Assembly (NCBI GenBank): GCA_030673845.1
Contig: JAUTCQ010000019.1
Coordinates: 1-64,000, forward strand
Direction: 5' to 3'
Source: Verrucomicrobiota bacterium JB022
GTDB lineage: Bacteria > Verrucomicrobiota > Verrucomicrobiia > Opitutales > Oceanipulchritudinaceae
DNA: 64,000 nt
The translations under genes and the position numbers were made by a program. Below the pieces are notes generated by a model. The model saw nothing but the letters and a program-made list of their open reading frames with translations, did not search any database and had not been told where the DNA came from. Shown piece by piece: positions 1 through 64,000 of the stretch (positions are counted from its first letter, which is position 1; each line of letters starts with the position of its first letter).

Positions 1-173
1 CAGCGATACGCCCAGATCCACGCTGGCGGCAGGCTAACGCCCCCGCCCACGCCCCGCGCTACCCAAATCACAACAAATTTCCCGAAAATAGGGCCGGCGA
101 TGCTGCGGCAGCTGCATCGCACGTTACTTGTTACTGCCTCAACGTCTGGTCAAAGCGCTTTTTCAGCAGGGTG
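1..173 (+). mobile_element. IS5-family element, copy A (3' end only)
   Basis: This is the transposase-distal end of an insertion sequence that continues left of the window. It matches the 3' end of the complete copy at 6981-8297 in inverted orientation, with only about six mismatches over 173 bases. The outer end is the terminal inverted repeat ending GCAGGGTG at 173. The next four bases are CTAG, which fits the YTAR target of the IS5 subgroup. The reading frame to the right resumes inside hsdR, so this copy disrupted or truncated that gene. Confidence 0.88.
2..37 (+). CDS. IS5-family transposase, last 11 codons (partial)
   Basis: The visible frame encodes the extreme C-terminus of the transposase and ends in TAA at 35-37. 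The residues agree with the C-terminus of the complete transposase at 7117-8244 except for one or two substitutions. The rest of the gene is outside the window, so whether this copy is intact cannot be judged. The gene reads toward the defence genes, and about 135 noncoding bases separate its stop from the IS end. Confidence 0.8.
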   Translation, partial: SDTPRSTLAAG

Positions 174-704
174 CTAGACGAGCATGGTAAGCTCATTACA
201 GAAGACTTTCGTATCCATCTTAAGGAGCAAATCCGCAGTGTGCTCAAGAGGGAGTTTGCCTCCATGGATGATTTCCTCAAGCGCTGGACCGAAGCGGAGC
301 GTAAGCAGGCTGTCCTCGCCGAACTACAAGAGCAAGGACTACCGTTAGAGGTTTTGGCGCAGGCAGTTCCCAAGGGCGAGGAGCTGGACCCATTTGATCT
401 CGTGGCGCACATTGCCTTCGATCAGCCGCCATTGAGCCGTCGCGAGCGGGCCAACATTGTGCGCAAACGCAACTATTTCACGAAATATGGGGATGAAGCC
501 CGAGCAGTGCTGGAAGCGTTGCTCGAAAAATATGCGGACCACGGAATCAGGGATATCGAAGATCCCAAAATTCTCGAATTGCCACCTTTCAGCGATTTGG
601 GCACCAAAACACACATCCGTCGCGCCATCTTCGGTGGTAATGAAGCCTGGACACGCGCCCTTACGGACCTAGAACAAGCCCTTTATAGTCAAGATCTTGC
701 TTAG
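171..704 (+). pseudogene. hsdR: Type I restriction endonuclease subunit R, C-terminal fragment
   Basis: The 177-residue frame resembles the C-terminal helical domain of HsdR (EcoEI_R_C type), the part that contacts the methylase core. The N-terminal PD-(D/E)XK nuclease and the DEAD-type translocase motor are absent. The frame enters IS copy A at 173, and the GTG at 171 lies within the IS end, so it is probably not a natural start. hsdM begins 3 bases after the stop, giving the normal hsdR-hsdM-hsdS order. Either the IS split an hsdR whose 5' part lies left of the window, or the 5' part is lost. In both cases this locus should lack ATP-dependent cleavage unless R is supplied in trans. The family call rests on sequence resemblance and context. 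Confidence 0.8.
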
Positions 705-707
705 TAC

Positions 708-2456
708 ATGAATTTGTCTGCTACGATTAAATCCATCCAGGACATTATGCGCAAGGATGACGGCGTCGATGGAGACGCTCAGCGCATCGGTCAGCTTGCC
801 TGGATGCTTTTCCTAAAAGTTTTCGACCAGTGTGAAGAGTCATGGGAGGATGATTACGCCGACCGGGGCGAAGTCTATGCCTCGCCCATCCCCGAAGAAT
901 GTCGCTGGCGTAATTGGGCCAAATACAAGGATGGCAAGCCCCAGATTTCACCCAACGAGCTGGCTGCCTACGTCAATAACACCGTCTTTCCCCGCCTGAA
1001 GGAGATCAACGTCGATGGCAACGCCGTCGCGAAAGTCGTGCATGAGGTCTTTGCGGATGCCAACAACTACATGAAATCCGGCACGCTCCTGCTGGGTGTG
1101 ATAGAGAAACTCGACGAGGTCATCCAATGGCACGAGTCAGATACGCGTGCTCAGCTTGGGCAGGCTTATGAAAAAATTCTGAAAGATCTGCGCAGCGCGG
1201 GTAATGCGGGCGAATTCTACACCCCACGAGCTGTCACCGAATTCATGGTGCGTATGGTCAACCCCCGGCTCGACTTGCGGGAAACCGTGCTGGACCCTGC
1301 CTGCGGCACAGGTGGCTTTCTTACTGCAACTATCGATCATCTAAAGCAACAGCTGACGGAAAAATCCTCTACCGATGATCGTGGCGCAATTGACCAGTGC
1401 ATTCGGGGGATTGAGAAGAAGCAGCTGCCCCACTTGCTCTGCACAACGAACATCCTCCTGCATGGCATTGAGGTGCCGAGCATGATCGAGCACCGCAACA
1501 CCCTGGCCAACGGCTGGAATGAGTGGTCGCCCAGTGAGCGGGTAGACTGTGTCATCACCAATCCACCCTTCGGTGGGATGGAAGGCGAGGGCGTGGGCAG
1601 CGATTTTCCCTCGGATGTGCAGACGCGAGAAACGGCGGATATGTTTCTCGTCCTCATCGTTAATAAGCTGCTCAAGGACGGCGGACGCGGCGCGGTCGTG
1701 TTGCCCGATGGCACGCTCTTTGGCGAAGGCGTTAAGGCAAAGGTCAAACGCATGCTGCTGGAGAAGTGCAGCCTCCATACTGTTATTCGCCTGCCCAACG
1801 GCGTCTTCAACCCCTACACAGGCATCAAGACCAATCTGCTCTTCTTTACTAAGGGGCAGCCGACGGAGACGATCTGGTATTACGAGCACCGCTACCCAGA
1901 AGGCGTCAAGAGTTACTCGAAAACCAAGCCATTGCGGATCGAGGAGCTGGAGCCTATCGTGAAATGGTGGGGTAGCGAGGCCGATGGCTTTGCCAGCCGG
2001 GTAGAAACGGAGCAGGCTTGGAAGGTCGATTTCAAGGCGCTCAAAGCGGAGGCAGAGGCCAAGGCACAGCCACATTGGACAAAGGCCGAACAGCTGGGCA
2101 CAGAGGCTAATCGCGTGAACGAGCAGCTAAAGGTGCAAAAACTCGAACTACGCCGGGCAACCAAACCTTCAAAAAAAGCAGCCCTAGAGGATACCGTCGC
2201 CGAGTCCGAAGCGAAGCTCGAGGCACTACGCCAGCAGGCTAAGGATGCCCAGACCGCCGGAGACCGCCTCTACTTGCCTATCTTCAATCTGGACCTGAAG
2301 AACCCCCGCGCCCCTGAAGAAGAATCACGCGATCCGAACCAGCTACTGAAGAAACTCCAGAAGCTCAATGAGGACATCGCTGCGACAGAGCAGCAGCTCC
2401 ACGACGAACTGGCTGCCGCGTTGGCTCATCACTTCAAAGGGGATGTCTCCGCATGA
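708..2456 (+). CDS. hsdM: Type I restriction-modification DNA methyltransferase subunit M
   Basis: The product has 582 residues. It transfers a methyl group from S-adenosylmethionine to adenine N6 in the target chosen by HsdS. It has an N-terminal helical HsdM_N domain (about 1-150) and an N6-Mtase domain. The SAM motif DPACGTGGF is at 196-204 and the catalytic NPPF at 285-288. The last 130 residues are charged and helical and probably form a coiled coil that packs on HsdS. All key methylase residues are present, so modification should still work although hsdR is broken. The ATG at 708 follows the hsdR stop by 3 bases, and the gene overlaps hsdS at ATGA (2453-2456), indicating translational coupling. 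Confidence 0.95.
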   Translation: MNLSATIKSIQDIMRKDDGVDGDAQRIGQLAWMLFLKVFDQCEESWEDDYADRGEVYASPIPEECRWRNWAKYKDGKPQISPNELAAYVNNTVFPRLKEINVDGNAVAKVVHEVFADANNYMKSGTLLLGVIEKLDEVIQWHESDTRAQLGQAYEKILKDLRSAGNAGEFYTPRAVTEFMVRMVNPRLDLRETVLDPACGTGGFLTATIDHLKQQLTEKSSTDDRGAIDQCIRGIEKKQLPHLLCTTNILLHGIEVPSMIEHRNTLANGWNEWSPSERVDCVITNPPFGGMEGEGVGSDFPSDVQTRETADMFLVLIVNKLLKDGGRGAVVLPDGTLFGEGVKAKVKRMLLEKCSLHTVIRLPNGVFNPYTGIKTNLLFFTKGQPTETIWYYEHRYPEGVKSYSKTKPLRIEELEPIVKWWGSEADGFASRVETEQAWKVDFKALKAEAEAKAQPHWTKAEQLGTEANRVNEQLKVQKLELRRATKPSKKAALEDTVAESEAKLEALRQQAKDAQTAGDRLYLPIFNLDLKNPRAPEEESRDPNQLLKKLQKLNEDIAATEQQLHDELAAALAHHFKGDVSA

Positions 2457-4450
2457 ATCCCGAAGTGTTTTTGAAAAACTTCGGCCATGTGGTGAATGCG
2501 CCGGGCGGGAGCGTCAAGTTGCGGGATATGGTCTACTTCCTCGCTATTACCGGGCGCTTGTCCCAACAGGTTTTAGAAGACGGAACTGGAGAAGACCTAC
2601 TAAAAGAAATCGAAGCGGAAAAGAAGTGGCGTATTGAAAATAAGTCATTCAAGCGCTCGCCAAAGCTCGAAAAGTGTAATGCTCTTTATGCAGAGAATCT
2701 GCCAGAAATCCCGGCGTCTTGGTGCTGGTCACGACTCGTCGACTTGGGAGAGATCAGTCCAAAAAATGAAGCCGACTATACTCAAGAGGCCTCTTTCCTC
2801 CCCATGGCATCTATATCGGAAAGGCACGGGGCCGATGTAATTCCAGAAAACAGAACTTGGGGGCAAATCGCTAAAGGCTACACCCACTTTAAAAACCAGG
2901 ATGTGGTCGTGGCGAAGATCACCCCTTGCTTTGAGAATGGGAAGGCAGCAGTTATCCGAGGTTTGCCTTCCAGAATCGGTGCTGGTACTACGGAGCTACA
3001 TGTTGTTCGCCTCTTACCCAGAATCGAACCCAGTTTCGTCTACATTTTCCTAAAGTCACCTTATTTCAGAACCTTCGGCGAATCTAAGATGACCGGAACG
3101 GCAGGGCAAAAGCGATTGCCGACCGAGTATTTTGCGACGCGCCCGTTCCCCCTTCCGCCCCTGGCCGAGCAAAAGCGGATTGTGGCGAAGGTGGATGCCT
3201 TGATGGCCTTGTGTGACCGGCTAGAAGCGCAGCAACAGAAGCGCACCGAGCTGCGGCCCAAGTTAGTGGTAGCCACACACATCCGCTTCACCGAAACCCC
3301 CACCCCCGAATCCCTCCGCGCCTGTTTCGCAGAACCCGGCCACGCCAACCCCAAAGAACTCCGCAAAACCATCCTCTCGCTGGCCGTGCAAGGGAAGCTA
3401 GTGGAGCAGGATGGGCGGGAGGGAACGGGTGCCCAGCTCTTGGGTGAAATAGCAAAAGTCCGCAAGGAACTGCTCGAGTCGGGTTATCCGAATAGCAATG
3501 AGTCGGAGGTTCAAGCGAGAAAGCAAAAAAAACAAATGCTTCCGCAAGCCTTGCCCACCCTCCCAGGAGGTTGGAGCTGGGCGACATTAATGCAATGCTG
3601 TTTAATAGTCGTGGACTGCCATAACAAAACAGCTCCCTATACGAAAGAAGGAATCATTCTTTTGAGGACCACGAATATCAGGAATGGAGAGCTCAACGAT
3701 AAGGAGCGAAAATACATCAGCAAAGAAACCTACCTAAAGTGGGCAGCTCGTTGCCCACCAGAGCCTGGAGATATTCTAATTACCCGAGAAGCTCCGATGG
3801 GTGAAGCATGTATTATCCCAGAAGGAATGAAGGTGTGCATGGGACAACGTATGATGCTAGCTCGAGTCGTCCCAAATACCATTCTAAGAACGTATCTTCT
3901 CATATGCCTAACGGCCCCTGATATGATGGACAGAGTGCAAGACAAGCCCATTGGAGCACTTGTGGAGCATTTGAGGGTGGGAGGAGTGGAAACCATGCTA
4001 ATTCCCGTCCCACCCCTCGCCGAACAGCGCCGCATCGTCGCCAAAGTGGATGAGCTGATGGCCCTCGTCGACAAGCTGGAGCAGCAGCAGAGCCGCCGCG
4101 AGGCGCTGGCCGCCGCCTATGCCCAGAGCGCCGTCAGCGCCCTGACGGGAACCGAATTCAAACCGAAAGCTGAAAAGATGAAAGCACCCAAGACCGAACT
4201 GATTTCGATGGTCTGCCTCCGTGCCAACCCGGATGACAAGGAGGCCGCCCCGCTCGCCAGCCTGCTGGCCACCAACAATGACAAACTGGAAGCCAAGACC
4301 CTTTGGCAACGCTCCGGCCTCGCTATCGAAGATTTCTACCAGCAGCTCAAAAAGGAGATCGCCGCAGGCTACATCCAACAGCCGGAGGAAGCGTCATTTC
4401 GGGAACTAGAAGAGAGCAAGACCGGCGCGAATCGCAATCGTATCCATTAA
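2453..4450 (+). CDS. hsdS: Type I restriction-modification specificity subunit S, with C-terminal extension
   Basis: The product has 665 residues, long for HsdS (usually 400-550). It has two target recognition domains (about 85-230 and 365-515). Each is followed by a near-identical conserved helix beginning PPLAEQ(K/R)RIVAKVD (from about 234 and 519), the two-repeat layout that sets the spacing between half-sites. Both recognition domains are visibly richer in A/T than the flanking conserved segments, as expected for swapped modules. Residues from about 555 add a segment absent from ordinary HsdS; it looks like a small helical, winged-helix-like domain (see findings). The start ATG overlaps the hsdM stop. 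An AAAGGGG stretch upstream may serve as a ribosome site. Confidence 0.93.
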   Translation: MNPEVFLKNFGHVVNAPGGSVKLRDMVYFLAITGRLSQQVLEDGTGEDLLKEIEAEKKWRIENKSFKRSPKLEKCNALYAENLPEIPASWCWSRLVDLGEISPKNEADYTQEASFLPMASISERHGADVIPENRTWGQIAKGYTHFKNQDVVVAKITPCFENGKAAVIRGLPSRIGAGTTELHVVRLLPRIEPSFVYIFLKSPYFRTFGESKMTGTAGQKRLPTEYFATRPFPLPPLAEQKRIVAKVDALMALCDRLEAQQQKRTELRPKLVVATHIRFTETPTPESLRACFAEPGHANPKELRKTILSLAVQGKLVEQDGREGTGAQLLGEIAKVRKELLESGYPNSNESEVQARKQKKQMLPQALPTLPGGWSWATLMQCCLIVVDCHNKTAPYTKEGIILLRTTNIRNGELNDKERKYISKETYLKWAARCPPEPGDILITREAPMGEACIIPEGMKVCMGQRMMLARVVPNTILRTYLLICLTAPDMMDRVQDKPIGALVEHLRVGGVETMLIPVPPLAEQRRIVAKVDELMALVDKLEQQQSRREALAAAYAQSAVSALTGTEFKPKAEKMKAPKTELISMVCLRANPDDKEAAPLASLLATNNDKLEAKTLWQRSGLAIEDFYQQLKKEIAAGYIQQPEEASFRELEESKTGANRNRIH

Positions 4451-4456
4451 GCCGCC

Positions 4457-6124
4457 ATGCACCTCGAACGCCTCACCATCAAAGACTGGCGCAACCTGCG
4501 CGACTTCGAGATTGATTTCACCCGGACGCTGCTCGACGACTCGGGCAAGCCCGAATGCGAAAGCGACGGCCAGCCAATCGAATTGAAGAGCTACGCCGTG
4601 ATCGGGCAAAACGGTTCCGGCAAGTCGAACCTGATCGAGGCCATCGTCACTATCTTCCGCGACCTCGATCTGAAAGAGAAAACGGGGTTCGATTACGAGC
4701 TGACGTATCGGGTGCGCGGGCACCGCGTCGAGATCAAGGCCACCGGAGACAAACGGGAGGCCTGGATTACGGACAAGGACAGCGACCAATGCAAGAAACG
4801 GGCCCTCTCGTTTCTGTCGAACAACGCCCGGACCTACTTGCCGTCGCACGTCTTCGCCTACTACTCTGGACGTAGCAACCGGATCGAGGCCCTCTTCCAG
4901 CGTCACCAGCAACGCTTCTATAAGGCATTGACTGATGGAGACGACGAGTTGCTCCGGCGTCTCTTCTACTGCCGCACGGTGCACAGCCAGTTTGTTCTGC
5001 TCGCCTATCTCCTGAATGAAGGCAAGGGCGGTAGCGAAGAAGCCAGCCAGACTGCTGCCATCCTAGACAAGCTTGGCATCGATGACCTGGATTCAGTCCT
5101 GTTCGTCCTCAAGCGCCCTTATTGGAACCGCAATGACGATCTGAGCGAACAACGACTGATCGAAGGAGATCCCCGATTCTGGTATTCCGTCGGAGTTGTG
5201 CAGGAGTTTTTGGACAAGCTCTGGAAGGTTGCCATCGCCCCCATCGATCACACCGACAAGAACCGGACCATTGATTTTCGCGGACGCACCGAAGACCAGG
5301 ACCTGCTTTACATGTTTGTTCCGGACAAGGAAGCCTTGCAGAAACTGGCTAGCGAAGTCGGCGAACCTTCGCGTTTCTTCAAATATCTGGAGAGCACCTA
5401 TATATCCGACCTGATCGACGAAGTGCGCATCAACGTGAAACACCGCGACGTGGAGGGAAACATCACCTTTGGTCAGCTCTCGGAGGGCGAACAACAGCTC
5501 CTCACGGTGCTTGGTCTGATGCGTTTTACCAAAGAAGATCAGTCACTCTTTCTGCTAGACGAGCCCGACACGCACCTGAATCCACTCTGGAAATTCCGTT
5601 TCTTTGATGAAATCGAGGAAACGGTGAGCCTGCAGAAGGACACGCTGATGGGCGACTCGCAGCTCCTCGTCACCACTCACGATCCCATCATGATCGGAAG
5701 CCTGCGCAAAGAGCAGGTTCGCATTCTCCGCAAGACGCCCCAGGGACGCATCGAAGTCCGCGAGCCGGACATCGACCCTCGCGGAATGGGATTCGCCGGG
5801 CTCCTCAAGAGCGAACTTTTTGGACTCCGCTCGACGGTGGACAGCGAAACGCTCAAGCGTTTGGACCGTCGAAACTACCTTTTTGCGAAGGGAAATGAGC
5901 GCACGCACGAGGAAAATGAAGAGATGGCTCGGTTGAGCGATGAACTCGCCGAGTTGGGTTTCGCGAAAGATTTCAAAGATCCCTACTACGCGAAATTTGT
6001 CGAGAAAATGGCACTACACACCAAGTTCCACAAATCCGTGCTGACGCCCGAAGAACAGGCGGAACAGGATCGGGTTGCCGACGAAATCATCAGTCAAATC
6101 CTTGCCGAGGAGGAAGCTCAATGA
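4457..6124 (+). CDS. AAA15/OLD-like ATPase, PtuA-like (Septu-type defence)
   Basis: The product has 555 residues and is an SMC/ABC-like ATPase. It begins with the usual 'LxxLxIxxWRNL' strand. Walker A GQNGSGKS is at 50-57, the ABC signature LSEGEQQ at 341-347, Walker B ending LLDEP with D368 and E369, and a switch histidine in TTHDP near 408. Such ATPases act as the sensor half of two-gene defence systems. The start lies 6 bases after hsdS, and the gene overlaps the following HNH gene at ATGA, so the pair is coupled to the restriction operon. An ATPase followed by an HNH nuclease is the Septu (PtuA-PtuB) layout. RloA/OLD-type relatives are the main alternative. The function is inferred; the ATPase motifs are seen directly. 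Confidence 0.82.
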   Translation: MHLERLTIKDWRNLRDFEIDFTRTLLDDSGKPECESDGQPIELKSYAVIGQNGSGKSNLIEAIVTIFRDLDLKEKTGFDYELTYRVRGHRVEIKATGDKREAWITDKDSDQCKKRALSFLSNNARTYLPSHVFAYYSGRSNRIEALFQRHQQRFYKALTDGDDELLRRLFYCRTVHSQFVLLAYLLNEGKGGSEEASQTAAILDKLGIDDLDSVLFVLKRPYWNRNDDLSEQRLIEGDPRFWYSVGVVQEFLDKLWKVAIAPIDHTDKNRTIDFRGRTEDQDLLYMFVPDKEALQKLASEVGEPSRFFKYLESTYISDLIDEVRINVKHRDVEGNITFGQLSEGEQQLLTVLGLMRFTKEDQSLFLLDEPDTHLNPLWKFRFFDEIEETVSLQKDTLMGDSQLLVTTHDPIMIGSLRKEQVRILRKTPQGRIEVREPDIDPRGMGFAGLLKSELFGLRSTVDSETLKRLDRRNYLFAKGNERTHEENEEMARLSDELAELGFAKDFKDPYYAKFVEKMALHTKFHKSVLTPEEQAEQDRVADEIISQILAEEEAQ

Positions 6125-7023
6125 GATGGATCGACTTCGAGAATAAGAAGCCGACGGACGCATTCGAAGGCTGGACGCCTTGGGCACAGAGTCGCTGGGA
6201 GGCATGGCTGAAAAAGTCGGCGGAACTATTGCAGCAGATGGAGGCGTTGAACCGCGAGGTCACGCAGCTTAGGACTGCTGGGAACAATGAGGGAGTCGCC
6301 GAGAAACTGAAGGCGCGGAACAAGATCATCGATGACAACTGCAATCACTGGGGCGAGCTGAAGGACTGGCTGTTGGCCCTCTCGCACGGCAAGTGCTGGT
6401 TCTCCGAAGCCAAAGATGTCTACAACCACTGGCACGTCGAGCATTTCAGGCCAAAGAAACAGGCTAAGGAAATCGACGGGACTGAACGAGAAGGATATTG
6501 GTGGCTAGCCTTCGATTACAGCAACTTCCGGATCTGCGGAAGTGTTGGGAATTCGAAGAAGGGCGGCTGGTTTCCACTGCATGAGAATTCAAACTGCTCA
6601 ACATTCGATTGCCGCTGCGAGGACTCGGAAGCCGCCTACCTAATCGACCCAACGAAACAGTGCGATGTCGCTCTAATTTCTTTTCAAGAGGATGGGAACG
6701 CAATTCCGCTCGAATCTGATGAAGAGTCATGGGACTGGAAACGTGCGGATGAATCGATTAAACGGCTTCGGCTCAATACCTACGACAGATTACCCGAAGA
6801 AAGGCGAAAATTGGCTAATAAGCTGAAAGACCTCATTGATAGATTTCTTATCGAGAAATCGCGTTACAAGCCTGGCGTCAACGAAGCCCCACGGGGCAAG
6901 ATGGACGAAATTGCCCGACAGATCATAGCCTACTTGGACGAGCGAGAGCCTCTGTCAGCGTATGCGAGATGGTATGTTAACACCCTGCTGAAAAAGCGCT
7001 TTGACCAGACGTTGAGGCAGTAA
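6121..7023 (+). CDS. HNH endonuclease, PtuB-like, with IS-derived C-terminus
   Basis: The frame has 300 residues. A coiled-coil-like N-terminal part (about 25-75) leads into an HNH core with HVEHFRPK at 105-112, then a W..L......N...CGSVGN..K..WFPL stretch typical of the TIGR02646/PtuB family. This is the probable effector nuclease partner of the ATPase gene it overlaps (ATGA at 6121). A strong GAGGAGG ribosome site lies 7 bases before the start. From 6981 the codons are those of IS copy B, so the last 13 residues are foreign. Without the IS the frame would run VKAGTLR and stop at 8318-8320, so only about six native residues seem to be lost. The nuclease may still work. Confidence 0.82.
   Translation: MRWIDFENKKPTDAFEGWTPWAQSRWEAWLKKSAELLQQMEALNREVTQLRTAGNNEGVAEKLKARNKIIDDNCNHWGELKDWLLALSHGKCWFSEAKDVYNHWHVEHFRPKKQAKEIDGTEREGYWWLAFDYSNFRICGSVGNSKKGGWFPLHENSNCSTFDCRCEDSEAAYLIDPTKQCDVALISFQEDGNAIPLESDEESWDWKRADESIKRLRLNTYDRLPEERRKLANKLKDLIDRFLIEKSRYKPGVNEAPRGKMDEIARQIIAYLDEREPLSAYARWYVNTLLKKRFDQTLRQ
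6981..7002 (+). repeat. IS copy B terminal inverted repeat, transposase-distal end
   Basis: This starts CACCCTGCTGAAAAAG, followed by CG and CTTT. It pairs with the reverse complement of 8276-8297 at 20 of 22 positions. The same end is present as the last bases of copy A (152-173, opposite strand). Confidence 0.9.
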
Positions 7024-7116
7024 CAAGTAACGTGCGATGCAGCTGCCGCAGCATCGCCGGCCCGATTTTCGGGCAATTTGTTGTGATTTGGGTAGCGCGG
7101 GGCGAGGGCGGCGGCG

Positions 7117-8244
7117 TTAGCCTGCCGCCAGCGTGGATCTGGGCGGATCGCTGGTGGAGTCGGTGAGGAGTTTGGCCATGCGCACGAGGTTGCAAGTGAC
7201 GGCGACGAGTTGGGCCTGGAAGTGGGTGCGTTCGACGCCGCGGTAGCGGGTTTTGCGGAAGGCACCGGTTGTCTTGATCCAGCCGAAGAGGTTTTCGATG
7301 CGCTTGCGGATGCGTTGGCTGACGCGGTAGCCGGCGTGGCGGGTGGTGCGCCCGTCGAGCCCCGAGGTCCTGCGGCCCTTGACCTGCGCCACGTGCGGGG
7401 CGATCTCGCGCTCGCGGCAGGCGCGCACAAACTGCTGGTTATGGTAGCCGCGGTCCGCCCCGACGGTGCGCGGGTCGAAGCCACGCATCGTCAGCTCGTC
7501 GAGTTGCTCCAGCGCGACTTCGTGCTCCGTGCAGCCTTTGCCGACCGCAGAGCGCACGTCGAAGAGCACGCAGAGCCCGTGACGGTTTTCCATCACCGCA
7601 TGCGCGCCAAAGCAGAGTTTGGCGGCGCTGCCGGCGCTCTTCTTGAGCAGCTTCGCCTCCTGATCGCTCTTCGATTCGTGGGTCTGGTTCGAGCGTTTTT
7701 CGCCCTTGAAGTCCGCAAAGCCGCCACCGCAGCCGCGTCCCTCGTCGTCCTTTTCATCCTTCGGGCGGAAGCTCTTCATGCTCGCCCACGCCTCGATCAA
7801 CGTGCCGTCTACGCTGAAATGCTCGTCGCTGATCCAGTCGTGCGAGCGCGCCAGCTCCACCACTTCCAGCAAAAACAGCTCCGAGGCATGGTGATGCAGC
7901 AGTCGATCCGCATTCTTCGAGAAGGTCGACGCGTTGAAACTACCCTCGCTCGGGTTGAGGTCCAAAAACCACTGGAACAGCAGGTCGTAACGCAGGCGCT
8001 CGCAGAACTGGCGGTCGCTGCGCACACTGTAAAGCGCGCACAACACCTTCGCCTTCAACAGCCGCTCCGGCGGAATCGATGGGCGCCCCAGCTCCGCGTA
8101 CATCTGCTCGAACTCATCCTCCAGCTCCACCAAAACCGCGTCCACCAGCTGCTTGATCCGGCGAATCGGGTGCTTCGCCGGAATCAGCGATTCCAGGTTG
8201 ATCAACGCCACCGCATCCAGCTGTCTCGATACCTTACCGCGCAT
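7117..8244 (-). CDS. IS5-family transposase (DUF772 + DDE domain)
   Basis: The product has 375 residues. It has an N-terminal DUF772-type helical domain and a DDE catalytic domain: the first Asp in FSVDGTLIEAW, the second in GADRGYHNQ, and the Glu in KRIENLFGWIK. Length and motifs fit an intact IS5-family transposase acting on the inverted repeats at 6981 and 8297. The ATG at 8244 is preferred, but a GTG two codons earlier (8250) is also open. Between its stop and the IS end there are about 135 noncoding bases. The opposite strand is also open over most of this gene; that is a codon-usage shadow. Confidence 0.93.
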   Translation of the reverse strand: MRGKVSRQLDAVALINLESLIPAKHPIRRIKQLVDAVLVELEDEFEQMYAELGRPSIPPERLLKAKVLCALYSVRSDRQFCERLRYDLLFQWFLDLNPSEGSFNASTFSKNADRLLHHHASELFLLEVVELARSHDWISDEHFSVDGTLIEAWASMKSFRPKDEKDDEGRGCGGGFADFKGEKRSNQTHESKSDQEAKLLKKSAGSAAKLCFGAHAVMENRHGLCVLFDVRSAVGKGCTEHEVALEQLDELTMRGFDPRTVGADRGYHNQQFVRACREREIAPHVAQVKGRRTSGLDGRTTRHAGYRVSQRIRKRIENLFGWIKTTGAFRKTRYRGVERTHFQAQLVAVTCNLVRMAKLLTDSTSDPPRSTLAAG

Positions 8245-8275
8245 ACCCACAGCTTACCCATCACGCCGACTCGGA

Positions 8276-8297
8276 AAAGGACTTTTTCAGCAGGGTG
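8276..8297 (-). repeat. IS copy B terminal inverted repeat, transposase-proximal end
   Basis: Read on the - strand it starts CACCCTGCTGAAAAAG, followed by TC and CTTT. It is the partner of the repeat at 6981-7002. It lies about 30 bases upstream of the transposase start. Confidence 0.9.
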
Positions 8298-8301
8298 GTA
8301 A

Positions 8302-8320
8302 AGCTGGAACCCTGAGATGA
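8302..8320 (+). pseudogene. Severed 3' tail of the HNH gene
   Basis: If IS copy B and one target copy are removed, the HNH frame at 6976 continues here as GCT GGA ACC CTG AGA TGA, giving a native C-terminus VKAGTLR. The short distance to a stop in the right frame supports a clean insertion near the gene end. It could also be chance, because random sequence meets a stop within a few dozen codons. Confidence 0.5.
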
Positions 8321-8550
8321 GCGATGGAGGCGGCCTGCAGTCTTGGAGAGTTGAAAGACTAGACCAGTTAGACGGCCTAACCCGCGCGGCGTGAGTCGAG
8401 CCGTTGAGTGAAAGGGATGGGCGAAACAGGATGGATCAGGATGCGTTCAAAGGGCGTCCCTTGCCTCAAGGCGCTGCAAATGTGCCGTAAAGCGAGGTCG
8501 AGCCTTGTGTGGGAGACGCTTTTTTGTCTGATTATGAGCTGTTTGCTATC

Positions 8551-9786
8551 ATGGCAGGTGCGCTCAAACGAAAACTGGAAGCTCTGGAGGCCTTCACCGT
8601 CGATGTGATCTACGATCGACGGAGCGACTGGCAGGCGCAGGCTTGGGGCGGCTTTCTGCGAGCCCTGTCGCAGCTTTTTCGCGGGATCGTATCTGCCCGC
8701 TACCATCTGTATGACCGTCGCTTGATGCGCGCGCATCACCTTGGCTGTCAGGTCATCGTCGTGGGTAACCTCACCGTCGGCGGCACCGGCAAGACGCCCG
8801 TGGTAGAGAAGCTCGCCCGCCACCTGCAGGCCAAAGGGCGGACCGTCGCCATTCTCAGCCGGGGCTATAAAAGCAAGAAGGAGCCGTTTTACCACAAATG
8901 GTGGCGCTGGTTCACCCACGCCGAGGCGGAGCCGCCCCGTATCGTCAGCAATGGCCAGGAGGTGCTGCTCGACTCCGAAGTGGCAGGCGACGAGCCTTTC
9001 ATGCTGGCCAAAAACCTGCCGGGCGTCGTGGTACTAACTGACAAGGATCGCGTCAAGGCTGGTATCTATGCCATCCGGCACTTTGGTGCCGATACATTGA
9101 TCCTCGACGACGGCTTCCAGTATTTTCGCCTCAAGGACCATTTCCAGCTCCTGCTGATCGACAAGAGCAACCCCTTTGGTAATGGGCAACTGTTGCCGCG
9201 CGGCATCCTGCGCGAGCCGATCAGCCACCTGCGGCGCGCTTCTTATGTTTTTCTCACCAAATCCGACGGCAAGGCCGATCCGGAGCTGGAGGCGTTGATC
9301 CGGCAACATCGCCCCGATACCGAACTGATCGAATGCACGCACCAGCCGCGCTTTCTGCAAGCGCTCAATGGTTCGGAACGGCTGGATCTGGACCAACTGG
9401 AAGGGCACAAAGTCGCCGCCTTCAGCGCGATCGCCGTGCCGGAGAGTTTCGAGAAGTTTGTGGACCAGTATGGGGCCAACATCGTGCTGCGACGCCGCTT
9501 CCTCGATCACCACCGTTTCCGCGAGGAGGAGATCCAAGATCTATATGCCGAAGCTGCTGCCGCTGGTGCTGAATGGCTGATCACCACCGAAAAGGATGCC
9601 GTGCGCATCCCGGCCGATTGGGCTCAGCCGCTGCCGGTCTATTACCTGCGGGTCGAGATTGCCATCATTGCCGGGGCGGAGGACTTTGAGGCCGCCGTCA
9701 ACCGCATCAGCCGCCGCCCATCGCTGGTGCGGCCGATGGCCGGTGCCCCGCCCGAACCTCAACAAACACGCCGCCGACGGGCCTAG
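8551..9786 (+). CDS. lpxK: Tetraacyldisaccharide 4'-kinase
   Basis: The product has 411 residues. It phosphorylates the 4' position of the lipid A disaccharide at the inner membrane in the Raetz pathway, evidence for an LPS-bearing diderm. The P-loop GGTGKTP lies in the conserved [14 protein letters not shown] stretch. The DDGFQ loop carries the catalytic Asp. [10 protein letters not shown] and FLDHHRF are further family motifs. The residue after DDGFQ is Tyr where the family usually has His. About 60 N-terminal residues precede the kinase core and a basic, proline-rich tail follows it. ATG 8551 is chosen; a GTG at 8509 is in frame. The 230 bases between the IS flank and this gene show no recognisable feature. 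Confidence 0.93.
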
Positions 9787-9868
9787 ATGGCGCTTTCGCC
9801 TCTCCGGTCTTGTCTGACCGCCCGGTTTGCGCTAGGGCTGGCTGTTTAGGACTTTACTGCTCTTCTTC

Positions 9869-11092
9869 ATGACGAATCACACTGGCCAACGATCGACTCC
9901 GCAGAAAAATCAGGAACTTGACCTCGAGATCAAGGATGCACAGCTCATCTTCAACTCTGTCTGGAATGAACTGGTGTCGGACAAGGGTGGGGTAGAGCAC
10001 CTCAACTTCCCGCGCGAGATGTTCTGGCTCAACGGTGCCCCGGGCTCCGGCAAAGGTACGCAGACGAGCTTTATCATGGAGTATTGCGGCCTCACGGCCC
10101 AGCCGATCGTCGTCAGCGAGCTGCTGAACAGCCCGGAGGCCAAGCGCCTCAAGGACGCCGGCATGATGGTGGGCGACCGTGAAGTGACCTCGCTCCTGCT
10201 CCGCGAGTTGCTGCGCCCCGAGCGCCAGACAGGCGTCATCGTCGACGGCTTTCCCCGCACCAAGGTGCAGGTGGAGAGCCTCAAGCTCTTTTACCAGCGC
10301 TTGATGGACCTGCGTCGTCAGTTCCTGGGCACCAAGCTGAGCAACCAGTTCCCCAAGCCGATCTTCCACATCGTCGTGTTGTATGTGGACGAAGCCGTGT
10401 CGGTGCACCGTCAGCTCTCGCGTGGCCGCAAGGCCATGGAAACGGCCGAGCGCGCCCGGACGGCAGGGGAAGACAACGTGCAGTCTTCCGAAGTGCGCAA
10501 GACCGACTTGAGCGTCGACCTCGCGCGCAACCGCTACCGCACGTTCAAGGAGATCACTTACGAGTCCCTCGCCTCGCTGCGGGAGATCTTCCACTACCAC
10601 TTCATCAACGCCCAGCAGTCGATCGCCGAGGTGCAGCGCAACATCGTGCGCGAGCTCAAATACCAGTCCACGCTGGAGCTGGAAGAGCGCACCTACGACA
10701 TGATCGCGCAGATCCCGGTGGCCGATTCGATCACGGTGCACGCGCGGCAAGACCTCGTGACCCGTCTCGACGACTACGCGCTGCTGCACTCGGAACTGTT
10801 TCGCCAGGTGATCACCATGATCGAAGACAAGGTGATGCCGGTGGTGCTCAAGCACGCGATCTCGGGCCAAGCCACGATCTTCTCCGAAGACCCGGTTTTC
10901 GAAGACCCGCTGGCGCTCACAATGTTCCTCGATATTTTCTCGGAGCGAGGCTACCGTGCGGTCGCCAACGTGCAGCATGAAGAAATCCCCAATCGAATTG
11001 ATCTCGAGACCGGTAAGATTTACACCCGGCGCAAGACCGTTTACCGCTTCACCCTCTACTTTGAAGGCTCGGTCATCCGCCGCGGCCATTAA
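9869..11092 (+). CDS. Nucleoside monophosphate (adenylate) kinase-like protein with C-terminal extension
   Basis: The product has 407 residues. The first 260 or so resemble adenylate kinase: P-loop [10 protein letters not shown] near 55, DGFPRT in the NMP-binding region, and a helical lid. Adenylate kinases are usually 180-230 residues, so about 150 C-terminal residues form an extra domain I do not recognise. A likely activity is phosphoryl exchange between ATP and AMP or another NMP. No second adenylate kinase is visible here, so this could be the main enzyme or a specialised paralogue. Nineteen bases separate it from the aminopeptidase gene, which suggests cotranscription. Confidence 0.75.
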
Positions 11093-11111
11093 CGTCGACT
11101 ATTCCACATCC

Positions 11112-12230
11112 ATGGACCCCCGTTACGCGCAACTCGCCGACCAGCTTGTCCAATATTCCGTCAGCCTCCAGGCTGGCCAAAAAGTGCTGATCGAAGCTTT
11201 CGACATCCCCGACCGGATGGTGCACGCGCTCGTGCGCTCCGTGCGGGCGCAGGGCGGCGTGCCTTTTGTCAGCCTGCATCACTCTACCGTCAGCCGTGAA
11301 ATGCTGATGGGCGCGACCGAGGAGCAATACGAGTTCATCGCGGAGATCGAGATGAAGCGCATGCAGGGCATGGACGCCTACATTGCCCTGCGTGGTGCCG
11401 ACAACATCTTCGAGATGTCGGACGTGCCGAGCGACCGCATGAAGCTCGCCCTCAACAAGATGCGCCCGGTGCTCAACCACCGCGTCAACCATACCAAGTG
11501 GGTCGTTTTGCGCTGGCCGACGGCTGGAATGGCGCAGCAGGCGCTGACCAGCACCGAGAGCTTCGAAGACTTTTACTTCCGCGTCTGCACCCTCGATTAC
11601 TCCCGCATGATCCCGGGGCAGAATGCGCTCAAGGCGCGGATGGATGCCGCAAAGCTGGTGGAGATCAAGGGCAATGGCACCGACTTGCGCTTCTCCATCG
11701 ACGGCCTGCAGGCGTTGACCTGTGTGGGCACGCACAACATCCCCGATGGCGAAGTCTTCACTTCTCCCGTCAAGGACAGCGTGGAAGGCGTGATCCAGTA
11801 CAACGCTCCGACGGTCTACCAAGGCGTGTCGTTCGACAACGTGCGACTCGTCTTTGAAAAGGGTCGCATTGTCGAAGCGACCTGCGCGGGCAATCAAGCC
11901 AAGCTCCTCGACATCTTCAACAGCGACGAAGGCGCGCGCTACATTGGCGAATTCGCCCTCGGTTGCAATCCGCACATCCTGGAGCCGATGCGCGACATCC
12001 TCTTCGACGAGAAGATTGCCGGCAGCTTCCACTTTACGCCCGGCCAGGCTTACGAAGGCGTTGCCGACAACGGGAACCGTTCGCAGGTCCACTGGGACTT
12101 GGTGTGCATCCAGCGCCCGGAATACGGCGGCGGCGAGATCTACTTCGACGGCGAGCTGATCCGTAAGGATGGCCTCTTTGTGCCGGACGACCTGCGCTCG
12201 CTCAACCCGGAACAACTGCTGGCCGAGTAA
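11112..12230 (+). CDS. M29-family metallo-aminopeptidase
   Basis: The product has 372 residues and belongs to the thermophilic aminopeptidase family (AmpS/AmpT/PepS), cytosolic two-metal enzymes that remove N-terminal residues from peptides. Family features seen are GNGTDL, the metal-ligand region GEVFTSPV, the segment [11 protein letters not shown], and HWDLV followed by [10 protein letters not shown] near the C-terminus. An in-frame GTG-type extension inside the upstream gene is open but unlikely. ATG 11112 gives the usual family N-terminus ([13 protein letters not shown]). The gene lies 19 bases after the kinase gene and 12 before the deaminase gene, so the three probably share a transcript. 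Confidence 0.93.
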
Positions 12231-12242
12231 GCGCCCCAACGC

Positions 12243-13253
12243 ATGGCCAACCCGTCGAGCCCCCGCCTGCAGGCCTTTCTGCAGGCGTTGCCCAAGACCG
12301 AAACGCACCTGCACATCGAAGGCGCCTTGCCGTTCGAGCTGCTGCAGCGTCAGGACCCGTTGCAGTGGGCAAAGCCGCCTCGCTCGTGGGCGGCCGACTT
12401 CAAGTTTCGCAGCTTTGCGGAGTTTGAAGAGGAGCTGCTGATGATGGCGACGCAGTGGTATATCTCGCCCGAGCGCTACCACGAAGCCGCCAAGATCGTC
12501 TTCCGCCGCCTCTACGAAGAGCAGCACGTCCGCTATGTGGAGACGAGTTTTGCCTCCGGGATCGTGGAGTTCCTGGGCGTCAGTGCGCCCGGAATCGTGC
12601 ATGCGATCAAGCATGCCGCGCCGCAGGGTATGGAAGTGCGCGTCTTCATGGGCATCCACCACGCGGGCTATAACGAGCGGACGCGCGATTGGCTGGAAGA
12701 CTGCGTGCACTGGCCCGACCTCGACGGGATCGATCTGCACGGCGAGGAAACCGATCCGATGGGCGACTGGGCTCCGCCGCTCTGGGCCAAAGCCCGCGCG
12801 CATGGCAAATTTACCAAGGCGCATGCGGGCGAATTCGCGGGGCCGGAATTCGTCCGCTACGCGGTCGACGAGTTGGGTGCCCAGCGCATCCAGCACGGTG
12901 TTCGCTCAGCCGAAGATCCGCAACTGGTGCTCGACCTGAAGGCACGCGGCATCGCTCTCGACGTCTGCCCGATCAGCAACGTAAAGCTCGACGTGGTGCC
13001 AACCATGCGTGATCACCCGATTCGCCAGTTTTTCGATGCGGGGCTGACCTGCACGATCAATACCGACGATCCAATGTCGTTCGGCAATCAGCTACACGAG
13101 GAATACACGGCCCTCCACGACCAGCTGGGTTTCACGATCCCGCAGTTGGGCGAGATCGCCAGAAACGGTTTCCGCGTCGCCCTGATTTCAGAAGAGCTGC
13201 GGGCCGATTACCTGGAGCAGATCGACCACGTGGTGGCCGAGTTTGCTGAGTAG
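12243..13253 (+). CDS. add: Adenosine deaminase family protein
   Basis: The product has 336 residues, the normal length for Add. It is a zinc-dependent purine deaminase converting adenosine to inosine; adenine or a modified purine nucleoside is an alternative substrate. Zinc ligands are in HLHIEG (His22, His24), catalytic residues in KAHAGE, the third His in RIQHGVR, and the Asp pair in NTDDP near 277-280. All are intact. The start lies 12 bases after the aminopeptidase stop and the gene ends 3 bases before the pseudouridine synthase start, so it sits inside the same + strand operon. Confidence 0.9.
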   Translation: MANPSSPRLQAFLQALPKTETHLHIEGALPFELLQRQDPLQWAKPPRSWAADFKFRSFAEFEEELLMMATQWYISPERYHEAAKIVFRRLYEEQHVRYVETSFASGIVEFLGVSAPGIVHAIKHAAPQGMEVRVFMGIHHAGYNERTRDWLEDCVHWPDLDGIDLHGEETDPMGDWAPPLWAKARAHGKFTKAHAGEFAGPEFVRYAVDELGAQRIQHGVRSAEDPQLVLDLKARGIALDVCPISNVKLDVVPTMRDHPIRQFFDAGLTCTINTDDPMSFGNQLHEEYTALHDQLGFTIPQLGEIARNGFRVALISEELRADYLEQIDHVVAEFAE

Positions 13254-13256
13254 CGC

Positions 13257-14195
13257 ATGGACGAAGCTGCGGGTCAGGAGTTTTCGTTTCAAGTCGACGC
13301 CAAGCTGCACCGCGAGCGCGCCGACAAGGCTGTGACCGCACGGGCCGAGGGCCTGAGCCGGAGTGCGGTCCAAAAGCTTTTCGCTGCTGGTCTTGTCTGG
13401 CGCGAAGATGCCGCCCTGAGTCAGAAAGACAAGGTGCTCGAGGGCGACTGGATCACCTACACGGTGCCGCCGCCGCGCCCGCTGGAGCTGCGCCCGGTCG
13501 ACATCCCGCTTGATGTCATTTACGAAGACGCCGAGTGTCTGGCGATCCACAAGCCCGCCGGGATGGTTGTGCACCCGGGAGCCGGGACGGGCGAAGATAC
13601 ACTCGTGCACGCGCTTTTGCACCACTGTCGCGGGCAGCTGAGCGGCATTGGCGGCGTGGAACGCCCGGGGATCGTGCACCGCCTCGACCGCGAGACCAGT
13701 GGCGTGATCATCATGGCCAAGACTGACCGCGCGCACCAAGCCCTGTCCCGCCAGTTTGCCGAGCGGCAGACCGACAAGCGCTACCTTGCGCTGGTGCAAG
13801 GCGTGCCTCGCGATACGGCGGGCAAGATCGACGCCCCGATTGGCCGCCACCCGGTGCATCGGCAGAAAATGGCAATCGTCGACCATGGCCGCTACGCTTT
13901 GACGGATTATTTTGTCGAAGAGGCTTTCGGCGAAGTGGCGGCGCGGGTGCGCTTCCACATCCATACGGGGCGCACGCACCAGATCCGGGTCCATGCGCAG
14001 CACTTGGGGTATCCGTTGGCGGGCGACCCCATGTACGGCTTCCGCGCGAACGCGTTCGCGATAGAAGTTCCGCGCGTCATGCTGCACGCGGCTGAGCTGC
14101 GGATCGCGCATCCCACCACAGGCGAGCCACTGGTGTTGCAGGCACCGTTACCTGCGGATTTTGAGGCGCTGCAAGGAGCCCTGCGCGGGGCTTAG
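13257..14195 (+). CDS. rluD: RluA/RluD-family 23S rRNA pseudouridine synthase
   Basis: The product has 312 residues. An N-terminal S4-like RNA-binding region (about 25-80) precedes the pseudouridine synthase fold. The catalytic Asp lies in HRLDRETSG, preceded by NKPAG-like HKPAGMVVHPG and followed by HTGRTHQIRVH. The N-terminal S4 domain favours RluD (helix 69) over RluA or RluC, but the site cannot be fixed from sequence alone. It starts 3 bases after the deaminase stop and its final four bases overlap the end of the convergent ppx gene. Confidence 0.9.
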   Translation: MDEAAGQEFSFQVDAKLHRERADKAVTARAEGLSRSAVQKLFAAGLVWREDAALSQKDKVLEGDWITYTVPPPRPLELRPVDIPLDVIYEDAECLAIHKPAGMVVHPGAGTGEDTLVHALLHHCRGQLSGIGGVERPGIVHRLDRETSGVIIMAKTDRAHQALSRQFAERQTDKRYLALVQGVPRDTAGKIDAPIGRHPVHRQKMAIVDHGRYALTDYFVEEAFGEVAARVRFHIHTGRTHQIRVHAQHLGYPLAGDPMYGFRANAFAIEVPRVMLHAAELRIAHPTTGEPLVLQAPLPADFEALQGALRGA

Positions 14196-15130
14196 CGGAA
14201 GTAGCCGTGCTTCAGCAGGTGCGACGCAATACCGAAGCGTAAGTTGTAGAGCGACTGCTGGATGGCAGGCGCATGGGCCAGCTCCATCAGCGTGCGGTAG
14301 ATCGTCAGCGCCACCGGAAAGATGTCGGCGCGGCCCGGCGGCAGCCCCGGCACTTCAAGGCGCTCGGCAAAGGTCATGGCTGAGAGCTCTGTCGTCAGCT
14401 CCTTTACGTCTTCGAGCGAAACGGTAGAGGCCACTTCGGCAAAGCTGATCCCGCGCTTTCCCGCCAGCATGGCGCGGGTTACGGCCATGCCACCGCCGGT
14501 GCCGACCAGCGGGGCGTAAGGGATCACGTCGTGGCACAGGATGTCGCGGCGGACGTGGGCGGCCAACTCATCCAGCATGGAGCCCGGGTAGCGGCCTGTC
14601 GGGTCGGGCGGGAACTCCTCGAAGAGGCGCACCGAGCCCAGTTGCAGGCTTACTGCCTTGTCGATCTGGCCATGGGCAAAGCGGATGATCTCCAGGCTGC
14701 CCCCTCCGAGGTCGGCGAGGCAGAAACGTTCCAGCTCCGGTCCAATCGCGGGGTCTTGGCGGATGCCTTCGGCGATGAAGCGGGCCTCTTCGTCACCCGT
14801 CAGGATTACTGGGCGAATGCCGACCGCTTCTTCAACTCCGCCGAGAAATTCTTCCCCGTTGGCGGCGTCGCGCACCGCACTGGTAGCGACGATGGCGCAC
14901 TCCTCGATCGGCCCATGTTTGCGCCAATCGCGATGCAGCTCGCTGACGGCTTCGATCCCGGCGGCAATGCGATCTGGGCGGAGGCGGGGAGGATGCCCGG
15001 AAATGCCTTGGCTGATCCGCACTTCCAGCGTGCGCTCAAATCGCGCCTCCACGCGACCATGCTCGCCACGTTGGGCGACAAGGGTCTTGATCGTGTTGCT
15101 GCCTACGTCGATGACGGCGACGGTCTTCAT
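14192..15130 (-). CDS. Ppx/GppA phosphatase family protein
   Basis: The product has 312 residues, matching the short exopolyphosphatase or pppGpp phosphatase form without the C-terminal HD domain. It has the actin-like ATPase fold with IDVGSNTIK at the N-terminus, EARFIAEG in the catalytic segment, and the phosphate loop DLGGGSLE. It probably hydrolyses polyphosphate or the guanosine pentaphosphate alarmone. ATG 15130 is chosen because the family begins MKTVAVIDVGSN; upstream in-frame codons lie inside rsmI. It overlaps rsmI by four bases (ATGA type) and is probably translated with it. Confidence 0.92.
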   Translation of the reverse strand: MKTVAVIDVGSNTIKTLVAQRGEHGRVEARFERTLEVRISQGISGHPPRLRPDRIAAGIEAVSELHRDWRKHGPIEECAIVATSAVRDAANGEEFLGGVEEAVGIRPVILTGDEEARFIAEGIRQDPAIGPELERFCLADLGGGSLEIIRFAHGQIDKAVSLQLGSVRLFEEFPPDPTGRYPGSMLDELAAHVRRDILCHDVIPYAPLVGTGGGMAVTRAMLAGKRGISFAEVASTVSLEDVKELTTELSAMTFAERLEVPGLPPGRADIFPVALTIYRTLMELAHAPAIQQSLYNLRFGIASHLLKHGYFR

Positions 15131-15852
15131 GCAGAGTCTTGCAGCTGGTAGCCGGCCTTGGCGATCATGACGACAAATTCGCCTTTTTGGCTGCCAGCCA
15201 GCAGGGTTTTCTTCACCTCGGCGGCGGGCCCGACGTAAAAGGTTTCGTGCAGCTTGGTCAGCTCGCGGCCAATGGCCATGCAACGGTCTGCGCCAAGCAC
15301 TGCGATCACGTCGTCGACAAATTTCTCGATCCGGTGGGTCGATTCGTAGAAGACGAGCGTGTATTCCAGATCCCGCCAGCGCTCGAAAGTGCGTTTGCGC
15401 GCCGCCGTCTTGGGCGGGAGGAAGCCGAGGTAGAGAAAGCCATCGGTAGGCAGCCCTGAAGCGGCCAAGGCAATCGTAGCCGCACAGGGGCCGCTGATCG
15501 GCGTAACGGGCAGGCCCCGGGCGCGGCAGGCGCGCACGACACGAAAGCCGGGATCGCTGATGGCAGGCATACCGGCGTCGGTGATCAAAGCCACGCGTTG
15601 CCCCGAAGCGACAAGGTCAGCCAGATTGTCCGCCTGATCGCGCTCGTTGTGCTCGTGGTAGGCCCGCAGCGAGGCCGTCACCTGCAGGTTGGAGAGCAGG
15701 CGCTGGGCGTGGCGCGTATCTTCACAGGCGATCACATCGGCCTGTTCAAGCACGGTTACCGCGCGCGGCGTCAGCTCTTGGCGATTCCCGATCGGGGTTC
15801 CGACGAGATAGAGGGCAGGGGGTAGCCGCTGTTCCTGAGTGGCGGGCTCCAC
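15127..15852 (-). CDS. rsmI: 16S rRNA (cytidine-1402 2'-O) methyltransferase
   Basis: The product has 241 residues. It methylates the ribose of C1402 in the decoding centre of 16S rRNA using SAM. Tetrapyrrole-methylase fold motifs are LVGTPIGN at the N-terminus, CEDTRHAQRLL, ITDAGMPAISDPG, and PISGPCAA. It is somewhat shorter than E. coli RsmI and lacks its C-terminal extension, as is common in many phyla. It precedes ppx in a - strand operon, with 3 bases between the lipoprotein stop and this gene's start. Confidence 0.94.
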   Translation of the reverse strand: MEPATQEQRLPPALYLVGTPIGNRQELTPRAVTVLEQADVIACEDTRHAQRLLSNLQVTASLRAYHEHNERDQADNLADLVASGQRVALITDAGMPAISDPGFRVVRACRARGLPVTPISGPCAATIALAASGLPTDGFLYLGFLPPKTAARKRTFERWRDLEYTLVFYESTHRIEKFVDDVIAVLGADRCMAIGRELTKLHETFYVGPAAEVKKTLLAGSQKGEFVVMIAKAGYQLQDSA

Positions 15853-15855
15853 GCG

Positions 15856-16041
15856 TTAGCGGGCGCCGCCCATACCGTTGAAGCCAGGCACCTGGCCTTC
15901 CCAGTTTGCTGGCTGGGCGTGCGGGACGGGCGACATGTTCGGGTCTTCACCCGTGAGGGAGCCGCAGCCAGTGGCGGCCCAGCTCAGGATGCCCAGAGCC
16001 AGCAGTCGGAAGCAGAACCAGAAGGTGCTGATCAAATTCAT
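15856..16041 (-). CDS. Small predicted lipoprotein
   Basis: The 61-residue product has a hydrophobic N-terminal segment ending in AATGC. This is a plausible lipobox, with Cys26 as the acylated residue. A short polar, Gly/Pro-rich tail follows, with no recognisable domain. The start codon overlaps the stop of the coiled-coil gene (ATGA type) and rsmI starts 3 bases downstream, so it is part of the same transcript. The tight overlaps on both sides argue that it is a real gene despite its size. Its function is unknown. Confidence 0.65.
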   Translation of the reverse strand: MNLISTFWFCFRLLALGILSWAATGCGSLTGEDPNMSPVPHAQPANWEGQVPGFNGMGGAR

Positions 16042-16733
16042 GGGTGAGGATTCAAAGTTAATTTCAGTCCGGGATCAAGCGCGTAGCTTAGCTCTTGTGG
16101 CTCGATCCAGCCCAAGGCGGCATCGGGTGCCAAGCGGGTGGTGTGAAAGCGGAGGGCGCGACCGTCCGGCAGCTGAAGCAGGTAGGTGTTATCGACCGAG
16201 AAATAACGCTCTTGAGGGTTGGCAAGAGCGATTATTTTGCCGTTGGCCGAGCGGGCCAGTACCGTGCACTCGGGCAACGTAACCGGAGCTGGAGTAGCTT
16301 GAATCACTGGGGCGGGCGCTGGTGCCGGCAGGGGTGCGGCGGCTCGCAGATCCAATTCGCTACGGAGGCGGACAAGGCGCAACTCACGGTCGGCCAGATC
16401 CGTCTCGCGCTGCTTCAGGCTCGCATGCGCGGTTTCGAGTTCGCGCTGCAGGCGAGCGACGTCGCCGGTCAAGGCTGCCTGGCGGGTCTTGGCCTCGATC
16501 AGATCAGCTTCCGAGGATGCCAGTTGTCGGGTCTGGCGCTCCTGCTCCCGACGGCTTTGGTTGAGCGCTTCCTGCAACTGGGTTTGCAGGTGCAGGGCCT
16601 GGTTTTCGCGCTCGACCAGTGCGGCCTGCTCGACGTGGGCCGCGCGCAGGCGCTCGGACTGTACGACCGCGACGGAAAGGGCCAGCAAGGCAAAGCCCGA
16701 TATGACTCCGGTGAGCCAGCCCGTTCCGTTCAT
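16038..16733 (-). CDS. Membrane-anchored coiled-coil protein of unknown function
   Basis: The 231-residue product has one N-terminal transmembrane segment (about 8-25). A long charged heptad-rich coiled coil (about 30-125) follows, then a Pro/Ala linker and a C-terminal globular part (about 150-231) rich in beta-like segments. The topology suggests a cytoplasmic or periplasmic stalk ending in a small domain. It lies 15 bases downstream of pgi and overlaps the lipoprotein gene. No family was recognised. A role in the envelope is possible, but the context (pgi, rsmI) gives no firm clue. Confidence 0.7.
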   Translation of the reverse strand: MNGTGWLTGVISGFALLALSVAVVQSERLRAAHVEQAALVERENQALHLQTQLQEALNQSRREQERQTRQLASSEADLIEAKTRQAALTGDVARLQRELETAHASLKQRETDLADRELRLVRLRSELDLRAAAPLPAPAPAPVIQATPAPVTLPECTVLARSANGKIIALANPQERYFSVDNTYLLQLPDGRALRFHTTRLAPDAALGWIEPQELSYALDPGLKLTLNPHP

Positions 16734-16748
16734 GCGGCGAATGTGGCG

Positions 16749-18329
16749 TTAAGCCTGGGCGGAGTATTTGGCGGACCAAATATCGCTGCCCGGCTGCTTG
16801 ACGATGCCCTTGGCGGGGTTGGCTACGAGGTGCTGGAGCAGCTTGTAGATCGTCTCCGCCTGGTCTTCGGCGCCGATGGCGGAAGCAAGTTCGTCCACCG
16901 TAAAGGCTTGGCCGGCATTCTCGAAGAGGTAGCCGGTGACGCTCTGCTTGATCTTGAGGAAGGTAGCGGCAGCCTTCTTGCCGGCTTCAACCCCGGGCTG
17001 GTGGTAGGCGTTGATGCCGACAAGGCTGGCGTAGAAGCCCACTGCCCGCTCGTAGAGCGCGATCAACATGCCGACCGCTTCGGGCGTCACTTCGTCGATC
17101 GTGATGGTGATCGACTCGCGGTCCTTTTCGGCCAGCGCTTCGCGGGTGCCCAGCAGGAAGGCGTTGAGGTAGTCGCCCGAGGTGACGCCGTCTTCCACAT
17201 CGACGGAAGCGCCTTCGCGATCCTTCGTCACTTCGATGAAGGTGGCGAAGAAATTGTTCACGCCTTCGCGCAGCTGCTGCACATAGGCGTGCTGGTCGGT
17301 CGAGCCTTTGTTGCCGTAGACGGCGATGCCCTGATTGACGACCTTGCCTGCGAGGTCCAGCTCCTTGCCGAGGCTCTCCATCACGAGTTGCTGGAGATAC
17401 TTGGCGAAGAGGGTGAGGCGGTCCTTATAGGGCAGGATCACCATGTCCTTTTCGCCCTTGCCGTTGGTGGCGTGGTACCACATCAGCGCGAGCAGGGCCG
17501 CCGGATTCTGGCGGGTCTCGGTGCTGCGAGTCCAGGCATCCATCTTGGAAGCGCCCTTGAGCATGCCCTTGATGTCGATGCCTTGCAGGCGGGCCGGAAG
17601 GAGGCCGACGGCAGCCATTTCGCTGGTGCGGCCACCGACCCAGTCCCACATCGGGAAGCGTTCGAGCCAGTCTTCTTCCACTGCCACCTTGTCGAGCTTG
17701 CTGTCGACTCCGGTCACGGCCACGGCGTGCCTGGCAAAGGTAACGCTCTCAGAAAGGTAGGCCTGCTGGGCTTCGAGCATGCCATTGCGCGTCTCAGGAG
17801 TGCCGCCACTCTTGGAGACGACCAGCACCAGCGTGCGGTCCAGCTTGTTGCGCAGCGGGTTCAGCGCTACGTCCATGCCATCCGGGTCGGTGTTGTCAAA
17901 GAAGTGCACCTGCATGCGGTCTTCGCCGGGGCGGCCGAGCGCCTGCGCGACGAACTGCGGGCCCAGGGCCGAGCCGCCGATACCGATCACGAGCAAGTCG
18001 GTAAACTTGCCGCCTTCGCCTTGGATCTCACCGGAGTGGATCTTGCGGGCAAAGGACTCGATGCGCTCCAGCGCGCCGCTGATCTCGGCGGCGATTTCGG
18101 CCGTGGGGGCGATCTCCGCGTTGCGGAGCCAGTAGTGGCCCACCATGCGGTTTTCGTCGGGATTGGCGATGGCGCCCATCTCAAGCGCTTGCATCGACTG
18201 GAAGGCCTGTTGCATCGGCGCTTCCATTTCCGCGAGAAACCCGCGGTCGAAATTCATGCGGCTCACGTCGAGCGCGAAGCCGAGGGAGGGGTTGGAGAGG
18301 TAGTATTCCTTGAAACGGTTCCAGGACAT
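16749..18329 (-). CDS. pgi: Glucose-6-phosphate isomerase
   Basis: The product has 526 residues. It interconverts glucose-6-phosphate and fructose-6-phosphate in the cytosol. Family features are [11 protein letters not shown], the phosphate loop [32 protein letters not shown] and the C-terminal [12 protein letters not shown] with its catalytic Lys. The last 60 or so residues, after the sugar-isomerase fold, form a small helical extension. The other glycolytic genes gap, pgk and tpiA lie 4-8 kb away on the opposite strand. The 108-base leader before it holds the overlapping palindromes at 18390-18420. Confidence 0.95.
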
Positions 18330-18389
18330 GGCTGCGCTCTAAAGTGTTGCCTCACGCCCAAATTGCAAAGCCAAAGGTGAGACTCGTGC

Positions 18390-18420
18390 GAATCCCTTCC
18401 ATGAGAGGGATTCATGGAAG
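18390..18420 (-). other. Two interleaved palindromes, potential H-type pseudoknot in the pgi leader
   Basis: GAATCCC (18390-18396) pairs with GGGATTC (18407-18413). CTTCCATGA (18396-18404), which lies in the loop of that hairpin, pairs with TCATGGAAG (18412-18420). The arms interleave, so the RNA could form a pseudoknot or switch between two hairpins. It sits between the mnmA stop and the pgi start, about 60 bases upstream of pgi. There is no T-run, so it is not a simple terminator. Confidence 0.5.
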
Positions 18421-18437
18421 CCAGATCGACTCCTGCC

Positions 18438-19511
18438 TCAGAAATAAATCCCCCCGCCGAGGAGTTGTTCGCCGCGATAGAGGGCGCAGACCTGACCGCT
18501 GGCGAGACCACGCTGGGGCTCGGCAAAGATCAGCCCGGCAGAGCCGTCTTGGCGGGGCTCGAAGCGCACGGCCACGCGCGGGTCGCGGTAACGGACGCGA
18601 GCCTCGATGTCTTCGGCCTCTGTAAGCGGGTGGGGCGTCACCCAGCTCAACTGGTGGAGGTCGATCTCCTGTTGCCAAAGCTCGTCTGGCTTTTGGCTCT
18701 CGAAGGCGATTACCAGCTCGTTGCGCTCGATCCGCTTGGCGACGACCACGTAAAATTCATTATCGGCATTGGAGGGCACCCCGATGCCCTTGCGCTGACC
18801 CAAGGTGTAGCGATGGAGGCCTCGGTGCTCGCCCAAGACCTTGCCTTGCAGGTTCACGATCAGGCCGGGCTGGTCGGGGATGAACTTTTCGAGGAAGTCG
18901 TTGATCTTCACTTCGCCGATGAAGCAGATGCCTTGGCTGTCTTTCTTGTCCGCGTTGGGCAGGTTGGCGGCGCGGGCCAGCTCACGCACCTCCGGCTTTT
19001 GCAGCTCGCCCACCGGGAAGAGGGCCGCATCGAGCTGCTCGGGCTGAAGCAGGGCGAGGAAGTAGGACTGGTCTTTGTTCGGGTCGACGCCTTCGAGCAG
19101 GCGTGATGCTCCGTCCGCGTCTACCCGACGGGCGTAGTGGCCGGTGGCGACGTAATCGAAGCCGTGTTCACGGGCCCAGTCGAGGAAGACGCCAAACTTC
19201 ATCTCGCGGTTGCACATCACGTCGGGATTGGGCGTAAGCCCGCGTGCGTAGCCTTCCACGAGGTAGTTGACGATGCGTTCGCGGTAGTCGCGCATGAAGT
19301 TGATCACCTCGAAGGGGATGCCGAGGTGGGCACAGACGGCCCGGGCGTCGACGATGTCCTGCTCCCAAGGGCAGTTCCCGAAGACGTTTTCCTCATTGAT
19401 CCAGTTCTTCATGTAGGCGCCAACGACATCGTAGCCCTGCTCCTTGAGGCGCAAGGCGGCGACCGCACTGTCCACTCCACCGGAAAGACCGAGTAGCACC
19501 CGATTACCCAT
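18438..19511 (-). CDS. mnmA: tRNA-specific 2-thiouridylase
   Basis: The product has 357 residues. It adds sulfur to C2 of the wobble uridine in tRNA-Lys, -Glu and -Gln in the cytosol. The PP-loop SGGVDSAVA is at the N-terminus. The first catalytic Cys is in [13 protein letters not shown] and the second in GICFIGE. The KDQSYFL and [10 protein letters not shown] segments are intact. It starts a - strand run toward pgi and diverges from the GH13 gene; the 140-base gap between them must hold both promoters, though no convincing boxes were picked out. Confidence 0.96.
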
Positions 19512-19651
19512 ATCCGGTAACCTTGGACAAAGTTGTCTGGTTGTGCAAACCCGGAGGTAAAGTCGTTTCTGGCCGGGCGAAACGCCTCAACCCGCCTAAT
19601 TCTGCGCTTCACATTTGCCTTGGGCAGCGAAGCGCGGTAATCCCTGCCGTA

Positions 19652-22093
19652 ATGGCTCCCTCTCGTCGTCAGCCGTCGTCTCCCATTCTCTCCGGCGCCC
19701 ATTGGGCGTCCCTACACACGGGAATCGTGTCCCTCCAGCGCGACTGGAAGCGCAAAACGATGCCGCCACTCTTTTGGGGTGCCGATCGTATTCCGCTGCA
19801 GGATGTCAAGCCGGCCCCGCCCACGGCCTTCGGGGAGCATTCTGCTTACTATTGCTCCGGCGCCTACATCGTCTTCCTCATCCGCGCAAGCCGGATGCCC
19901 ACCGTGTCGTTCGAAGAGGAGAAGCTCTATGTCGCCGGGCCGTTCAACGAGTGGGCGCAGGGCAAGGACAAGAGCAAGTGGCGCCTGAAGCCGATGCAGA
20001 TCGACGGCGAGAGCTACTTTACCCTGCGGCGCCAGAAAAAACAGATCGTGGGGAGCGAGCCCGTGCCCTTCAAATTCGTGACCGGCACCGGGCGGTGGCT
20101 CGATGTGCCTTCCGACGCCCCCAACATCCACTGGGACGCTTCGGGCAACCGTAATTACCAGATCCGGGCCGACCGTACGGGCAAGCACGTGCTGCAGTTC
20201 ACGGCCCCTCGCTCGATCAACCAGAGCGGCGCAGCGCAAGTGACCTACAAGGAGGGAGACTACGAGGAAACGGTGCCGGTGCAGGCGGGCGTCTTCCTCA
20301 AGACGCTGGAAAGCCCGATGGAGCAGGGGGTCAAAGTGCTCGGCGGGATTACCCGCTTCCGTATCTTCGCCCCGCGTGCCTCGTCGGTGAAGCTGTTCCT
20401 CTTTCAGGACCTCGAGCATCAGGAGCCCGAACCGATCACGCTGCGCATGGTCGACGGCATGACCTGGGAGGCCACCGTGGCCGGCAATCGCCATGGATGG
20501 TACTATTATTACAAGATCGACGGCCACAGCATCGAAGGTGCGACCTGTTTCGATCCCAATTTCCGCATTCTCGACCCTTACGCTTTAGCCTGTGTCGGCC
20601 CTCAAGGCCCCGCTATCGTCGTCGACCACGGCAAGCTGCCTCGGACGCCGCGTCCGTTTCGCCCGCCGTGGTGGCACGACCTGGTCGTGTGCGAAGCGCA
20701 CGTGCGCGACCTGACGAAGTTTGCCCCGATCGCGATGTCCGACATCGAACGGCGCGGCTTTACCGGCCTGCGCAAATGGGTGGAGCACGAATCGTTTTAC
20801 CTCAAGGAGCTGGGCTTCAACGCCGTAGAGCTGCAGCCGATTCAGGAAAATGATGCGCGCGACCCTGCCCAGTACCACTGGGGCTACATGACCTGCAACT
20901 TCTTCAGCCCGGCGAGCCAATACGCGACCGATCCGGCCAAGGCGACGCAGATCGAGGAGTTTCGTGAGCTGGTCGACGCCTTCCACCGCCAGGGCATGGC
21001 CGTGATCCTCGACGTGGTCTATAACCACGTGGGCGAGCCGAATTACCTGCAGTATATCGACAAGCAGTATTACTTCCTGCTCAGCCGCGACGGCGAATAC
21101 ATGAACTTCAGCGGCTGCGGCAACACGCTCGACTGTGATGCGCCAATGGCCCGTCGCCTGATGATCGAGAGCCTGATCCACCTCGTGCGCACCTACGATG
21201 TCGACGGCTTCCGCTTCGACCTGGGCGAACTGGTGGGCCGCGATGCGCTGGCCGATGTCGAGAAAAAGCTCAAGGCCGTGAAGCCATCCATTATCGTGGT
21301 GGCCGAGCCGTGGAGCTTCCGTGGGCACATTGCGCACCAGCTCAAGGAGACCGGCGTTGCCTCCTGGAACGACGGCTACCGCGAGTTTGTGCGCGAATAC
21401 GTGACGGGTCGAGGCAACGCGGAAGGGCTGCGCTACTACCTCCAGGGCTCGGCCGAGCTGGCGTCGTTCCCTTCCCAGACGGTCAACTACCTCGAAAGCC
21501 ACGACGACCGCTGCTGGATCGACAAGATTACGGAAAACCGCGACCACAACGGTTACTTCCCGACGTTCAACGACCGTCGCCGGACTCACCTGATGATGAG
21601 CATCCTCAGTATGTCGCTCGGCATCCCCATGCTCAACAGCGGGATGGACATGCTGAAGAGCAAGCATGGGATCAATAACACCTATCAGCGCGAAGACCTC
21701 AACGCGATCCCCTACACGCGCGCCATCTTTTACAGCGGCACGCACGAGTATTTCCGTCAGTGGATTCACTTCCGCCGCAGCGAATGGGGGCGCATGATTC
21801 GGCTCTATGAGCGACCCAAGCCCGGCTACTTCGAGACGTTTACCTGTCGCTCGGCGCTGGGTATGGTTTACAACGCGAACCGCCAGTATGGGCGCCGTCA
21901 GCTCTTTTACACCATCAACCCGCACTTCGAGATCGTGCGGCTGGAGGTGCCGGAAGGCCTGCTCGATGGTTTTACCCAAGTTGCCGACCAGGAACGCTTC
22001 GACGCGCGTGGTCTCCATACCGCCCAGGTCCGACGCGAAAAAAATTACCTGGAGCTGATGCCGCTCAGCTGCGCCCTTTGGGTCAAGGCCTGA
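19652..22093 (+). CDS. GH13 alpha-amylase-family enzyme, debranching (pullulanase/isoamylase-like)
   Basis: The product has 813 residues from ATG 19652; an in-frame extension to 19523 looks noncoding. An N-terminal E-set or CBM domain with GPFNEW comes first (about 70-190). A CBM48-like domain (TRFRIFAPRASSVKLFLF) follows, then the catalytic barrel. GH13 regions are DVVYNHVGEP (I), DGFRFDLG with nucleophile D523 (II), VVAEPW with acid E552 (III), and ESHDD with D618 (IV). The HVRDLT and YHWGYMT segments resemble pullulanase type I and GlgX rather than branching enzyme. It probably trims alpha-1,6 branches of glycogen or acts on maltodextrin. No signal peptide is evident. The neighbouring pgi and gap-pgk-tpiA fit storage-glucan use. 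Confidence 0.85.
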   Translation: MAPSRRQPSSPILSGAHWASLHTGIVSLQRDWKRKTMPPLFWGADRIPLQDVKPAPPTAFGEHSAYYCSGAYIVFLIRASRMPTVSFEEEKLYVAGPFNEWAQGKDKSKWRLKPMQIDGESYFTLRRQKKQIVGSEPVPFKFVTGTGRWLDVPSDAPNIHWDASGNRNYQIRADRTGKHVLQFTAPRSINQSGAAQVTYKEGDYEETVPVQAGVFLKTLESPMEQGVKVLGGITRFRIFAPRASSVKLFLFQDLEHQEPEPITLRMVDGMTWEATVAGNRHGWYYYYKIDGHSIEGATCFDPNFRILDPYALACVGPQGPAIVVDHGKLPRTPRPFRPPWWHDLVVCEAHVRDLTKFAPIAMSDIERRGFTGLRKWVEHESFYLKELGFNAVELQPIQENDARDPAQYHWGYMTCNFFSPASQYATDPAKATQIEEFRELVDAFHRQGMAVILDVVYNHVGEPNYLQYIDKQYYFLLSRDGEYMNFSGCGNTLDCDAPMARRLMIESLIHLVRTYDVDGFRFDLGELVGRDALADVEKKLKAVKPSIIVVAEPWSFRGHIAHQLKETGVASWNDGYREFVREYVTGRGNAEGLRYYLQGSAELASFPSQTVNYLESHDDRCWIDKITENRDHNGYFPTFNDRRRTHLMMSILSMSLGIPMLNSGMDMLKSKHGINNTYQREDLNAIPYTRAIFYSGTHEYFRQWIHFRRSEWGRMIRLYERPKPGYFETFTCRSALGMVYNANRQYGRRQLFYTINPHFEIVRLEVPEGLLDGFTQVADQERFDARGLHTAQVRREKNYLELMPLSCALWVKA

Positions 22094-22232
22094 GGCGCGG
22101 AGACAAGTGGTTGAAAAGCAGGGTGGGTGGTCCGCACCGCTGGCCGCCCGCCCAGACCAGCCATAGCCCCTGTTGCGGGTGGTTTAAGACATTTTCATTT
22201 CATACAGAAATGAGATAAAAAACATTTATGGC

Positions 22233-22262
22233 TTGGCAGCGGCGATTTCAGCTTATTACACT
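22233..22262 (+). promoter_or_regulatory. Candidate sigma-70-type promoter for gap
   Basis: TTGGCA (22233-22238) and TACACT (22257-22262) are separated by 18 bases in the 263-base A/T-rich gap before gap. They match the consensus at five and four of six positions. A/T-rich sequence upstream (22190-22230) could act as an UP element. This is pattern matching only. Confidence 0.35.
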
Positions 22263-22320
22263 TGCTTATCTGAGGCGGATATGGTTCCAAGGCGTTCAGC
22301 TAGTCGCTCTTCGCACTTGA

Positions 22321-23400
<1,080 letters not shown>

Positions 23401-23440
23401 GCCTCGCGGCTTAGCAGCCTGATCTACGGACTGTTTTACG

Positions 23441-23488
23441 GCCGCCCGCCGGTGCTTGCTCAACAGGGCACAGGTGGGCGGCTTTTTC
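23441..23488 (+). terminator. Rho-independent terminator of gap
   Basis: The stem GCCGCCCGCC (23441-23450) pairs with GGTGGGCGGC (23473-23482), with one G-T pair, and is followed by TTTTT. It lies 40 bases after the gap stop. It may be partial, allowing some readthrough into pgk. Confidence 0.85.
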
Positions 23489-23563
23489 TTTGCCTCGATC
23501 CGCTCCTCGGCTTAGTTCAGGAGGGTCAGCGAACCTCTCCAACCCCTTTACGTTTTACATATC

Positions 23564-24757
<1,194 letters not shown>

Positions 24758-24822
24758 AGCGTCCTTAGGCTACAAAAGCTCACGCAAACGCTGATTTGCT
24801 GTCCCACCAAATGAAAAAAGCC

Positions 24823-25584
24823 ATGCGCAAATACCTGATCGCCGGCAACTGGAAGATGAATAAGACTGCGAGCGAGGCTGAAGACCTCGTGAAGGAGATT
24901 CACCTCGCTGTCGGCCAACAAACCGAAGTGGGCGTCTGCATCTGCCCGCCCTTTACCTCGCTGGAGACGGCGGCCCGCCTGCTGGAAGGCTCCAACATCC
25001 AGCTCGGCGCGCAAAACATGTATCCCAAGGCCGAAGGCGCTTACACGGGCGAAGTTTCTCCCGTGATGCTGCGCAGCCTGTTCTGCAACTTCGTCATCCT
25101 CGGGCACAGCGAGCGTCGTGAGTATTTCGGCGAAACCGATGCCTTCATCAACGAGAAGGTGATTGCGGCTTTCGAAAGCTCCCTCAAGCCCATCCTCTGC
25201 GTGGGTGAGACGTTGGCGGAGCGCGAAGCGGAGAAGACGCTCGAAGTCGTCCGCACCCAGCTCGAAGGCGGCCTCAAGGGCGTTTCCAACGAGCAGGCGG
25301 AAAACCTCGTGGTAGCCTACGAGCCCGTCTGGGCGATCGGCACCGGCAAGACGGCTACGCCCGAAATGGCGCAGGAAGTCCACGCCGCGATCCGCAGCTG
25401 GCTCGGCGAACGCTTCGGCGAAACCGTCGGCAACAAGATCCGCATCCTCTACGGCGGCTCGATGAAGCCCGGCAATGCTCCCGAACTCCTGGCCCAGCCC
25501 GATATCGACGGCGGCCTGATCGGTGGCGCTTCCCTCCAGGGCAAGTCATTCGTCGAGCTGGTCAACGCGGCCCGCCAGGCGTAA
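24823..25584 (+). CDS. tpiA: Triosephosphate isomerase
   Basis: The product has 253 residues. It interconverts dihydroxyacetone phosphate and glyceraldehyde-3-phosphate. Asn and Lys are in GNWKMN, the electrophile His in GHSERR, the catalytic Glu in AYEPVWAIGTG, and the phosphate loop is YGGSMKPGN. ATG 24823 is chosen because the family starts just before the GNWKMN strand; ATG 24811 is a possible alternative. It closes the gap-pgk-tpiA cluster and is followed by a strong terminator at 25617. Confidence 0.97.
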   Translation: MRKYLIAGNWKMNKTASEAEDLVKEIHLAVGQQTEVGVCICPPFTSLETAARLLEGSNIQLGAQNMYPKAEGAYTGEVSPVMLRSLFCNFVILGHSERREYFGETDAFINEKVIAAFESSLKPILCVGETLAEREAEKTLEVVRTQLEGGLKGVSNEQAENLVVAYEPVWAIGTGKTATPEMAQEVHAAIRSWLGERFGETVGNKIRILYGGSMKPGNAPELLAQPDIDGGLIGGASLQGKSFVELVNAARQA

Positions 25585-25616
25585 CGCTCTGCGATCTATC
25601 CGATTCATTTCCTTCG

Positions 25617-25649
25617 CGCCGGTAGCCAAGTGCTGCCGGCGTTTTTTTT
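25617..25649 (+). terminator. Rho-independent terminator of tpiA
   Basis: The stem CGCCGGTAG pairs with CTGCCGGCG (one G-T pair), followed by eight T residues (25642-25649), 32 bases after the tpiA stop. Confidence 0.9.
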
Positions 25650-25696
25650 GCGTACTACTTGAGAGAAGGGCAGGGGGCGTCGATAGATACGGGCGC

Positions 25697-25727
25697 AAAA
25701 AAGGCCGATGCGGTTTAGGCATCGGCC
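25697..25727 (-). terminator. Rho-independent terminator of the pal gene
   Basis: On the - strand a perfect 9-bp stem GGCCGATGC/GCATCGGCC with a 7-base loop is followed by six T residues. It lies 35 bases beyond the pal stop and faces the tpiA terminator. Confidence 0.9.
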
Positions 25728-25761
25728 AAGGGAAAAGGTTGGAGAGGCGGCTCTCTGGCTA

Positions 25762-26340
25762 CTAGTCGAGCAGCAGCAGGTCGCCACGGCGATCCTGTGC
25801 GGCTTGGGAGTCGGGAGCGTCGGTCTCGGCTTCGAGGTCACCCTTGGACACAGTCTGAATCCGGCCACCATCCACGCCGAGCTGCAGGAGGTATTGCTTC
25901 ACCGCATTGGCGCGACGGTCGCCCAGCGCCATGTTGTATTCCGTGGTGCCGCGCCAGTCGCAATGGCCAACCACCGCCAAGGTGCGGTTGGGATTGTTGG
26001 CGAGGTAGGAGGCCATTTCTTCCAGCAGGGGCTGGTCGGCCGGGCGGATGTACGACTTGTCGAAGTCGAAATAAACCGAGCCGTAGACCTCGGCATCTTC
26101 GAGGTTGTCGAGAGAATCGCCCGCGCCGCGCGGCTGCAGGGTGTCGTCGTATTGGCCGGCCGACAGGATGGAATCATTGCCGACAAAGTCGCCCTGATTC
26201 TGGGTATAAGAGCCAGCCCCAGCCGAGGGGCTAACGCGCGTGAATCCAGGGTCCGGCGGTTCGACGTTTTGACGGCAACCAGCAAAAGCGGCTGCGAGAG
26301 TCAGCCCGATAACCAAGAAAATTCGATGCACTCTAGTCAT
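25762..26340 (-). CDS. pal: OmpA-family peptidoglycan-associated lipoprotein (Pal-like)
   Basis: The product has 192 residues. A hydrophobic signal ends in AFAGC, a lipobox, with Cys at about position 22. A polar linker follows. The OmpA-like domain (about 85-190) has YFDFDKS at its start, GHCDWRGTTEYN in the peptidoglycan-binding loop and ALGDRRANAVKQYL. It should sit in the outer membrane and bind diaminopimelate in peptidoglycan. No tolA or tolB is visible nearby, so membership of a Tol-Pal complex is inferred. ATG 26340 is used because it places the signal normally; an ATG five codons upstream is open. The expected OmpA-C Asp and Arg are present. Confidence 0.9.
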   Translation of the reverse strand: MTRVHRIFLVIGLTLAAAFAGCRQNVEPPDPGFTRVSPSAGAGSYTQNQGDFVGNDSILSAGQYDDTLQPRGAGDSLDNLEDAEVYGSVYFDFDKSYIRPADQPLLEEMASYLANNPNRTLAVVGHCDWRGTTEYNMALGDRRANAVKQYLLQLGVDGGRIQTVSKGDLEAETDAPDSQAAQDRRGDLLLLD

Positions 26341-26401
26341 AAATAAATACCTCAACCAGCTTTGGGGCTAGGTTGGCGCAACAGCTGGATAGAGCAAGAC
26401 A

Positions 26402-26436
26402 GAAAGGCGATGCGCATCAGATTGATGGGCATCGCC
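26402..26436 (-). terminator. Terminator of the response regulator gene
   Basis: On the - strand GGCGATGCCCATCA pairs with TGATGCGCATCGCC (one mismatch), followed by TTTCT. It lies 16 bases after the response regulator stop. Confidence 0.75.
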
Positions 26437-26451
26437 GTAGGGAAAGGGCTT

Positions 26452-27123
26452 TTAGTTGGAGCCGAGAAGCGTGGGGCGGACCGGCGGTTCGATCAGGCCA
26501 TACTCGATCGCAAAGCGGGTGAGGCTCGCGATGTCGTGCAGGTCCAGCTTCTTCATCAGGTTGGTTCGGTGGTTTTCCGCCGTCTTCACGCTGATCTTCA
26601 GCTTGTTCGCGATCTCCTTGGTGCTGTAGCTCTCGGCAATCAGCTGGAGGATCTCGCGTTCGCGGGTCGTGAGGCGATTGACGGCCGGGTTGGCGACGCC
26701 AGCCGGGTTGGTCATCGCTTCGCGAAGGATTTGGGCCACTTCCGGGCTGAAGTAGCTCCCGCCGCCGGCGACGACCTGGATACCCTTCTGCAGCTCCGTG
26801 AGCGGAGCGCTCTTGCCGATAAAGCCGTGCGCACCTGCTTCCAGCAATTCACGCAGGAGCACAGAGTCCTGGTAGCCGGAAAAGATGAGCACGCGGGTTT
26901 TCGGCAGTTGACGCGAGAAGCGGCGAAGGACCTCTGCACCATTGAGACCCGGAAGCATCACATCCAGGATCACGAAATCCGGTTTGTGTTCGATGCAGGT
27001 CTCGACCGCAGTTTGTCCATCTCCGCATTCAGCGACTACTTCAAAACCGGGTTCCGTTCGCACAATTTGCGCGATCATTTCGCGCACTGCCGTCTGATCT
27101 TCAATAATAACGACCTTTTTCAT
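26452..27123 (-). CDS. NarL/LuxR-type response regulator
   Basis: The product has 223 residues. The receiver domain (1-120) has the acidic pair EDQ at 8-9, phospho-acceptor Asp54 in ILDVMLPG, Ser in FSGY and Lys in FIGKSA. The C-terminal LuxR helix-turn-helix (about 150-212) has [14 protein letters not shown] and [18 protein letters not shown]. It should bind DNA as a dimer after phosphorylation by a histidine kinase that is not in the window, so its signal is unknown. ATG 27123 is used; an open extension upstream runs into tRNA-Lys and is not coding. It has its own hairpin terminator. Confidence 0.93.
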
Positions 27124-27302
27124 CACATGAATGGGTTGAGGGGAGCCTGACGAGGGCAAGAAGGATGGGCAATAACCATTTGAGGGGGTTGATAGCCCAG
27201 AATCTGTAACGTAATAACTTATGCTCTTTCTATAACCACCTGAGAAAAATCTCAAGCGAGCCCTGTGTAAAACTCTGATGAAACAGCGGTCGGATAAGGA
27301 AA

Positions 27303-27378
27303 TGGTGGGCGATCTGGGACTCGAACCCAGGACCAAGAGATTAAAAGTCTCCTGCTCTACCAACTGAGCTAATCGCCC
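27303..27378 (-). tRNA. tRNA-Lys (anticodon UUU)
   Basis: It reads 5'-GGGCGAT on the - strand from 27378. The D arm is GCTC..GAGC, the anticodon stem GGAGA/TCTCT with loop CTTTTAA (anticodon TTT), the T arm CTGGG-TTCGAGT-CCCAG, the acceptor return ATCGCCC, discriminator A, and an encoded CCA (27305-27303). All stems pair. This tRNA is itself a substrate of the MnmA enzyme encoded at 18438-19511. Confidence 0.97.
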
Positions 27379-27470
27379 GCAGGAAAAACAAGAAGGAAAG
27401 CACGCCTGCCCTGCGGGGGGCAAGCGAAAAATGTCTGGGCGGCTGCGTAAGTTGCCTTGCGGGATGGCCC

Positions 27471-28079
27471 CTAGCGCAGCGCGGCCATGATCAGGGCCTC
27501 GGTGGAGGCGTCGCTACCGAGTTTTTGCTGGGCCTGGCGCACGGCCTTGTCTGCCGCGTCGAGCTTGTAGCCGAGCGTGATGAGGGCGGCCACCGCATCG
27601 CCAAATTGTGAAGGGGCCGGGGCGGTGCTGCCGGCAGGAGAGCTGGGGGCGGCGGGCGTCGAGTTTTTGGCCAGCCCGGCCACCTTGTCTTTCAGCTCTA
27701 CGCAGAGGCGCGCCGCCGTTTTAGCACCGATGCCGGGGCACTGGGAGAGAGTTTTTACGTCTTCCTGCGCGATGGCCTGGCGCAGCATCGGGATCGAGAG
27801 CTTGCTGAGGATGCTCAGCGCAATCTTGGGGCCGATGCCGCTGACGTGCTCGCTGAGCAGGCGGAACCATTCGCGCTCTTCCGGCGTGGCAAAGCCGTAG
27901 AGGGTCTGGGCGTCTTCGCGGTAGACGACGTGCGTGAAGAGGCGGACCTTTTGCCCAAGGGCGGGCAGGCGTTCTGCCGTCGTCACGGGGATGGCGAGGC
28001 CATAGCCCACGCCGTGCAGATCGAGCACGGCGCTGAGCGGGGTGGCTTCAACCAGAGTCCCTTCGAGGTGGACGATCAT
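27471..28079 (-). CDS. ruvA: Holliday junction branch-migration protein RuvA
   Basis: The product has 202 residues. It binds four-way DNA junctions as a tetramer and loads the RuvB motor. The N-terminal OB domain runs from 1 to about 62. Two helix-hairpin-helix motifs follow, [12 protein letters not shown] and [13 protein letters not shown] flexible Ala/Pro/Ser linker and a C-terminal RuvB-binding three-helix domain complete it. It is the last gene of dapA-dapB-ruvA, 6 bases after dapB; ruvB and ruvC are not in the window. Confidence 0.96.
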
Positions 28080-28085
28080 GGGTGC

Positions 28086-28826
28086 CTAGTCCTTGAGCCC
28101 GAGCACGTCGCGCATATCGTAGAGCCCGGCCGGCTGTTCGTTGACCCAGCGGGCCGCGCGGTGAGCGCCACGGGCAAAGATGCCGCGGTCCTGAGCGCGG
28201 TGAGTCAGCTCGATGCGGTCCTGCTCGCCGATAAAGAACACCGTGTGTTCGCCGATAATCTGGCCGCCGCGCACCGCGTGCACGCCGATCTGGTCGTTCG
28301 GGCGCTCGCCGGTGATCCCTTCGCGGCCATTGATGACGGCCGATTCGGGCAAGTCGCGGGCTTCGCGCACGAGGTCGACCAAGTTGGCGGCGGTGCCGGA
28401 GGGCGCGTCTTTCTTGTGGCGGTGGTGCAGCTCCAGGATTTCCGGCTGATAGTCGTCACCAAGAATAGCGGCGGCTTTGCGCGTGAGGTAAAAGAGCAGG
28501 TTGACGCCGATGGAGTAGTTACCCGCCCAGACGACGGGGATTTTCTCCGCCGCCTGGCGGATCAGCGCCTGCTCTTCCGGCGTGTGGCCGGTTGTGCCGA
28601 TGACGACGCCTTTGCCGAGCTTTACCGCCGCTTCGAGCAGTCGCACGGTGGCGGCATGGAAACTGAAGTCGATCGCGACGGCAGCCTTCGAGAGGCCTTC
28701 CGTGAGGTCGCCTTCATCCTGGTCGATGGTCGCCACGACTTCCACCTGGCAGGCGGAGGCCACGTCGGTCAGCACGCGGCCCATGCGGCCACGACTACCG
28801 TAAATCAATACCGGAAGCTTGCTCAT
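28086..28826 (-). CDS. dapB: 4-hydroxy-tetrahydrodipicolinate reductase
   Basis: The product has 246 residues. It reduces the DapA product with NAD(P)H in lysine and diaminopimelate synthesis. The Rossmann start YGSRGRMGR has an unusual Ser/Arg in place of the common GAxGRMG. Catalytic motif ELHHRHKKDAPSGTA and VHAVRGG are intact. It lies 5 bases after dapA and 6 before ruvA, so it is cotranscribed with both. Confidence 0.96.
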   Translation of the reverse strand: MSKLPVLIYGSRGRMGRVLTDVASACQVEVVATIDQDEGDLTEGLSKAAVAIDFSFHAATVRLLEAAVKLGKGVVIGTTGHTPEEQALIRQAAEKIPVVWAGNYSIGVNLLFYLTRKAAAILGDDYQPEILELHHRHKKDAPSGTAANLVDLVREARDLPESAVINGREGITGERPNDQIGVHAVRGGQIIGEHTVFFIGEQDRIELTHRAQDRGIFARGAHRAARWVNEQPAGLYDMRDVLGLKD

Positions 28827-28831
28827 GGTGT

Positions 28832-29740
28832 TTAAGCGCGGGTCTGGAGGCCGATTTCCTTCAGCGCGGCACGCAGGCGGGGCAGGTTGACCTCGCTCAA
28901 CGGCACCAAGGGTAGGCGGATTTCGGGGTCGGCGAGGTAGCCGGCCTCGAACATGGCGGTCTTGATCGTCACCGGGTTGCCTTCGAGGAAGACGAGGTCG
29001 GTCAGCAGGGCGTAGTTGCGGCTGGCCACGCTGCGCGCGCCTTCCACGTTGCCTTGGCGGAACTTGCGGACCATGTCGACCAGCACTTCGGGCAGGAGGT
29101 TGGAAGCGACGGAGACCACGCCCGTCGCGCCTTCGGCCATGAAGGGCAGGGTGAGGCCGTCATCGCCGCAGAGGATCGTCAGCCGCTCGCCGCAAGCCTG
29201 GCGCAGGGCCGAGACGCGGGTGACATCGCCGCCCGCTTCCTTGATGGAGGTGACGTTGGCGGTGTTCTCCGAAAGGCGGCGCACCGTCTCGATCCCGATC
29301 TCGATGCCGCAACGGCCCGGGATGGAATAGAGCATGATCGGCTTTTCCGTCGCTTCGGAGATCGCGCTGAAGTGGCGAAAAAGGCCTTCCTGGGTCGGCT
29401 TGTTGTAATAGGGAGCCACCTGCAGGTGGGCGTCCACGCCGCGCGCGTCGGCCTCCTTCACGAGGTAGACCGCTTCGCTGGTGGCGTTTGCCCCCGTGCC
29501 GGCCAGCACGCATACGCGCCCATTGCTGTATTTGACGATCGCTTCGATCACGGCGAGGTGCTCAGCCGTGTCGAGGGTGGGGGACTCGCCGGTCGTACCG
29601 ACGGCGACGATCCCATCCACCCCAGCGTCGATCTGCCGGTTGACCTGGCGTTCCAGCTCCGGGTAATCGACCTTTCCGTTCCTGAAGGGCGTGATGATCG
29701 CGGTGTAAACTCCCGCGAAGGGCGTAACCTGATGTGCCAT
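28832..29740 (-). CDS. dapA: 4-hydroxy-tetrahydrodipicolinate synthase
   Basis: The product has 302 residues. It condenses pyruvate and aspartate semialdehyde, the first committed step of lysine/diaminopimelate synthesis. It has a TIM barrel with GTTGESPTL near the N-terminus, the proton-relay Tyr in MLYSIPGRCG and the Schiff-base Lys in TSIKEAGGD. The usual YNVPGRT reads YSIPGRC here. ATG 29740 is used because it gives the normal N-terminus. It diverges from the pilT gene across a 96-base gap and leads the dapA-dapB-ruvA operon. Confidence 0.95.
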   Translation of the reverse strand: MAHQVTPFAGVYTAIITPFRNGKVDYPELERQVNRQIDAGVDGIVAVGTTGESPTLDTAEHLAVIEAIVKYSNGRVCVLAGTGANATSEAVYLVKEADARGVDAHLQVAPYYNKPTQEGLFRHFSAISEATEKPIMLYSIPGRCGIEIGIETVRRLSENTANVTSIKEAGGDVTRVSALRQACGERLTILCGDDGLTLPFMAEGATGVVSVASNLLPEVLVDMVRKFRQGNVEGARSVASRNYALLTDLVFLEGNPVTIKTAMFEAGYLADPEIRLPLVPLSEVNLPRLRAALKEIGLQTRA

Positions 29741-29836
29741 AAAGTTGAAGCTTATGCTAAAAGTTAAAGTTTGCCACCGTAGGCGCGGTTGGCTAGTCAT
29801 TCAATGCTTTTTGCTGCGGCCACCGCCCCGAGTGTT

Positions 29837-30937
29837 ATGTCCGACGAGATCGAGCTGTTTCAAAATCTGCTGGAGCTGGCCGTGGAAAACGGCGCCAGCG
29901 ATATTCACATCAAGACCGACAAGCCAGCGGTGTTGCGGATCCACGGCTCGCTGGAGCCGGTCGACATGGATGCCCTGCGCCAGGAGCAGATCCTGACTTT
30001 TGTCGAGGCGGCCTGCCCGGGTGAATTTATCGACCGCTGGAAGGTCGAGCACCAGATCGACTTTGCCTACGTGTTGCCGGGAGTGGCTCGTTTTCGCGTG
30101 AATGCCTTTTATCAGCGGGGCACGCCAAGTATTGCGTTTCGCTACGTCAACGACCAGCCGCCGACCTTCGAGAAGCTGAACCACAACCCGGAGGACTTCG
30201 TCAAGCTGTGCCAGTACAACGACGGCATTACGCTGGTCTGTGGCCCCACGGGTTCGGGCAAGAGCTCGACGCTTGCGGCAATGCTCAACTGGATCAACCA
30301 CAACGAAGATGCCCACATCGTCACGCTGGAAGACCCGATCGAGTTTACCTACACCGACGTCAAGAGCATGTTCAACCAGCGCGAGATCGGCATCGACACC
30401 CGCGACTTTGCACAGGCGATGCGTGCGGTGCTGCGGCAAGACCCGGACATCATCCTGATCGGCGAAATGCGGGATGCGGAGACCTTCGACGTCGCGCTCT
30501 CCGCAGCCGAGACGGGGCACTATGTGTTTGGCACGCTGCACAGCTCCAGCGCCCAGCAGAGCGTGCAGCGCCTCTTCGAGTTTTACCCGCCGGAGCAGCA
30601 TATGGGCTTGCGTCGTCAGATTGCCAGTGCGCTGCGTTCGACCGTCACCCAACGGCTTGTGCCGGCCCTCGACGGCGGTCGTATGCCGATCACAGAGGTG
30701 TTTATCGTCGAGGGGCTCGCCCGGACGATCATCGGCGAAGGCGAGCTGCACAAGATCAACGCTGTGATTGAGGCTTCGCATGAGCTGGGCTCGCACACCT
30801 TCAATCAGGACCTTTTTCGGCTGGTGAAGGCGGGCAAGATTACCAAGCAGACTGCGCTGGCTTACTCGCCGAACCCGAAGGCGCTCGAGATGAACCTCAA
30901 GGGGATCTTCCTCTCCACCGGTGGGCTTGTGTCTTAA
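29837..30937 (+). CDS. pilT: PilT/PilU-family type IV pilus retraction ATPase
   Basis: The product has 366 residues from ATG 29837; earlier in-frame ATGs at 29789 and 29804 are possible. It is a hexameric cytoplasmic motor that retracts type IV pili. It has an N-terminal PAS-like domain (ASDIHIK near 25), Walker A GPTGSGKSS, Walker B region ILIGEMRDAET, the His box GTLHSSSA, and a C-terminal domain with the conserved TQRLVP. The C-terminal extension resembles PilU. No other pilus gene is adjacent except the overlapping secreted-protein gene downstream. Confidence 0.9.
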   Translation: MSDEIELFQNLLELAVENGASDIHIKTDKPAVLRIHGSLEPVDMDALRQEQILTFVEAACPGEFIDRWKVEHQIDFAYVLPGVARFRVNAFYQRGTPSIAFRYVNDQPPTFEKLNHNPEDFVKLCQYNDGITLVCGPTGSGKSSTLAAMLNWINHNEDAHIVTLEDPIEFTYTDVKSMFNQREIGIDTRDFAQAMRAVLRQDPDIILIGEMRDAETFDVALSAAETGHYVFGTLHSSSAQQSVQRLFEFYPPEQHMGLRRQIASALRSTVTQRLVPALDGGRMPITEVFIVEGLARTIIGEGELHKINAVIEASHELGSHTFNQDLFRLVKAGKITKQTALAYSPNPKALEMNLKGIFLSTGGLVS

Positions 30938-31754
30938 GCTCTGGATTCTGCCTTTGGCTGCCGCAGGGCTGTCGGCTCAGGAGAATGCGACACCGCCGGT
31001 GGCCCCCGTGGAATTGCCGGAGGCAAACACGCGCGGTTTCAAGATCCTGCAGGACGAATTGCGCAAACTGGTGCCGGACGACCGTTTTGCCCCCGCCGAA
31101 GGTCCGCCGGTAAGGATCGAGCGCAAGGCGGAAGGGGTGGAAGAACAGGGCGAGCTTGAGCGCTGGATCGCAGTGTTTGAAGGGCAGCCTGTCGAGGAAG
31201 CGCGGGTGGATGCCTTTGACGCACAGACGACGGCCGAGGATTTTTACCGTTTGGCAATGGAGATTGGCGGAGAGCGGCGGCCCACGCTGCCCCAGCAACC
31301 GCGCGGGTGGGACTTGATCGACTTGGATGCGCTGCCCGGCGGCGACTGGATACCGGCGTGGCCGGATGTTCCGGAAGCGCCCATGGCCGGGAACGGCATC
31401 GTGTTGGACCACCGTCAGGCGATTGACGCCATCATGCCGCCAACCCTTCGTGCGGTATCATGGACACACGAAGAGGTCGTGAACCCTTACCTGGACGCGA
31501 GCGCGCAAGGAGGGACCAATCCCTACCTGCAGTCTACGGTGGAGAATGTCGCGAGCACGGCCTTTTCGGTCGGCTATAGCGCTGCTGCGACGACGGATCT
31601 GGTATCCTGGCCGGTCCGCGAAGCGGCGGCTTCGCTGCCGAATCCCGTAACGCTGCCGCAGTCTTCGCCCGCCCCTGTCGACCAGCAACCAGCGCCTGAA
31701 GACAGCCAGCAGTCGAGCCGCTTCAGTTCTTTCAGCTCTTGGGAGCGGCGCTAA
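30921..31754 (+). CDS. Predicted exported protein of unknown function
   Basis: The product has 277 residues if it starts at GTG 30921, inside the last 17 bases of pilT. A short hydrophobic N-terminal signal ends near LSAQE. The mature part is acidic, rich in Pro, Glu and Ala, with few predicted helices and a Ser/Gln-rich tail. It contains no domain I recognise. The overlap with pilT suggests translational coupling and perhaps a surface or pilus-linked role; that is inference. The sequence between pilT and metF has no better frame, and codon usage matches the neighbours. Confidence 0.65.
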   Translation: MGLCLKLWILPLAAAGLSAQENATPPVAPVELPEANTRGFKILQDELRKLVPDDRFAPAEGPPVRIERKAEGVEEQGELERWIAVFEGQPVEEARVDAFDAQTTAEDFYRLAMEIGGERRPTLPQQPRGWDLIDLDALPGGDWIPAWPDVPEAPMAGNGIVLDHRQAIDAIMPPTLRAVSWTHEEVVNPYLDASAQGGTNPYLQSTVENVASTAFSVGYSAAATTDLVSWPVREAAASLPNPVTLPQSSPAPVDQQPAPEDSQQSSRFSSFSSWERR

Positions 31755-31785
31755 AAAAGGCGGACCGGTAAAAACCGGGTCCGCC
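31753..31785 (-). terminator. Rho-independent terminator of metF
   Basis: On the - strand GGCGGACCCGG pairs with CCGGTCCGCC around a TTTTTA loop and is followed by six T residues. It lies 27 bases after the metF stop. The T-run overlaps the end of the convergent exported-protein gene. Confidence 0.88.
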
Positions 31786-31811
31786 CATGCAGAGAAGAGT
31801 AGGGTGACCGC

Positions 31812-32714
31812 TTAGGCCTTGATGGCCGGTTGCCAGAGGCCGGCCTCACGGAGGCGGTGGGCTAGCTCGACTACCATGTTGCTGCGGTTCATGATGTAGA
31901 GGTGCACGCCGGGCGCGCCGCCTTCGAGCAGCTCCTGGATCTGGCGGAAGCACCAGTCTACGCCTACGCGGTGCACCGCTTCGGTGTCGTCGCCCGCTTT
32001 TTCGAGCATGGCGTCGAGCTCCGCCGGGATGTGGTTGCAGAAGCGGCGGGCCTGCTTGCCGGAGCGGATCGGCATGAGGCCCGGGATGATCGGGGCGTCG
32101 ATGCCAATGGCCCGCGCCTTTTCGACAAACGAGAAGTAATTACGATTGTCGTAGAAGAGCTGGGTGGTCGCGAATGAGCCGCCCTTGTCGATCTTTGACT
32201 TGAGGTGGCGCAGATCATCCTCGGCAGACACCGCTTGAGGGTGCACCTCCGGGTAGGCGGCTACGCCCATGCAGAGCTCTGGGTAGTGCCCCTTCAGCAG
32301 CTCAACCAGCTCACTGGCGTAGTGGCAGCCGTCGGGGTGGGGGGTAAAGTCGGTCTCGCCCTTGGGCGGGTCGCCGCGCAGGGCCATGAGGTTTACAAAG
32401 CCATCTTTCCAATATTCGCCCACCAGCTCCACGACTTCGGCCTTGGAGTTACCGACGCACGTAAAGTGGGGCATCACCTCAAAGCCATACTGGTCGCGCA
32501 GGATGCGGGCATAGCGGTAGGTGCGCTCTTGCGTCGTGCCGCCGGCGCCATAGGTGATGGAGACGAAATCGGGCTGCACCTGTTGCTGGATTTCGAGCGC
32601 GGTCTGGACGATCAGCTCGCCTCCGGCATCGTCCTTCGGCGGGAAGAACTCAACGGAAAGCAGCGGATGGTCTTTCGCCGCGAGAATATCTGAGATTGCA
32701 CGTCCACGATTCAT
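31812..32714 (-). CDS. metF: 5,10-methylenetetrahydrofolate reductase
   Basis: The product has 300 residues, an FAD-dependent TIM-barrel enzyme. It makes 5-methyltetrahydrofolate for methionine synthesis. The catalytic Glu is in SVEFFPPK, followed by ITYGAGGTT, LMALRGDPP and TQLFYDN for FAD and folate binding. The length matches bacterial MetF. It is monocistronic or follows rlmN across a 182-base gap containing a long inverted repeat (32794-32879) that may regulate it. A strong terminator follows. Confidence 0.95.
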   Translation of the reverse strand: MNRGRAISDILAAKDHPLLSVEFFPPKDDAGGELIVQTALEIQQQVQPDFVSITYGAGGTTQERTYRYARILRDQYGFEVMPHFTCVGNSKAEVVELVGEYWKDGFVNLMALRGDPPKGETDFTPHPDGCHYASELVELLKGHYPELCMGVAAYPEVHPQAVSAEDDLRHLKSKIDKGGSFATTQLFYDNRNYFSFVEKARAIGIDAPIIPGLMPIRSGKQARRFCNHIPAELDAMLEKAGDDTEAVHRVGVDWCFRQIQELLEGGAPGVHLYIMNRSNMVVELAHRLREAGLWQPAIKA

Positions 32715-32793
32715 ATCTTCCCATCAGGATGCCTTGATGAATCCCTGTGTAAAGCTTTTTCCAGTAAACGGTCTATGGGAACAGGAGTTATAA

Positions 32794-32879
32794 AGAGTAA
32801 AAAGGAGTTCTGAATCCACTGAGAGAGTGCGCGCGAAAGCCCCTCCATCTTCAATTATATCCTGACTCTTTTTACTCCT
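32794..32879. repeat. A/T-rich inverted repeat in the metF leader
   Basis: AGAGTAAAAAGGAGT (32794-32808) and ACTCTTTTTACTCCT (32865-32879) are inverted repeats sharing a perfect GAGTAAAAAG core with a one-base offset beyond it. They are 56 bases apart in the 182-base gap between rlmN and metF. An extra AGGAGT half lies at 32783-32788. Possible roles are a repressor operator with looped half-sites or an RNA stem; no T-run follows. Confidence 0.55.
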
Positions 32880-32896
32880 GTTTAATAAATACTGTT

Positions 32897-34021
32897 TTAC
32901 GCTTCCGCCATTTCCAGCGTGCCGCGTTCGCGCTCGGTCTGGAGGCGGAGTTGGCCGCAGGCTGCTTCGATATCGTGGCCCTTTTCCTTACGGATGGTAA
33001 AGGAAACGTCGTTGTCCTTCAGGACTTGGCCGAAGGCGATCTGGCGGCGGATGTTGGGGCGCTTCCACGGCAGACCCTCGACCTTGTTGTAAGGGATGAG
33101 ATTGACGTGGGCGTGCAGGTCGCGGGCGATGCGACTGAGCGCGTGTGCCTGCTCGAAGGTATCGTTGATCTGGTCGATCAGGATGTATTCGAGCGTGAGC
33201 ATGCGCCCGTGCTTTTCGGCAAAATACTCGACCGCCGGCAGCAGCTCTTCGAGCGGATACTTGCGGTTGACGGGCATGATCTGCTGGCGCACGTCGTTGG
33301 TGGCTCCGTGCAGGCTCAGCGCGAGGCGGAACTGGATCGGCTCGTCCGCGAGCTGGCGGATCTGCGGGGCGAGGCCGCTGGTGGAGATGGTGATGCGGCG
33401 GGCACCGAAGCCGAGGCCCCAGTCGGCATTGAGCAGGCGGATGGTGCCGACGACGGCGTCGTAGTTGGCCAGCGGCTCTCCCATGCCCATGAAGACAATG
33501 TTGTCGATGGGGGTGGCTGCGCCGGGCTTTTCGCCAAAGCGCTCGGCCTCCAGGCGGGAGACGTGGAGAAATTGGCCGACGATCTCACCCTGAGTCAGGT
33601 TGCGCTTCCAGCCGGCTAGGCCGGAGGCGCAGAAGCGGCACCCATAGGCGCAGCCGACCTGGCTGGAGACGCAGATCGTCTTGCGGCTGGCGTCCTGGCC
33701 CACGCCTTCCATCGGGTAGCGGATCAAGACCGTCTCGATCAGGCGGCCGTCTTCCTGCTCCAGCAGCAGCTTTTCGGTAATGTCGCTGGCCTGCTTCACC
33801 AGCACCTGCTTGGAGGGGGAGATGACGTAACGCTCGCCCAGCCACTGGCGCAGGTTTTGGGGCAGATTGGTCATGTCGTCGACCTTTTCCACCCGCTTCT
33901 TGTAGAGCCAGTCGGTGATCTGCTTGGCGCGGAAAGATTGGAAGCCGGCGTCCTGCAAGGCAGCCTGCAGGCTTTCGAGGGTCTCACCGTAAAGGGAGGG
34001 CTTGGCGGGAACGAAGCGCAT
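32897..34021 (-). CDS. rlmN: Dual-specificity rRNA/tRNA adenine-C2 methyltransferase
   Basis: The product has 374 residues, a radical-SAM enzyme. It methylates C2 of A2503 in 23S rRNA and A37 in some tRNAs. The N-terminal helix-hairpin domain runs from 1 to about 95. The iron-sulfur cluster motif is CAYGCRFC, followed by MGMGEPLANYD and STSGLAP. The catalytic Cys pair should be the one in GHDIEAACGQL near the C-terminus and its partner in the barrel. All are intact. It precedes metF on the - strand and diverges from the first exbD gene. Confidence 0.96.
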   Translation of the reverse strand: MRFVPAKPSLYGETLESLQAALQDAGFQSFRAKQITDWLYKKRVEKVDDMTNLPQNLRQWLGERYVISPSKQVLVKQASDITEKLLLEQEDGRLIETVLIRYPMEGVGQDASRKTICVSSQVGCAYGCRFCASGLAGWKRNLTQGEIVGQFLHVSRLEAERFGEKPGAATPIDNIVFMGMGEPLANYDAVVGTIRLLNADWGLGFGARRITISTSGLAPQIRQLADEPIQFRLALSLHGATNDVRQQIMPVNRKYPLEELLPAVEYFAEKHGRMLTLEYILIDQINDTFEQAHALSRIARDLHAHVNLIPYNKVEGLPWKRPNIRRQIAFGQVLKDNDVSFTIRKEKGHDIEAACGQLRLQTERERGTLEMAEA

Positions 34022-34121
34022 GAAGGGATATCAAACTCAGAATCGCGGGCCGGGCTGCAAGGAAAAGTTCTTGCGGAAATAGCGGCCCTGAAGCACTATA
34101 GTAGAGAACCTACTCCTTTTC

Positions 34122-34532
34122 ATGAGCCGAAAGCGACACATTAACAAAGGCGATGACAATACGGATATCAACATCTCCCCGATGATTGATATGGTGTTCA
34201 TCCTCCTGATTTTCTTCATTGTCACCACTGTATTCGTCGATGAACGCGGGGTGCCGATCGACAAGCCTACCCCCTCGCCGGATCAGGCGCAGCAGAACGA
34301 CAGCGAGCCCGTCATTTTCCGCATCACCCGCAATGGTAACGTGATGTACCATGATAATGAGGTGACGCTCAATCGGGCTGAGGAAGTCGTGAAGGAAGCC
34401 CTTTCCCAAAACGATGTGCCCGTGATCCTGCAGGTGCAGCGCGGCGCGCAGGCTGGCCGGATGATCCAGGTGATGGACGCCGCTCGCCGGGTGAAGGATA
34501 CCGTGAAGATCACTGTCAGTACGGTGGAATAG
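34122..34532 (+). CDS. exbD: ExbD/TolR-family proton-channel subunit, paralogue 1
   Basis: The product has 136 residues. It has a short cytoplasmic N-terminus, one transmembrane helix (about 24-42) carrying the proton-conducting Asp23 in ISPMIDMVF, and a periplasmic domain. It should work with an ExbB/TolQ-type partner to energise outer-membrane transport or envelope constriction. No exbB, tolQ or tonB is in the window. It has a close paralogue 140 bases downstream; the N-terminal 45 residues and the C-terminal half are nearly identical. A hairpin terminator separates the two. Confidence 0.92.
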   Translation: MSRKRHINKGDDNTDINISPMIDMVFILLIFFIVTTVFVDERGVPIDKPTPSPDQAQQNDSEPVIFRITRNGNVMYHDNEVTLNRAEEVVKEALSQNDVPVILQVQRGAQAGRMIQVMDAARRVKDTVKITVSTVE

Positions 34533-34558
34533 TTTTCGCGACAGCATTTTCACCTGTT

Positions 34559-34597
34559 AAGCCAGCCTTCTACGGTAATGTAGGGCTGGCTTCTTTA
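34559..34597 (+). terminator. Terminator between the two exbD genes
   Basis: AAGCCAGCC...CTAC pairs with GTAG...GGCTGGCTT around a GGTAAT loop, followed by TTCTTT. It lies 27 bases after the first exbD stop, so the second copy probably has its own promoter or depends on readthrough. Confidence 0.75.
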
Positions 34598-34672
34598 TGC
34601 CCGCCGGTGGCGCGCTCGGCTTGAGGATGTAGCTCCCAGCTTAAAGAGTCAGGAAACGAACCCCACTCCTGC

Positions 34673-35083
34673 ATGAGCCGTAAAAGACACGTCCCCCGCA
34701 CCGACGACAACACCGACATCAACATCTCCCCGATGATCGATATGGTGTTCATCCTCCTGATCTTCTTCATCGTCACGACTGTGTTCGTCGATGAAAAGGG
34801 GGTGCCGATCGACAAGCCGACCCCTAGTTCGCAGCCGACCGACCCGAATGATAGCAAGCCGGTCATCTTCCGCATCACCAAGAACGGTACCATCGTCCAC
34901 GAACAGGACGAAGTGACGCTGCGCGGGGTGGAAGACATCGTGCAGGAGGCGCTCTCCCAGGCCGATGTGCCCGTGATCCTGCAGGTGCAGCGCGGCTCTC
35001 AGGCCGGCCGGATGATCCAGGTGATGGACGCCACCCGCCGGGTAAAGGATACCGCAAAGATCACCGTCAGCACGGTCGAGTAA
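34673..35083 (+). CDS. exbD: ExbD/TolR-family proton-channel subunit, paralogue 2
   Basis: The product has 136 residues, the same length as its upstream paralogue. It shares the DDNTDINISPMIDM start, Asp23, and the C-terminal QAGRMIQVMDA segment. Differences cluster in the linker after the membrane helix (about 48-60) and in residues 70-90, the part expected to meet periplasmic partners. A recent tandem duplication is likely, followed by divergence in the partner-facing region. Its stop lies 9 bases from the end of the convergent symporter gene. Confidence 0.92.
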   Translation: MSRKRHVPRTDDNTDINISPMIDMVFILLIFFIVTTVFVDEKGVPIDKPTPSSQPTDPNDSKPVIFRITKNGTIVHEQDEVTLRGVEDIVQEALSQADVPVILQVQRGSQAGRMIQVMDATRRVKDTAKITVSTVE

Positions 35084-35092
35084 GGTCTCGGC

Positions 35093-36379
35093 CTAGGCAT
35101 CCATCTTGCGGAAAAGGGCCTCGTCGAGGTCGCCTTCTCCCTTCGCCACGATACACGTGACGGTCGCATCGCCCGTCACGTTTACGGCTGTCCGCGTCAT
35201 GTCGAGCAGCCGGTCGACGCCCACGATGAAGGCGATCGGCTCCAGTGGCAGGCCCACTTGGGTCAACACCGCGCCGAGCGTGACGAGGCCCACCGATGGA
35301 ATCGCGGCCGTGCCAATGGAGGCCATTGTGGCCATAAGCACCACGATCACGCACTGGATCAGCGTCAGGTCGACGCCGACGTAGTTGGCGACAAAGACGG
35401 TGGCGACGCCCTGCATGATGGCGGTGCCGTCCATATTGATCGTGGCGCCGAGCGGAACCGTGAAGGCGGCCACGCTGTTTTTGACGCCCAGGCGGTGCTC
35501 ACTGGTTTCGAGCGTCAGCGGGATCGTTGCGCCGCTGCTGGCCGTCGCAAAGGCGTTGAGCTGCACGCGCCACATTTTGGCAAAAAAGGGCAGGGGGTTG
35601 AGCCGCCCGAGCAGGACGAGCAGCCCGGAATATGTGACCGCTGCATGGATCAGCAACACGCCCAGGACGGTAAAGAAATACTTCGCCAGGGGCACGATTC
35701 CTTCCAGCCCCATGGTCGCAAAAGTCTTTGCGACGAGGCCGAAGACCCCGAGGGGGGCGAAGATCATCACGATCCAGACCATCCGCATCACTACGTCGTT
35801 GAGCGACTCAAAGAAGGCTTTGACCGGTGCCGCGCGCTCGCCGACCTGCACAATGGCCACCGCGACGAAGACCGAAAAGACGATCACCTGCAGCATCTCG
35901 GCCGTGGCCATGGCCTGCACGGGGTTGTCCGGCACGATTTCCGTCAACACCTGGGCGAGCGGCTTGCTGGCGTGGCCTTCGTAAACGGCATTGGGATCGT
36001 CGGGCACGCTGGAGCCGGGCTTGACCACGGAGGCGACCGCCAGGGCGAGGCTGATCGCGATAGCCGTCGTCGCAATATAAAGCGCGAGGGCCTTGAGGCT
36101 CATGCGGCCCAGTTTGCGGATGTCTTGCAGGGCGATGATCCCGCAAACGATCGAGACGAAGACCAGCGGCACCACCAGCATCTTCAGCAGCCGCATGAAC
36201 ATTCCACCGACGACCTGGAAGGCGCCTTGCGATAGGTAGGTGGAGATCCATTCGACATCCCCCGCAAAGATATTGATCAGCAGCCCGACCAGAATCCCGA
36301 GGATCATGGCGCAGAGAATGGCGTAGGTGAGCAGGTGCTGATTGCGGGGCTTGGGGGCGGGGGAGTCGGCTGGGCTCAT
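35093..36379 (-). CDS. Dicarboxylate/amino acid:cation symporter (DAACS family)
   Basis: The product has 428 residues with about eight transmembrane segments and two re-entrant loops. It imports glutamate, aspartate or C4-dicarboxylates with Na+ or H+ across the inner membrane. Family motifs are ASSGATIPLTLE in hairpin 1, the GATINMDGTA segment in helix 7 that binds cation, IGTAAIPSVG in hairpin 2, and VDRLLDMTRTAVNVTGD in helix 8 with the substrate-binding Asp and Asn. All are intact. It lies 11 bases after the HAD gene on the same strand and may be cotranscribed with it. Confidence 0.93.
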   Translation of the reverse strand: MSPADSPAPKPRNQHLLTYAILCAMILGILVGLLINIFAGDVEWISTYLSQGAFQVVGGMFMRLLKMLVVPLVFVSIVCGIIALQDIRKLGRMSLKALALYIATTAIAISLALAVASVVKPGSSVPDDPNAVYEGHASKPLAQVLTEIVPDNPVQAMATAEMLQVIVFSVFVAVAIVQVGERAAPVKAFFESLNDVVMRMVWIVMIFAPLGVFGLVAKTFATMGLEGIVPLAKYFFTVLGVLLIHAAVTYSGLLVLLGRLNPLPFFAKMWRVQLNAFATASSGATIPLTLETSEHRLGVKNSVAAFTVPLGATINMDGTAIMQGVATVFVANYVGVDLTLIQCVIVVLMATMASIGTAAIPSVGLVTLGAVLTQVGLPLEPIAFIVGVDRLLDMTRTAVNVTGDATVTCIVAKGEGDLDEALFRKMDA

Positions 36380-36390
36380 GTGGTTCTTTC

Positions 36391-37047
36391 TTAGCGCTGG
36401 AGAAGTTCGAGCAGGCGGGAGACGGTGAGGTCGGCAAAGGAGTCGATGACCAGATCCGCCTGCGGCAGGTCTTGTGCCGGGTGCGTCGTGGTGATGCCGA
36501 TGGCCAGCATTTGCGCATTTTTGGCCGCCTGCAGGCCGTGCGGAGCGTCTTCAAACACCGCACAACGCTCCGGTGGCACGCCCAGCTTTTCCGCGCAGGT
36601 CAAAAATACCTCCGGGTCGGGTTTGCCGTTTTTCACTTCGTCGCCGCAGGTGCTGGCAGCAAAAAAGCCGTCGAGGCCAGCGGTCGCCGCCGCCACATTG
36701 ATATTCTCGCGAGGGGTGGAGGTGCCGATGGCGCAGGGCACCCCGGCTGCGCGTAAGGCTTCGAGGAAGGGCAGCACTCCCGGCAGGGGGCGCAGCGTCA
36801 TGGTGCCCAGACGCGCGCGGTAGAGCTCTTCCTTGCGGTCGCCGAGGCGGGAGATCTCGGCCTCGTCCTGAGACCAGACGTAGATCTCGCGGATGATCTT
36901 GGGGTTGGTGTAGCCGAAGCCTTTGACGAAGTGATTCTCGGGCAGTGCGAGGCCCTCGTCGGCGGCCAGCGTTTCCCAAGCCCACTTGTGCGCGGCGGAC
37001 GAGTCCACCAATGTACCGTCCCAGTCGAATATTGCGGCGATGCCCAT
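36391..37047 (-). CDS. HAD-superfamily phosphatase (beta-phosphoglucomutase/GPH-like)
   Basis: The product has 218 residues. Motif I is FDWDGTLVDS with nucleophile and acid Asp, motif II is the Ser/Thr of GTSTPREN, motif III the Lys in VKNGKPDPE, and motif IV FEDAPHG. A helical cap (about 20-85) fits subfamily I members such as phosphoglycolate phosphatase, beta-phosphoglucomutase and sugar phosphatases. The substrate cannot be assigned. ATG 37047 is used because the family starts just before motif I. It lies upstream of the symporter gene and diverges from fabV. Confidence 0.88.
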   Translation of the reverse strand: MGIAAIFDWDGTLVDSSAAHKWAWETLAADEGLALPENHFVKGFGYTNPKIIREIYVWSQDEAEISRLGDRKEELYRARLGTMTLRPLPGVLPFLEALRAAGVPCAIGTSTPRENINVAAATAGLDGFFAASTCGDEVKNGKPDPEVFLTCAEKLGVPPERCAVFEDAPHGLQAAKNAQMLAIGITTTHPAQDLPQADLVIDSFADLTVSRLLELLQR

Positions 37048-37162
37048 GCGGGCAGAATTAGGGCCTGGCGGCGAGGCGCAAGCGATTTTTGCTTTGCCCC
37101 GGCACGTCGAGAGCCTACGCTCCGCACCCAACTAGGAGAATCGCAACCAATTTCCCCACAAC

Positions 37163-38350
37163 ATGATCATTAAACCGAGAATTCGTGGCTTTGTCTGCAT
37201 CACGGCGCACCCCGAGGGCTGCGCTCAACACGTAAGGGATCAGATCGCGGTCGTTCGCGGTAATGGGCCGATCAAGGATGGCCCGAAGAAGGTCCTCGTT
37301 CTCGGTGCCTCGACCGGCTATGGCCTCTCTACCCGTATCGTCTCGGCCTTTGGCAGCGACGCCGCCACCCTTGGCGTGTTCTTCGAGCGGCCGGCCGGCA
37401 ACGGCAAGCCCGCGTCCGCCGGTTGGTACAATTCGGTGGCCTTCGAGGAAGAAGCGAAGAAGGAGGGCCTTTACGCCAAGTCCATCAATGGCGACGCCTT
37501 CTCCGATGAGGTGAAGCAGCAGGTGATTGAGACGATCAAGGCCGACCTCGGCCAGGTCGACCTCGTGATCTACAGCCTTGCCGCCCCGCGCCGGACCGAC
37601 CCTGTGACGGGCGAGACTTACCGCAGCACGCTCAAGCCCATTGGCAAGCCCTTTACCGCCAACAACCTCGATACGGACAAGAAGCAGATCCAGCCGGTGA
37701 CGATCGAGCCCGCGACCGAAGAAGAAATCGAGGGCACCGTCAAGGTGATGGGCGGCGAAGACTGGGAACGCTGGATGCAGCAGCTCGAAGCCGCCGGCGT
37801 CCTGGCCGATGGCTGCACCAGCATCGCCTACGACTATATCGGGCCCGAAGTCACCTGGCCCGTCTACCACGAGGGCACGATTGGCGCGGCCAAGCAGCAC
37901 CTGCGCGATACGGCCCAGCGCATCGATGCGCAACTGAAAGTCAACCGCGGTCGTGCGTTCATCTCCGTCAACAAGGCGGTGGTGACTCAGGCCAGCAGCG
38001 CCATCCCGGTGGTGCCGCTCTACGTCTCTATCCTCTTCAAGGTGATGAAGGAAAAGGGCACGCACGAAGACACAATCGAGCAGATCGACCGTCTTTTCCG
38101 CACCCAGGCCTACAACGGCGCCGCGCTCGACTTCGACGACGAAGGCCGCGTGCGGATGGACGACTGGGAAATGCGCGAGGAAGTGCAACAGGCCGTCCGC
38201 GAGATCTGGCCCCACGTCACGACCGAGACGATCGACACGCACACCGATTTTGCCGGCTATCAGGAGAACTTCCTGCGCCTCTTCGGTTTCGGCCTCAAGG
38301 GTGTCGATTACGATGCCGAGGTGGAGCCCGAGCGCGATTTCCCGGCGTAA
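37163..38350 (+). CDS. fabV: Enoyl-[ACP]/trans-2-enoyl-CoA reductase FabV
   Basis: The product has 395 residues, standard for FabV. It reduces the enoyl intermediate in fatty acid elongation with NADH and is naturally tolerant of triclosan. The N-terminus MIIKPRIRGFVC..HPEGC is characteristic. The NAD site is VLGASTGYGL, the segment YSLAAPRR precedes the substrate loop, and the catalytic Tyr-8X-Lys pair lies in the VYHEGTIGAAK stretch. It stands alone with a strong terminator at 38385. fabD lies 1.7 kb downstream. Confidence 0.96.
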   Translation: MIIKPRIRGFVCITAHPEGCAQHVRDQIAVVRGNGPIKDGPKKVLVLGASTGYGLSTRIVSAFGSDAATLGVFFERPAGNGKPASAGWYNSVAFEEEAKKEGLYAKSINGDAFSDEVKQQVIETIKADLGQVDLVIYSLAAPRRTDPVTGETYRSTLKPIGKPFTANNLDTDKKQIQPVTIEPATEEEIEGTVKVMGGEDWERWMQQLEAAGVLADGCTSIAYDYIGPEVTWPVYHEGTIGAAKQHLRDTAQRIDAQLKVNRGRAFISVNKAVVTQASSAIPVVPLYVSILFKVMKEKGTHEDTIEQIDRLFRTQAYNGAALDFDDEGRVRMDDWEMREEVQQAVREIWPHVTTETIDTHTDFAGYQENFLRLFGFGLKGVDYDAEVEPERDFPA

Positions 38351-38384
38351 GAACCCGACAGCCCCCGCCTGCTTAAATTTGATC

Positions 38385-38415
38385 AGCCGCTACTCAACGT
38401 GGGTAGCGGCTTTTT
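38385..38415 (+). terminator. Rho-independent terminator of fabV
   Basis: AGCCGCTAC (38385-38393) pairs with GTAGCGGCT (38403-38411) around a 9-base loop, followed by TTTT. It lies 34 bases after the fabV stop. Confidence 0.92.
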
Positions 38416-38539
38416 CGTGGGCACGGCCAAGTGTGCCTTCAAATATACATTCTGCTGCCGATATTAAGCATCATAACGGGTTATGCCCCCTATGAGGCGC
38501 TCTTGCCTCTGGATGGCACCCCCCATGCTCAAAGGGTAG

Positions 38540-39223
38540 ATGATGAACGCGACTGTGATGTGGCCACGGGCACGTCACTACTTGGCACCTGGTGACGCCG
38601 CCTTCCTCCTCGATACCTTGGCGCCGGACGCTTCCGCCCGGATGACCTTGGAAAAACTGCTCTATGATCCGGAGATGCTCGATGCGATCATGGACTCGCC
38701 GCAGTTGATCCAGGCTCTGCGCGAACAGGGTGAAGCCGTCAAGATCACCACCCGCCTCTTCTTTTACCTGCTCGTACGCCACGAGCTAAAGGAAGCAGGC
38801 CTGAAAGACCGCGAAGTGGCGGACTATCTGGCCGGGATGCTGGCCGATGCCGCCCATCAGGAGAACTGGCTCTTTCCCTTCCAGCACCGTGCCGGGCCGA
38901 TGCTCTACGCGGTCGACTACTGGCGGGAAATGGAAAAGGCTCCGATGTCGCAACGGTTTTTCCTCAGCATCTCCGCTGGCAATCATTACCTGCTGCTGAC
39001 GGGGTTCTACCGCGAATTTCTAAGTCAACGCGAGGAGCGCCAAGGCGCGCCCGGGCTCGAGTTTTACGAGAGCATGGGGCAGACCGCGTATCGTCAGGCT
39101 CGCGACCACCGCCTGGCCAAGGAATACGAGATGCGCGACATCCTCGACGCGCTCGTGGAAACCTTTCCGCGCACCCGTCAACGGTTCAACCACCTGGCCA
39201 GCGAATGGCATTGGCGGAACTAG
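38540..39223 (+). CDS. Conserved-looking protein of unknown function
   Basis: The product has 227 residues and is mostly alpha-helical with no signal peptide or membrane segment. Aromatic and charged residues are frequent in RLFFYLLVRHEL, WRFF-like and HLASEWHW segments. It starts at ATG 38540 (a second ATG follows directly) after an AAAGGG stretch, and ends before a strong bidirectional terminator. It is isolated between fabV and a NUDIX gene. I do not recognise a family. Codon usage and the flanking terminators indicate a real gene. Confidence 0.75.
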   Translation: MMNATVMWPRARHYLAPGDAAFLLDTLAPDASARMTLEKLLYDPEMLDAIMDSPQLIQALREQGEAVKITTRLFFYLLVRHELKEAGLKDREVADYLAGMLADAAHQENWLFPFQHRAGPMLYAVDYWREMEKAPMSQRFFLSISAGNHYLLLTGFYREFLSQREERQGAPGLEFYESMGQTAYRQARDHRLAKEYEMRDILDALVETFPRTRQRFNHLASEWHWRN

Positions 39224-39260
39224 CCGATCTTTAGGTTTGGGGTTATTCTAGGTTGTTAGG

Positions 39261-39300
39261 AAACCGCCGAAGCTGTCGCGTGACGCTTCGGCGGTTTTTT
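39261..39300. terminator. Bidirectional terminator between the unknown gene and the NUDIX gene
   Basis: AAACCGCCGAAGC (39261-39273) and GCTTCGGCGGTTT (39285-39297) form a perfect 13-bp stem flanked by T residues on + and A residues on the left, so it can end both converging transcripts. Its last bases overlap the NUDIX stop codon region. Confidence 0.9.
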
Positions 39301-39922
39301 AGTCGAAGTCCGTCGTGGTGTCGCGACCGGTCACCTTTTCGAAGAGGCGCCGCAGTTGCGTCGCCTGCACGCGCGTGACCGATAGATCGGGCAAGGCATC
39401 CGGCGCGAACCAGGCTTGCTCGGAGGATTCTGCCGTAGGGCGGGCTTCGCCACCGGTGATCTCGCAGTGGAAGAACAGCTTGTAGACATGGAAGGGGAAT
39501 GACGGTGTGTGGCCGTGCTTCTCCCGATCCCACAAGGCGAGCAGTCGAGTCGTGCGGCAGGTATAGCCCGTTTCCTCCCACACCTCACGGCAAACGGCCT
39601 CGCTCGGCGTGTCGTTTACATCGGCCCAGCCGCCGGGCAAGGTCCAACGCCCCTCGTCCGCATCTTCCCGGATCAGCAGAATGCGCCCGTCCTGCACGAT
39701 AAAGGCGCGGGTATCGACCTTGGGCGTGGCATAGCCAAACTCCGCCTCCTGCCACCGCAGGATCGTGGTTATTGTTTGATTCGAGACTTTTGCCATCAGC
39801 CCTGCCGCAATTTCGCGCAAGCGCTCGTAGCGGGCACGGTCGTAGGGATCGTGGGCGAAGTGAAGCCCCGTTTGTGCCATCGCCTGGAGCTCGCGGGCCG
39901 TCTTCATGATATCGGCTGACAT
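39299..39922 (-). CDS. NUDIX hydrolase with N-terminal Nudix_N_2-like domain
   Basis: The product has 207 residues. Residues 1-65 form a helical N-terminal domain like that of ADP-ribose or NAD-related NUDIX proteins. The NUDIX box GX5EX7REUXEEXGU is intact in the GWADVNDTPSEAV and CREVWEETGY segment, with catalytic Glu residues. It probably hydrolyses a nucleoside diphosphate linked to another group, perhaps ADP-ribose; the substrate is not fixed. ATG 39922 is chosen; an upstream in-frame ATG is less likely. The next gene on its 5' side, fabD, is divergent. Confidence 0.9.
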   Translation of the reverse strand: MSADIMKTARELQAMAQTGLHFAHDPYDRARYERLREIAAGLMAKVSNQTITTILRWQEAEFGYATPKVDTRAFIVQDGRILLIREDADEGRWTLPGGWADVNDTPSEAVCREVWEETGYTCRTTRLLALWDREKHGHTPSFPFHVYKLFFHCEITGGEARPTAESSEQAWFAPDALPDLSVTRVQATQLRRLFEKVTGRDTTTDFD

Positions 39923-40095
39923 GGGAGCAAGTCGTAACGCAGATTTAGCACAGGGTCCAGACCACAGCACGCAGGCGCTCAGAGTCGTTGGCGTTCGGGA
40001 GGGTAAAGGATGCGGATTCGCTCATCTGCTCAAGAACTCACGCCCGGAATTTACCGATTGATCTTTCGGGTGAAGGCCAGTTTAGTAGACCGCTT

Positions 40096-41004
40096 ATGTC
40101 GATCGGTTTGTTATTTTCAGGTCAAGGCGCCCAGACGGTCGGAATGGGTCGCAGCTTTTACGAGAATTCGCCCATTGCGCGCGCTCTCTACGATGAGGCA
40201 GACCGCATCCTGGGCTGGAGCATTCGGGACGTTTCTTTTGACGGGCCAGACGATCAGTTGACGCTGACCCGCGTCTGCCAGCCCGCGCTGTATGTGCACG
40301 GTTATGTTGCCTACGCGCTATTGCAGGACGCCGGCAAGCTCGAGGGCCTGAAGGCGGCCATGGGGTTGAGCCTGGGTGAGTTGACGGCCCTTGCTGCGGC
40401 GCAGGTGTATGACTTTGCGACCGGCCTGAAAGTGGTGGCCAAGCGCGGTGAACTGATGCAGATGGCCTGCGAGCAAAATGGCGGCACGATGGCGGCGGTG
40501 CTCGGTGGCGAGCGTGAAGACGTGGCCGAGCTGTGCGCCAAGTTCGATGTGGACGTCGCCAACTACAACTGCCCCGGGCAGATCGTCATCTCTGGCGAAA
40601 AAGACAAGATCGCCGCGGCGGTCGAAGGCGCCAAGGAGATGGGCAAGTTCAAGCGCGTGATGCCGCTCAAGGTGGCCGGCGCCTATCACAGCCGCCTGAT
40701 GGAGCCCGCGCGCCAGGCTTTCGCCGAATTTTTGACCGACATTCCGTTCGCCACGCCGCGTATCGCCGTGTTTTCCAATGTGACCGGCGGCGCGCTCGAA
40801 GATCCGCAGGCCATCAAGGATGCGCTGGTGGCCCAAGTGGTCTCCAGCGTGCGCTGGGACGACAACGTCCGTTCGGCTGCCGCCCTCGGGATTCAGGAAT
40901 ATTTCGAGTGCGGACCGGGTGGAGTTCTCGCTGGGCATGCGAAGCGTATTGACCGCGAGCTGAAAGTTAAAAGCATCAGTGAGTTTGCCGACCTTTCGGC
41001 CTAG
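40096..41004 (+). CDS. fabD: Malonyl-CoA:ACP transacylase
   Basis: The product has 302 residues. It moves malonyl from CoA to acyl carrier protein to start fatty acid synthesis. GQGAQ at the N-terminus supplies the oxyanion Gln, the nucleophile Ser lies in GLSLGE, the substrate Arg in AKRGELMQ and the catalytic His in AYHSRLM. The residue before the Ser pair is Leu, where most family members have His (GHSLG); it is not catalytic. ATG 40096 gives the normal start. It lies 9 bases before lepA, so fabD-lepA-lepB may be one operon. Confidence 0.93.
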   Translation: MSIGLLFSGQGAQTVGMGRSFYENSPIARALYDEADRILGWSIRDVSFDGPDDQLTLTRVCQPALYVHGYVAYALLQDAGKLEGLKAAMGLSLGELTALAAAQVYDFATGLKVVAKRGELMQMACEQNGGTMAAVLGGEREDVAELCAKFDVDVANYNCPGQIVISGEKDKIAAAVEGAKEMGKFKRVMPLKVAGAYHSRLMEPARQAFAEFLTDIPFATPRIAVFSNVTGGALEDPQAIKDALVAQVVSSVRWDDNVRSAAALGIQEYFECGPGGVLAGHAKRIDRELKVKSISEFADLSA

Positions 41005-41013
41005 CACCCTTCC

Positions 41014-42816
41014 ATGAGTCAGCTTTCCCGCATCCGTAATTTTTGTATCATTGCCCACATCGACCACGGCAAGACGACCCTGAGTGATCGCCTGCTGGAG
41101 GCGACCCAGACCGTCGAACTGCGGGAGATGAAGGCCCAACTGCTCGACGCCATGGACTTGGAGCGCGAGCGGGGGATCACAATCAAGAGCCACCCGGTGA
41201 CGCTCAAATACGTCAGCCCGAGTGGTGAAGACTACATCTTCAACCTGATCGACACGCCCGGGCACGTAGACTTCTCCTATGAAGTCTCGCGCAGCCTGGC
41301 CGCGTGCGAAGGTGCGCTGCTGCTCGTCGACGCCGCCCAAGGCATCGAGGCACAGACGGTGGCCAACGCGAATCTCGCGATGGGCCTCAGCATGGAGATC
41401 ATCCCCGTGATCAACAAGGTGGACCTCCCGAGCGCCGACGTGCCCAAGATCCAGAGCCAGCTCGAGGACATCCTCGCGTTGCCGGCCGAGGACGCGATCC
41501 TCGCCAGCGCCAAGGTAGGGAAGGGCATCCCCGAGATTCTCGAAGCCGTCGTGGCGCGCATCCCGCAGCCTCGCTGGGCCGATTACGGGCAAACCCGCAT
41601 CCTCATCTTTGACTGCGTTTACGACGCCTACAAGGGCGTGATCTGCTTTGTGCGCGTCTTCTCGGGCCGCATCAAGCGGGGCGACCAAGTCATGATGATG
41701 AGCGACGGGACGAAGACGGAAATCAAGGAAGTCGGCATCTTCTCTCCCCGTCAAAAGCCCCAGGATGAGCTCTTCGACGGCTGTGTGGGCTATTTGGTGA
41801 CGAGCATCAAGGAAGTTGCCGACATCAAGATCGGCGATACGATTACGCACGTCGACAACCCGGCCCAGAAGATGTTGCCGGGCTATCAGGAAGTGCGCCC
41901 GATGGTGTATGCCGGTATCTACCCGATCGACACCAGCGATTACGAAAAGCTGAAGAGCAGCGTGGCCAAGCTGCGCCTCAACGACGCCGCCTTCACCTTT
42001 GCGCCGGAAAGCTCCGTGGCACTCGGTTTCGGCTTCCGCTGCGGCTTCCTCGGCCTCCTGCACATGGAGATCGTGGTCGAGCGGATCCGCCGCGAATACG
42101 ACCTCGACATCATTTCGACTTACCCGAGCGTCGTCTACCACGTCATCAAAAGCGACGGCGAGAAGATCGAGGTGCAAAACCCGGCCTACTTGCCCGACCC
42201 GAGTGAAATCGAGTCGATCCTGGAGCCGATGATCAAGGCCACGATCCACTTCCCCAGCTCGCACATGGGCGACGTGATGGCTCTGCTGATGGAAAAGCGC
42301 GCCATGATCCACCATACGGAGTCGCTGGATGCCGAACGCGTGATGATGTCGGCCATGATGCCGCTCAACGAAATCCTGATCGATTTCAACGACCGCCTGA
42401 AGAGCATTACCCGCGGTTATGGCTCGTTCGACTATGATTTCGACGACTATCAGGAGGGCAACCTCGTGAAGCTCGATATCATGGTCAACGGCGACATCGT
42501 GGACGCCTTTTCCAGTATCGTGCACCGCGACAAGGCCGAGGGTAGGGGACGCCAACTCTGCGAAAAGCTGAAGGACATCCTGCCTCGCCAGCTATTCAAG
42601 GTCGCCATCCAGGCCGCGATTGGCGGCAAGGTGGTGGCTCGCGAGACCGTGGGTGCCTTGCGCAAGGACGTGACCGCCAAGTGTTACGGCGGTGACATTA
42701 CCCGGAAGAAAAAATTGCTTGAGAAGCAGAAGGAAGGTAAGAAGCGGATGAAGCAGATCGGTAAGGTCGCGATCCCGCAGGAAGCCTTCATCGACATTCT
42801 CAAAACCAGCAACTGA
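41014..42816 (+). CDS. lepA: Translation elongation factor 4
   Basis: The product has 600 residues, a ribosome-associated GTPase that back-translocates or assists stalled or maturing ribosomes. G motifs are AHIDHGKTTLSD, RGITIK, DTPGHVDF and NKVDLPSAD. The EF-G-like domains II, III and V and the unique C-terminal domain (ending KVAIPQEAFIDILKT) are present at standard length. The stop overlaps the lepB start (TGATG), an arrangement that couples lepA to signal peptidase as in E. coli lepAB. Confidence 0.98.
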   Translation: MSQLSRIRNFCIIAHIDHGKTTLSDRLLEATQTVELREMKAQLLDAMDLERERGITIKSHPVTLKYVSPSGEDYIFNLIDTPGHVDFSYEVSRSLAACEGALLLVDAAQGIEAQTVANANLAMGLSMEIIPVINKVDLPSADVPKIQSQLEDILALPAEDAILASAKVGKGIPEILEAVVARIPQPRWADYGQTRILIFDCVYDAYKGVICFVRVFSGRIKRGDQVMMMSDGTKTEIKEVGIFSPRQKPQDELFDGCVGYLVTSIKEVADIKIGDTITHVDNPAQKMLPGYQEVRPMVYAGIYPIDTSDYEKLKSSVAKLRLNDAAFTFAPESSVALGFGFRCGFLGLLHMEIVVERIRREYDLDIISTYPSVVYHVIKSDGEKIEVQNPAYLPDPSEIESILEPMIKATIHFPSSHMGDVMALLMEKRAMIHHTESLDAERVMMSAMMPLNEILIDFNDRLKSITRGYGSFDYDFDDYQEGNLVKLDIMVNGDIVDAFSSIVHRDKAEGRGRQLCEKLKDILPRQLFKVAIQAAIGGKVVARETVGALRKDVTAKCYGGDITRKKKLLEKQKEGKKRMKQIGKVAIPQEAFIDILKTSN

Positions 42817-44039
42817 TGACCACTGCCGCCTCGTTCAAGAACCTCCGCCAGGCTCGCCGCGCCACCAAGGACTGGCTGGAAGTCGCCAGCAAAGTCTACC
42901 ACTACCGCCGCGATCTGCTGGCCGAAGACGACCTGCGCGAGTTGACCGAGGCGCGTGCCGAGCTGAAGCGCCTGCTGAAGGCCAAGCCGCGTGAGATTGC
43001 TCCTTACGCGGCAGCCATCGACCGCGTGGAGCCAATTCTCAAGCGCACGGGCGGCTACTATTACCCCAAGCACGGTGGGGCCGACTGGATTGAAACGCTG
43101 CTGGTGATGGCCATCCTCGGCCTCGGGATCCGGCAATTCTTCTTCCAGCCGATGAAGATCCCCACCAATTCAATGTATCCGACCTACCACGGCATGACGA
43201 CGCAGCTCTACGACGATCCGGCAGAAGAGCCGGCAGGCGCGTGGAAGCTCTTGCGCAAGATTGGCCGTGGCGTGCAGCATTTCGAGCTGAAGGCACCCGC
43301 GAGCGGGGAAGTCGTCTGGATGGAGCAGCCTCAGCCCGTCAGTGGCCGCAGCATGCTGGTGATCCCGGCGCAAAAGCTGCGCTTTACGCTGCTCGTGGGT
43401 GGAGAGCCGGTGCAATTCGATGTGCCGGCCGAATACGATTACCGTCCGCTGCTGGAAGGCCTCATGGTGCAGGGGCAAGCTCGGCGCACCATGGTCAACG
43501 GCCAGGCCGCGTACGCCACCGGCACACGCGTGCAGGCGGGCGAAACCGTCTTGTCCTGGGACATTCTGACCGGAGACCAGTTGTTCGTAGACCGCTTCAG
43601 TTATCACTTTGTGAAGCCCAAAGTCGGCGATCCGGTGGTCTTCGACACGACCAATGTGCCGGGCATGGACGAAGGCGAGCGCGGCAAATACTACATCAAG
43701 CGCTTGGTCGGGGTAGAGGGCGATACGCTCGAAATCCGCGAACCGGGAGTCATCCGCAACGGGCAACCGCTGGATGGGGCCGATGCCTTTACTCGCAATG
43801 CGGCGCAGGAAGGCGAATACGAAGGCTACCTGCGGGGCGACAATCCGCGCTTTCGTGGTACCTCGCGTTTTCCCGGCGATGAATTCGTCGTCCCCGAAGG
43901 CAATTACTTCGTCCTTGGCGATAACTCCGACGAGAGCTTAGACAGCCGCTTCTGGGGCTTCGTGCCAGAACGCTCGATGGTCGGGAAGGCGGGCTTCATC
44001 TATTATCCCATCAGCCCGCGCTGGGGCGCTGCCGAATAA
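42816..44039 (+). CDS. lepB: Signal peptidase I, enlarged form
   Basis: The product has 407 residues. It cleaves signal peptides at the outer face of the inner membrane using a Ser/Lys dyad. A charged N-terminal region with coiled-coil character (1-85) precedes one transmembrane helix (about 90-108). The nucleophile is Ser119 in IPTNSMYP and the general base Lys295 in YYIKRLVGVEGD, with GDNSDESLDSRFWG near the end. Ser and Lys are 176 residues apart against about 55 in E. coli, so a beta-rich insertion of some 120 residues sits between them. It overlaps lepA. Confidence 0.95.
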   Translation: MTTAASFKNLRQARRATKDWLEVASKVYHYRRDLLAEDDLRELTEARAELKRLLKAKPREIAPYAAAIDRVEPILKRTGGYYYPKHGGADWIETLLVMAILGLGIRQFFFQPMKIPTNSMYPTYHGMTTQLYDDPAEEPAGAWKLLRKIGRGVQHFELKAPASGEVVWMEQPQPVSGRSMLVIPAQKLRFTLLVGGEPVQFDVPAEYDYRPLLEGLMVQGQARRTMVNGQAAYATGTRVQAGETVLSWDILTGDQLFVDRFSYHFVKPKVGDPVVFDTTNVPGMDEGERGKYYIKRLVGVEGDTLEIREPGVIRNGQPLDGADAFTRNAAQEGEYEGYLRGDNPRFRGTSRFPGDEFVVPEGNYFVLGDNSDESLDSRFWGFVPERSMVGKAGFIYYPISPRWGAAE

Positions 44040-44153
44040 TAGAAATGGAGACGGGTCGCCGACTTACCTGCGGCGGCTCGGCCTTGAAAGCAGAATTCTT
44101 CAAGAAGGAGCATCCTTGAATGCTTAGATTACAATTCATGCACAATAGGGATT

Positions 44154-44558
44154 ATGTCTAATCGAATTGTTTTTATCCTTGTTTGCTCTTCCATTGGGCT
44201 TTTATCCCTCTCGCTTTCGGCAGGCATTCTGGATGATCCAAGGATTCAGGAGTTGGAGCACGAGCTGGCCGAAGCAGACACTCAGACCGATATGGATCTC
44301 GCTTCCAAGGCGGTCGCGGACTACCTCGATTCAAGACTACGCGATTTGAGGGCACGTATTTGCGCAGAAATCGAGCCGAGGATGCGAGAGCAGTTTCGGG
44401 AGTCGGAGCGTCATTGGCAGGCGTATCGATCAGCGGCCACTCGCCTCTCGGGGCTTCAGTATGAAGGCGGCAGTATTCGACCGTTGATCCACAACGAAGT
44501 TTTCGCGCAGCTTACCCGTGTTCACATCAAAGAGCTGGAGGCATATGAGCGAGATTAA
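44154..44558 (+). CDS. Exported DUF1311/LprI-like protein
   Basis: The product has 134 residues. The N-terminal signal (about 1-22) ends near SLSAG. The mature helical part has WQAYRSAATRLSGLQYEGGSI and an LTRVHIKELE tail, resembling the W..YR......GGS......LT..R...L pattern of the DUF1311 family, some members of which inhibit host lysozyme. The paired Cys residues usual in that family are mostly missing here. The gene stands between lepB and rph. The assignment is tentative. Confidence 0.6.
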   Translation: MSNRIVFILVCSSIGLLSLSLSAGILDDPRIQELEHELAEADTQTDMDLASKAVADYLDSRLRDLRARICAEIEPRMREQFRESERHWQAYRSAATRLSGLQYEGGSIRPLIHNEVFAQLTRVHIKELEAYERD

Positions 44559-44629
44559 TTGCCATGCTTGCGCTATTATTGTCGCTCTAGGCTGGCCAAG
44601 CGCACCCTGCCCGTTTTGCATCTTCGACC

Positions 44630-45370
44630 ATGCAAGTGCTTTCACGCCCCGATCAACGCTCAGCCGACCAGCTGCGCCCCGTCTCCTACCAGCTCGACAT
44701 CGCTCCGGCGGCTGCGGGCTCGATCCTGATTCGCTTCGGCAATACGCAGGTGATCTGCGCTGCTTCGCTCGAAAAGGATGTGCCGCGCTGGATGTTGGCG
44801 GAGGGCCAGACGGGAGGCTGGATGACGGCAGAGTACTCGATGCTGCCCTACTCGACTCTGGGCCGCAAACCCCGTGACGCCACCAAGGGCAAGGTCGATG
44901 GTCGCACGATCGAGATCCAGCGCCTGATTGGCCGTAGCCTCCGGGCCGTGACCGACCTCTCGAAGCTGCCCGGCTACACCCTATGGTTCGATTGCGACGT
45001 GCTCCAGGCCGATGGCGGCACCCGCACAGCCTCGATTACGGGTGCCTACATTGCGGGCCAGATTGCGGTGCAGCGTGCGATCGCCGCAGGTAAGCTGGCT
45101 GAGAGTCCCTTTACCGATTCCGTCGCCGCCATCAGCGTGGGCGTCTGGCAAGGTCACCCGATCCTCGACCTCTGCTATATTGAGGACAAGGACGCGAGCG
45201 TCGACGCCAACATCGTCATGACCGGCAAGGGGCGCTACGTGGAGACTCAGGCCAGCGGCGAAGAAGCCACCTTTGGCCCCGAGGAGCTTTCCCAACTGCT
45301 CCAGCTCGCGCAAAAAGGCATCCAGGAACTGACCGAGCTGCAAACCCGCGCGATTGCGGAAGCATTGTAG
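44630..45370 (+). CDS. rph: Ribonuclease PH
   Basis: The product has 246 residues. It trims tRNA 3' ends by phosphorolysis as a hexameric ring. It starts with the family motif RPDQRSADQLRPV. The phosphate-binding Arg lies in GGTRTASITGAY, with GRSLRAVTD and DLCYIEDKDA for substrate and metal. All are standard. A terminator follows at 45386. Confidence 0.97.
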   Translation: MQVLSRPDQRSADQLRPVSYQLDIAPAAAGSILIRFGNTQVICAASLEKDVPRWMLAEGQTGGWMTAEYSMLPYSTLGRKPRDATKGKVDGRTIEIQRLIGRSLRAVTDLSKLPGYTLWFDCDVLQADGGTRTASITGAYIAGQIAVQRAIAAGKLAESPFTDSVAAISVGVWQGHPILDLCYIEDKDASVDANIVMTGKGRYVETQASGEEATFGPEELSQLLQLAQKGIQELTELQTRAIAEAL

Positions 45371-45385
45371 ACTTCTGCCCAATGG

Positions 45386-45416
45386 ACTGGCTCGGATGAT
45401 CGCCGGGCCAGTTTTC
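45386..45416 (+). terminator. Rho-independent terminator of rph
   Basis: ACTGGCTCGG (45386-45395) pairs with CCGGGCCAGT (45403-45412), with one G-T pair, followed by TTTT. It isolates rph from the metal-efflux operon. Confidence 0.85.
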
Positions 45417-45573
45417 AACCCTGCTGCTTACCCGGAGCAGGACTGGATTGTTTGAGATCGTCTTTCTGGCCGTCGTAGTTACTCAAAGAGCGCAGAGTGG
45501 ACGCTCGCATTTGGAGGGAGAGTTTTTTCATTCGTTGAGGGTTTTCTTCTTTGGCTGCGTTTAGAGTATTACC

Positions 45574-45903
45574 ATGCAAGACGAATTCGAACAGTCGGTG
45601 GAGCGGTTGCGGAGCAGGCCCGTGCCCCCCTGCCCCGCCCAGCTCGAGGCCAACGTGCTACGGCGCGTGCGGCTGGAGCAATCTGAACAACGGGCCGACT
45701 GGTGGGCGTGGCTCTCCGGGTTGACGAGCCGGCCTGCCTACGCACTGGGAGCCTTCGCGCTGGGCATCGGCGTAAGCACAGCGGTGACGCTGTTTTCCGT
45801 CTCTTCGCAGGCCGACCGGCAGGCGGAGCTGAGCCGTGCCTTTGGCTTCGATGCACTGACACAGACTCACATCGTCCACCTCGACGCTCCGACCAAGCCA
45901 TGA
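45574..45903 (+). CDS. Small membrane protein, CnrY-like anti-sigma candidate
   Basis: The product has 109 residues. A charged N-terminal cytoplasmic part (1-45) is followed by one transmembrane helix (about 58-76) and a short periplasmic tail. This is the topology of CnrY, which holds the ECF factor CnrH at the membrane until the sensor CnrX binds metal. Sequence similarity to CnrY is not evident by eye; the call rests on position and topology. Its stop overlaps the sensor gene start (ATGA), and the ECF sigma gene comes third. The 158-base gap after the rph terminator must hold the operon promoter; no convincing ECF boxes were picked out. Confidence 0.6.
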   Translation: MQDEFEQSVERLRSRPVPPCPAQLEANVLRRVRLEQSEQRADWWAWLSGLTSRPAYALGAFALGIGVSTAVTLFSVSSQADRQAELSRAFGFDALTQTHIVHLDAPTKP

Positions 45904-46373
45904 ACGATTCCGACACATCTCGTGTGGGCGCTGTTCGGTTGATGGTCGCCGCGCTGCTGCTGGTGGCCGTCTGTGCGGGCGTCTCGCTGTTGACGGTCTC
46001 GTGGTTTGGCCCCAAGCATACGCCTTGGCAGCACGACGAGCCGCACCATGGACATGCCTGGCTGCATCAGGAGCTGGGCTTGAGCGCAGACGAAGCTGCA
46101 CGGATCGACGCTTTCGAGGCCGATTACCGCCAAGAGCGGACCGAGCTGGAGGCCGAGTTCAACCGGCGCATCGCTACGCTGGCGCAACTGCTGCACGACA
46201 ACGACAGCTACACGCCCGAAGTTACCGCCCAGGTGCATCGCATCCATGAAGTGCATGGGCGGCTGCAGGAGCTCGCGATTCAGCACTATTACGAGATGCT
46301 GAGCGTCTTGCCGCCGGAAAAGCAGGCCCGCTTGCGCGAACTGGCGGTGGAGGCCTTGAGCCAGCCCGAGTAA
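45900..46373 (+). CDS. Periplasmic heavy-metal sensor, CnrX/Spy-CpxP-like
   Basis: The product has 157 residues. One N-terminal membrane anchor (about 12-32) is followed by a His-rich segment (KHTPW, HDEPHHGHAWLH, about 40-57), then an all-helical hairpin domain with LGLSADEAARIDAFEADY and a second long helix. This is the heavy-metal-resistance / LTXXQ-like fold shared by CnrX, ZraP and CpxP. The His cluster is the likely metal site. It overlaps the candidate anti-sigma gene and lies 14 bases before the sigma gene. It should signal periplasmic metal through the upstream membrane protein. Confidence 0.75.
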   Translation: MNDSDTSRVGAVRLMVAALLLVAVCAGVSLLTVSWFGPKHTPWQHDEPHHGHAWLHQELGLSADEAARIDAFEADYRQERTELEAEFNRRIATLAQLLHDNDSYTPEVTAQVHRIHEVHGRLQELAIQHYYEMLSVLPPEKQARLRELAVEALSQPE

Positions 46374-46387
46374 AAGCACGGCCTTGC

Positions 46388-46945
46388 ATGGAAGATGCCG
46401 ATCAAGCAGTGCTGCAGCGACTGCAACAGGCCGATGAGGCTGCGTTGCGGGAGTTGATTGCGCGCCATCAGGAGCCGGTTTTCCGTCTGGCCTGGCGCTA
46501 CCTTGGCAGCGAGCAGGATGCGGCTGAAGTGGCGGAGGAGACCTTCGTAAAGGTGTTTTTTAACGCCGCCCGTTACCGACCCAAGGCGGCGGTGCGCACC
46601 TGGATCTTTTCCATCGCGGCCAACCTTTGCCGCGATCGGCTGCGGAGGCGCAAGCGTTGGTGGTTTCACGAGCCCTTGGAGGCGGACGAAGTCGCACCGG
46701 CTGATTCCGGGCGCGATGCCCATGCCGAAACGGTGGCACGGGAGCAGTTGGCCGCGATTGATGCGGCCGTGGCCGAGCTGCCGCACCAGCTGCGTTTCCC
46801 CTTCGTCTTTTGTGCTCTGGAGGGGCACTCCTACGACGCGTGTGCAGAGGTGATGGAGACTACGCGCAAGTCGGTAGAGACCCGCATTTATCGGGCGCGC
46901 AACATCTTGCGGGAGAAATTGAGCGCCTTGCGTCAAAAAAGCTGA
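46388..46945 (+). CDS. ECF-subfamily RNA polymerase sigma factor (CnrH-like)
   Basis: The product has 185 residues with region 2 (about 20-90, RHQEPVFRLAWRYLGSEQDAAE) and region 4 (about 120-180, with the VETRIYRARNILREKL helix-turn-helix). The linker is charged. It should direct polymerase to the efflux operon promoter. It lies 14 bases after the sensor gene and 39 before the outer-membrane channel gene. The Y-X-H-C-B-A order equals that of the Cupriavidus cnr operon, where H is the sigma factor. Autoregulation is inferred. Confidence 0.9.
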   Translation: MEDADQAVLQRLQQADEAALRELIARHQEPVFRLAWRYLGSEQDAAEVAEETFVKVFFNAARYRPKAAVRTWIFSIAANLCRDRLRRRKRWWFHEPLEADEVAPADSGRDAHAETVAREQLAAIDAAVAELPHQLRFPFVFCALEGHSYDACAEVMETTRKSVETRIYRARNILREKLSALRQKS

Positions 46946-46984
46946 GGGTTTCGTGCCCGAGCTACGTTTCAACAGTATCGACCG

Positions 46985-48277
46985 ATGAATTGGAGCACTT
47001 TCATTCGCGGGCTCTGGCCCCTCGCGTTTCTGCCGCTGCTGAATGGTGCGGAGGCCCCGCGCACGTTGCTGAATTACCTGGAGACGGCCCAACGCGACAA
47101 TCCCGGGTTGGAGGCGTTCTCCGCCCGCTACGAAGCGGCACAGGCGCGTATCCCGCAGGCCCGGTCCCTACCCGACCCCATGCTGCAGGTGACGCACTTT
47201 GTCGAAAGCGTCGAGACACGCAATGGGCCTCAGGAAAACGCGATCATGCTCAACCAGCGCCTGCCGTGGTTTGGCAAACTGGATGCTCGTGGCAACGCCG
47301 CCAGCGCCGAGGCCGAAGCCCTGTGGTATGCCTATCAGAATCAGCAGCTTGCCCTTGCTCGGCGGGTGGCGATGGGCTTCTACGAGTATGCCTACACCGC
47401 CAAGGCGTTGGAGCTGACCCGTTCGAATGTGGACCTGCTGGACCAGTTGCTGCCGATGGTGGAGGAGCGCGTGCGGGGCGGAGGCGATCTGAACCCGGTG
47501 CTGCGCCTGCAAGTCGAGCTGGGGAAGCTCAATGATCGCCTGCAGACTCTGGAGCAACAGCGCGCCGCTCAGTCGGCCCAACTGCGCGAACTGCTGGGGA
47601 TGGAGCCAGGGGAGCCGCTGATCTGGCCCGAGTGGAGCGCTCCGGCTACGGAAGCCCTCGACGGCCCGTCGCTGCAACTGGCGCTGGAAGCCAATCACCC
47701 GGAGCTGCAGATGCTCGCCCGGAGGGTAGAGAGCGCAGAAGCTCGGCGCGAGATCGCCCGCCTGGAGAACTTTCCCGACATCACTTTGGGTCTCAATTAC
47801 ATCCAGATCGGCGATCCGGGGATGCCGATGGCCGGCTCCGATCCAGGCAAAGACGCGTGGGGGGTGATGGTATCCGTCAACCTCCCGGTCTGGCGGGGGA
47901 AATACGATGGCCAGCGCGATGAGGCTCACCAGCAGCAACGCGCAGCCGAGGCGGAATTGCGGGACCGTGAGAACGGCCTGAAGGCTGAGCTTGCCGCTGC
48001 CCTTGCCCGCTATCGCGATGCGGACCGGCGCCTGACGCTTTACCGCGATACGCTGCTGCCTTTGGCCGGCCAAGCTGCCGAAATCAGCCGGACAAGCTAT
48101 GAGGTCGGGCGTGCAACGCTGCTGGAGCTGATCGACAGCGAACGCTCGAAACTGGAGCTTCAACTACTCTATTGGCGGGCCGCCGCTGATGCCGCGCAGC
48201 AGCGTGTGGTGTTGCAGACGCTCACCAACCAACCCCTTGCCCAAACTTTCCAACCTACTTTGAATCGTGAAAATTAA
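46985..48277 (+). CDS. cusC: Outer-membrane efflux channel, TolC/CusC/CnrC family
   Basis: The product has 430 residues. A signal peptide ends near LNGAEAP. Two outer-membrane-factor repeats follow: LPDPMLQV..F..E and MLNQRLPWFGK in the first, and NPELQML-like NHPELQMLARRVES and SVNLPVWRGKYDGQ in the second. It forms a trimeric barrel and periplasmic tunnel for the pump. No lipobox Cys is visible after the signal, unlike E. coli CusC. It overlaps the adaptor gene by 11 bases. Metal specificity (Cu/Ag, Co/Ni or Zn/Cd) cannot be told from this protein. Confidence 0.9.
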   Translation: MNWSTFIRGLWPLAFLPLLNGAEAPRTLLNYLETAQRDNPGLEAFSARYEAAQARIPQARSLPDPMLQVTHFVESVETRNGPQENAIMLNQRLPWFGKLDARGNAASAEAEALWYAYQNQQLALARRVAMGFYEYAYTAKALELTRSNVDLLDQLLPMVEERVRGGGDLNPVLRLQVELGKLNDRLQTLEQQRAAQSAQLRELLGMEPGEPLIWPEWSAPATEALDGPSLQLALEANHPELQMLARRVESAEARREIARLENFPDITLGLNYIQIGDPGMPMAGSDPGKDAWGVMVSVNLPVWRGKYDGQRDEAHQQQRAAEAELRDRENGLKAELAAALARYRDADRRLTLYRDTLLPLAGQAAEISRTSYEVGRATLLELIDSERSKLELQLLYWRAAADAAQQRVVLQTLTNQPLAQTFQPTLNREN

Positions 48278-50132
48278 CCGTTTGTTTGTCATCGGCGGTG
48301 CAGCTGCACTGCTGGCTTTAGGGCTGCTGCTCGGGCGCGCACTCGCGCCGGATGCCGGCCATTCCCATGCCCCTGCCGGCCACTCGGAAGACGCTGCCGG
48401 AGCGAAGATCTGGACGTGCTCGATGCACCCGCAAATTCGCCAACCGGAGCCCGGCGACTGCCCGATTTGTGGCATGGACTTGATCCCCTTGGTCGAAGAC
48501 TCGGAGCATGAAGCTGGCCCGCGAGCCATGCAGATGAGCGAGAGCGCGTTGGGCCTGGCCGAAGTGCAGACCCAGCCCGTCGAGCGCCGTTTCCCTACCG
48601 CGAAGGTCCGCCTGGTCGGCACGCTTGAATACGACGAAACGCAAGTCCGCTCGCTGACCGCACGTTTCCCGGCCCGCATCGAACGGCTTTACGTGAATTA
48701 TACCGGCGTAGAGGTGGCCAAAGGCGAGCACTTGGCCGAAGTCTATAGCCCGGAATTGCTCACAGCCCAACGCGAGCTTTTGACTGCATCGCGGGTCGAT
48801 CCGCAAGGTCCACTGGCTCGGGCCTCGCGGGAGAAGCTGCGCCTCTGGGACCTGCTGCCGGAGCAGATCGACGCCATCCTGGCCGACGGCGAGGCCTCGG
48901 ACCATATAGAGCTGCGCGCGCCGATTTCCGGTGTCGTCGGCTCCCGCAACGTCAACGAGGGGAGCTACGTGCAGACGGGGCAGTCGCTTTTCACCATCGT
49001 AGACCTGGGGCACTTGTGGCTTCAGTTGAACGCCTACGAATCGGATCTGCCCGCCTTGCGCTATGGCCAGGAGGTCCAATTCACCGTGCAGGCCTACCCG
49101 GGTGAGACTTTTACGGGCACGATTTCCTTCATCGAGCCGGTGCTGGATCGCAAGACCCGAACCGTCCCGGTGCGCGTGAACGTGCCGAACGAGGATGGTC
49201 GCCTGAAGCCGGGCATGTTTGCCCGTGGCGTGGTGGAGGCCAGACTGGCGGCGGATGGGCGTGCCTTTTCGCCTGATCTGGCGGGCAAATGGATCAGCCC
49301 CATGCACCCCGAGATCGTCAAGGATGGCCCCGGCCAGTGCGACATTTGCGGGATGGACCTCGTGCCAGCGGAGTCTTTGGGCTTTGTCGATACGGGCGAC
49401 CGCGAGGCGCCGCTGGTGGTGCCGAGCTCAGCCGTACTGCAGACGGGCACCCGAGCCGTCGTTTACGTGCGCCTGCCGGATACGGAGCGTCCCACGTTTG
49501 AGGGTCGCGAGATCGTCCTGGGGCCCAAGGCTGGCAACGACTTCATTGTGAACGAGGGCCTTCAGGAAGGCGACCAGGTGGTCACGCAAGGCGCGTTCAA
49601 GATCGACAGTGCCCTGCAGATTCAGGCCAAGCCGAGCATGATGAATCCCAAGGGCGATGCGCCTGCTCCGGGGCATAATCACGGGCAAGCTGCTCAGCCC
49701 ACCCGCCCCCACACCCATGATGCGGCAGGGCTGAGCCTCGATGCCGCCTCCGCCCAGCAGCTCCTGCCGGGTTACCTGAAGCTGCAACAGGCATTGGCCA
49801 ACGACGACCTCAAGGCTGCACAGGCGTCTTTACGCTCTCTGATGCAAGTAACCGGGCATACGGGCGCCCCAGCGGATCTCGTGCATGCGATGCTGGGCGC
49901 AGAATCGCTCGATGCGCTGCGCAAGCCGCATTTCGATACGCTCTCTGCCGCGCTCATTACGGCGTTGCAGGCACAGCCCGAGGCCGCTGGGGAGACGCTT
50001 TACGTGATGCATTGCCCGATGGTGTATGGCGATCATGGGGCAGACTGGCTGCAAGCCAGCGACCAATTGCGCAATCCTTACTTCGGGGCGATGATGCTCA
50101 AATGCGGCGAAGTGAAAGCGAAGATCGAGTAG
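48267..50132 (+). CDS. cusB: RND periplasmic adaptor CusB-like, with two metal-binding motifs and DUF3347 tail
   Basis: The product has 621 residues; ordinary CusB has about 400. After an N-terminal anchor and a His-rich stretch comes a heavy-metal-binding motif, CSMHP...PGDCPICGM, with Cys51, Cys65 and Cys68. The barrel-sandwich, lipoyl-like and beta-barrel domains follow (about 90-335). A second copy of the motif, SPMHP...PGQCDICGM, lies at 344-362 but has Ser344 where the first has Cys51. A His-rich linker and a C-terminal DUF3347 domain (about 495-621, with MHCPMVYGDHGADWL and NPYFGAMMLKCG) end the protein. It should bridge pump and channel and hand metal to them. Confidence 0.92.
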   Translation: MKINRLFVIGGAAALLALGLLLGRALAPDAGHSHAPAGHSEDAAGAKIWTCSMHPQIRQPEPGDCPICGMDLIPLVEDSEHEAGPRAMQMSESALGLAEVQTQPVERRFPTAKVRLVGTLEYDETQVRSLTARFPARIERLYVNYTGVEVAKGEHLAEVYSPELLTAQRELLTASRVDPQGPLARASREKLRLWDLLPEQIDAILADGEASDHIELRAPISGVVGSRNVNEGSYVQTGQSLFTIVDLGHLWLQLNAYESDLPALRYGQEVQFTVQAYPGETFTGTISFIEPVLDRKTRTVPVRVNVPNEDGRLKPGMFARGVVEARLAADGRAFSPDLAGKWISPMHPEIVKDGPGQCDICGMDLVPAESLGFVDTGDREAPLVVPSSAVLQTGTRAVVYVRLPDTERPTFEGREIVLGPKAGNDFIVNEGLQEGDQVVTQGAFKIDSALQIQAKPSMMNPKGDAPAPGHNHGQAAQPTRPHTHDAAGLSLDAASAQQLLPGYLKLQQALANDDLKAAQASLRSLMQVTGHTGAPADLVHAMLGAESLDALRKPHFDTLSAALITALQAQPEAAGETLYVMHCPMVYGDHGADWLQASDQLRNPYFGAMMLKCGEVKAKIE

Positions 50133-50162
50133 AGCCAGCAAGCGTCCGTTTTTGAACCGTAG

Positions 50163-50180
50163 AGGCAGGGCTTCCTGCCT
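50163..50180 (+). other. Intercistronic stem-loop between cusB and cusA
   Basis: AGGCAGG (50163-50169) and CCTGCCT (50174-50180) form a perfect 7-bp stem with a GCTT loop, 22 bases before the cusA start. There is no T-run. It could stabilise or attenuate the downstream message. Confidence 0.45.
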
Positions 50181-50201
50181 GACATCTTTCCTATTCCTTC
50201 C

Positions 50202-53200
50202 ATGACTTCCCGACTCATCCGTTTTTGCCTGGAAAACAAGCTGGTCGTCGTCCTCCTGACGGGGGCGATGGTGCTGGCGGGCATTATCGTCGCGCCCTTC
50301 GATTGGGACATCGACGGACTGCCGCGCGATCCGGTGCCGGTGGATGCGATCCCTGACCTCGGTGAAAACCAGCAGATCGTGTTTACGGAGTGGATGGGCC
50401 GCTCGCCCCAAGACATCGAAGACCAGGTGACGTATCCATTGACGACGGCCCTGCTGGGCTTGCCGGAGGTGAAGACGATCCGCAGCTACTCGATGTTCGG
50501 CTTTTCGACGATCTACGTGATCTTCAAGGAAGAGGTGGAGTTTTACTGGTCCCGCAGCCGCATTCTGGAGAAGCTCAACAGCTTGCCCACCGGCACGCTG
50601 CCTCCAGCCGTGACGCCACAATTGGGGCCGGATGCGACTGCGTTAGGTCAGGTTTTCTGGTACACACTCGAAGGCCGCGATCGCGAAGGCAAGCCGACCG
50701 GGGGCTGGGACCTCGATGAGCTGCGCTCCACGCAGGACTGGTATGTGCGCTATGCCCTGCAAGGGGTGGATGGCGTGGCGGAGGTGGCTTCCATCGGCGG
50801 CTTTGTGCGCGAATACCAGATCGACGTAGATCCCGATGCGCTGCGGATCTACGACCTTACCTTGCAGCAGGTTTTCGATGCCGTGCGGGGTAGCAACCTC
50901 GACGTTGGCGCACGCACCATCGAGATCAACCGCGTGGAATACGTGATCCGAGGTGTGGGCTTTCTCAAGAGCCTCGACGATCTGCGCCAGACCGTGGTGG
51001 CTTCGCGCGATCGTGTGCCGGTGACGTTGGAGCAGATCGCTTCCGTCGAATACGGTCCGGCTTTGCGCCGTGGTGCGCTGGATAAGGCGGGCGCGGAAGC
51101 GGTGGGTGGTGTCGTGGTGACGCGTTTTGGCGAGAACCCGCTGGCCACCATCGAGCGCGTAAAGGCCAAGATTGCGGAGATTTCGCCCGGCCTGCCGCAG
51201 AAAACCTTGGCCGATGGCACCGAAAGCCAGGTCCAGATCGTGCCGTTTTACGACCGTACGGGCTTGATCAAGGAGACGCTCGGCACGCTGGAGGAAGCGG
51301 TGTCACTGGAGATCTTGGTGACGATCATCGTCGTCGTCCTCATGGTGCTGCACCTGCGCAGCGCGCTGATGATCTCGGCCCTGTTGCCGCTTGCGGTGCT
51401 CTTTGCCTTCCTCGGGATGAAAGCGTTTGGCATCGACGCCAACATCGTAGCTCTATCCGGCATTGCCATCGCCATCGGGACGATCGTCGATATGGGCATC
51501 GTCCTGACCGAGAACATCCTCAAGCACCTCAAGCAGGCAGACCCCAGCGAAAACCGTCTGGAGGTGGTGCATCGGGCAAGTGCGGAGGTGGGTAGCGCGG
51601 TTTTGACGGCCGTCCTTACGACCGTGATCAGCTTCCTGCCAGTGTTCTTCATGCAGGAGGCCGAGGGTAAGCTCTTTCGTCCGCTGGCCTTCACCAAAAC
51701 TTTTGCCCTGATTGGCTCGATTGTGGTCGCGCTCACAATCATTCCACCGCTTGCGCATGCGGTCTTGGGCTGGCGTTTGCCGAAGCGCTTCAGCCGCCCT
51801 GCCCTCGCCAAGGGCTCATCCCGTTACCGCAAGTTCGTGCACCCGCTGTTGCTCGTGGCGGTGGTCGTGTGGGTGGCCGTTATCCTGGCGGGTGAGTGGC
51901 GTCCTTTGGGGGCCGAATACACGTTCCGCAACATCGTCTTTGTGCTGATCGCAGTGGGTGGGCTTTTGCTGCCGATGCTGGGCTTTGTCTGGCTCTACCC
52001 CCGGCTGCTGCCCCATGTCTTGCGGGCCAAGCTGCCCTTCCTCTTCGCCAGCGCGCTTGTGGTGCTGTTCGGGTTCACGGCGTGGGTCGGCTGGCCGCAG
52101 GTCTTTGGGTGGCTGCCCCAGCCTATCAAGTCTAGCCAGCCCTACGTGACGATGGCGCACGCGGTGCCCGGCTTTGGCGAAGAGTTCATGCCGCCGCTCG
52201 ACGAAGGTTCATTCCTCTTCATGCCTACGACCATGCCGCATGCCTCCATCGGCGAGGTGATGGACGTGCTCAGCAAGCAGGACATGGCCATCAACGCAAT
52301 CCCGGAGGTCGAAAGCGTGGTCGGCAAGCTGGGCCGGGCGGATAGCCCGTTAGACCCCGCGCCGGTGTCGATGATCGAGACCATCATCGCTTACAAGTCC
52401 GAATACAAGACGGACGACGACGGCCGTATTCTCAATTTTGCCTACGATCAGAAGGCCGAAGAATTCCGTCGCGATGCGGCTGGCGAACTGATCCCCGATT
52501 CCCGTGGCCGACCGTTTCGCCAGTGGCGCGACGAAATCCGCAGTCCCGACGATATTTGGGACGAGATCGCCCGCGCCGCCAGTATCCCCGGCACGACTTC
52601 CGCGCCCAAGCTCCAACCGATTGCCGCCCGCCTGGTGATGCTGCAAAGCGGGATGCGCGCCCCCATGGGCCTCAAGGTAAAAGGGCCCGACCTGGAGTCG
52701 ATTGAACGCGCTGCACTGCAGATCGAGGAAGCGCTTCAGCAAGTACCGTCGATCCGCAGCGAAACCGTGCTGGCCGATCGTATTGTGGGCAAGCCATACC
52801 TCGAAATCGAGATCGACCGCGAAGCCATCGCCCGCTACGGGCTGCGGATTCAAGCCGTCCAGGATGTGATCGAAGTGGCGGTAGGTGGTCGCCCGATCAC
52901 CACGACGGTGGAAGGGCGCGAACGCTATCCGGTCCGGGTGCGGTACCCACGTGAACTACGCGACTCGCCCGAAACCATCGAAAACGTGCTTGTAGCTGCC
53001 CCCGATGGCACGCAGATCCCTCTGAAGGAGCTGGCGCGCATCGAATACCGGCGCGGCCCGCAGATGATCAAGAGCGAGGATACGGCGTTGGTCGGCTACG
53101 TCATCTTTGATAAGCAGCCGGGGCGGGCCGAAGTCGAGGTGGTCGAACAGGCCGACGAGATGCTGACGCAGATGCGCGCCTCCGGTGAGCTCCAACTGCC

Positions 53201-53843
53201 CACGGGCGTCACGTATGCCTTCACTGGCAGCTATGAAAACCAGCTGCGGGCCGAAGCGCGCCTGCGCATCCTGCTGCCGCTTTCTCTACTGGCGATCTTC
53301 CTCATCCTTTACTTCCAGTTCAAGAAGGTGCTGGTGACCTTGCTGGTCTTCTCCGGAGTGGCCTTTGCCTGGGCCGGCGGCTTCATTCTGCTCTGGCTCT
53401 ACGGGCAAGACTGGTTCCTGCACTTCTCGCTCTTTGGGCACGACTTGAGGGAGCTTTTCCAGATCAACACGATCAATCTCAGCGTCGCGGTGTGGGTCGG
53501 TTTCCTGGCACTTTTCGGCATCGCGACCGACGATGGGGTGCTCATGGCCACGTATCTGGAGCAACGTTTCAAGGAAGCTCCGCCGACCAACCGCGCGGAG
53601 ATTCGCGAGCGTGTGCTGGAGGCGGCCAGCCGTCGCGTGCGCCCAGCCATGATGACGACCGCCACGACGGTGCTCGCGCTGTTGCCGGTGCTGACTTCCA
53701 CCGGGCGCGGTTCCGACGTGATGGTGCCGATGGCAATTCCTACCTTCGGAGGGATGTGCCTTGCGATCATCACGATCTTCATCGTGCCCGTGCTCTACTG
53801 CCTGTTGGCAGAGATTGGCCTGAAGCTGCGGGGAGTGAAATAA
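50202..53843 (+). CDS. cusA: Heavy-metal efflux RND pump, CusA/CzcA family, enlarged
   Basis: The product has 1213 residues; typical CusA/CzcA has about 1040. It is a proton-driven trimeric inner-membrane pump exporting metal from periplasm or cytosol. The helix IV proton relay is in GTIVDMGIVLTENI, and EFMPPLDEGSFLFMP is the family signature. About 110 extra residues near 535-645 contain further hydrophobic segments (HPLLLVAVVVWVAVIL, FVLIAVGGLLLPMLGFVW, FLFASALVVLFGF), so this copy has additional membrane helices in the middle. A second insertion enlarges the periplasmic domain near 730-790. Cu/Ag versus Co/Ni/Zn specificity is unresolved. Confidence 0.92.
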   Translation: MTSRLIRFCLENKLVVVLLTGAMVLAGIIVAPFDWDIDGLPRDPVPVDAIPDLGENQQIVFTEWMGRSPQDIEDQVTYPLTTALLGLPEVKTIRSYSMFGFSTIYVIFKEEVEFYWSRSRILEKLNSLPTGTLPPAVTPQLGPDATALGQVFWYTLEGRDREGKPTGGWDLDELRSTQDWYVRYALQGVDGVAEVASIGGFVREYQIDVDPDALRIYDLTLQQVFDAVRGSNLDVGARTIEINRVEYVIRGVGFLKSLDDLRQTVVASRDRVPVTLEQIASVEYGPALRRGALDKAGAEAVGGVVVTRFGENPLATIERVKAKIAEISPGLPQKTLADGTESQVQIVPFYDRTGLIKETLGTLEEAVSLEILVTIIVVVLMVLHLRSALMISALLPLAVLFAFLGMKAFGIDANIVALSGIAIAIGTIVDMGIVLTENILKHLKQADPSENRLEVVHRASAEVGSAVLTAVLTTVISFLPVFFMQEAEGKLFRPLAFTKTFALIGSIVVALTIIPPLAHAVLGWRLPKRFSRPALAKGSSRYRKFVHPLLLVAVVVWVAVILAGEWRPLGAEYTFRNIVFVLIAVGGLLLPMLGFVWLYPRLLPHVLRAKLPFLFASALVVLFGFTAWVGWPQVFGWLPQPIKSSQPYVTMAHAVPGFGEEFMPPLDEGSFLFMPTTMPHASIGEVMDVLSKQDMAINAIPEVESVVGKLGRADSPLDPAPVSMIETIIAYKSEYKTDDDGRILNFAYDQKAEEFRRDAAGELIPDSRGRPFRQWRDEIRSPDDIWDEIARAASIPGTTSAPKLQPIAARLVMLQSGMRAPMGLKVKGPDLESIERAALQIEEALQQVPSIRSETVLADRIVGKPYLEIEIDREAIARYGLRIQAVQDVIEVAVGGRPITTTVEGRERYPVRVRYPRELRDSPETIENVLVAAPDGTQIPLKELARIEYRRGPQMIKSEDTALVGYVIFDKQPGRAEVEVVEQADEMLTQMRASGELQLPTGVTYAFTGSYENQLRAEARLRILLPLSLLAIFLILYFQFKKVLVTLLVFSGVAFAWAGGFILLWLYGQDWFLHFSLFGHDLRELFQINTINLSVAVWVGFLALFGIATDDGVLMATYLEQRFKEAPPTNRAEIRERVLEAASRRVRPAMMTTATTVLALLPVLTSTGRGSDVMVPMAIPTFGGMCLAIITIFIVPVLYCLLAEIGLKLRGVK

Positions 53844-53955
53844 GTGCGGACTGTTCTGACGGTCTGACGGCCAGGGGTTTTGACGGACAGCGCTTGCGAT
53901 GGCAATAGAGGGTTAGCGTCTTCCCCCCGCCGCGCCACCACCCTAAAATCCCTCT

Positions 53956-56454
53956 GTGATCATGCCCCTGCCACGCCTGCGCGTTCCCCTCCTCCTATGT
54001 GCCCTCATTGGGGCTAGCCTCACGTCTTTTGCGGACACCTTGAACCCACGGGTCGAGCCTGCCTCGCCGGAATCGACCCGCATCCTCCCGATTGCAGGGG
54101 ATGGTTTCTCCGGCTCGTCCGTAAACGTGATTGCGGGCCTGCAGCACACACTTTTTACGCACCGGAGCACGCAATATGCGGCCTTTTATGCTGCTGATGG
54201 TACGCTGGTGCTGGCCCGTCGCGCCATCGGCTCCGATACCTGGGAGACACGGCGCACGCCCTATACGGGGAAAGTTGCTGACGCCCACAACTCCGCCAGC
54301 CTGGTCGTAGACGGCGCGGGCTACCTGCACGTCGCGTGGGATCACCACGGCAACGGCCTCAACTACGCGCGTTCGGTCGAACCGGGCTCATTGGAGCTTG
54401 GGCCACGACAGCGCATGGTCGGTCGCGACGAATCCCGCGTGACCTACCCGTCGTTCATCCGCCTGCGCGACGGCGACCTCTTGGCGTTTTACCGCGACGG
54501 AGCTTCCGGTCAGGGCAACCTCGTGCTCAACCGCTACGATGTGGAGACACAAAAGTGGTCGCGCGTGCAGGACAAGGTGCTCGACGGTGAGGGCCAGCGC
54601 AGCGCCTACCCTTCCTTTTATTATGACCGTCGCGGCACGCTCCATCTGGCCTGGGTCTGGCGCGAATCACCCGACGTGGCTACCAACCACGACATCGCCT
54701 ACGCGCGCTCCACCGATGGCGGTAAGAAGTGGACGACCATCGACGGAAAGCCCCTCCAGTTGCCAATTACTCAAGCTTCCGCCGACTATGCCGTGCGAAT
54801 CCCGCAAGGCAGGAGCCTGATGAATCCGCCCGCCGTTTCAGCAGATAGCCAGAGCAATCCGCTGCTGGTCAATTACTGGGCGCCCGAGGGCTCGGATGTT
54901 CCGCAGTATCATCTGGTGCGGTTCGACGGCCAAGGCTGGCGCACTTCACAAATCACTCAGCGCACACAGCCCTTTACGCTCTCCGGTACCAACACCAAGC
55001 GCCCGCCTCTCTCCCGTGCGGTCGTGGTGGTGGAACGCCCCTGGCGCCGTCCAGTCATGGCTTATGTGGCTTTTCGCGACGACGAGCGCGATGGGCGAGC
55101 GGTGATCGCTTCCAGCACTAATATCGAGACGGAGCAGCCTATTTGGAAAATCTCCGATCTCACCGCAACATCGCTGGGTGCCTGGGAGCCTTCGTTTGAT
55201 CCGGAGCAGTGGCTGCGGATGCGCCAACTGCACCTGCTCGTCCAGCCCGTGACACAGCGTGACGGCAATGACCAGCAAGCGGCCGATGTCGAGCCTACGC
55301 CGGTCGCCAACCTCATCTGGAGCCCCTTCCTCGCCGAACTGGCGGACAACCGCGCGTCAAAGGAACACGAGGCATTGCCGATTCCTGCCGCCGGGGAGCT
55401 GGAGCGTCCGCTCGTGCCCGCCGAGATACTGCCGATCCTCGAACGAGTGACGGAGTGGCAATTTGCTTTCGATTACCAACGCGACCCACGCGGCTGGGAA
55501 ATCGCGCCGTTTTACATCGGGGCACTGGAGGCGGCGCGTTATACGGCGTCGGAACGGATCGAGGGCGAGTTGCAGCGCCGGTTTGAGAAGATGGGATGGA
55601 AGCCCGCCCCGCGCCCCTACCACGCCGATGACTATGCGGTCATTCAGGCCTACGCGGAACTAGGCCGCCGCATGGACGAACCTGCCACAATGAAGCCCTC
55701 GCTGGCTTACCTGGATAACATCATCGAGAACCCATCGCCCGCCCTGCTGGAATGGGGCACACCACACGTCGACGACCGCTGGTCGTGGTGCGACGCCCTC
55801 TTCATGGGGCCGGCTTCGCTGCTGGATGCCTACCTGCTGACGGGTGATGAGCGCTATCTGGAGTTTGCCAACCGCGAGTGGTGGGCCACGACCGATTTCC
55901 TGTTTAGCCCGGTGGATGGATTTTATGCGCGCGATCAGAGCTACCTGGATGTGCGCGAGCCCAACGGTCAGAACATCTACTGGTCGCGCGGGAACGGCTG
56001 GGTTGCGGCAGGGCTAGCCCGTGTGCTGGCGCGCTTTCCAAAAGACCATCAAGACTACCCGCGTTACGTTGCCCTCTACCAGCGCATGATGATTGCGGTG
56101 CTCGCCGCCCAGCAGCCCGACGGTCTCTGGCGTCCCGGCCTGCTTGCTCCGGATTCACACCAGGCTCGGGAGGTCAGCGGCAGTGCCTTCTACACCTTTG
56201 CACTCGCCTGGGGCGTCAACCACGGTCTGCTTGACCGCGAAGCAACGCTGCCCGCCATTCGCCGCGCCTGGAACGCCATGACCGCTTGTGTGCGTGAAGA
56301 TGGCAAGGTCGAGCACATCCAGCCCATTGGTGCCGCACCGGAAGGCTTCGACCCGTCCCACACCGACGCGTTTGGCGTCGGCGCGTTCCTGCTTGCTGGC
56401 TCGGAGATTTATGCGCTGGTCGCGGACGAGGAGCCGGTAAGCTATCAGGATTGA
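53956..56454 (+). CDS. Secreted BNR_4 polysaccharide lyase-like propeller fused to GH105 hydrolase
   Basis: The product has 832 residues. A signal peptide ends near SFADT. Residues about 45-470 form a BNR_4 seven-bladed propeller of the PL24/PL25 ulvan-lyase type: DAHNS with His111, WDHHGN with His130 and His131, TYP with Tyr164, and FYRDG with Arg180. Residues about 490-825 form a GH105 (alpha/alpha)6 barrel with catalytic Asp613 in WCDALFMG, YWSRGNGW, and SGSAFYTFALAWG. The first domain would cleave uronate-containing glycan by elimination; the second would remove the unsaturated uronyl end it makes. Ulvan or rhamnogalacturonan are candidate substrates. It overlaps the end of the convergent allophanate hydrolase gene by 10 bases. 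Confidence 0.85.
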   Translation: MIMPLPRLRVPLLLCALIGASLTSFADTLNPRVEPASPESTRILPIAGDGFSGSSVNVIAGLQHTLFTHRSTQYAAFYAADGTLVLARRAIGSDTWETRRTPYTGKVADAHNSASLVVDGAGYLHVAWDHHGNGLNYARSVEPGSLELGPRQRMVGRDESRVTYPSFIRLRDGDLLAFYRDGASGQGNLVLNRYDVETQKWSRVQDKVLDGEGQRSAYPSFYYDRRGTLHLAWVWRESPDVATNHDIAYARSTDGGKKWTTIDGKPLQLPITQASADYAVRIPQGRSLMNPPAVSADSQSNPLLVNYWAPEGSDVPQYHLVRFDGQGWRTSQITQRTQPFTLSGTNTKRPPLSRAVVVVERPWRRPVMAYVAFRDDERDGRAVIASSTNIETEQPIWKISDLTATSLGAWEPSFDPEQWLRMRQLHLLVQPVTQRDGNDQQAADVEPTPVANLIWSPFLAELADNRASKEHEALPIPAAGELERPLVPAEILPILERVTEWQFAFDYQRDPRGWEIAPFYIGALEAARYTASERIEGELQRRFEKMGWKPAPRPYHADDYAVIQAYAELGRRMDEPATMKPSLAYLDNIIENPSPALLEWGTPHVDDRWSWCDALFMGPASLLDAYLLTGDERYLEFANREWWATTDFLFSPVDGFYARDQSYLDVREPNGQNIYWSRGNGWVAAGLARVLARFPKDHQDYPRYVALYQRMMIAVLAAQQPDGLWRPGLLAPDSHQAREVSGSAFYTFALAWGVNHGLLDREATLPAIRRAWNAMTACVREDGKVEHIQPIGAAPEGFDPSHTDAFGVGAFLLAGSEIYALVADEEPVSYQD

Positions 56455-58172
56455 GTTGCCTGCAGATAGGCCCGCCAGCCGCCGTTGGCTGTAATGTCTT
56501 TGGCGGCCGTGGTGGCGATCGATTCGCAGAGGAAGCCCAGCTCGCGGCGGCCATCGGCCAGCTCGACCCAGCCCAGGCCGAGCGGCGGGCTGATCTGGGC
56601 GGCAAAGGTGCCCCAGTGGCGTTTAGGGAGGTCCCAGACTTCCACATCCAACGCCGCCCCACCCTCCGGCACGCGCACGATGCCGGGCTTGGCAATCGAG
56701 CCGGGGAGCGCGTAGGCCCGGTAGACGGGTGCCGTGCGGGTGGCCTCCTGCAACGTTGCGCCCAGTTCGGTCAGTTGCCAGTTGAGCGGCAGGCCCTGCA
56801 GATGCGCGCCACAGACGACGATGGGCTGCGTGGTCTCCGGTTCGAGCGGCAGTTGCGCGCAAAGATCCAGCAGGCGACGGTCGCTGAAGGCCGGGCCAAC
56901 CAGCGTCACGCCAAAGGGCAGCCCTTGCTCCGTAAACCCAGCGGGTGCCGCCAGCGCGCAGCAGTCGAGCAGGTTCATGAAATTGGTATAGAAGCCCAGA
57001 TTGCTGTTGGTCTGGACAGGATCGGCCTCCACCTCGGCACGCGTGTAGATCGTGCCAGCCGTCGGGGTCAGGAGCGCGTCCACCGAGCGCCAGACCCGTT
57101 CCACTTCACGCTTCAGGGCCTCCAGCCGGTAGAGTGACTTGAAGAGGTCGGTCGCCTTCAGGTTCGCTCCGCCGCCGATGATCTTTCGCGTTACGGGGTG
57201 CAAGGCGTCCGTGTTGCGCTCGATCAGCTCCTGAATCGCGCAATAGCGCTCGCTGACCCACGGCCCTTCGTAGAGCAGGCGGGCGGCTTCGGCGAAGGGC
57301 TCAAAGTCTACCACGTGGGTCTGCACGCCTTGCGCCTCCAGCCGGGCGAGCGTCTCGCGGTAAAGGCGCTCGTATTCTGCGTTGCCGAAGAACTTGCATT
57401 GCTCGGGCGCTACGATGCCGATCACGGGCGTCGGACGCTGCGGGAAGGCGTTGCTTCGGGCAGGCCGAGCATAGGCGTCCTTGGGGTCGTAGTCGGCCGT
57501 CAGCTCCAGTAGCGTGCGGGAGTCGGCGGCGTTGAGGGCAAAGATCGACACGCAGTCCAGCGAGCGACAGGCCGGCACGACGCCGAGCGCGCTGAGCAGG
57601 CCACGGGTCGGTTTGACGCCATAGAGGTGATTGAAAGCAGCCGGCACGCGGCCCGACCCCGCCGTATCCGTCCCTAGCGAAAAGCTCGCCAGGCCTTGTG
57701 CGACGGCTGCCGCCGAGCCCGAGCTGGAGCCGCCGGGGATATGCTCCGCCGAATAGGCATTGCGTGGCACGCCGAAGGGCGAGCGCACGCCGACGAGGCC
57801 CGTCGCGAACTGGTCGAGGTTGGTCTTGCCCAGCGGGAGCGCGCCCAGGTCGATCAGGCGCTGCACCACATGCGCCGATTCCTCCGGCACGTAACGGTAG
57901 TCTGCGCACGAGGCGGTGGTTGGCACGCCTGCGAGGTCGATATTGTCCTTGATCGCAAACGGGATGCCGTAGAGGGGCAAATCGACTGGCGACTGCTGCT
58001 CCAAACGCTGCAGGTAAGGCTCCAGCTCTTCGGCGCAGAGACGGTGCAGGTAGATCGCGGGATCGTCCACCTGTTGCCAGCGCTGGTCGAGCTGCGCGAC
58101 AAGTTGGCGGGGCGTGAGGCGGCCTTGCACATAGGCCGCGCGCAGAGTCTTGAGGTCGAGGGAAAGGGCCAT
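56445..58172 (-). CDS. atzF: Allophanate hydrolase
   Basis: The product has 575 residues. It splits allophanate into ammonia and carbon dioxide in the cytosol. The amidase-signature domain (1 to about 440) has the Ser-cisSer-Lys triad: Lys in AIKDNIDLAG and Ser residues in GGSSSGSAAAVA and TDTAGSGRVPA. The C-terminal domain (about 450-575) is the AtzF/DUR1 type that completes the hydrolysis. Its length fits stand-alone AtzF. It starts 12 bases after the carboxylase gene on the same strand. ATG 58172 is used; upstream in-frame codons lie inside the carboxylase gene. Confidence 0.94.
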   Translation of the reverse strand: MALSLDLKTLRAAYVQGRLTPRQLVAQLDQRWQQVDDPAIYLHRLCAEELEPYLQRLEQQSPVDLPLYGIPFAIKDNIDLAGVPTTASCADYRYVPEESAHVVQRLIDLGALPLGKTNLDQFATGLVGVRSPFGVPRNAYSAEHIPGGSSSGSAAAVAQGLASFSLGTDTAGSGRVPAAFNHLYGVKPTRGLLSALGVVPACRSLDCVSIFALNAADSRTLLELTADYDPKDAYARPARSNAFPQRPTPVIGIVAPEQCKFFGNAEYERLYRETLARLEAQGVQTHVVDFEPFAEAARLLYEGPWVSERYCAIQELIERNTDALHPVTRKIIGGGANLKATDLFKSLYRLEALKREVERVWRSVDALLTPTAGTIYTRAEVEADPVQTNSNLGFYTNFMNLLDCCALAAPAGFTEQGLPFGVTLVGPAFSDRRLLDLCAQLPLEPETTQPIVVCGAHLQGLPLNWQLTELGATLQEATRTAPVYRAYALPGSIAKPGIVRVPEGGAALDVEVWDLPKRHWGTFAAQISPPLGLGWVELADGRRELGFLCESIATTAAKDITANGGWRAYLQATQS

Positions 58173-58183
58173 GATGCGTTTTT

Positions 58184-61100
58184 CTAGGCAGTGGCAAGCG
58201 GGCGGATGACGGCGAGGGCCTGGCCGGTCTGAACCGCAGTGCCTTCGTGGCAGCGGACTTCCACCACCTCGCAATCCTGCGTCGCGGGGCAGCCCACCTC
58301 CATTTTCATGGATTCGAGCACGACGAGCGGGTCGCCGGCGGCAATACGCTGGCCGGGCTGCACGGCGATCTTCCAGACGTTGCCGGTGACTTGGGCCGTA
58401 AGCAGCTCGCAGCCTTCGGGCAACGCTTCGGCGTCGTCGAGCAAGCCATCGGTGAAGCCGTCTTCGGCCTCAAAAGTCGCCTGCCCGTCGCGCACCCAGC
58501 GATCACGTTCGGCCTCGAACGAAGCCTGCTGGTGCTGCTTGAAGGTGCGGATGCCTTCGGCGTTGTCGCGCAGGAAGCGTTGGTAATCGCCGAGATCGAA
58601 CGTCGTTTCCTCGACCTTCGGCGTAAAGCGTCCATGGGGGAAGTCAGCACGCATTTGCATCAGCTCGTCGTGGCTCACTGGGTAGAAGCGGATCTGGTCG
58701 AAGAAGCGCAGCAGCCACGGCTGGCCGGAGGCAAACAGTGGCGTGCTGCGCTGGCGGTTCCACACTTGCACGGTGCGGCCAACAAATTGATACCCGCCCG
58801 GGCCCTCCATCCCATAGATGCACATGTAGGCACCGCCGATGCCGACCGCGTTTTCCGGCGTCCATGTGCGGGCCGGATTGTATTTGGTCGTTACAAGGCG
58901 GTGGCGCGGGTCGATGGGGGTGGCCACCGGCGCCCCGAGGTAGACGTCGCCCAAGCCGAGCACAAGATAGCTGGCGTTAAAGACGATGTCCTTCACCTCT
59001 TCGATCGAATCGAGACCGTTGATGCGGCGGATAAACTCGATATTGCTGGGCGCCCAGGGCGCGTTTTTGCGCACGATCTGGTCGTACTTGCGGATCGCGA
59101 GCTGCGTCTGCTCGTCGTCCCAGGACAGCGGGAGGTGCACGATGCGTGTTGGCAGCGTCATCTCCGTGACCGAAGGCAGACCCGCTTCGAGCGCCAGCAG
59201 GTGGTCCATGAGCGCCGAGAGTTTAAGCTGCAGGGGGTTATAGCGCACCTGCAGCGAGCGGATGCCCGGCGTCATCTCCAGCAGGCCGGGCAAGGGCTGA
59301 TCTTGCAGCGCCTGCATCAGCGCGTGGACCCGGAAGCGCAGGTTGAGGTCGAGCACCATTTCGCCGTATTCGACCAACACCGCGTGGTCCCCCGAGCGGC
59401 GATACGTCACGGCCAGACGACGGTCGGCGGTGGGCTCCAAGCGCGTGATAATCGCCGGATCGCCGGCTGTATTGTCGGTCGCCTTGGCCGCCGGAGCCTG
59501 TAGCGTCACGAGCATGCGCTCCTGCGCCTCCAGCAGGCGGTCGGCCTCGGTATGGCTCACCTGCACGAAGCGCACCTTGTCACCCGGGCGGAACTGGCCG
59601 ATTTTCCAGAGGTCGGCGGCAATAATTGTGGCCGGGCAGACAAAGCCGCCCAGGCTGGGGCCATCCGGGCCGAGGATGATCGGCATGTCGCCGGTGAAAT
59701 CGATGGCGCCGATCGCGTAGGCGTTGTCGTGGATGTTCGACGGGTGCAGACCCGCCTCGCCGCCGTCGGTGCGGGCCCACTTCGGCTTGGGGCCGATCAG
59801 GCGCACGCCCGTGCGGGCCGAGTTGTAATGCACCTCCCAATCGGTGCCGAAGAACATCGCGATGTCGCCTTCGGTAAAGAAGTCCGGCGCGCCGTGCGGG
59901 CCGTAGAGCACGCGCACCTGCCAAGTGTCGCCGTAGCGAGGCTGTAGAGCTGCAGGCAGCGTTTCGGCTTCGGTCTGCTCCTGCTCGCTGAGGTGGAGCA
60001 CGTCCCCGGCTTGCAGCGTGCGACCATTGTGCCCCCCAAACTTGCCCAGCGTGAAGGTGGCCTTGCTGCCGAGGTAAGCCGGCACATCCAGCCCGCCCGC
60101 CAAGGCGAGGTAAGCCCGGCAGCCGGTGCCTTTCACTTTGCCGAGCGCGAGCGTGGCACCGGCCGATACCGGCACGGCTTGCCAATGCGGCACGGGCTCG
60201 CCGTCGAGCGTGGCTTCGATTTCGGCCCCGGTGAGGCAAATCGTGGTCGCGCCCTGGAACTTCAAGGTTGGGCCTGTCAGCGTGATCTCGAGCCCGGCGG
60301 CGTCCTTGTCGTTACCAAGGATGCGGTTGCCAAGGCGGAACGCCAGGCTGTCCATCGGGCCGGATGGCGGCACGCCCACATCCCAATAGCCTACACGGCC
60401 GGGATAGTCCTGCACCGTGGTGAAAGTGCCGGGTGCCAACACGTCCACCGTGCGGCTGACGTAGGTAAAGCCTTCGAGAAAGCGCGTGTGCACCTTACCC
60501 TCTTGAAACACGAGCTGGGCGAAGATCTGGCGAGTAAATTCAAGATTCGTCTCCACCCCCGAAAGGCGCGTCTCTGCCAGCGCCTGTTGCATGCGCGTGA
60601 TAGCTTGGGCGCGGTCGCCTGCCAACACGAGCACCTTGGCCAGCATCGGGTCGTAATAAGGGCTCACCTCCGTGCCGCGCTCGACCCAACGGTCAACGCG
60701 GGTCCATTCGGGGAACACGGCTTCGGTCAACTCACCCGTGCTGGGCTGGAAGTTCTTCAGTGGGTCTTCGGCGTAGATGCGGGTCTGAATCGCATGGCCT
60801 TGGGGGCGGATCGAATTCTGAGCGGGGACTTCCCAGCCACCGGCGGCGAGGCGGACCATCCATTCGACGAGATCGACGCCCGTCACCAACTCCGTCACCC
60901 CATGCTCGACCTGCAGGCGCGTATTGACCTCCAGAAAGTAGAATTGTTGCGAACCTACGTCGTAGATAAACTCCACCGTGCCCGCCGAGCGGTAGCCGAT
61001 GCTTTCGCCTAGACGACGGGCGGCTTCGGCCAAGGCCGTGCGCAGGCTTTCCGTGATCCCGAGCGCGGGGGTCTCTTCGATTACCTTCTGGTTTCGGCGC

Positions 61101-61792
61101 TGCACGGAGCAATCGCGTTCGCCGAGCGTCACCACCCTGCCCTGCCCGTCGCCAAAGATCTGCACCTCGATGTGGCGGGCGCGCTCCAGATACTTTTCGA
61201 GGAAGAGCGCGGCATCGTTGAAGTTGTTGCGCGACAGACGTTCGACGGCGGCGTAGGCCAGTTCCAGCTCTTTCGCGTCGCGGCAAAGGCGCATACCGAT
61301 CCCACCACCGCCTGCGCTGCTCTTGAGCATCACGGGGTAGCCGATCTCGCCCGCCTGCACGAGCGCGTCCTGCACGTCGGCCAGCACGCCCGTGCCCGGC
61401 ACCAGCGGCACCTCGGCCTCTTGCGCGACTTCACGCGCGGTATGTTTGAGGCCAAAGCGCCGCATCTGCTCGGGCGTCGGGCCGATGAAGGCCACGCCTG
61501 CCGCTTCGCACGCCTCGGCAAAGGCAGCATTCTCGCTCAGCAGCCCGTAGCCGGGGTGGATCGCCTGGGCTCCGGTCTGGCGGGCGGCTTCGAGGATCGC
61601 GACGACGTTGAGGTAGCTTTCGGCGACGGGGGCCGGGCCGACGCGCACTGCCTCATCCGCCAGGCTCACGTGGGCCGCGTAGGCGTCGGCATCGGAATAG
61701 ATCGCGACGGAGCGGACGCCGAGCTGGCGCAGGGTGCGGATGATGCGGCAGGCGATTTCGCCCCGGTTGGCAATGAGAACCTTGTTGAACAT
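58184..61792 (-). CDS. uca: Urea/guanidine carboxylase, biotin-dependent
   Basis: The product has 1202 residues. The biotin carboxylase domain (1-450) has [11 protein letters not shown], the ATP loop [10 protein letters not shown] and [14 protein letters not shown]. The KipA/AHS2-like domain (about 470-780, [19 protein letters not shown]) and the KipI/AHS1-like domain (about 800-1060) form the carboxyltransferase. The biotin domain at the C-terminus has the biotinyl Lys in ESMKME. It carboxylates urea to allophanate or guanidine to carboxyguanidine using bicarbonate and ATP. The adjoining DUF1989 pair favours guanidine. All domains are complete. Confidence 0.92.
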
Positions 61793-61812
61793 ACGGGCAG
61801 CAGGCAGGGCGT

Positions 61813-62460
61813 TTAACGGTCGCCGTCCCAGATCAGGACTTCGACGGGCGTCGGGTTGTAGGCGTTGCAGGGGTTGTTGAGCTGCGGGCAGTTGGAGATG
61901 AGCACGTAGACATCGCGCTCGGCCCGTAGCTCCACGTAGCGGCCCGGAGCCGAGATACCATCGGCGAAGGTCAACCGACCATCGGGCGTCACCGGCACGT
62001 TCATGAAGAAGTTGATATTGCAGGTGATGTCGCGCTTATCGAGGTGGTGCTCGCAGCATTCCTGCACCCCGCGGATAAAGCTGTCGCGGCAGGCGTGCAT
62101 GTGCTCCTTATCAAGGGCGTAGCGCATGGTATTGCTCTCGCGCGAGCAGGCGCCGCCCAGCGTATCGTGCCGACCGCAGGTGTCGGCCACAATGGTCATC
62201 AGGGCATGGCCGAGATTCGAGTAGAGCACGCTGCCGGTGGTCAGATAGAGCTTGCCCTGCCGCTGGATCGTGTCGCTGGCGCTGTAGCGGTCGTCCGGGT
62301 GATGCGCATCGTAGATCAGGGTGTCGGCGGCCTGATTGCCTTCGAGGTCGTGGATGCGGAAAATCTGGCCCTGACGCACGACGTGCATCCAGCGATCACC
62401 CGCAAGAATGGTGTGACGATAAACGGCCTGGGCCGGTTCGTAAGTGCTTTCGGTCAACAT
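61813..62460 (-). CDS. DUF1989 protein, urea-carboxylase-associated protein 2 / carboxyguanidine deiminase subunit
   Basis: The product has 215 residues, a DUF1989 beta-fold with [30 protein letters not shown] and [10 protein letters not shown] motifs. Genes of this kind, always in pairs beside a urea-carboxylase-like gene, were formerly called urea-carboxylase-associated proteins. The pair is now known in several bacteria to form carboxyguanidine deiminase, which turns carboxyguanidine into allophanate and ammonia. Cys and His residues in the [11 protein letters not shown] segment are metal-site candidates. It lies 20 bases before the carboxylase and 18 after its partner. Confidence 0.88.
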
Positions 62461-62478
62461 GGCGGTCGTGGGTGTGGG

Positions 62479-63222
62479 CTAGAAGCGCAGGCGGTTGTAG
62501 ACCTCGGTGTTCTGGAAGGCGCGACCGTTTTCGGGGCGCGAGAGGCGGCAGGGGTCGTCTTCGACCACCGGGGCGTTGCGGAAGACTTCGAGCTGCACGG
62601 GCTTGGGGGCATACTGCGGGTTGGGATCGAGCGGATGCTGACAGGTGTTGAACACCACGAGCACGTCCAGCTCGCAACGCAGGTCGATGGCGGCCCCGGC
62701 TTTGGCGTGGGTAGGATCAAAGCTGAGCGCCCCTTCTTCGTCTGAGATCACTTTGCTGAAGAGGTTCAGATTGGGCACGAGGTCCTTTTCGCTGAGGCCC
62801 CACTTGGCCAGCTCGATCAGGAAGCACTCGCGCCCATTGCGGTGAAAGTCGTTGCGGGCCTCCTCATAGGTCTTCTCGCCATACTTCTGGCGGACCAGCT
62901 TAGCGTCGGAGCAGCCGCAGACGGTGTCGTGCCAGCCGGAGGAGTCGCCCGTGATCGAGCACAACAGGCGGCCCATGTCGGAGTGGAGGCAATAAGGCGC
63001 GGTGAGGTAAAAGATGTGCTGCCCCTTCAGCGTATCGGGCATGTTGTAGCGCTCGTGCCGCTCCAGCGCATTGTAGAGCAGGAGGCCGACATTGGCGCCG
63101 CCTTCGAGGTCGGTCAGACGCAGGGTCTTGCCGCGCCCGATCACTTTGGACCACATGCCGCCACCGCGGATCGTCTCCCGGTGTAGCAGGTCTCCTTCAG
63201 GAATGGGGGGAAGTTGAGTCAT
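62479..63222 (-). CDS. DUF1989 protein, urea-carboxylase-associated protein 1 / carboxyguanidine deiminase subunit
   Basis: The product has 247 residues, the larger of the DUF1989 pair. Motifs parallel its neighbour: [32 protein letters not shown] and PNLNLFSKV. The paired CGCSD segment is the likely active or metal site. It has a 50-base A/T-rich gap before it, between it and the ABC ATPase gene. Both DUF1989 genes, the carboxylase and allophanate hydrolase follow in the same direction with 12-20 base spacings, so all are probably one transcript. Confidence 0.88.
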
Positions 63223-63273
63223 GGTATGATTATTTTTTAAATTCGTAATACGATTGAGGCCAAAAAAGCGAGC

Positions 63274-64000
63274 CTATTCTACTTCGTCGCCCGCTGCAGT
63301 CAGCTTGGTGATGGGCAGGGTCGGAGTCTGCCCGGCGTATTGGGTCGGGTGGATCAGGTGCTCCAGCCGGTTCTTGGTCGCCAGGAAAGTCGGGCTGATA
63401 AACTGCTCGACATCGCGCGGACGCGGCACCGGCACCTCGATGAACTCCTGGATCTCGCCCGGATTGGCCTTGAGCACGAGGATGCGGTCGGAGAGGTAGA
63501 TCGCCTCTTCCAGATCGTGCGTGACGAACAGGATCGTGACGTCGACGTTCTTCCAGATCTGAAGCAGGTAGGCCTGCATCTGGCAGCGCGTCTGGGCATC
63601 GAGAGCGCCGAAAGGCTCGTCCATAAAGAGGATTTGCGGCTGGTTCGCGAGCGCCCGGGCGATCGCCACGCGCTGCTTCATGCCACCGGAGAGCTGGCTC
63701 GGGTAGGCGTTGGCAAAGCGCGAGAGGCCGACGAGGTTGATCCAGTCCATCGCCTCGCTTTCGATGCTTGGCCCGGAGCGACCGCTGACTTCGAGGCCAA
63801 ACATCACGTTCTTTTTCACCGTAAGCCACGGGAAGAGCGTGTAGCCCTGGAAGACCATGCCTCGTTCGCGACTCGGACCGGTCACGGCCTTGCCTTCGAG
63901 CAGGACTTCGCCGCCGGAGATCGTCTCCAGCCCGGCGAGGATGCGGATGAGGGTGGATTTGCCGCAGCCCGAGGGGCCGATGATCGAAATGAATTCGCGC
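63274..64000 (-). CDS. ABC transporter ATP-binding protein (nitrate/taurine-type), partial
   Basis: About 242 residues are visible; the N-terminus lies beyond the window. Walker [10 protein letters not shown] is encoded at the window edge, followed by the Q-loop [10 protein letters not shown], signature LSGGMKQR, Walker [13 protein letters not shown] and the switch His in VTHDLEEA. This is the SsuB/TauB/NrtD class that powers uptake of small nitrogen or sulfur compounds. Such ATPases are regularly linked to urea-carboxylase-type clusters, so guanidine or urea import is likely. The permease and binding protein should be upstream, outside the window. Confidence 0.93.

Follow-up and report, generated by a model that had tools for sequence, protein, structure and literature searches.

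We analyzed a gene of Verrucomicrobiota bacterium JB022 that encodes, on one predicted exported chain, what we consider to be a two-step exo-enzyme: a PL42 lyase for Rha-α-1,4-GlcA ends, followed by a GH105 domain (probability about 0.74). The gene lies within a 64,000-nucleotide stretch of contig JAUTCQ010000019.1, which was analyzed as a whole (the window). Its features are given below, with residue numbers counted throughout from the GTG at the start of the open reading frame.

53956..56454, forward strand: PL42-GH105 fusion gene, 832 aa (intact ORF, translation, Pfam)
53962..54033, forward strand: putative Sec signal peptide, residues 3-26, read by eye as MPLPRLRVPLLLCALIGASLTSFA followed by DT
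54073..55335, forward strand: seven-bladed propeller of PL42 (formerly GH145), residues 40-460 (Pfam, PDB matches, model alignment)
54160..54162, forward strand: His69, equivalent to the posterior-site His48 of BT3686 (alignment)
54280..54288, forward strand: Asp109 and His111, equivalent to Asp83 and the base/acid His85 of FoRham1 (alignment; roles from PMC8377490, PMC10951650)
54346..54348, forward strand: His131, equivalent to FoRham1 His105 (alignment)
54445..54447, forward strand: Tyr164, equivalent to FoRham1 Tyr150 (alignment)
54493..54495, forward strand: Arg180, equivalent to the charge neutralizer Arg166 of FoRham1 (alignment)
55075..55077, forward strand: Arg374, equivalent to BT3686 Arg333 (alignment)
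55336..55413, forward strand: short linker, residues ~461-486 (alignment; model pLDDT ~79-80)
55414..56433, forward strand: GH105 (α/α)6 domain, residues 487-826 (Pfam; 4ce7 at E 3e-65; model)
55792..55794, forward strand: Asp613, GH105 catalytic acid (the block from 611 aligns with YteR from 141 in 1nc5, i.e., with Asp143)

The ATG at 53962 is the likelier start codon, in preference to the GTG, judging from the sequence. The Sec-type signal, read by eye from the translation, ends near TSFA/DT, and the AlphaFold model (built from 39 sequences; mean pLDDT 89.2, pTM 0.88) places a helix at residues 9-29, over the putative signal peptide. Pfam searches matched BNR_4 at residues 72-335 (E 1e-89) and Glyco_hydro_88, the family that holds GH105, at residues 508-820 (E 5e-58). 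A chance or broken frame is excluded because a homologue that is 70% identical over its full length (genome G250) carries the same fusion and because, in an NG86 comparison of the two, dN (~0.2) is far below dS (~1.5, which is near saturation).

The propeller was assigned to PL42 on the basis of both sequence and fold. Searches of the PDB returned BACOVA_03493 (4irt) and BT3686 (5muk) at E ~1e-124 and FoRham1 at 1e-24, whereas the ulvan lyases matched weakly (PL24 at 1e-8 to 1e-5, PL25 at 0.009; 2e-9 to 0.0048 when the propeller alone was the query). The modeled propeller aligned along its full seven-bladed length with the PL42 chains at Z 54-60 (4irt, 5mum, and 5mvh at Z 59.5-59.9, rmsd 1.2-1.4 over 394-398 residues), with FoRham1 at 41-43, with PL25 at 34, and with PL24 at 28-29, and the protein was placed inside the PL42 tree. 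Its score against NCBIfam NF052497, the equivalog model for BT3686-type α-L-rhamnosidases, was 512 bits, below the curated cut-off of 700; the PL42 protein of Phocaeicola plebeius DSM 17135 scores 796. The initial annotation had called the propeller an ulvan-type lyase of the PL24/25 kind, and this assignment does not survive, because the PL42 chains score E ~1e-124 and Z ~60, whereas the ulvan lyases reach E no better than 1e-9 and Z 28-34; membership of PL24 or PL25 is thus rejected. The spacings on which it drew were correctly counted (His111 to His131, 20; Tyr164 to Arg180, 16) and do apply to PL25, in which PLSV_3936 has His123/His143 and Tyr188/Arg204 (PMC8377490). FoRham1 of PL42 has the same two spacings (His85/His105, Tyr150/Arg166; PMC8377490), and PL24, PL25, and PL42 all share the His-His-Asp motif (PMC10951650). 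Because these residues are common to the three families, they are not diagnostic of an ulvan lyase.

The anterior set of FoRham1 (Asp83, His85, His105, Tyr150, and Arg166) is matched in full by Asp109, His111, His131, Tyr164, and Arg180, respectively. His111, Tyr164, and Arg180 are invariant in all 86 aligned PL42 sequences, and His131 is present in 85 of them. Two functional sites were found in BT3686, whose H90A, Y143F, and R333A mutants are inactive on wine arabinogalactan protein (AGP) (PMC8406133); the residues concerned are all present here, as His111, Tyr164, and Arg374. At the GH105 end, the best-matching solved structure by sequence is 4ce7 (E 3e-65, ~35% identity), and the modeled domain aligns with 5noa, 4ce7, and 4q88 at Z 45-46 (45.8 for 4ce7), in agreement with the Glyco_hydro_88 match at 5e-58. 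Asp613 is invariant across the 54 alignment rows that cover it. The statement that Asp613, RGNGW, and SGSAFYTFALAWG are intact was borne out, and the broader idea of a lyase-type propeller and a GH105 domain suited to its product, with catalytic residues present on one exported chain, is also supported.

These residues suggest the following course of reaction. On the anterior face of the propeller, Arg180, His131, and Tyr164 would neutralize the carboxylate of the glucuronate in subsite +1, and His111, held by Asp109, would abstract the C5 proton and protonate the leaving oxygen. L-Rhamnose, or a modified rhamnose, would be freed, and a 4,5-unsaturated glucuronyl end would stay on the glycan. 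In the GH105 domain, Asp613 would drive hydration of the double bond, so that the unsaturated uronate leaves and the next sugar is exposed. The fusion may be of benefit by passing on the product at high local concentration and in fixed 1:1 supply.

We compared this arrangement with that in PL42 relatives. A contig scan yielded at least 562 such relatives, from which the best 80 were kept; the trees cover these 80 loci and one class, and the fusion counts are lower bounds. Among the best 80, five PL42 genes are fused to GH105, namely those of an Acidobacteriota member (L013), Gilvimarinus (L035), Glaciecola (L050), Pedobacter (L067), and Bacteroides (L080), and at other kept loci a GH105 gene lies directly downstream of the PL42 gene. 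With the JB022 gene included, 28 of 81 PL42 genes (the best 80 of at least 562 plus the query) have GH105 fused or within 6 kb, and 18 of these 28 are fused or separated by less than 200 nt. Three further full-length fusions were found within the taxonomic order of the query, in genomes G250, G127, and G167, at 70%, 54%, and 53% identity, respectively. Fused rows fall in three places in the GH105 tree (the query clade, with seven rows and support 100/100; Pedobacter L067; and Bacteroides L080), forcing them into one clade was rejected with p-AU 1.3e-12, and the PL42 tree concurs. We conclude that the PL42-GH105 join arose at least three separate times. L080 is metagenome-assembled, and a sequence error could conceivably account for the missing stop between close-set genes there; the Pedobacter record is not marked as a metagenome assembly. 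The query clade of the PL42 tree includes some unfused members, which means that GH105 was also lost, or the join later undone, in places.

The chemistry and the order of action are already known for separate proteins: in Bacteroides plebeius, BACPLE00338 (PL42) yields rhamnose and a 235-nm product, which BACPLE00337 (GH105) consumes (PMC8406133). At locus L066, from P. plebeius DSM 17135, the PL42 gene is followed directly by a GH105 gene, and for this reason we take the pair to be BACPLE00338 and BACPLE00337; this GH105 protein has a C-terminal DUF2264 domain (L066:7216-9537). No published PL42-GH105 fusion was found in the literature searched, a partial search outside CAZy and most subscription papers. 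What is new here is the three or more origins of the fusion and the GH105 linkage of 28 of 81 genes regardless of the posterior rhamnosidase His. Other joins were also noted. Two Hymenobacter PL42 propellers are fused to a GH16 domain, possibly a galactanase (L043:5890-8061 and L081:5821-8040); a BNR_4 protein of a different lineage shares one chain with GH105 and DUF4861 (L117:163-3606, genome G177), and its propeller, the first domain, had no sequence match in the PDB; and a 1149-aa frame in a same-genus genome (G001:C30) has BNR_4 and GH105 matches seemingly in one frame.

The posterior site bears on whether the propeller is instead a retaining rhamnosidase of the BT3686 type, acting through His69 alone or alongside the anterior lyase. 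Whether the former GH145 enzymes of bacteria are hydrolases or lyases was long unclear: the family was renamed PL42 after FoRham1 turned out to be a lyase, and Kondo et al. left open why the Bacteroides enzymes showed no lyase activity (PMC8377490). His69 matches the posterior His48 of GH145-type rhamnosidases, a comparison of one pocket residue, and 8 of the 12 members of the query clade retain it, even one with a dead anterior site; the two working sites of BT3686 offer a precedent. Across the 86 PL42 sequences, however, this position is His in just 38, Phe in 17, Asp in 10, Gln in 9, and Tyr in 6, and it is not associated with GH105 linkage (His in 15 of 28 linked versus 22 of 53 other genes; Fisher p 0.35, a rough value given that the rows are related). 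Moreover, hydrolysis would give saturated GlcA, whereas GH105 needs an unsaturated sugar (PMC8511951), so this explanation leaves the repeated GH105 fusion unaccounted for. We regard it as unlikely, although it is the foremost competitor of the lyase followed by GH105.

The rhamnose subsite sets the query clade apart from other PL42 sequences. The aromatic residue that touches rhamnose O3 (Tyr26 in FoRham1; the Phe40 position) is Phe in 78 of 80 other PL42 sequences and Gly61 in the JB022 protein, and FoRham1 Gln276 is replaced by Pro291; the FoRham1-type specificity residues Tyr26 and Gln276, which PL42 membership does not require, are thus not matched. In the clade as a whole, compared with the 80 others, the Phe40 position is Gly, Asn, or Ala, the next Arg is varied, and Gln276 is mostly Pro or Ser. 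Because these residues are changed, plain rhamnose may not be the cap that is removed.

Such a subsite could also suit an ulvan-directed lyase (Rha3S-α-1,4-GlcA) within the PL42 fold, with GH105 stripping the unsaturated uronate from ulvan oligosaccharides. The linkage type is the same, Gly61 would open the subsite near O3, where ulvan carries sulfate, the sequence of the GH105 domain is nearest to that of the ulvan enzyme 4ce7, and two fused relatives (Gilvimarinus and Glaciecola) are Gammaproteobacteria. Against this stand the position of the protein outside PL24/25 by sequence and fold ranking, the flanking ORFs of relatives, in which the scan gave no sulfatase-family match, the mere four sulfatase genes of its own genome, and the galactosidase and arabinosidase types among the neighbor genes of relatives. 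Sulfatase matches in the genomes (4 in JB022, 4 in G127, 15 in G250, and 29 in G167) are not decisive for the substrate. Overall, an ulvan target for this protein seems distinctly improbable to us.

For the preferred PL42-GH105 enzyme, the natural substrate would most likely be an arabinogalactan-like side chain capped by rhamnosyl-glucuronate. Beside the fusion in relatives are genes for GH2 and LacZ-type β-galactosidases, GH3, an arabinofuranosidase C-terminal domain, and GH112-type proteins, and the JB022 genome contains RhaA, a GH43 set, and a KduI/IolB-family match. Arabinogalactan is favored because of the PL42 precedent, these neighbor genes, the GH43 set together with RhaA, and the Hymenobacter PL42-GH16 proteins. 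A point against the preferred reading is that the Bacteroides lyase sites cut wine AGP and not gum arabic, for reasons unknown (PMC8406133). Judged from the sequences, the true substrate would be either an arabinogalactan cap or something ulvan-like.

Within the window, the gene does stand apart from polysaccharide genes, as had been claimed: on one side is a CusCBA-type efflux operon and on the other an allophanate hydrolase/urea carboxylase set. The accompanying proposal that the fusion may work alone is weakened, since the fusions of relatives adjoin galactosidase- and arabinosidase-type genes and the JB022 genome is rich in GH43 matches. The adjoining set (56445-63222, reverse strand) consecutively encodes allophanate hydrolase, urea carboxylase, and a pair of DUF1989 proteins, which we take to be a guanidine carboxylase set; no guanidine riboswitch was detected at the Rfam threshold within the window. 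An unfused PL42 gene of genome G115 also lies between allophanate hydrolase and urea carboxylase genes (L126:6037-16663), the same neighbors but in a different order and orientation. We treat this pattern as shared location rather than shared function and reject a functional tie of PL42 to urea or guanidine genes. Elsewhere in the JB022 genome, a second GH105-like gene (G000:C17:304176-304826) lies beside a GH28/pectate-lyase-like gene and likely has a separate pectin function.

One fusion of the query clade has lost its lyase site. In the G167 protein (L124:7544-10273), Ala, Ser, Ala, and His replace the His, His, Tyr, and Arg of that site, and all of the lyase residues examined are lost except at the Asp83, Gln276, and Arg331 positions, whereas every checked GH105 residue is intact and the posterior His is retained. 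Two more genes with strong BNR_4 matches and the size of a PL42 gene are present in that genome, and one of them, L129, was placed in the PL42 tree. The fusion can therefore persist without the first step, and constraint on the lyase site elsewhere is not automatic. That the JB022 propeller is itself only a glycan-binding module, with GH105 as the sole enzyme, is very improbable, for although the G167 protein sets a precedent and related propellers are lectins, the query retains every lyase residue and, along its propeller, NG86 dN is much lower than dS. A more tentative proposal, which we think possible and on balance doubt, is that the query clade constitutes a new subfamily of PL42 with an altered -1 subsite and a cap preference of its own, so tightly coupled to GH105 that the unsaturated uronate would be cleaved off before the product leaves the protein, and that one lineage dropped the lyase site to become a GH105 enzyme with a former lyase as its binding module.

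At least three joins to a domain able to use only the unsaturated product are genomic evidence, from distant phyla, for a lyase role of the former GH145 enzymes. Annotation of such proteins as α-L-rhamnosidases or ulvan lyases would be corrected, and a single-chain tool to strip rhamnosyl-glucuronate caps would be supplied.

Among known systems, the JB022 propeller is 44-48% identical to the Bacteroides PL42 enzymes BT3686, BACPLE00338, BACCELL_00856, and BACOVA_03493. It resembles the BT3686/FoRham1 group in its seven blades, its Asp-His-His-Tyr-Arg anterior site, and Arg374 (R333), and it keeps the posterior His as BT3686 does, but it belongs to a separate clade with an altered rhamnose subsite (Gly61, Leu62, Pro219, and Pro291) and, unlike the known PL42 enzymes, has GH105 on the same chain. 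PL25 PLSV_3936 and PL24 LOR_107 share the propeller fold at 13-17% identity and Z 28-34; the His/His and Tyr/Arg layout is shared with PL25 and the His-His-Asp motif with both families (PMC8377490, PMC10951650). The closest GH105 structure, 4ce7, is the unsaturated 3S-rhamnoglycuronyl hydrolase of Nonlabens ulvanivorans, a stand-alone enzyme for ulvan fragments, whereas the JB022 domain is fused. BACPLE00338 and BACPLE00337 also pair a PL42 enzyme with a GH105 enzyme downstream of it, but as separate genes, and the JB022 GH105 domain belongs to a different GH105 lineage from that of BACPLE00337.
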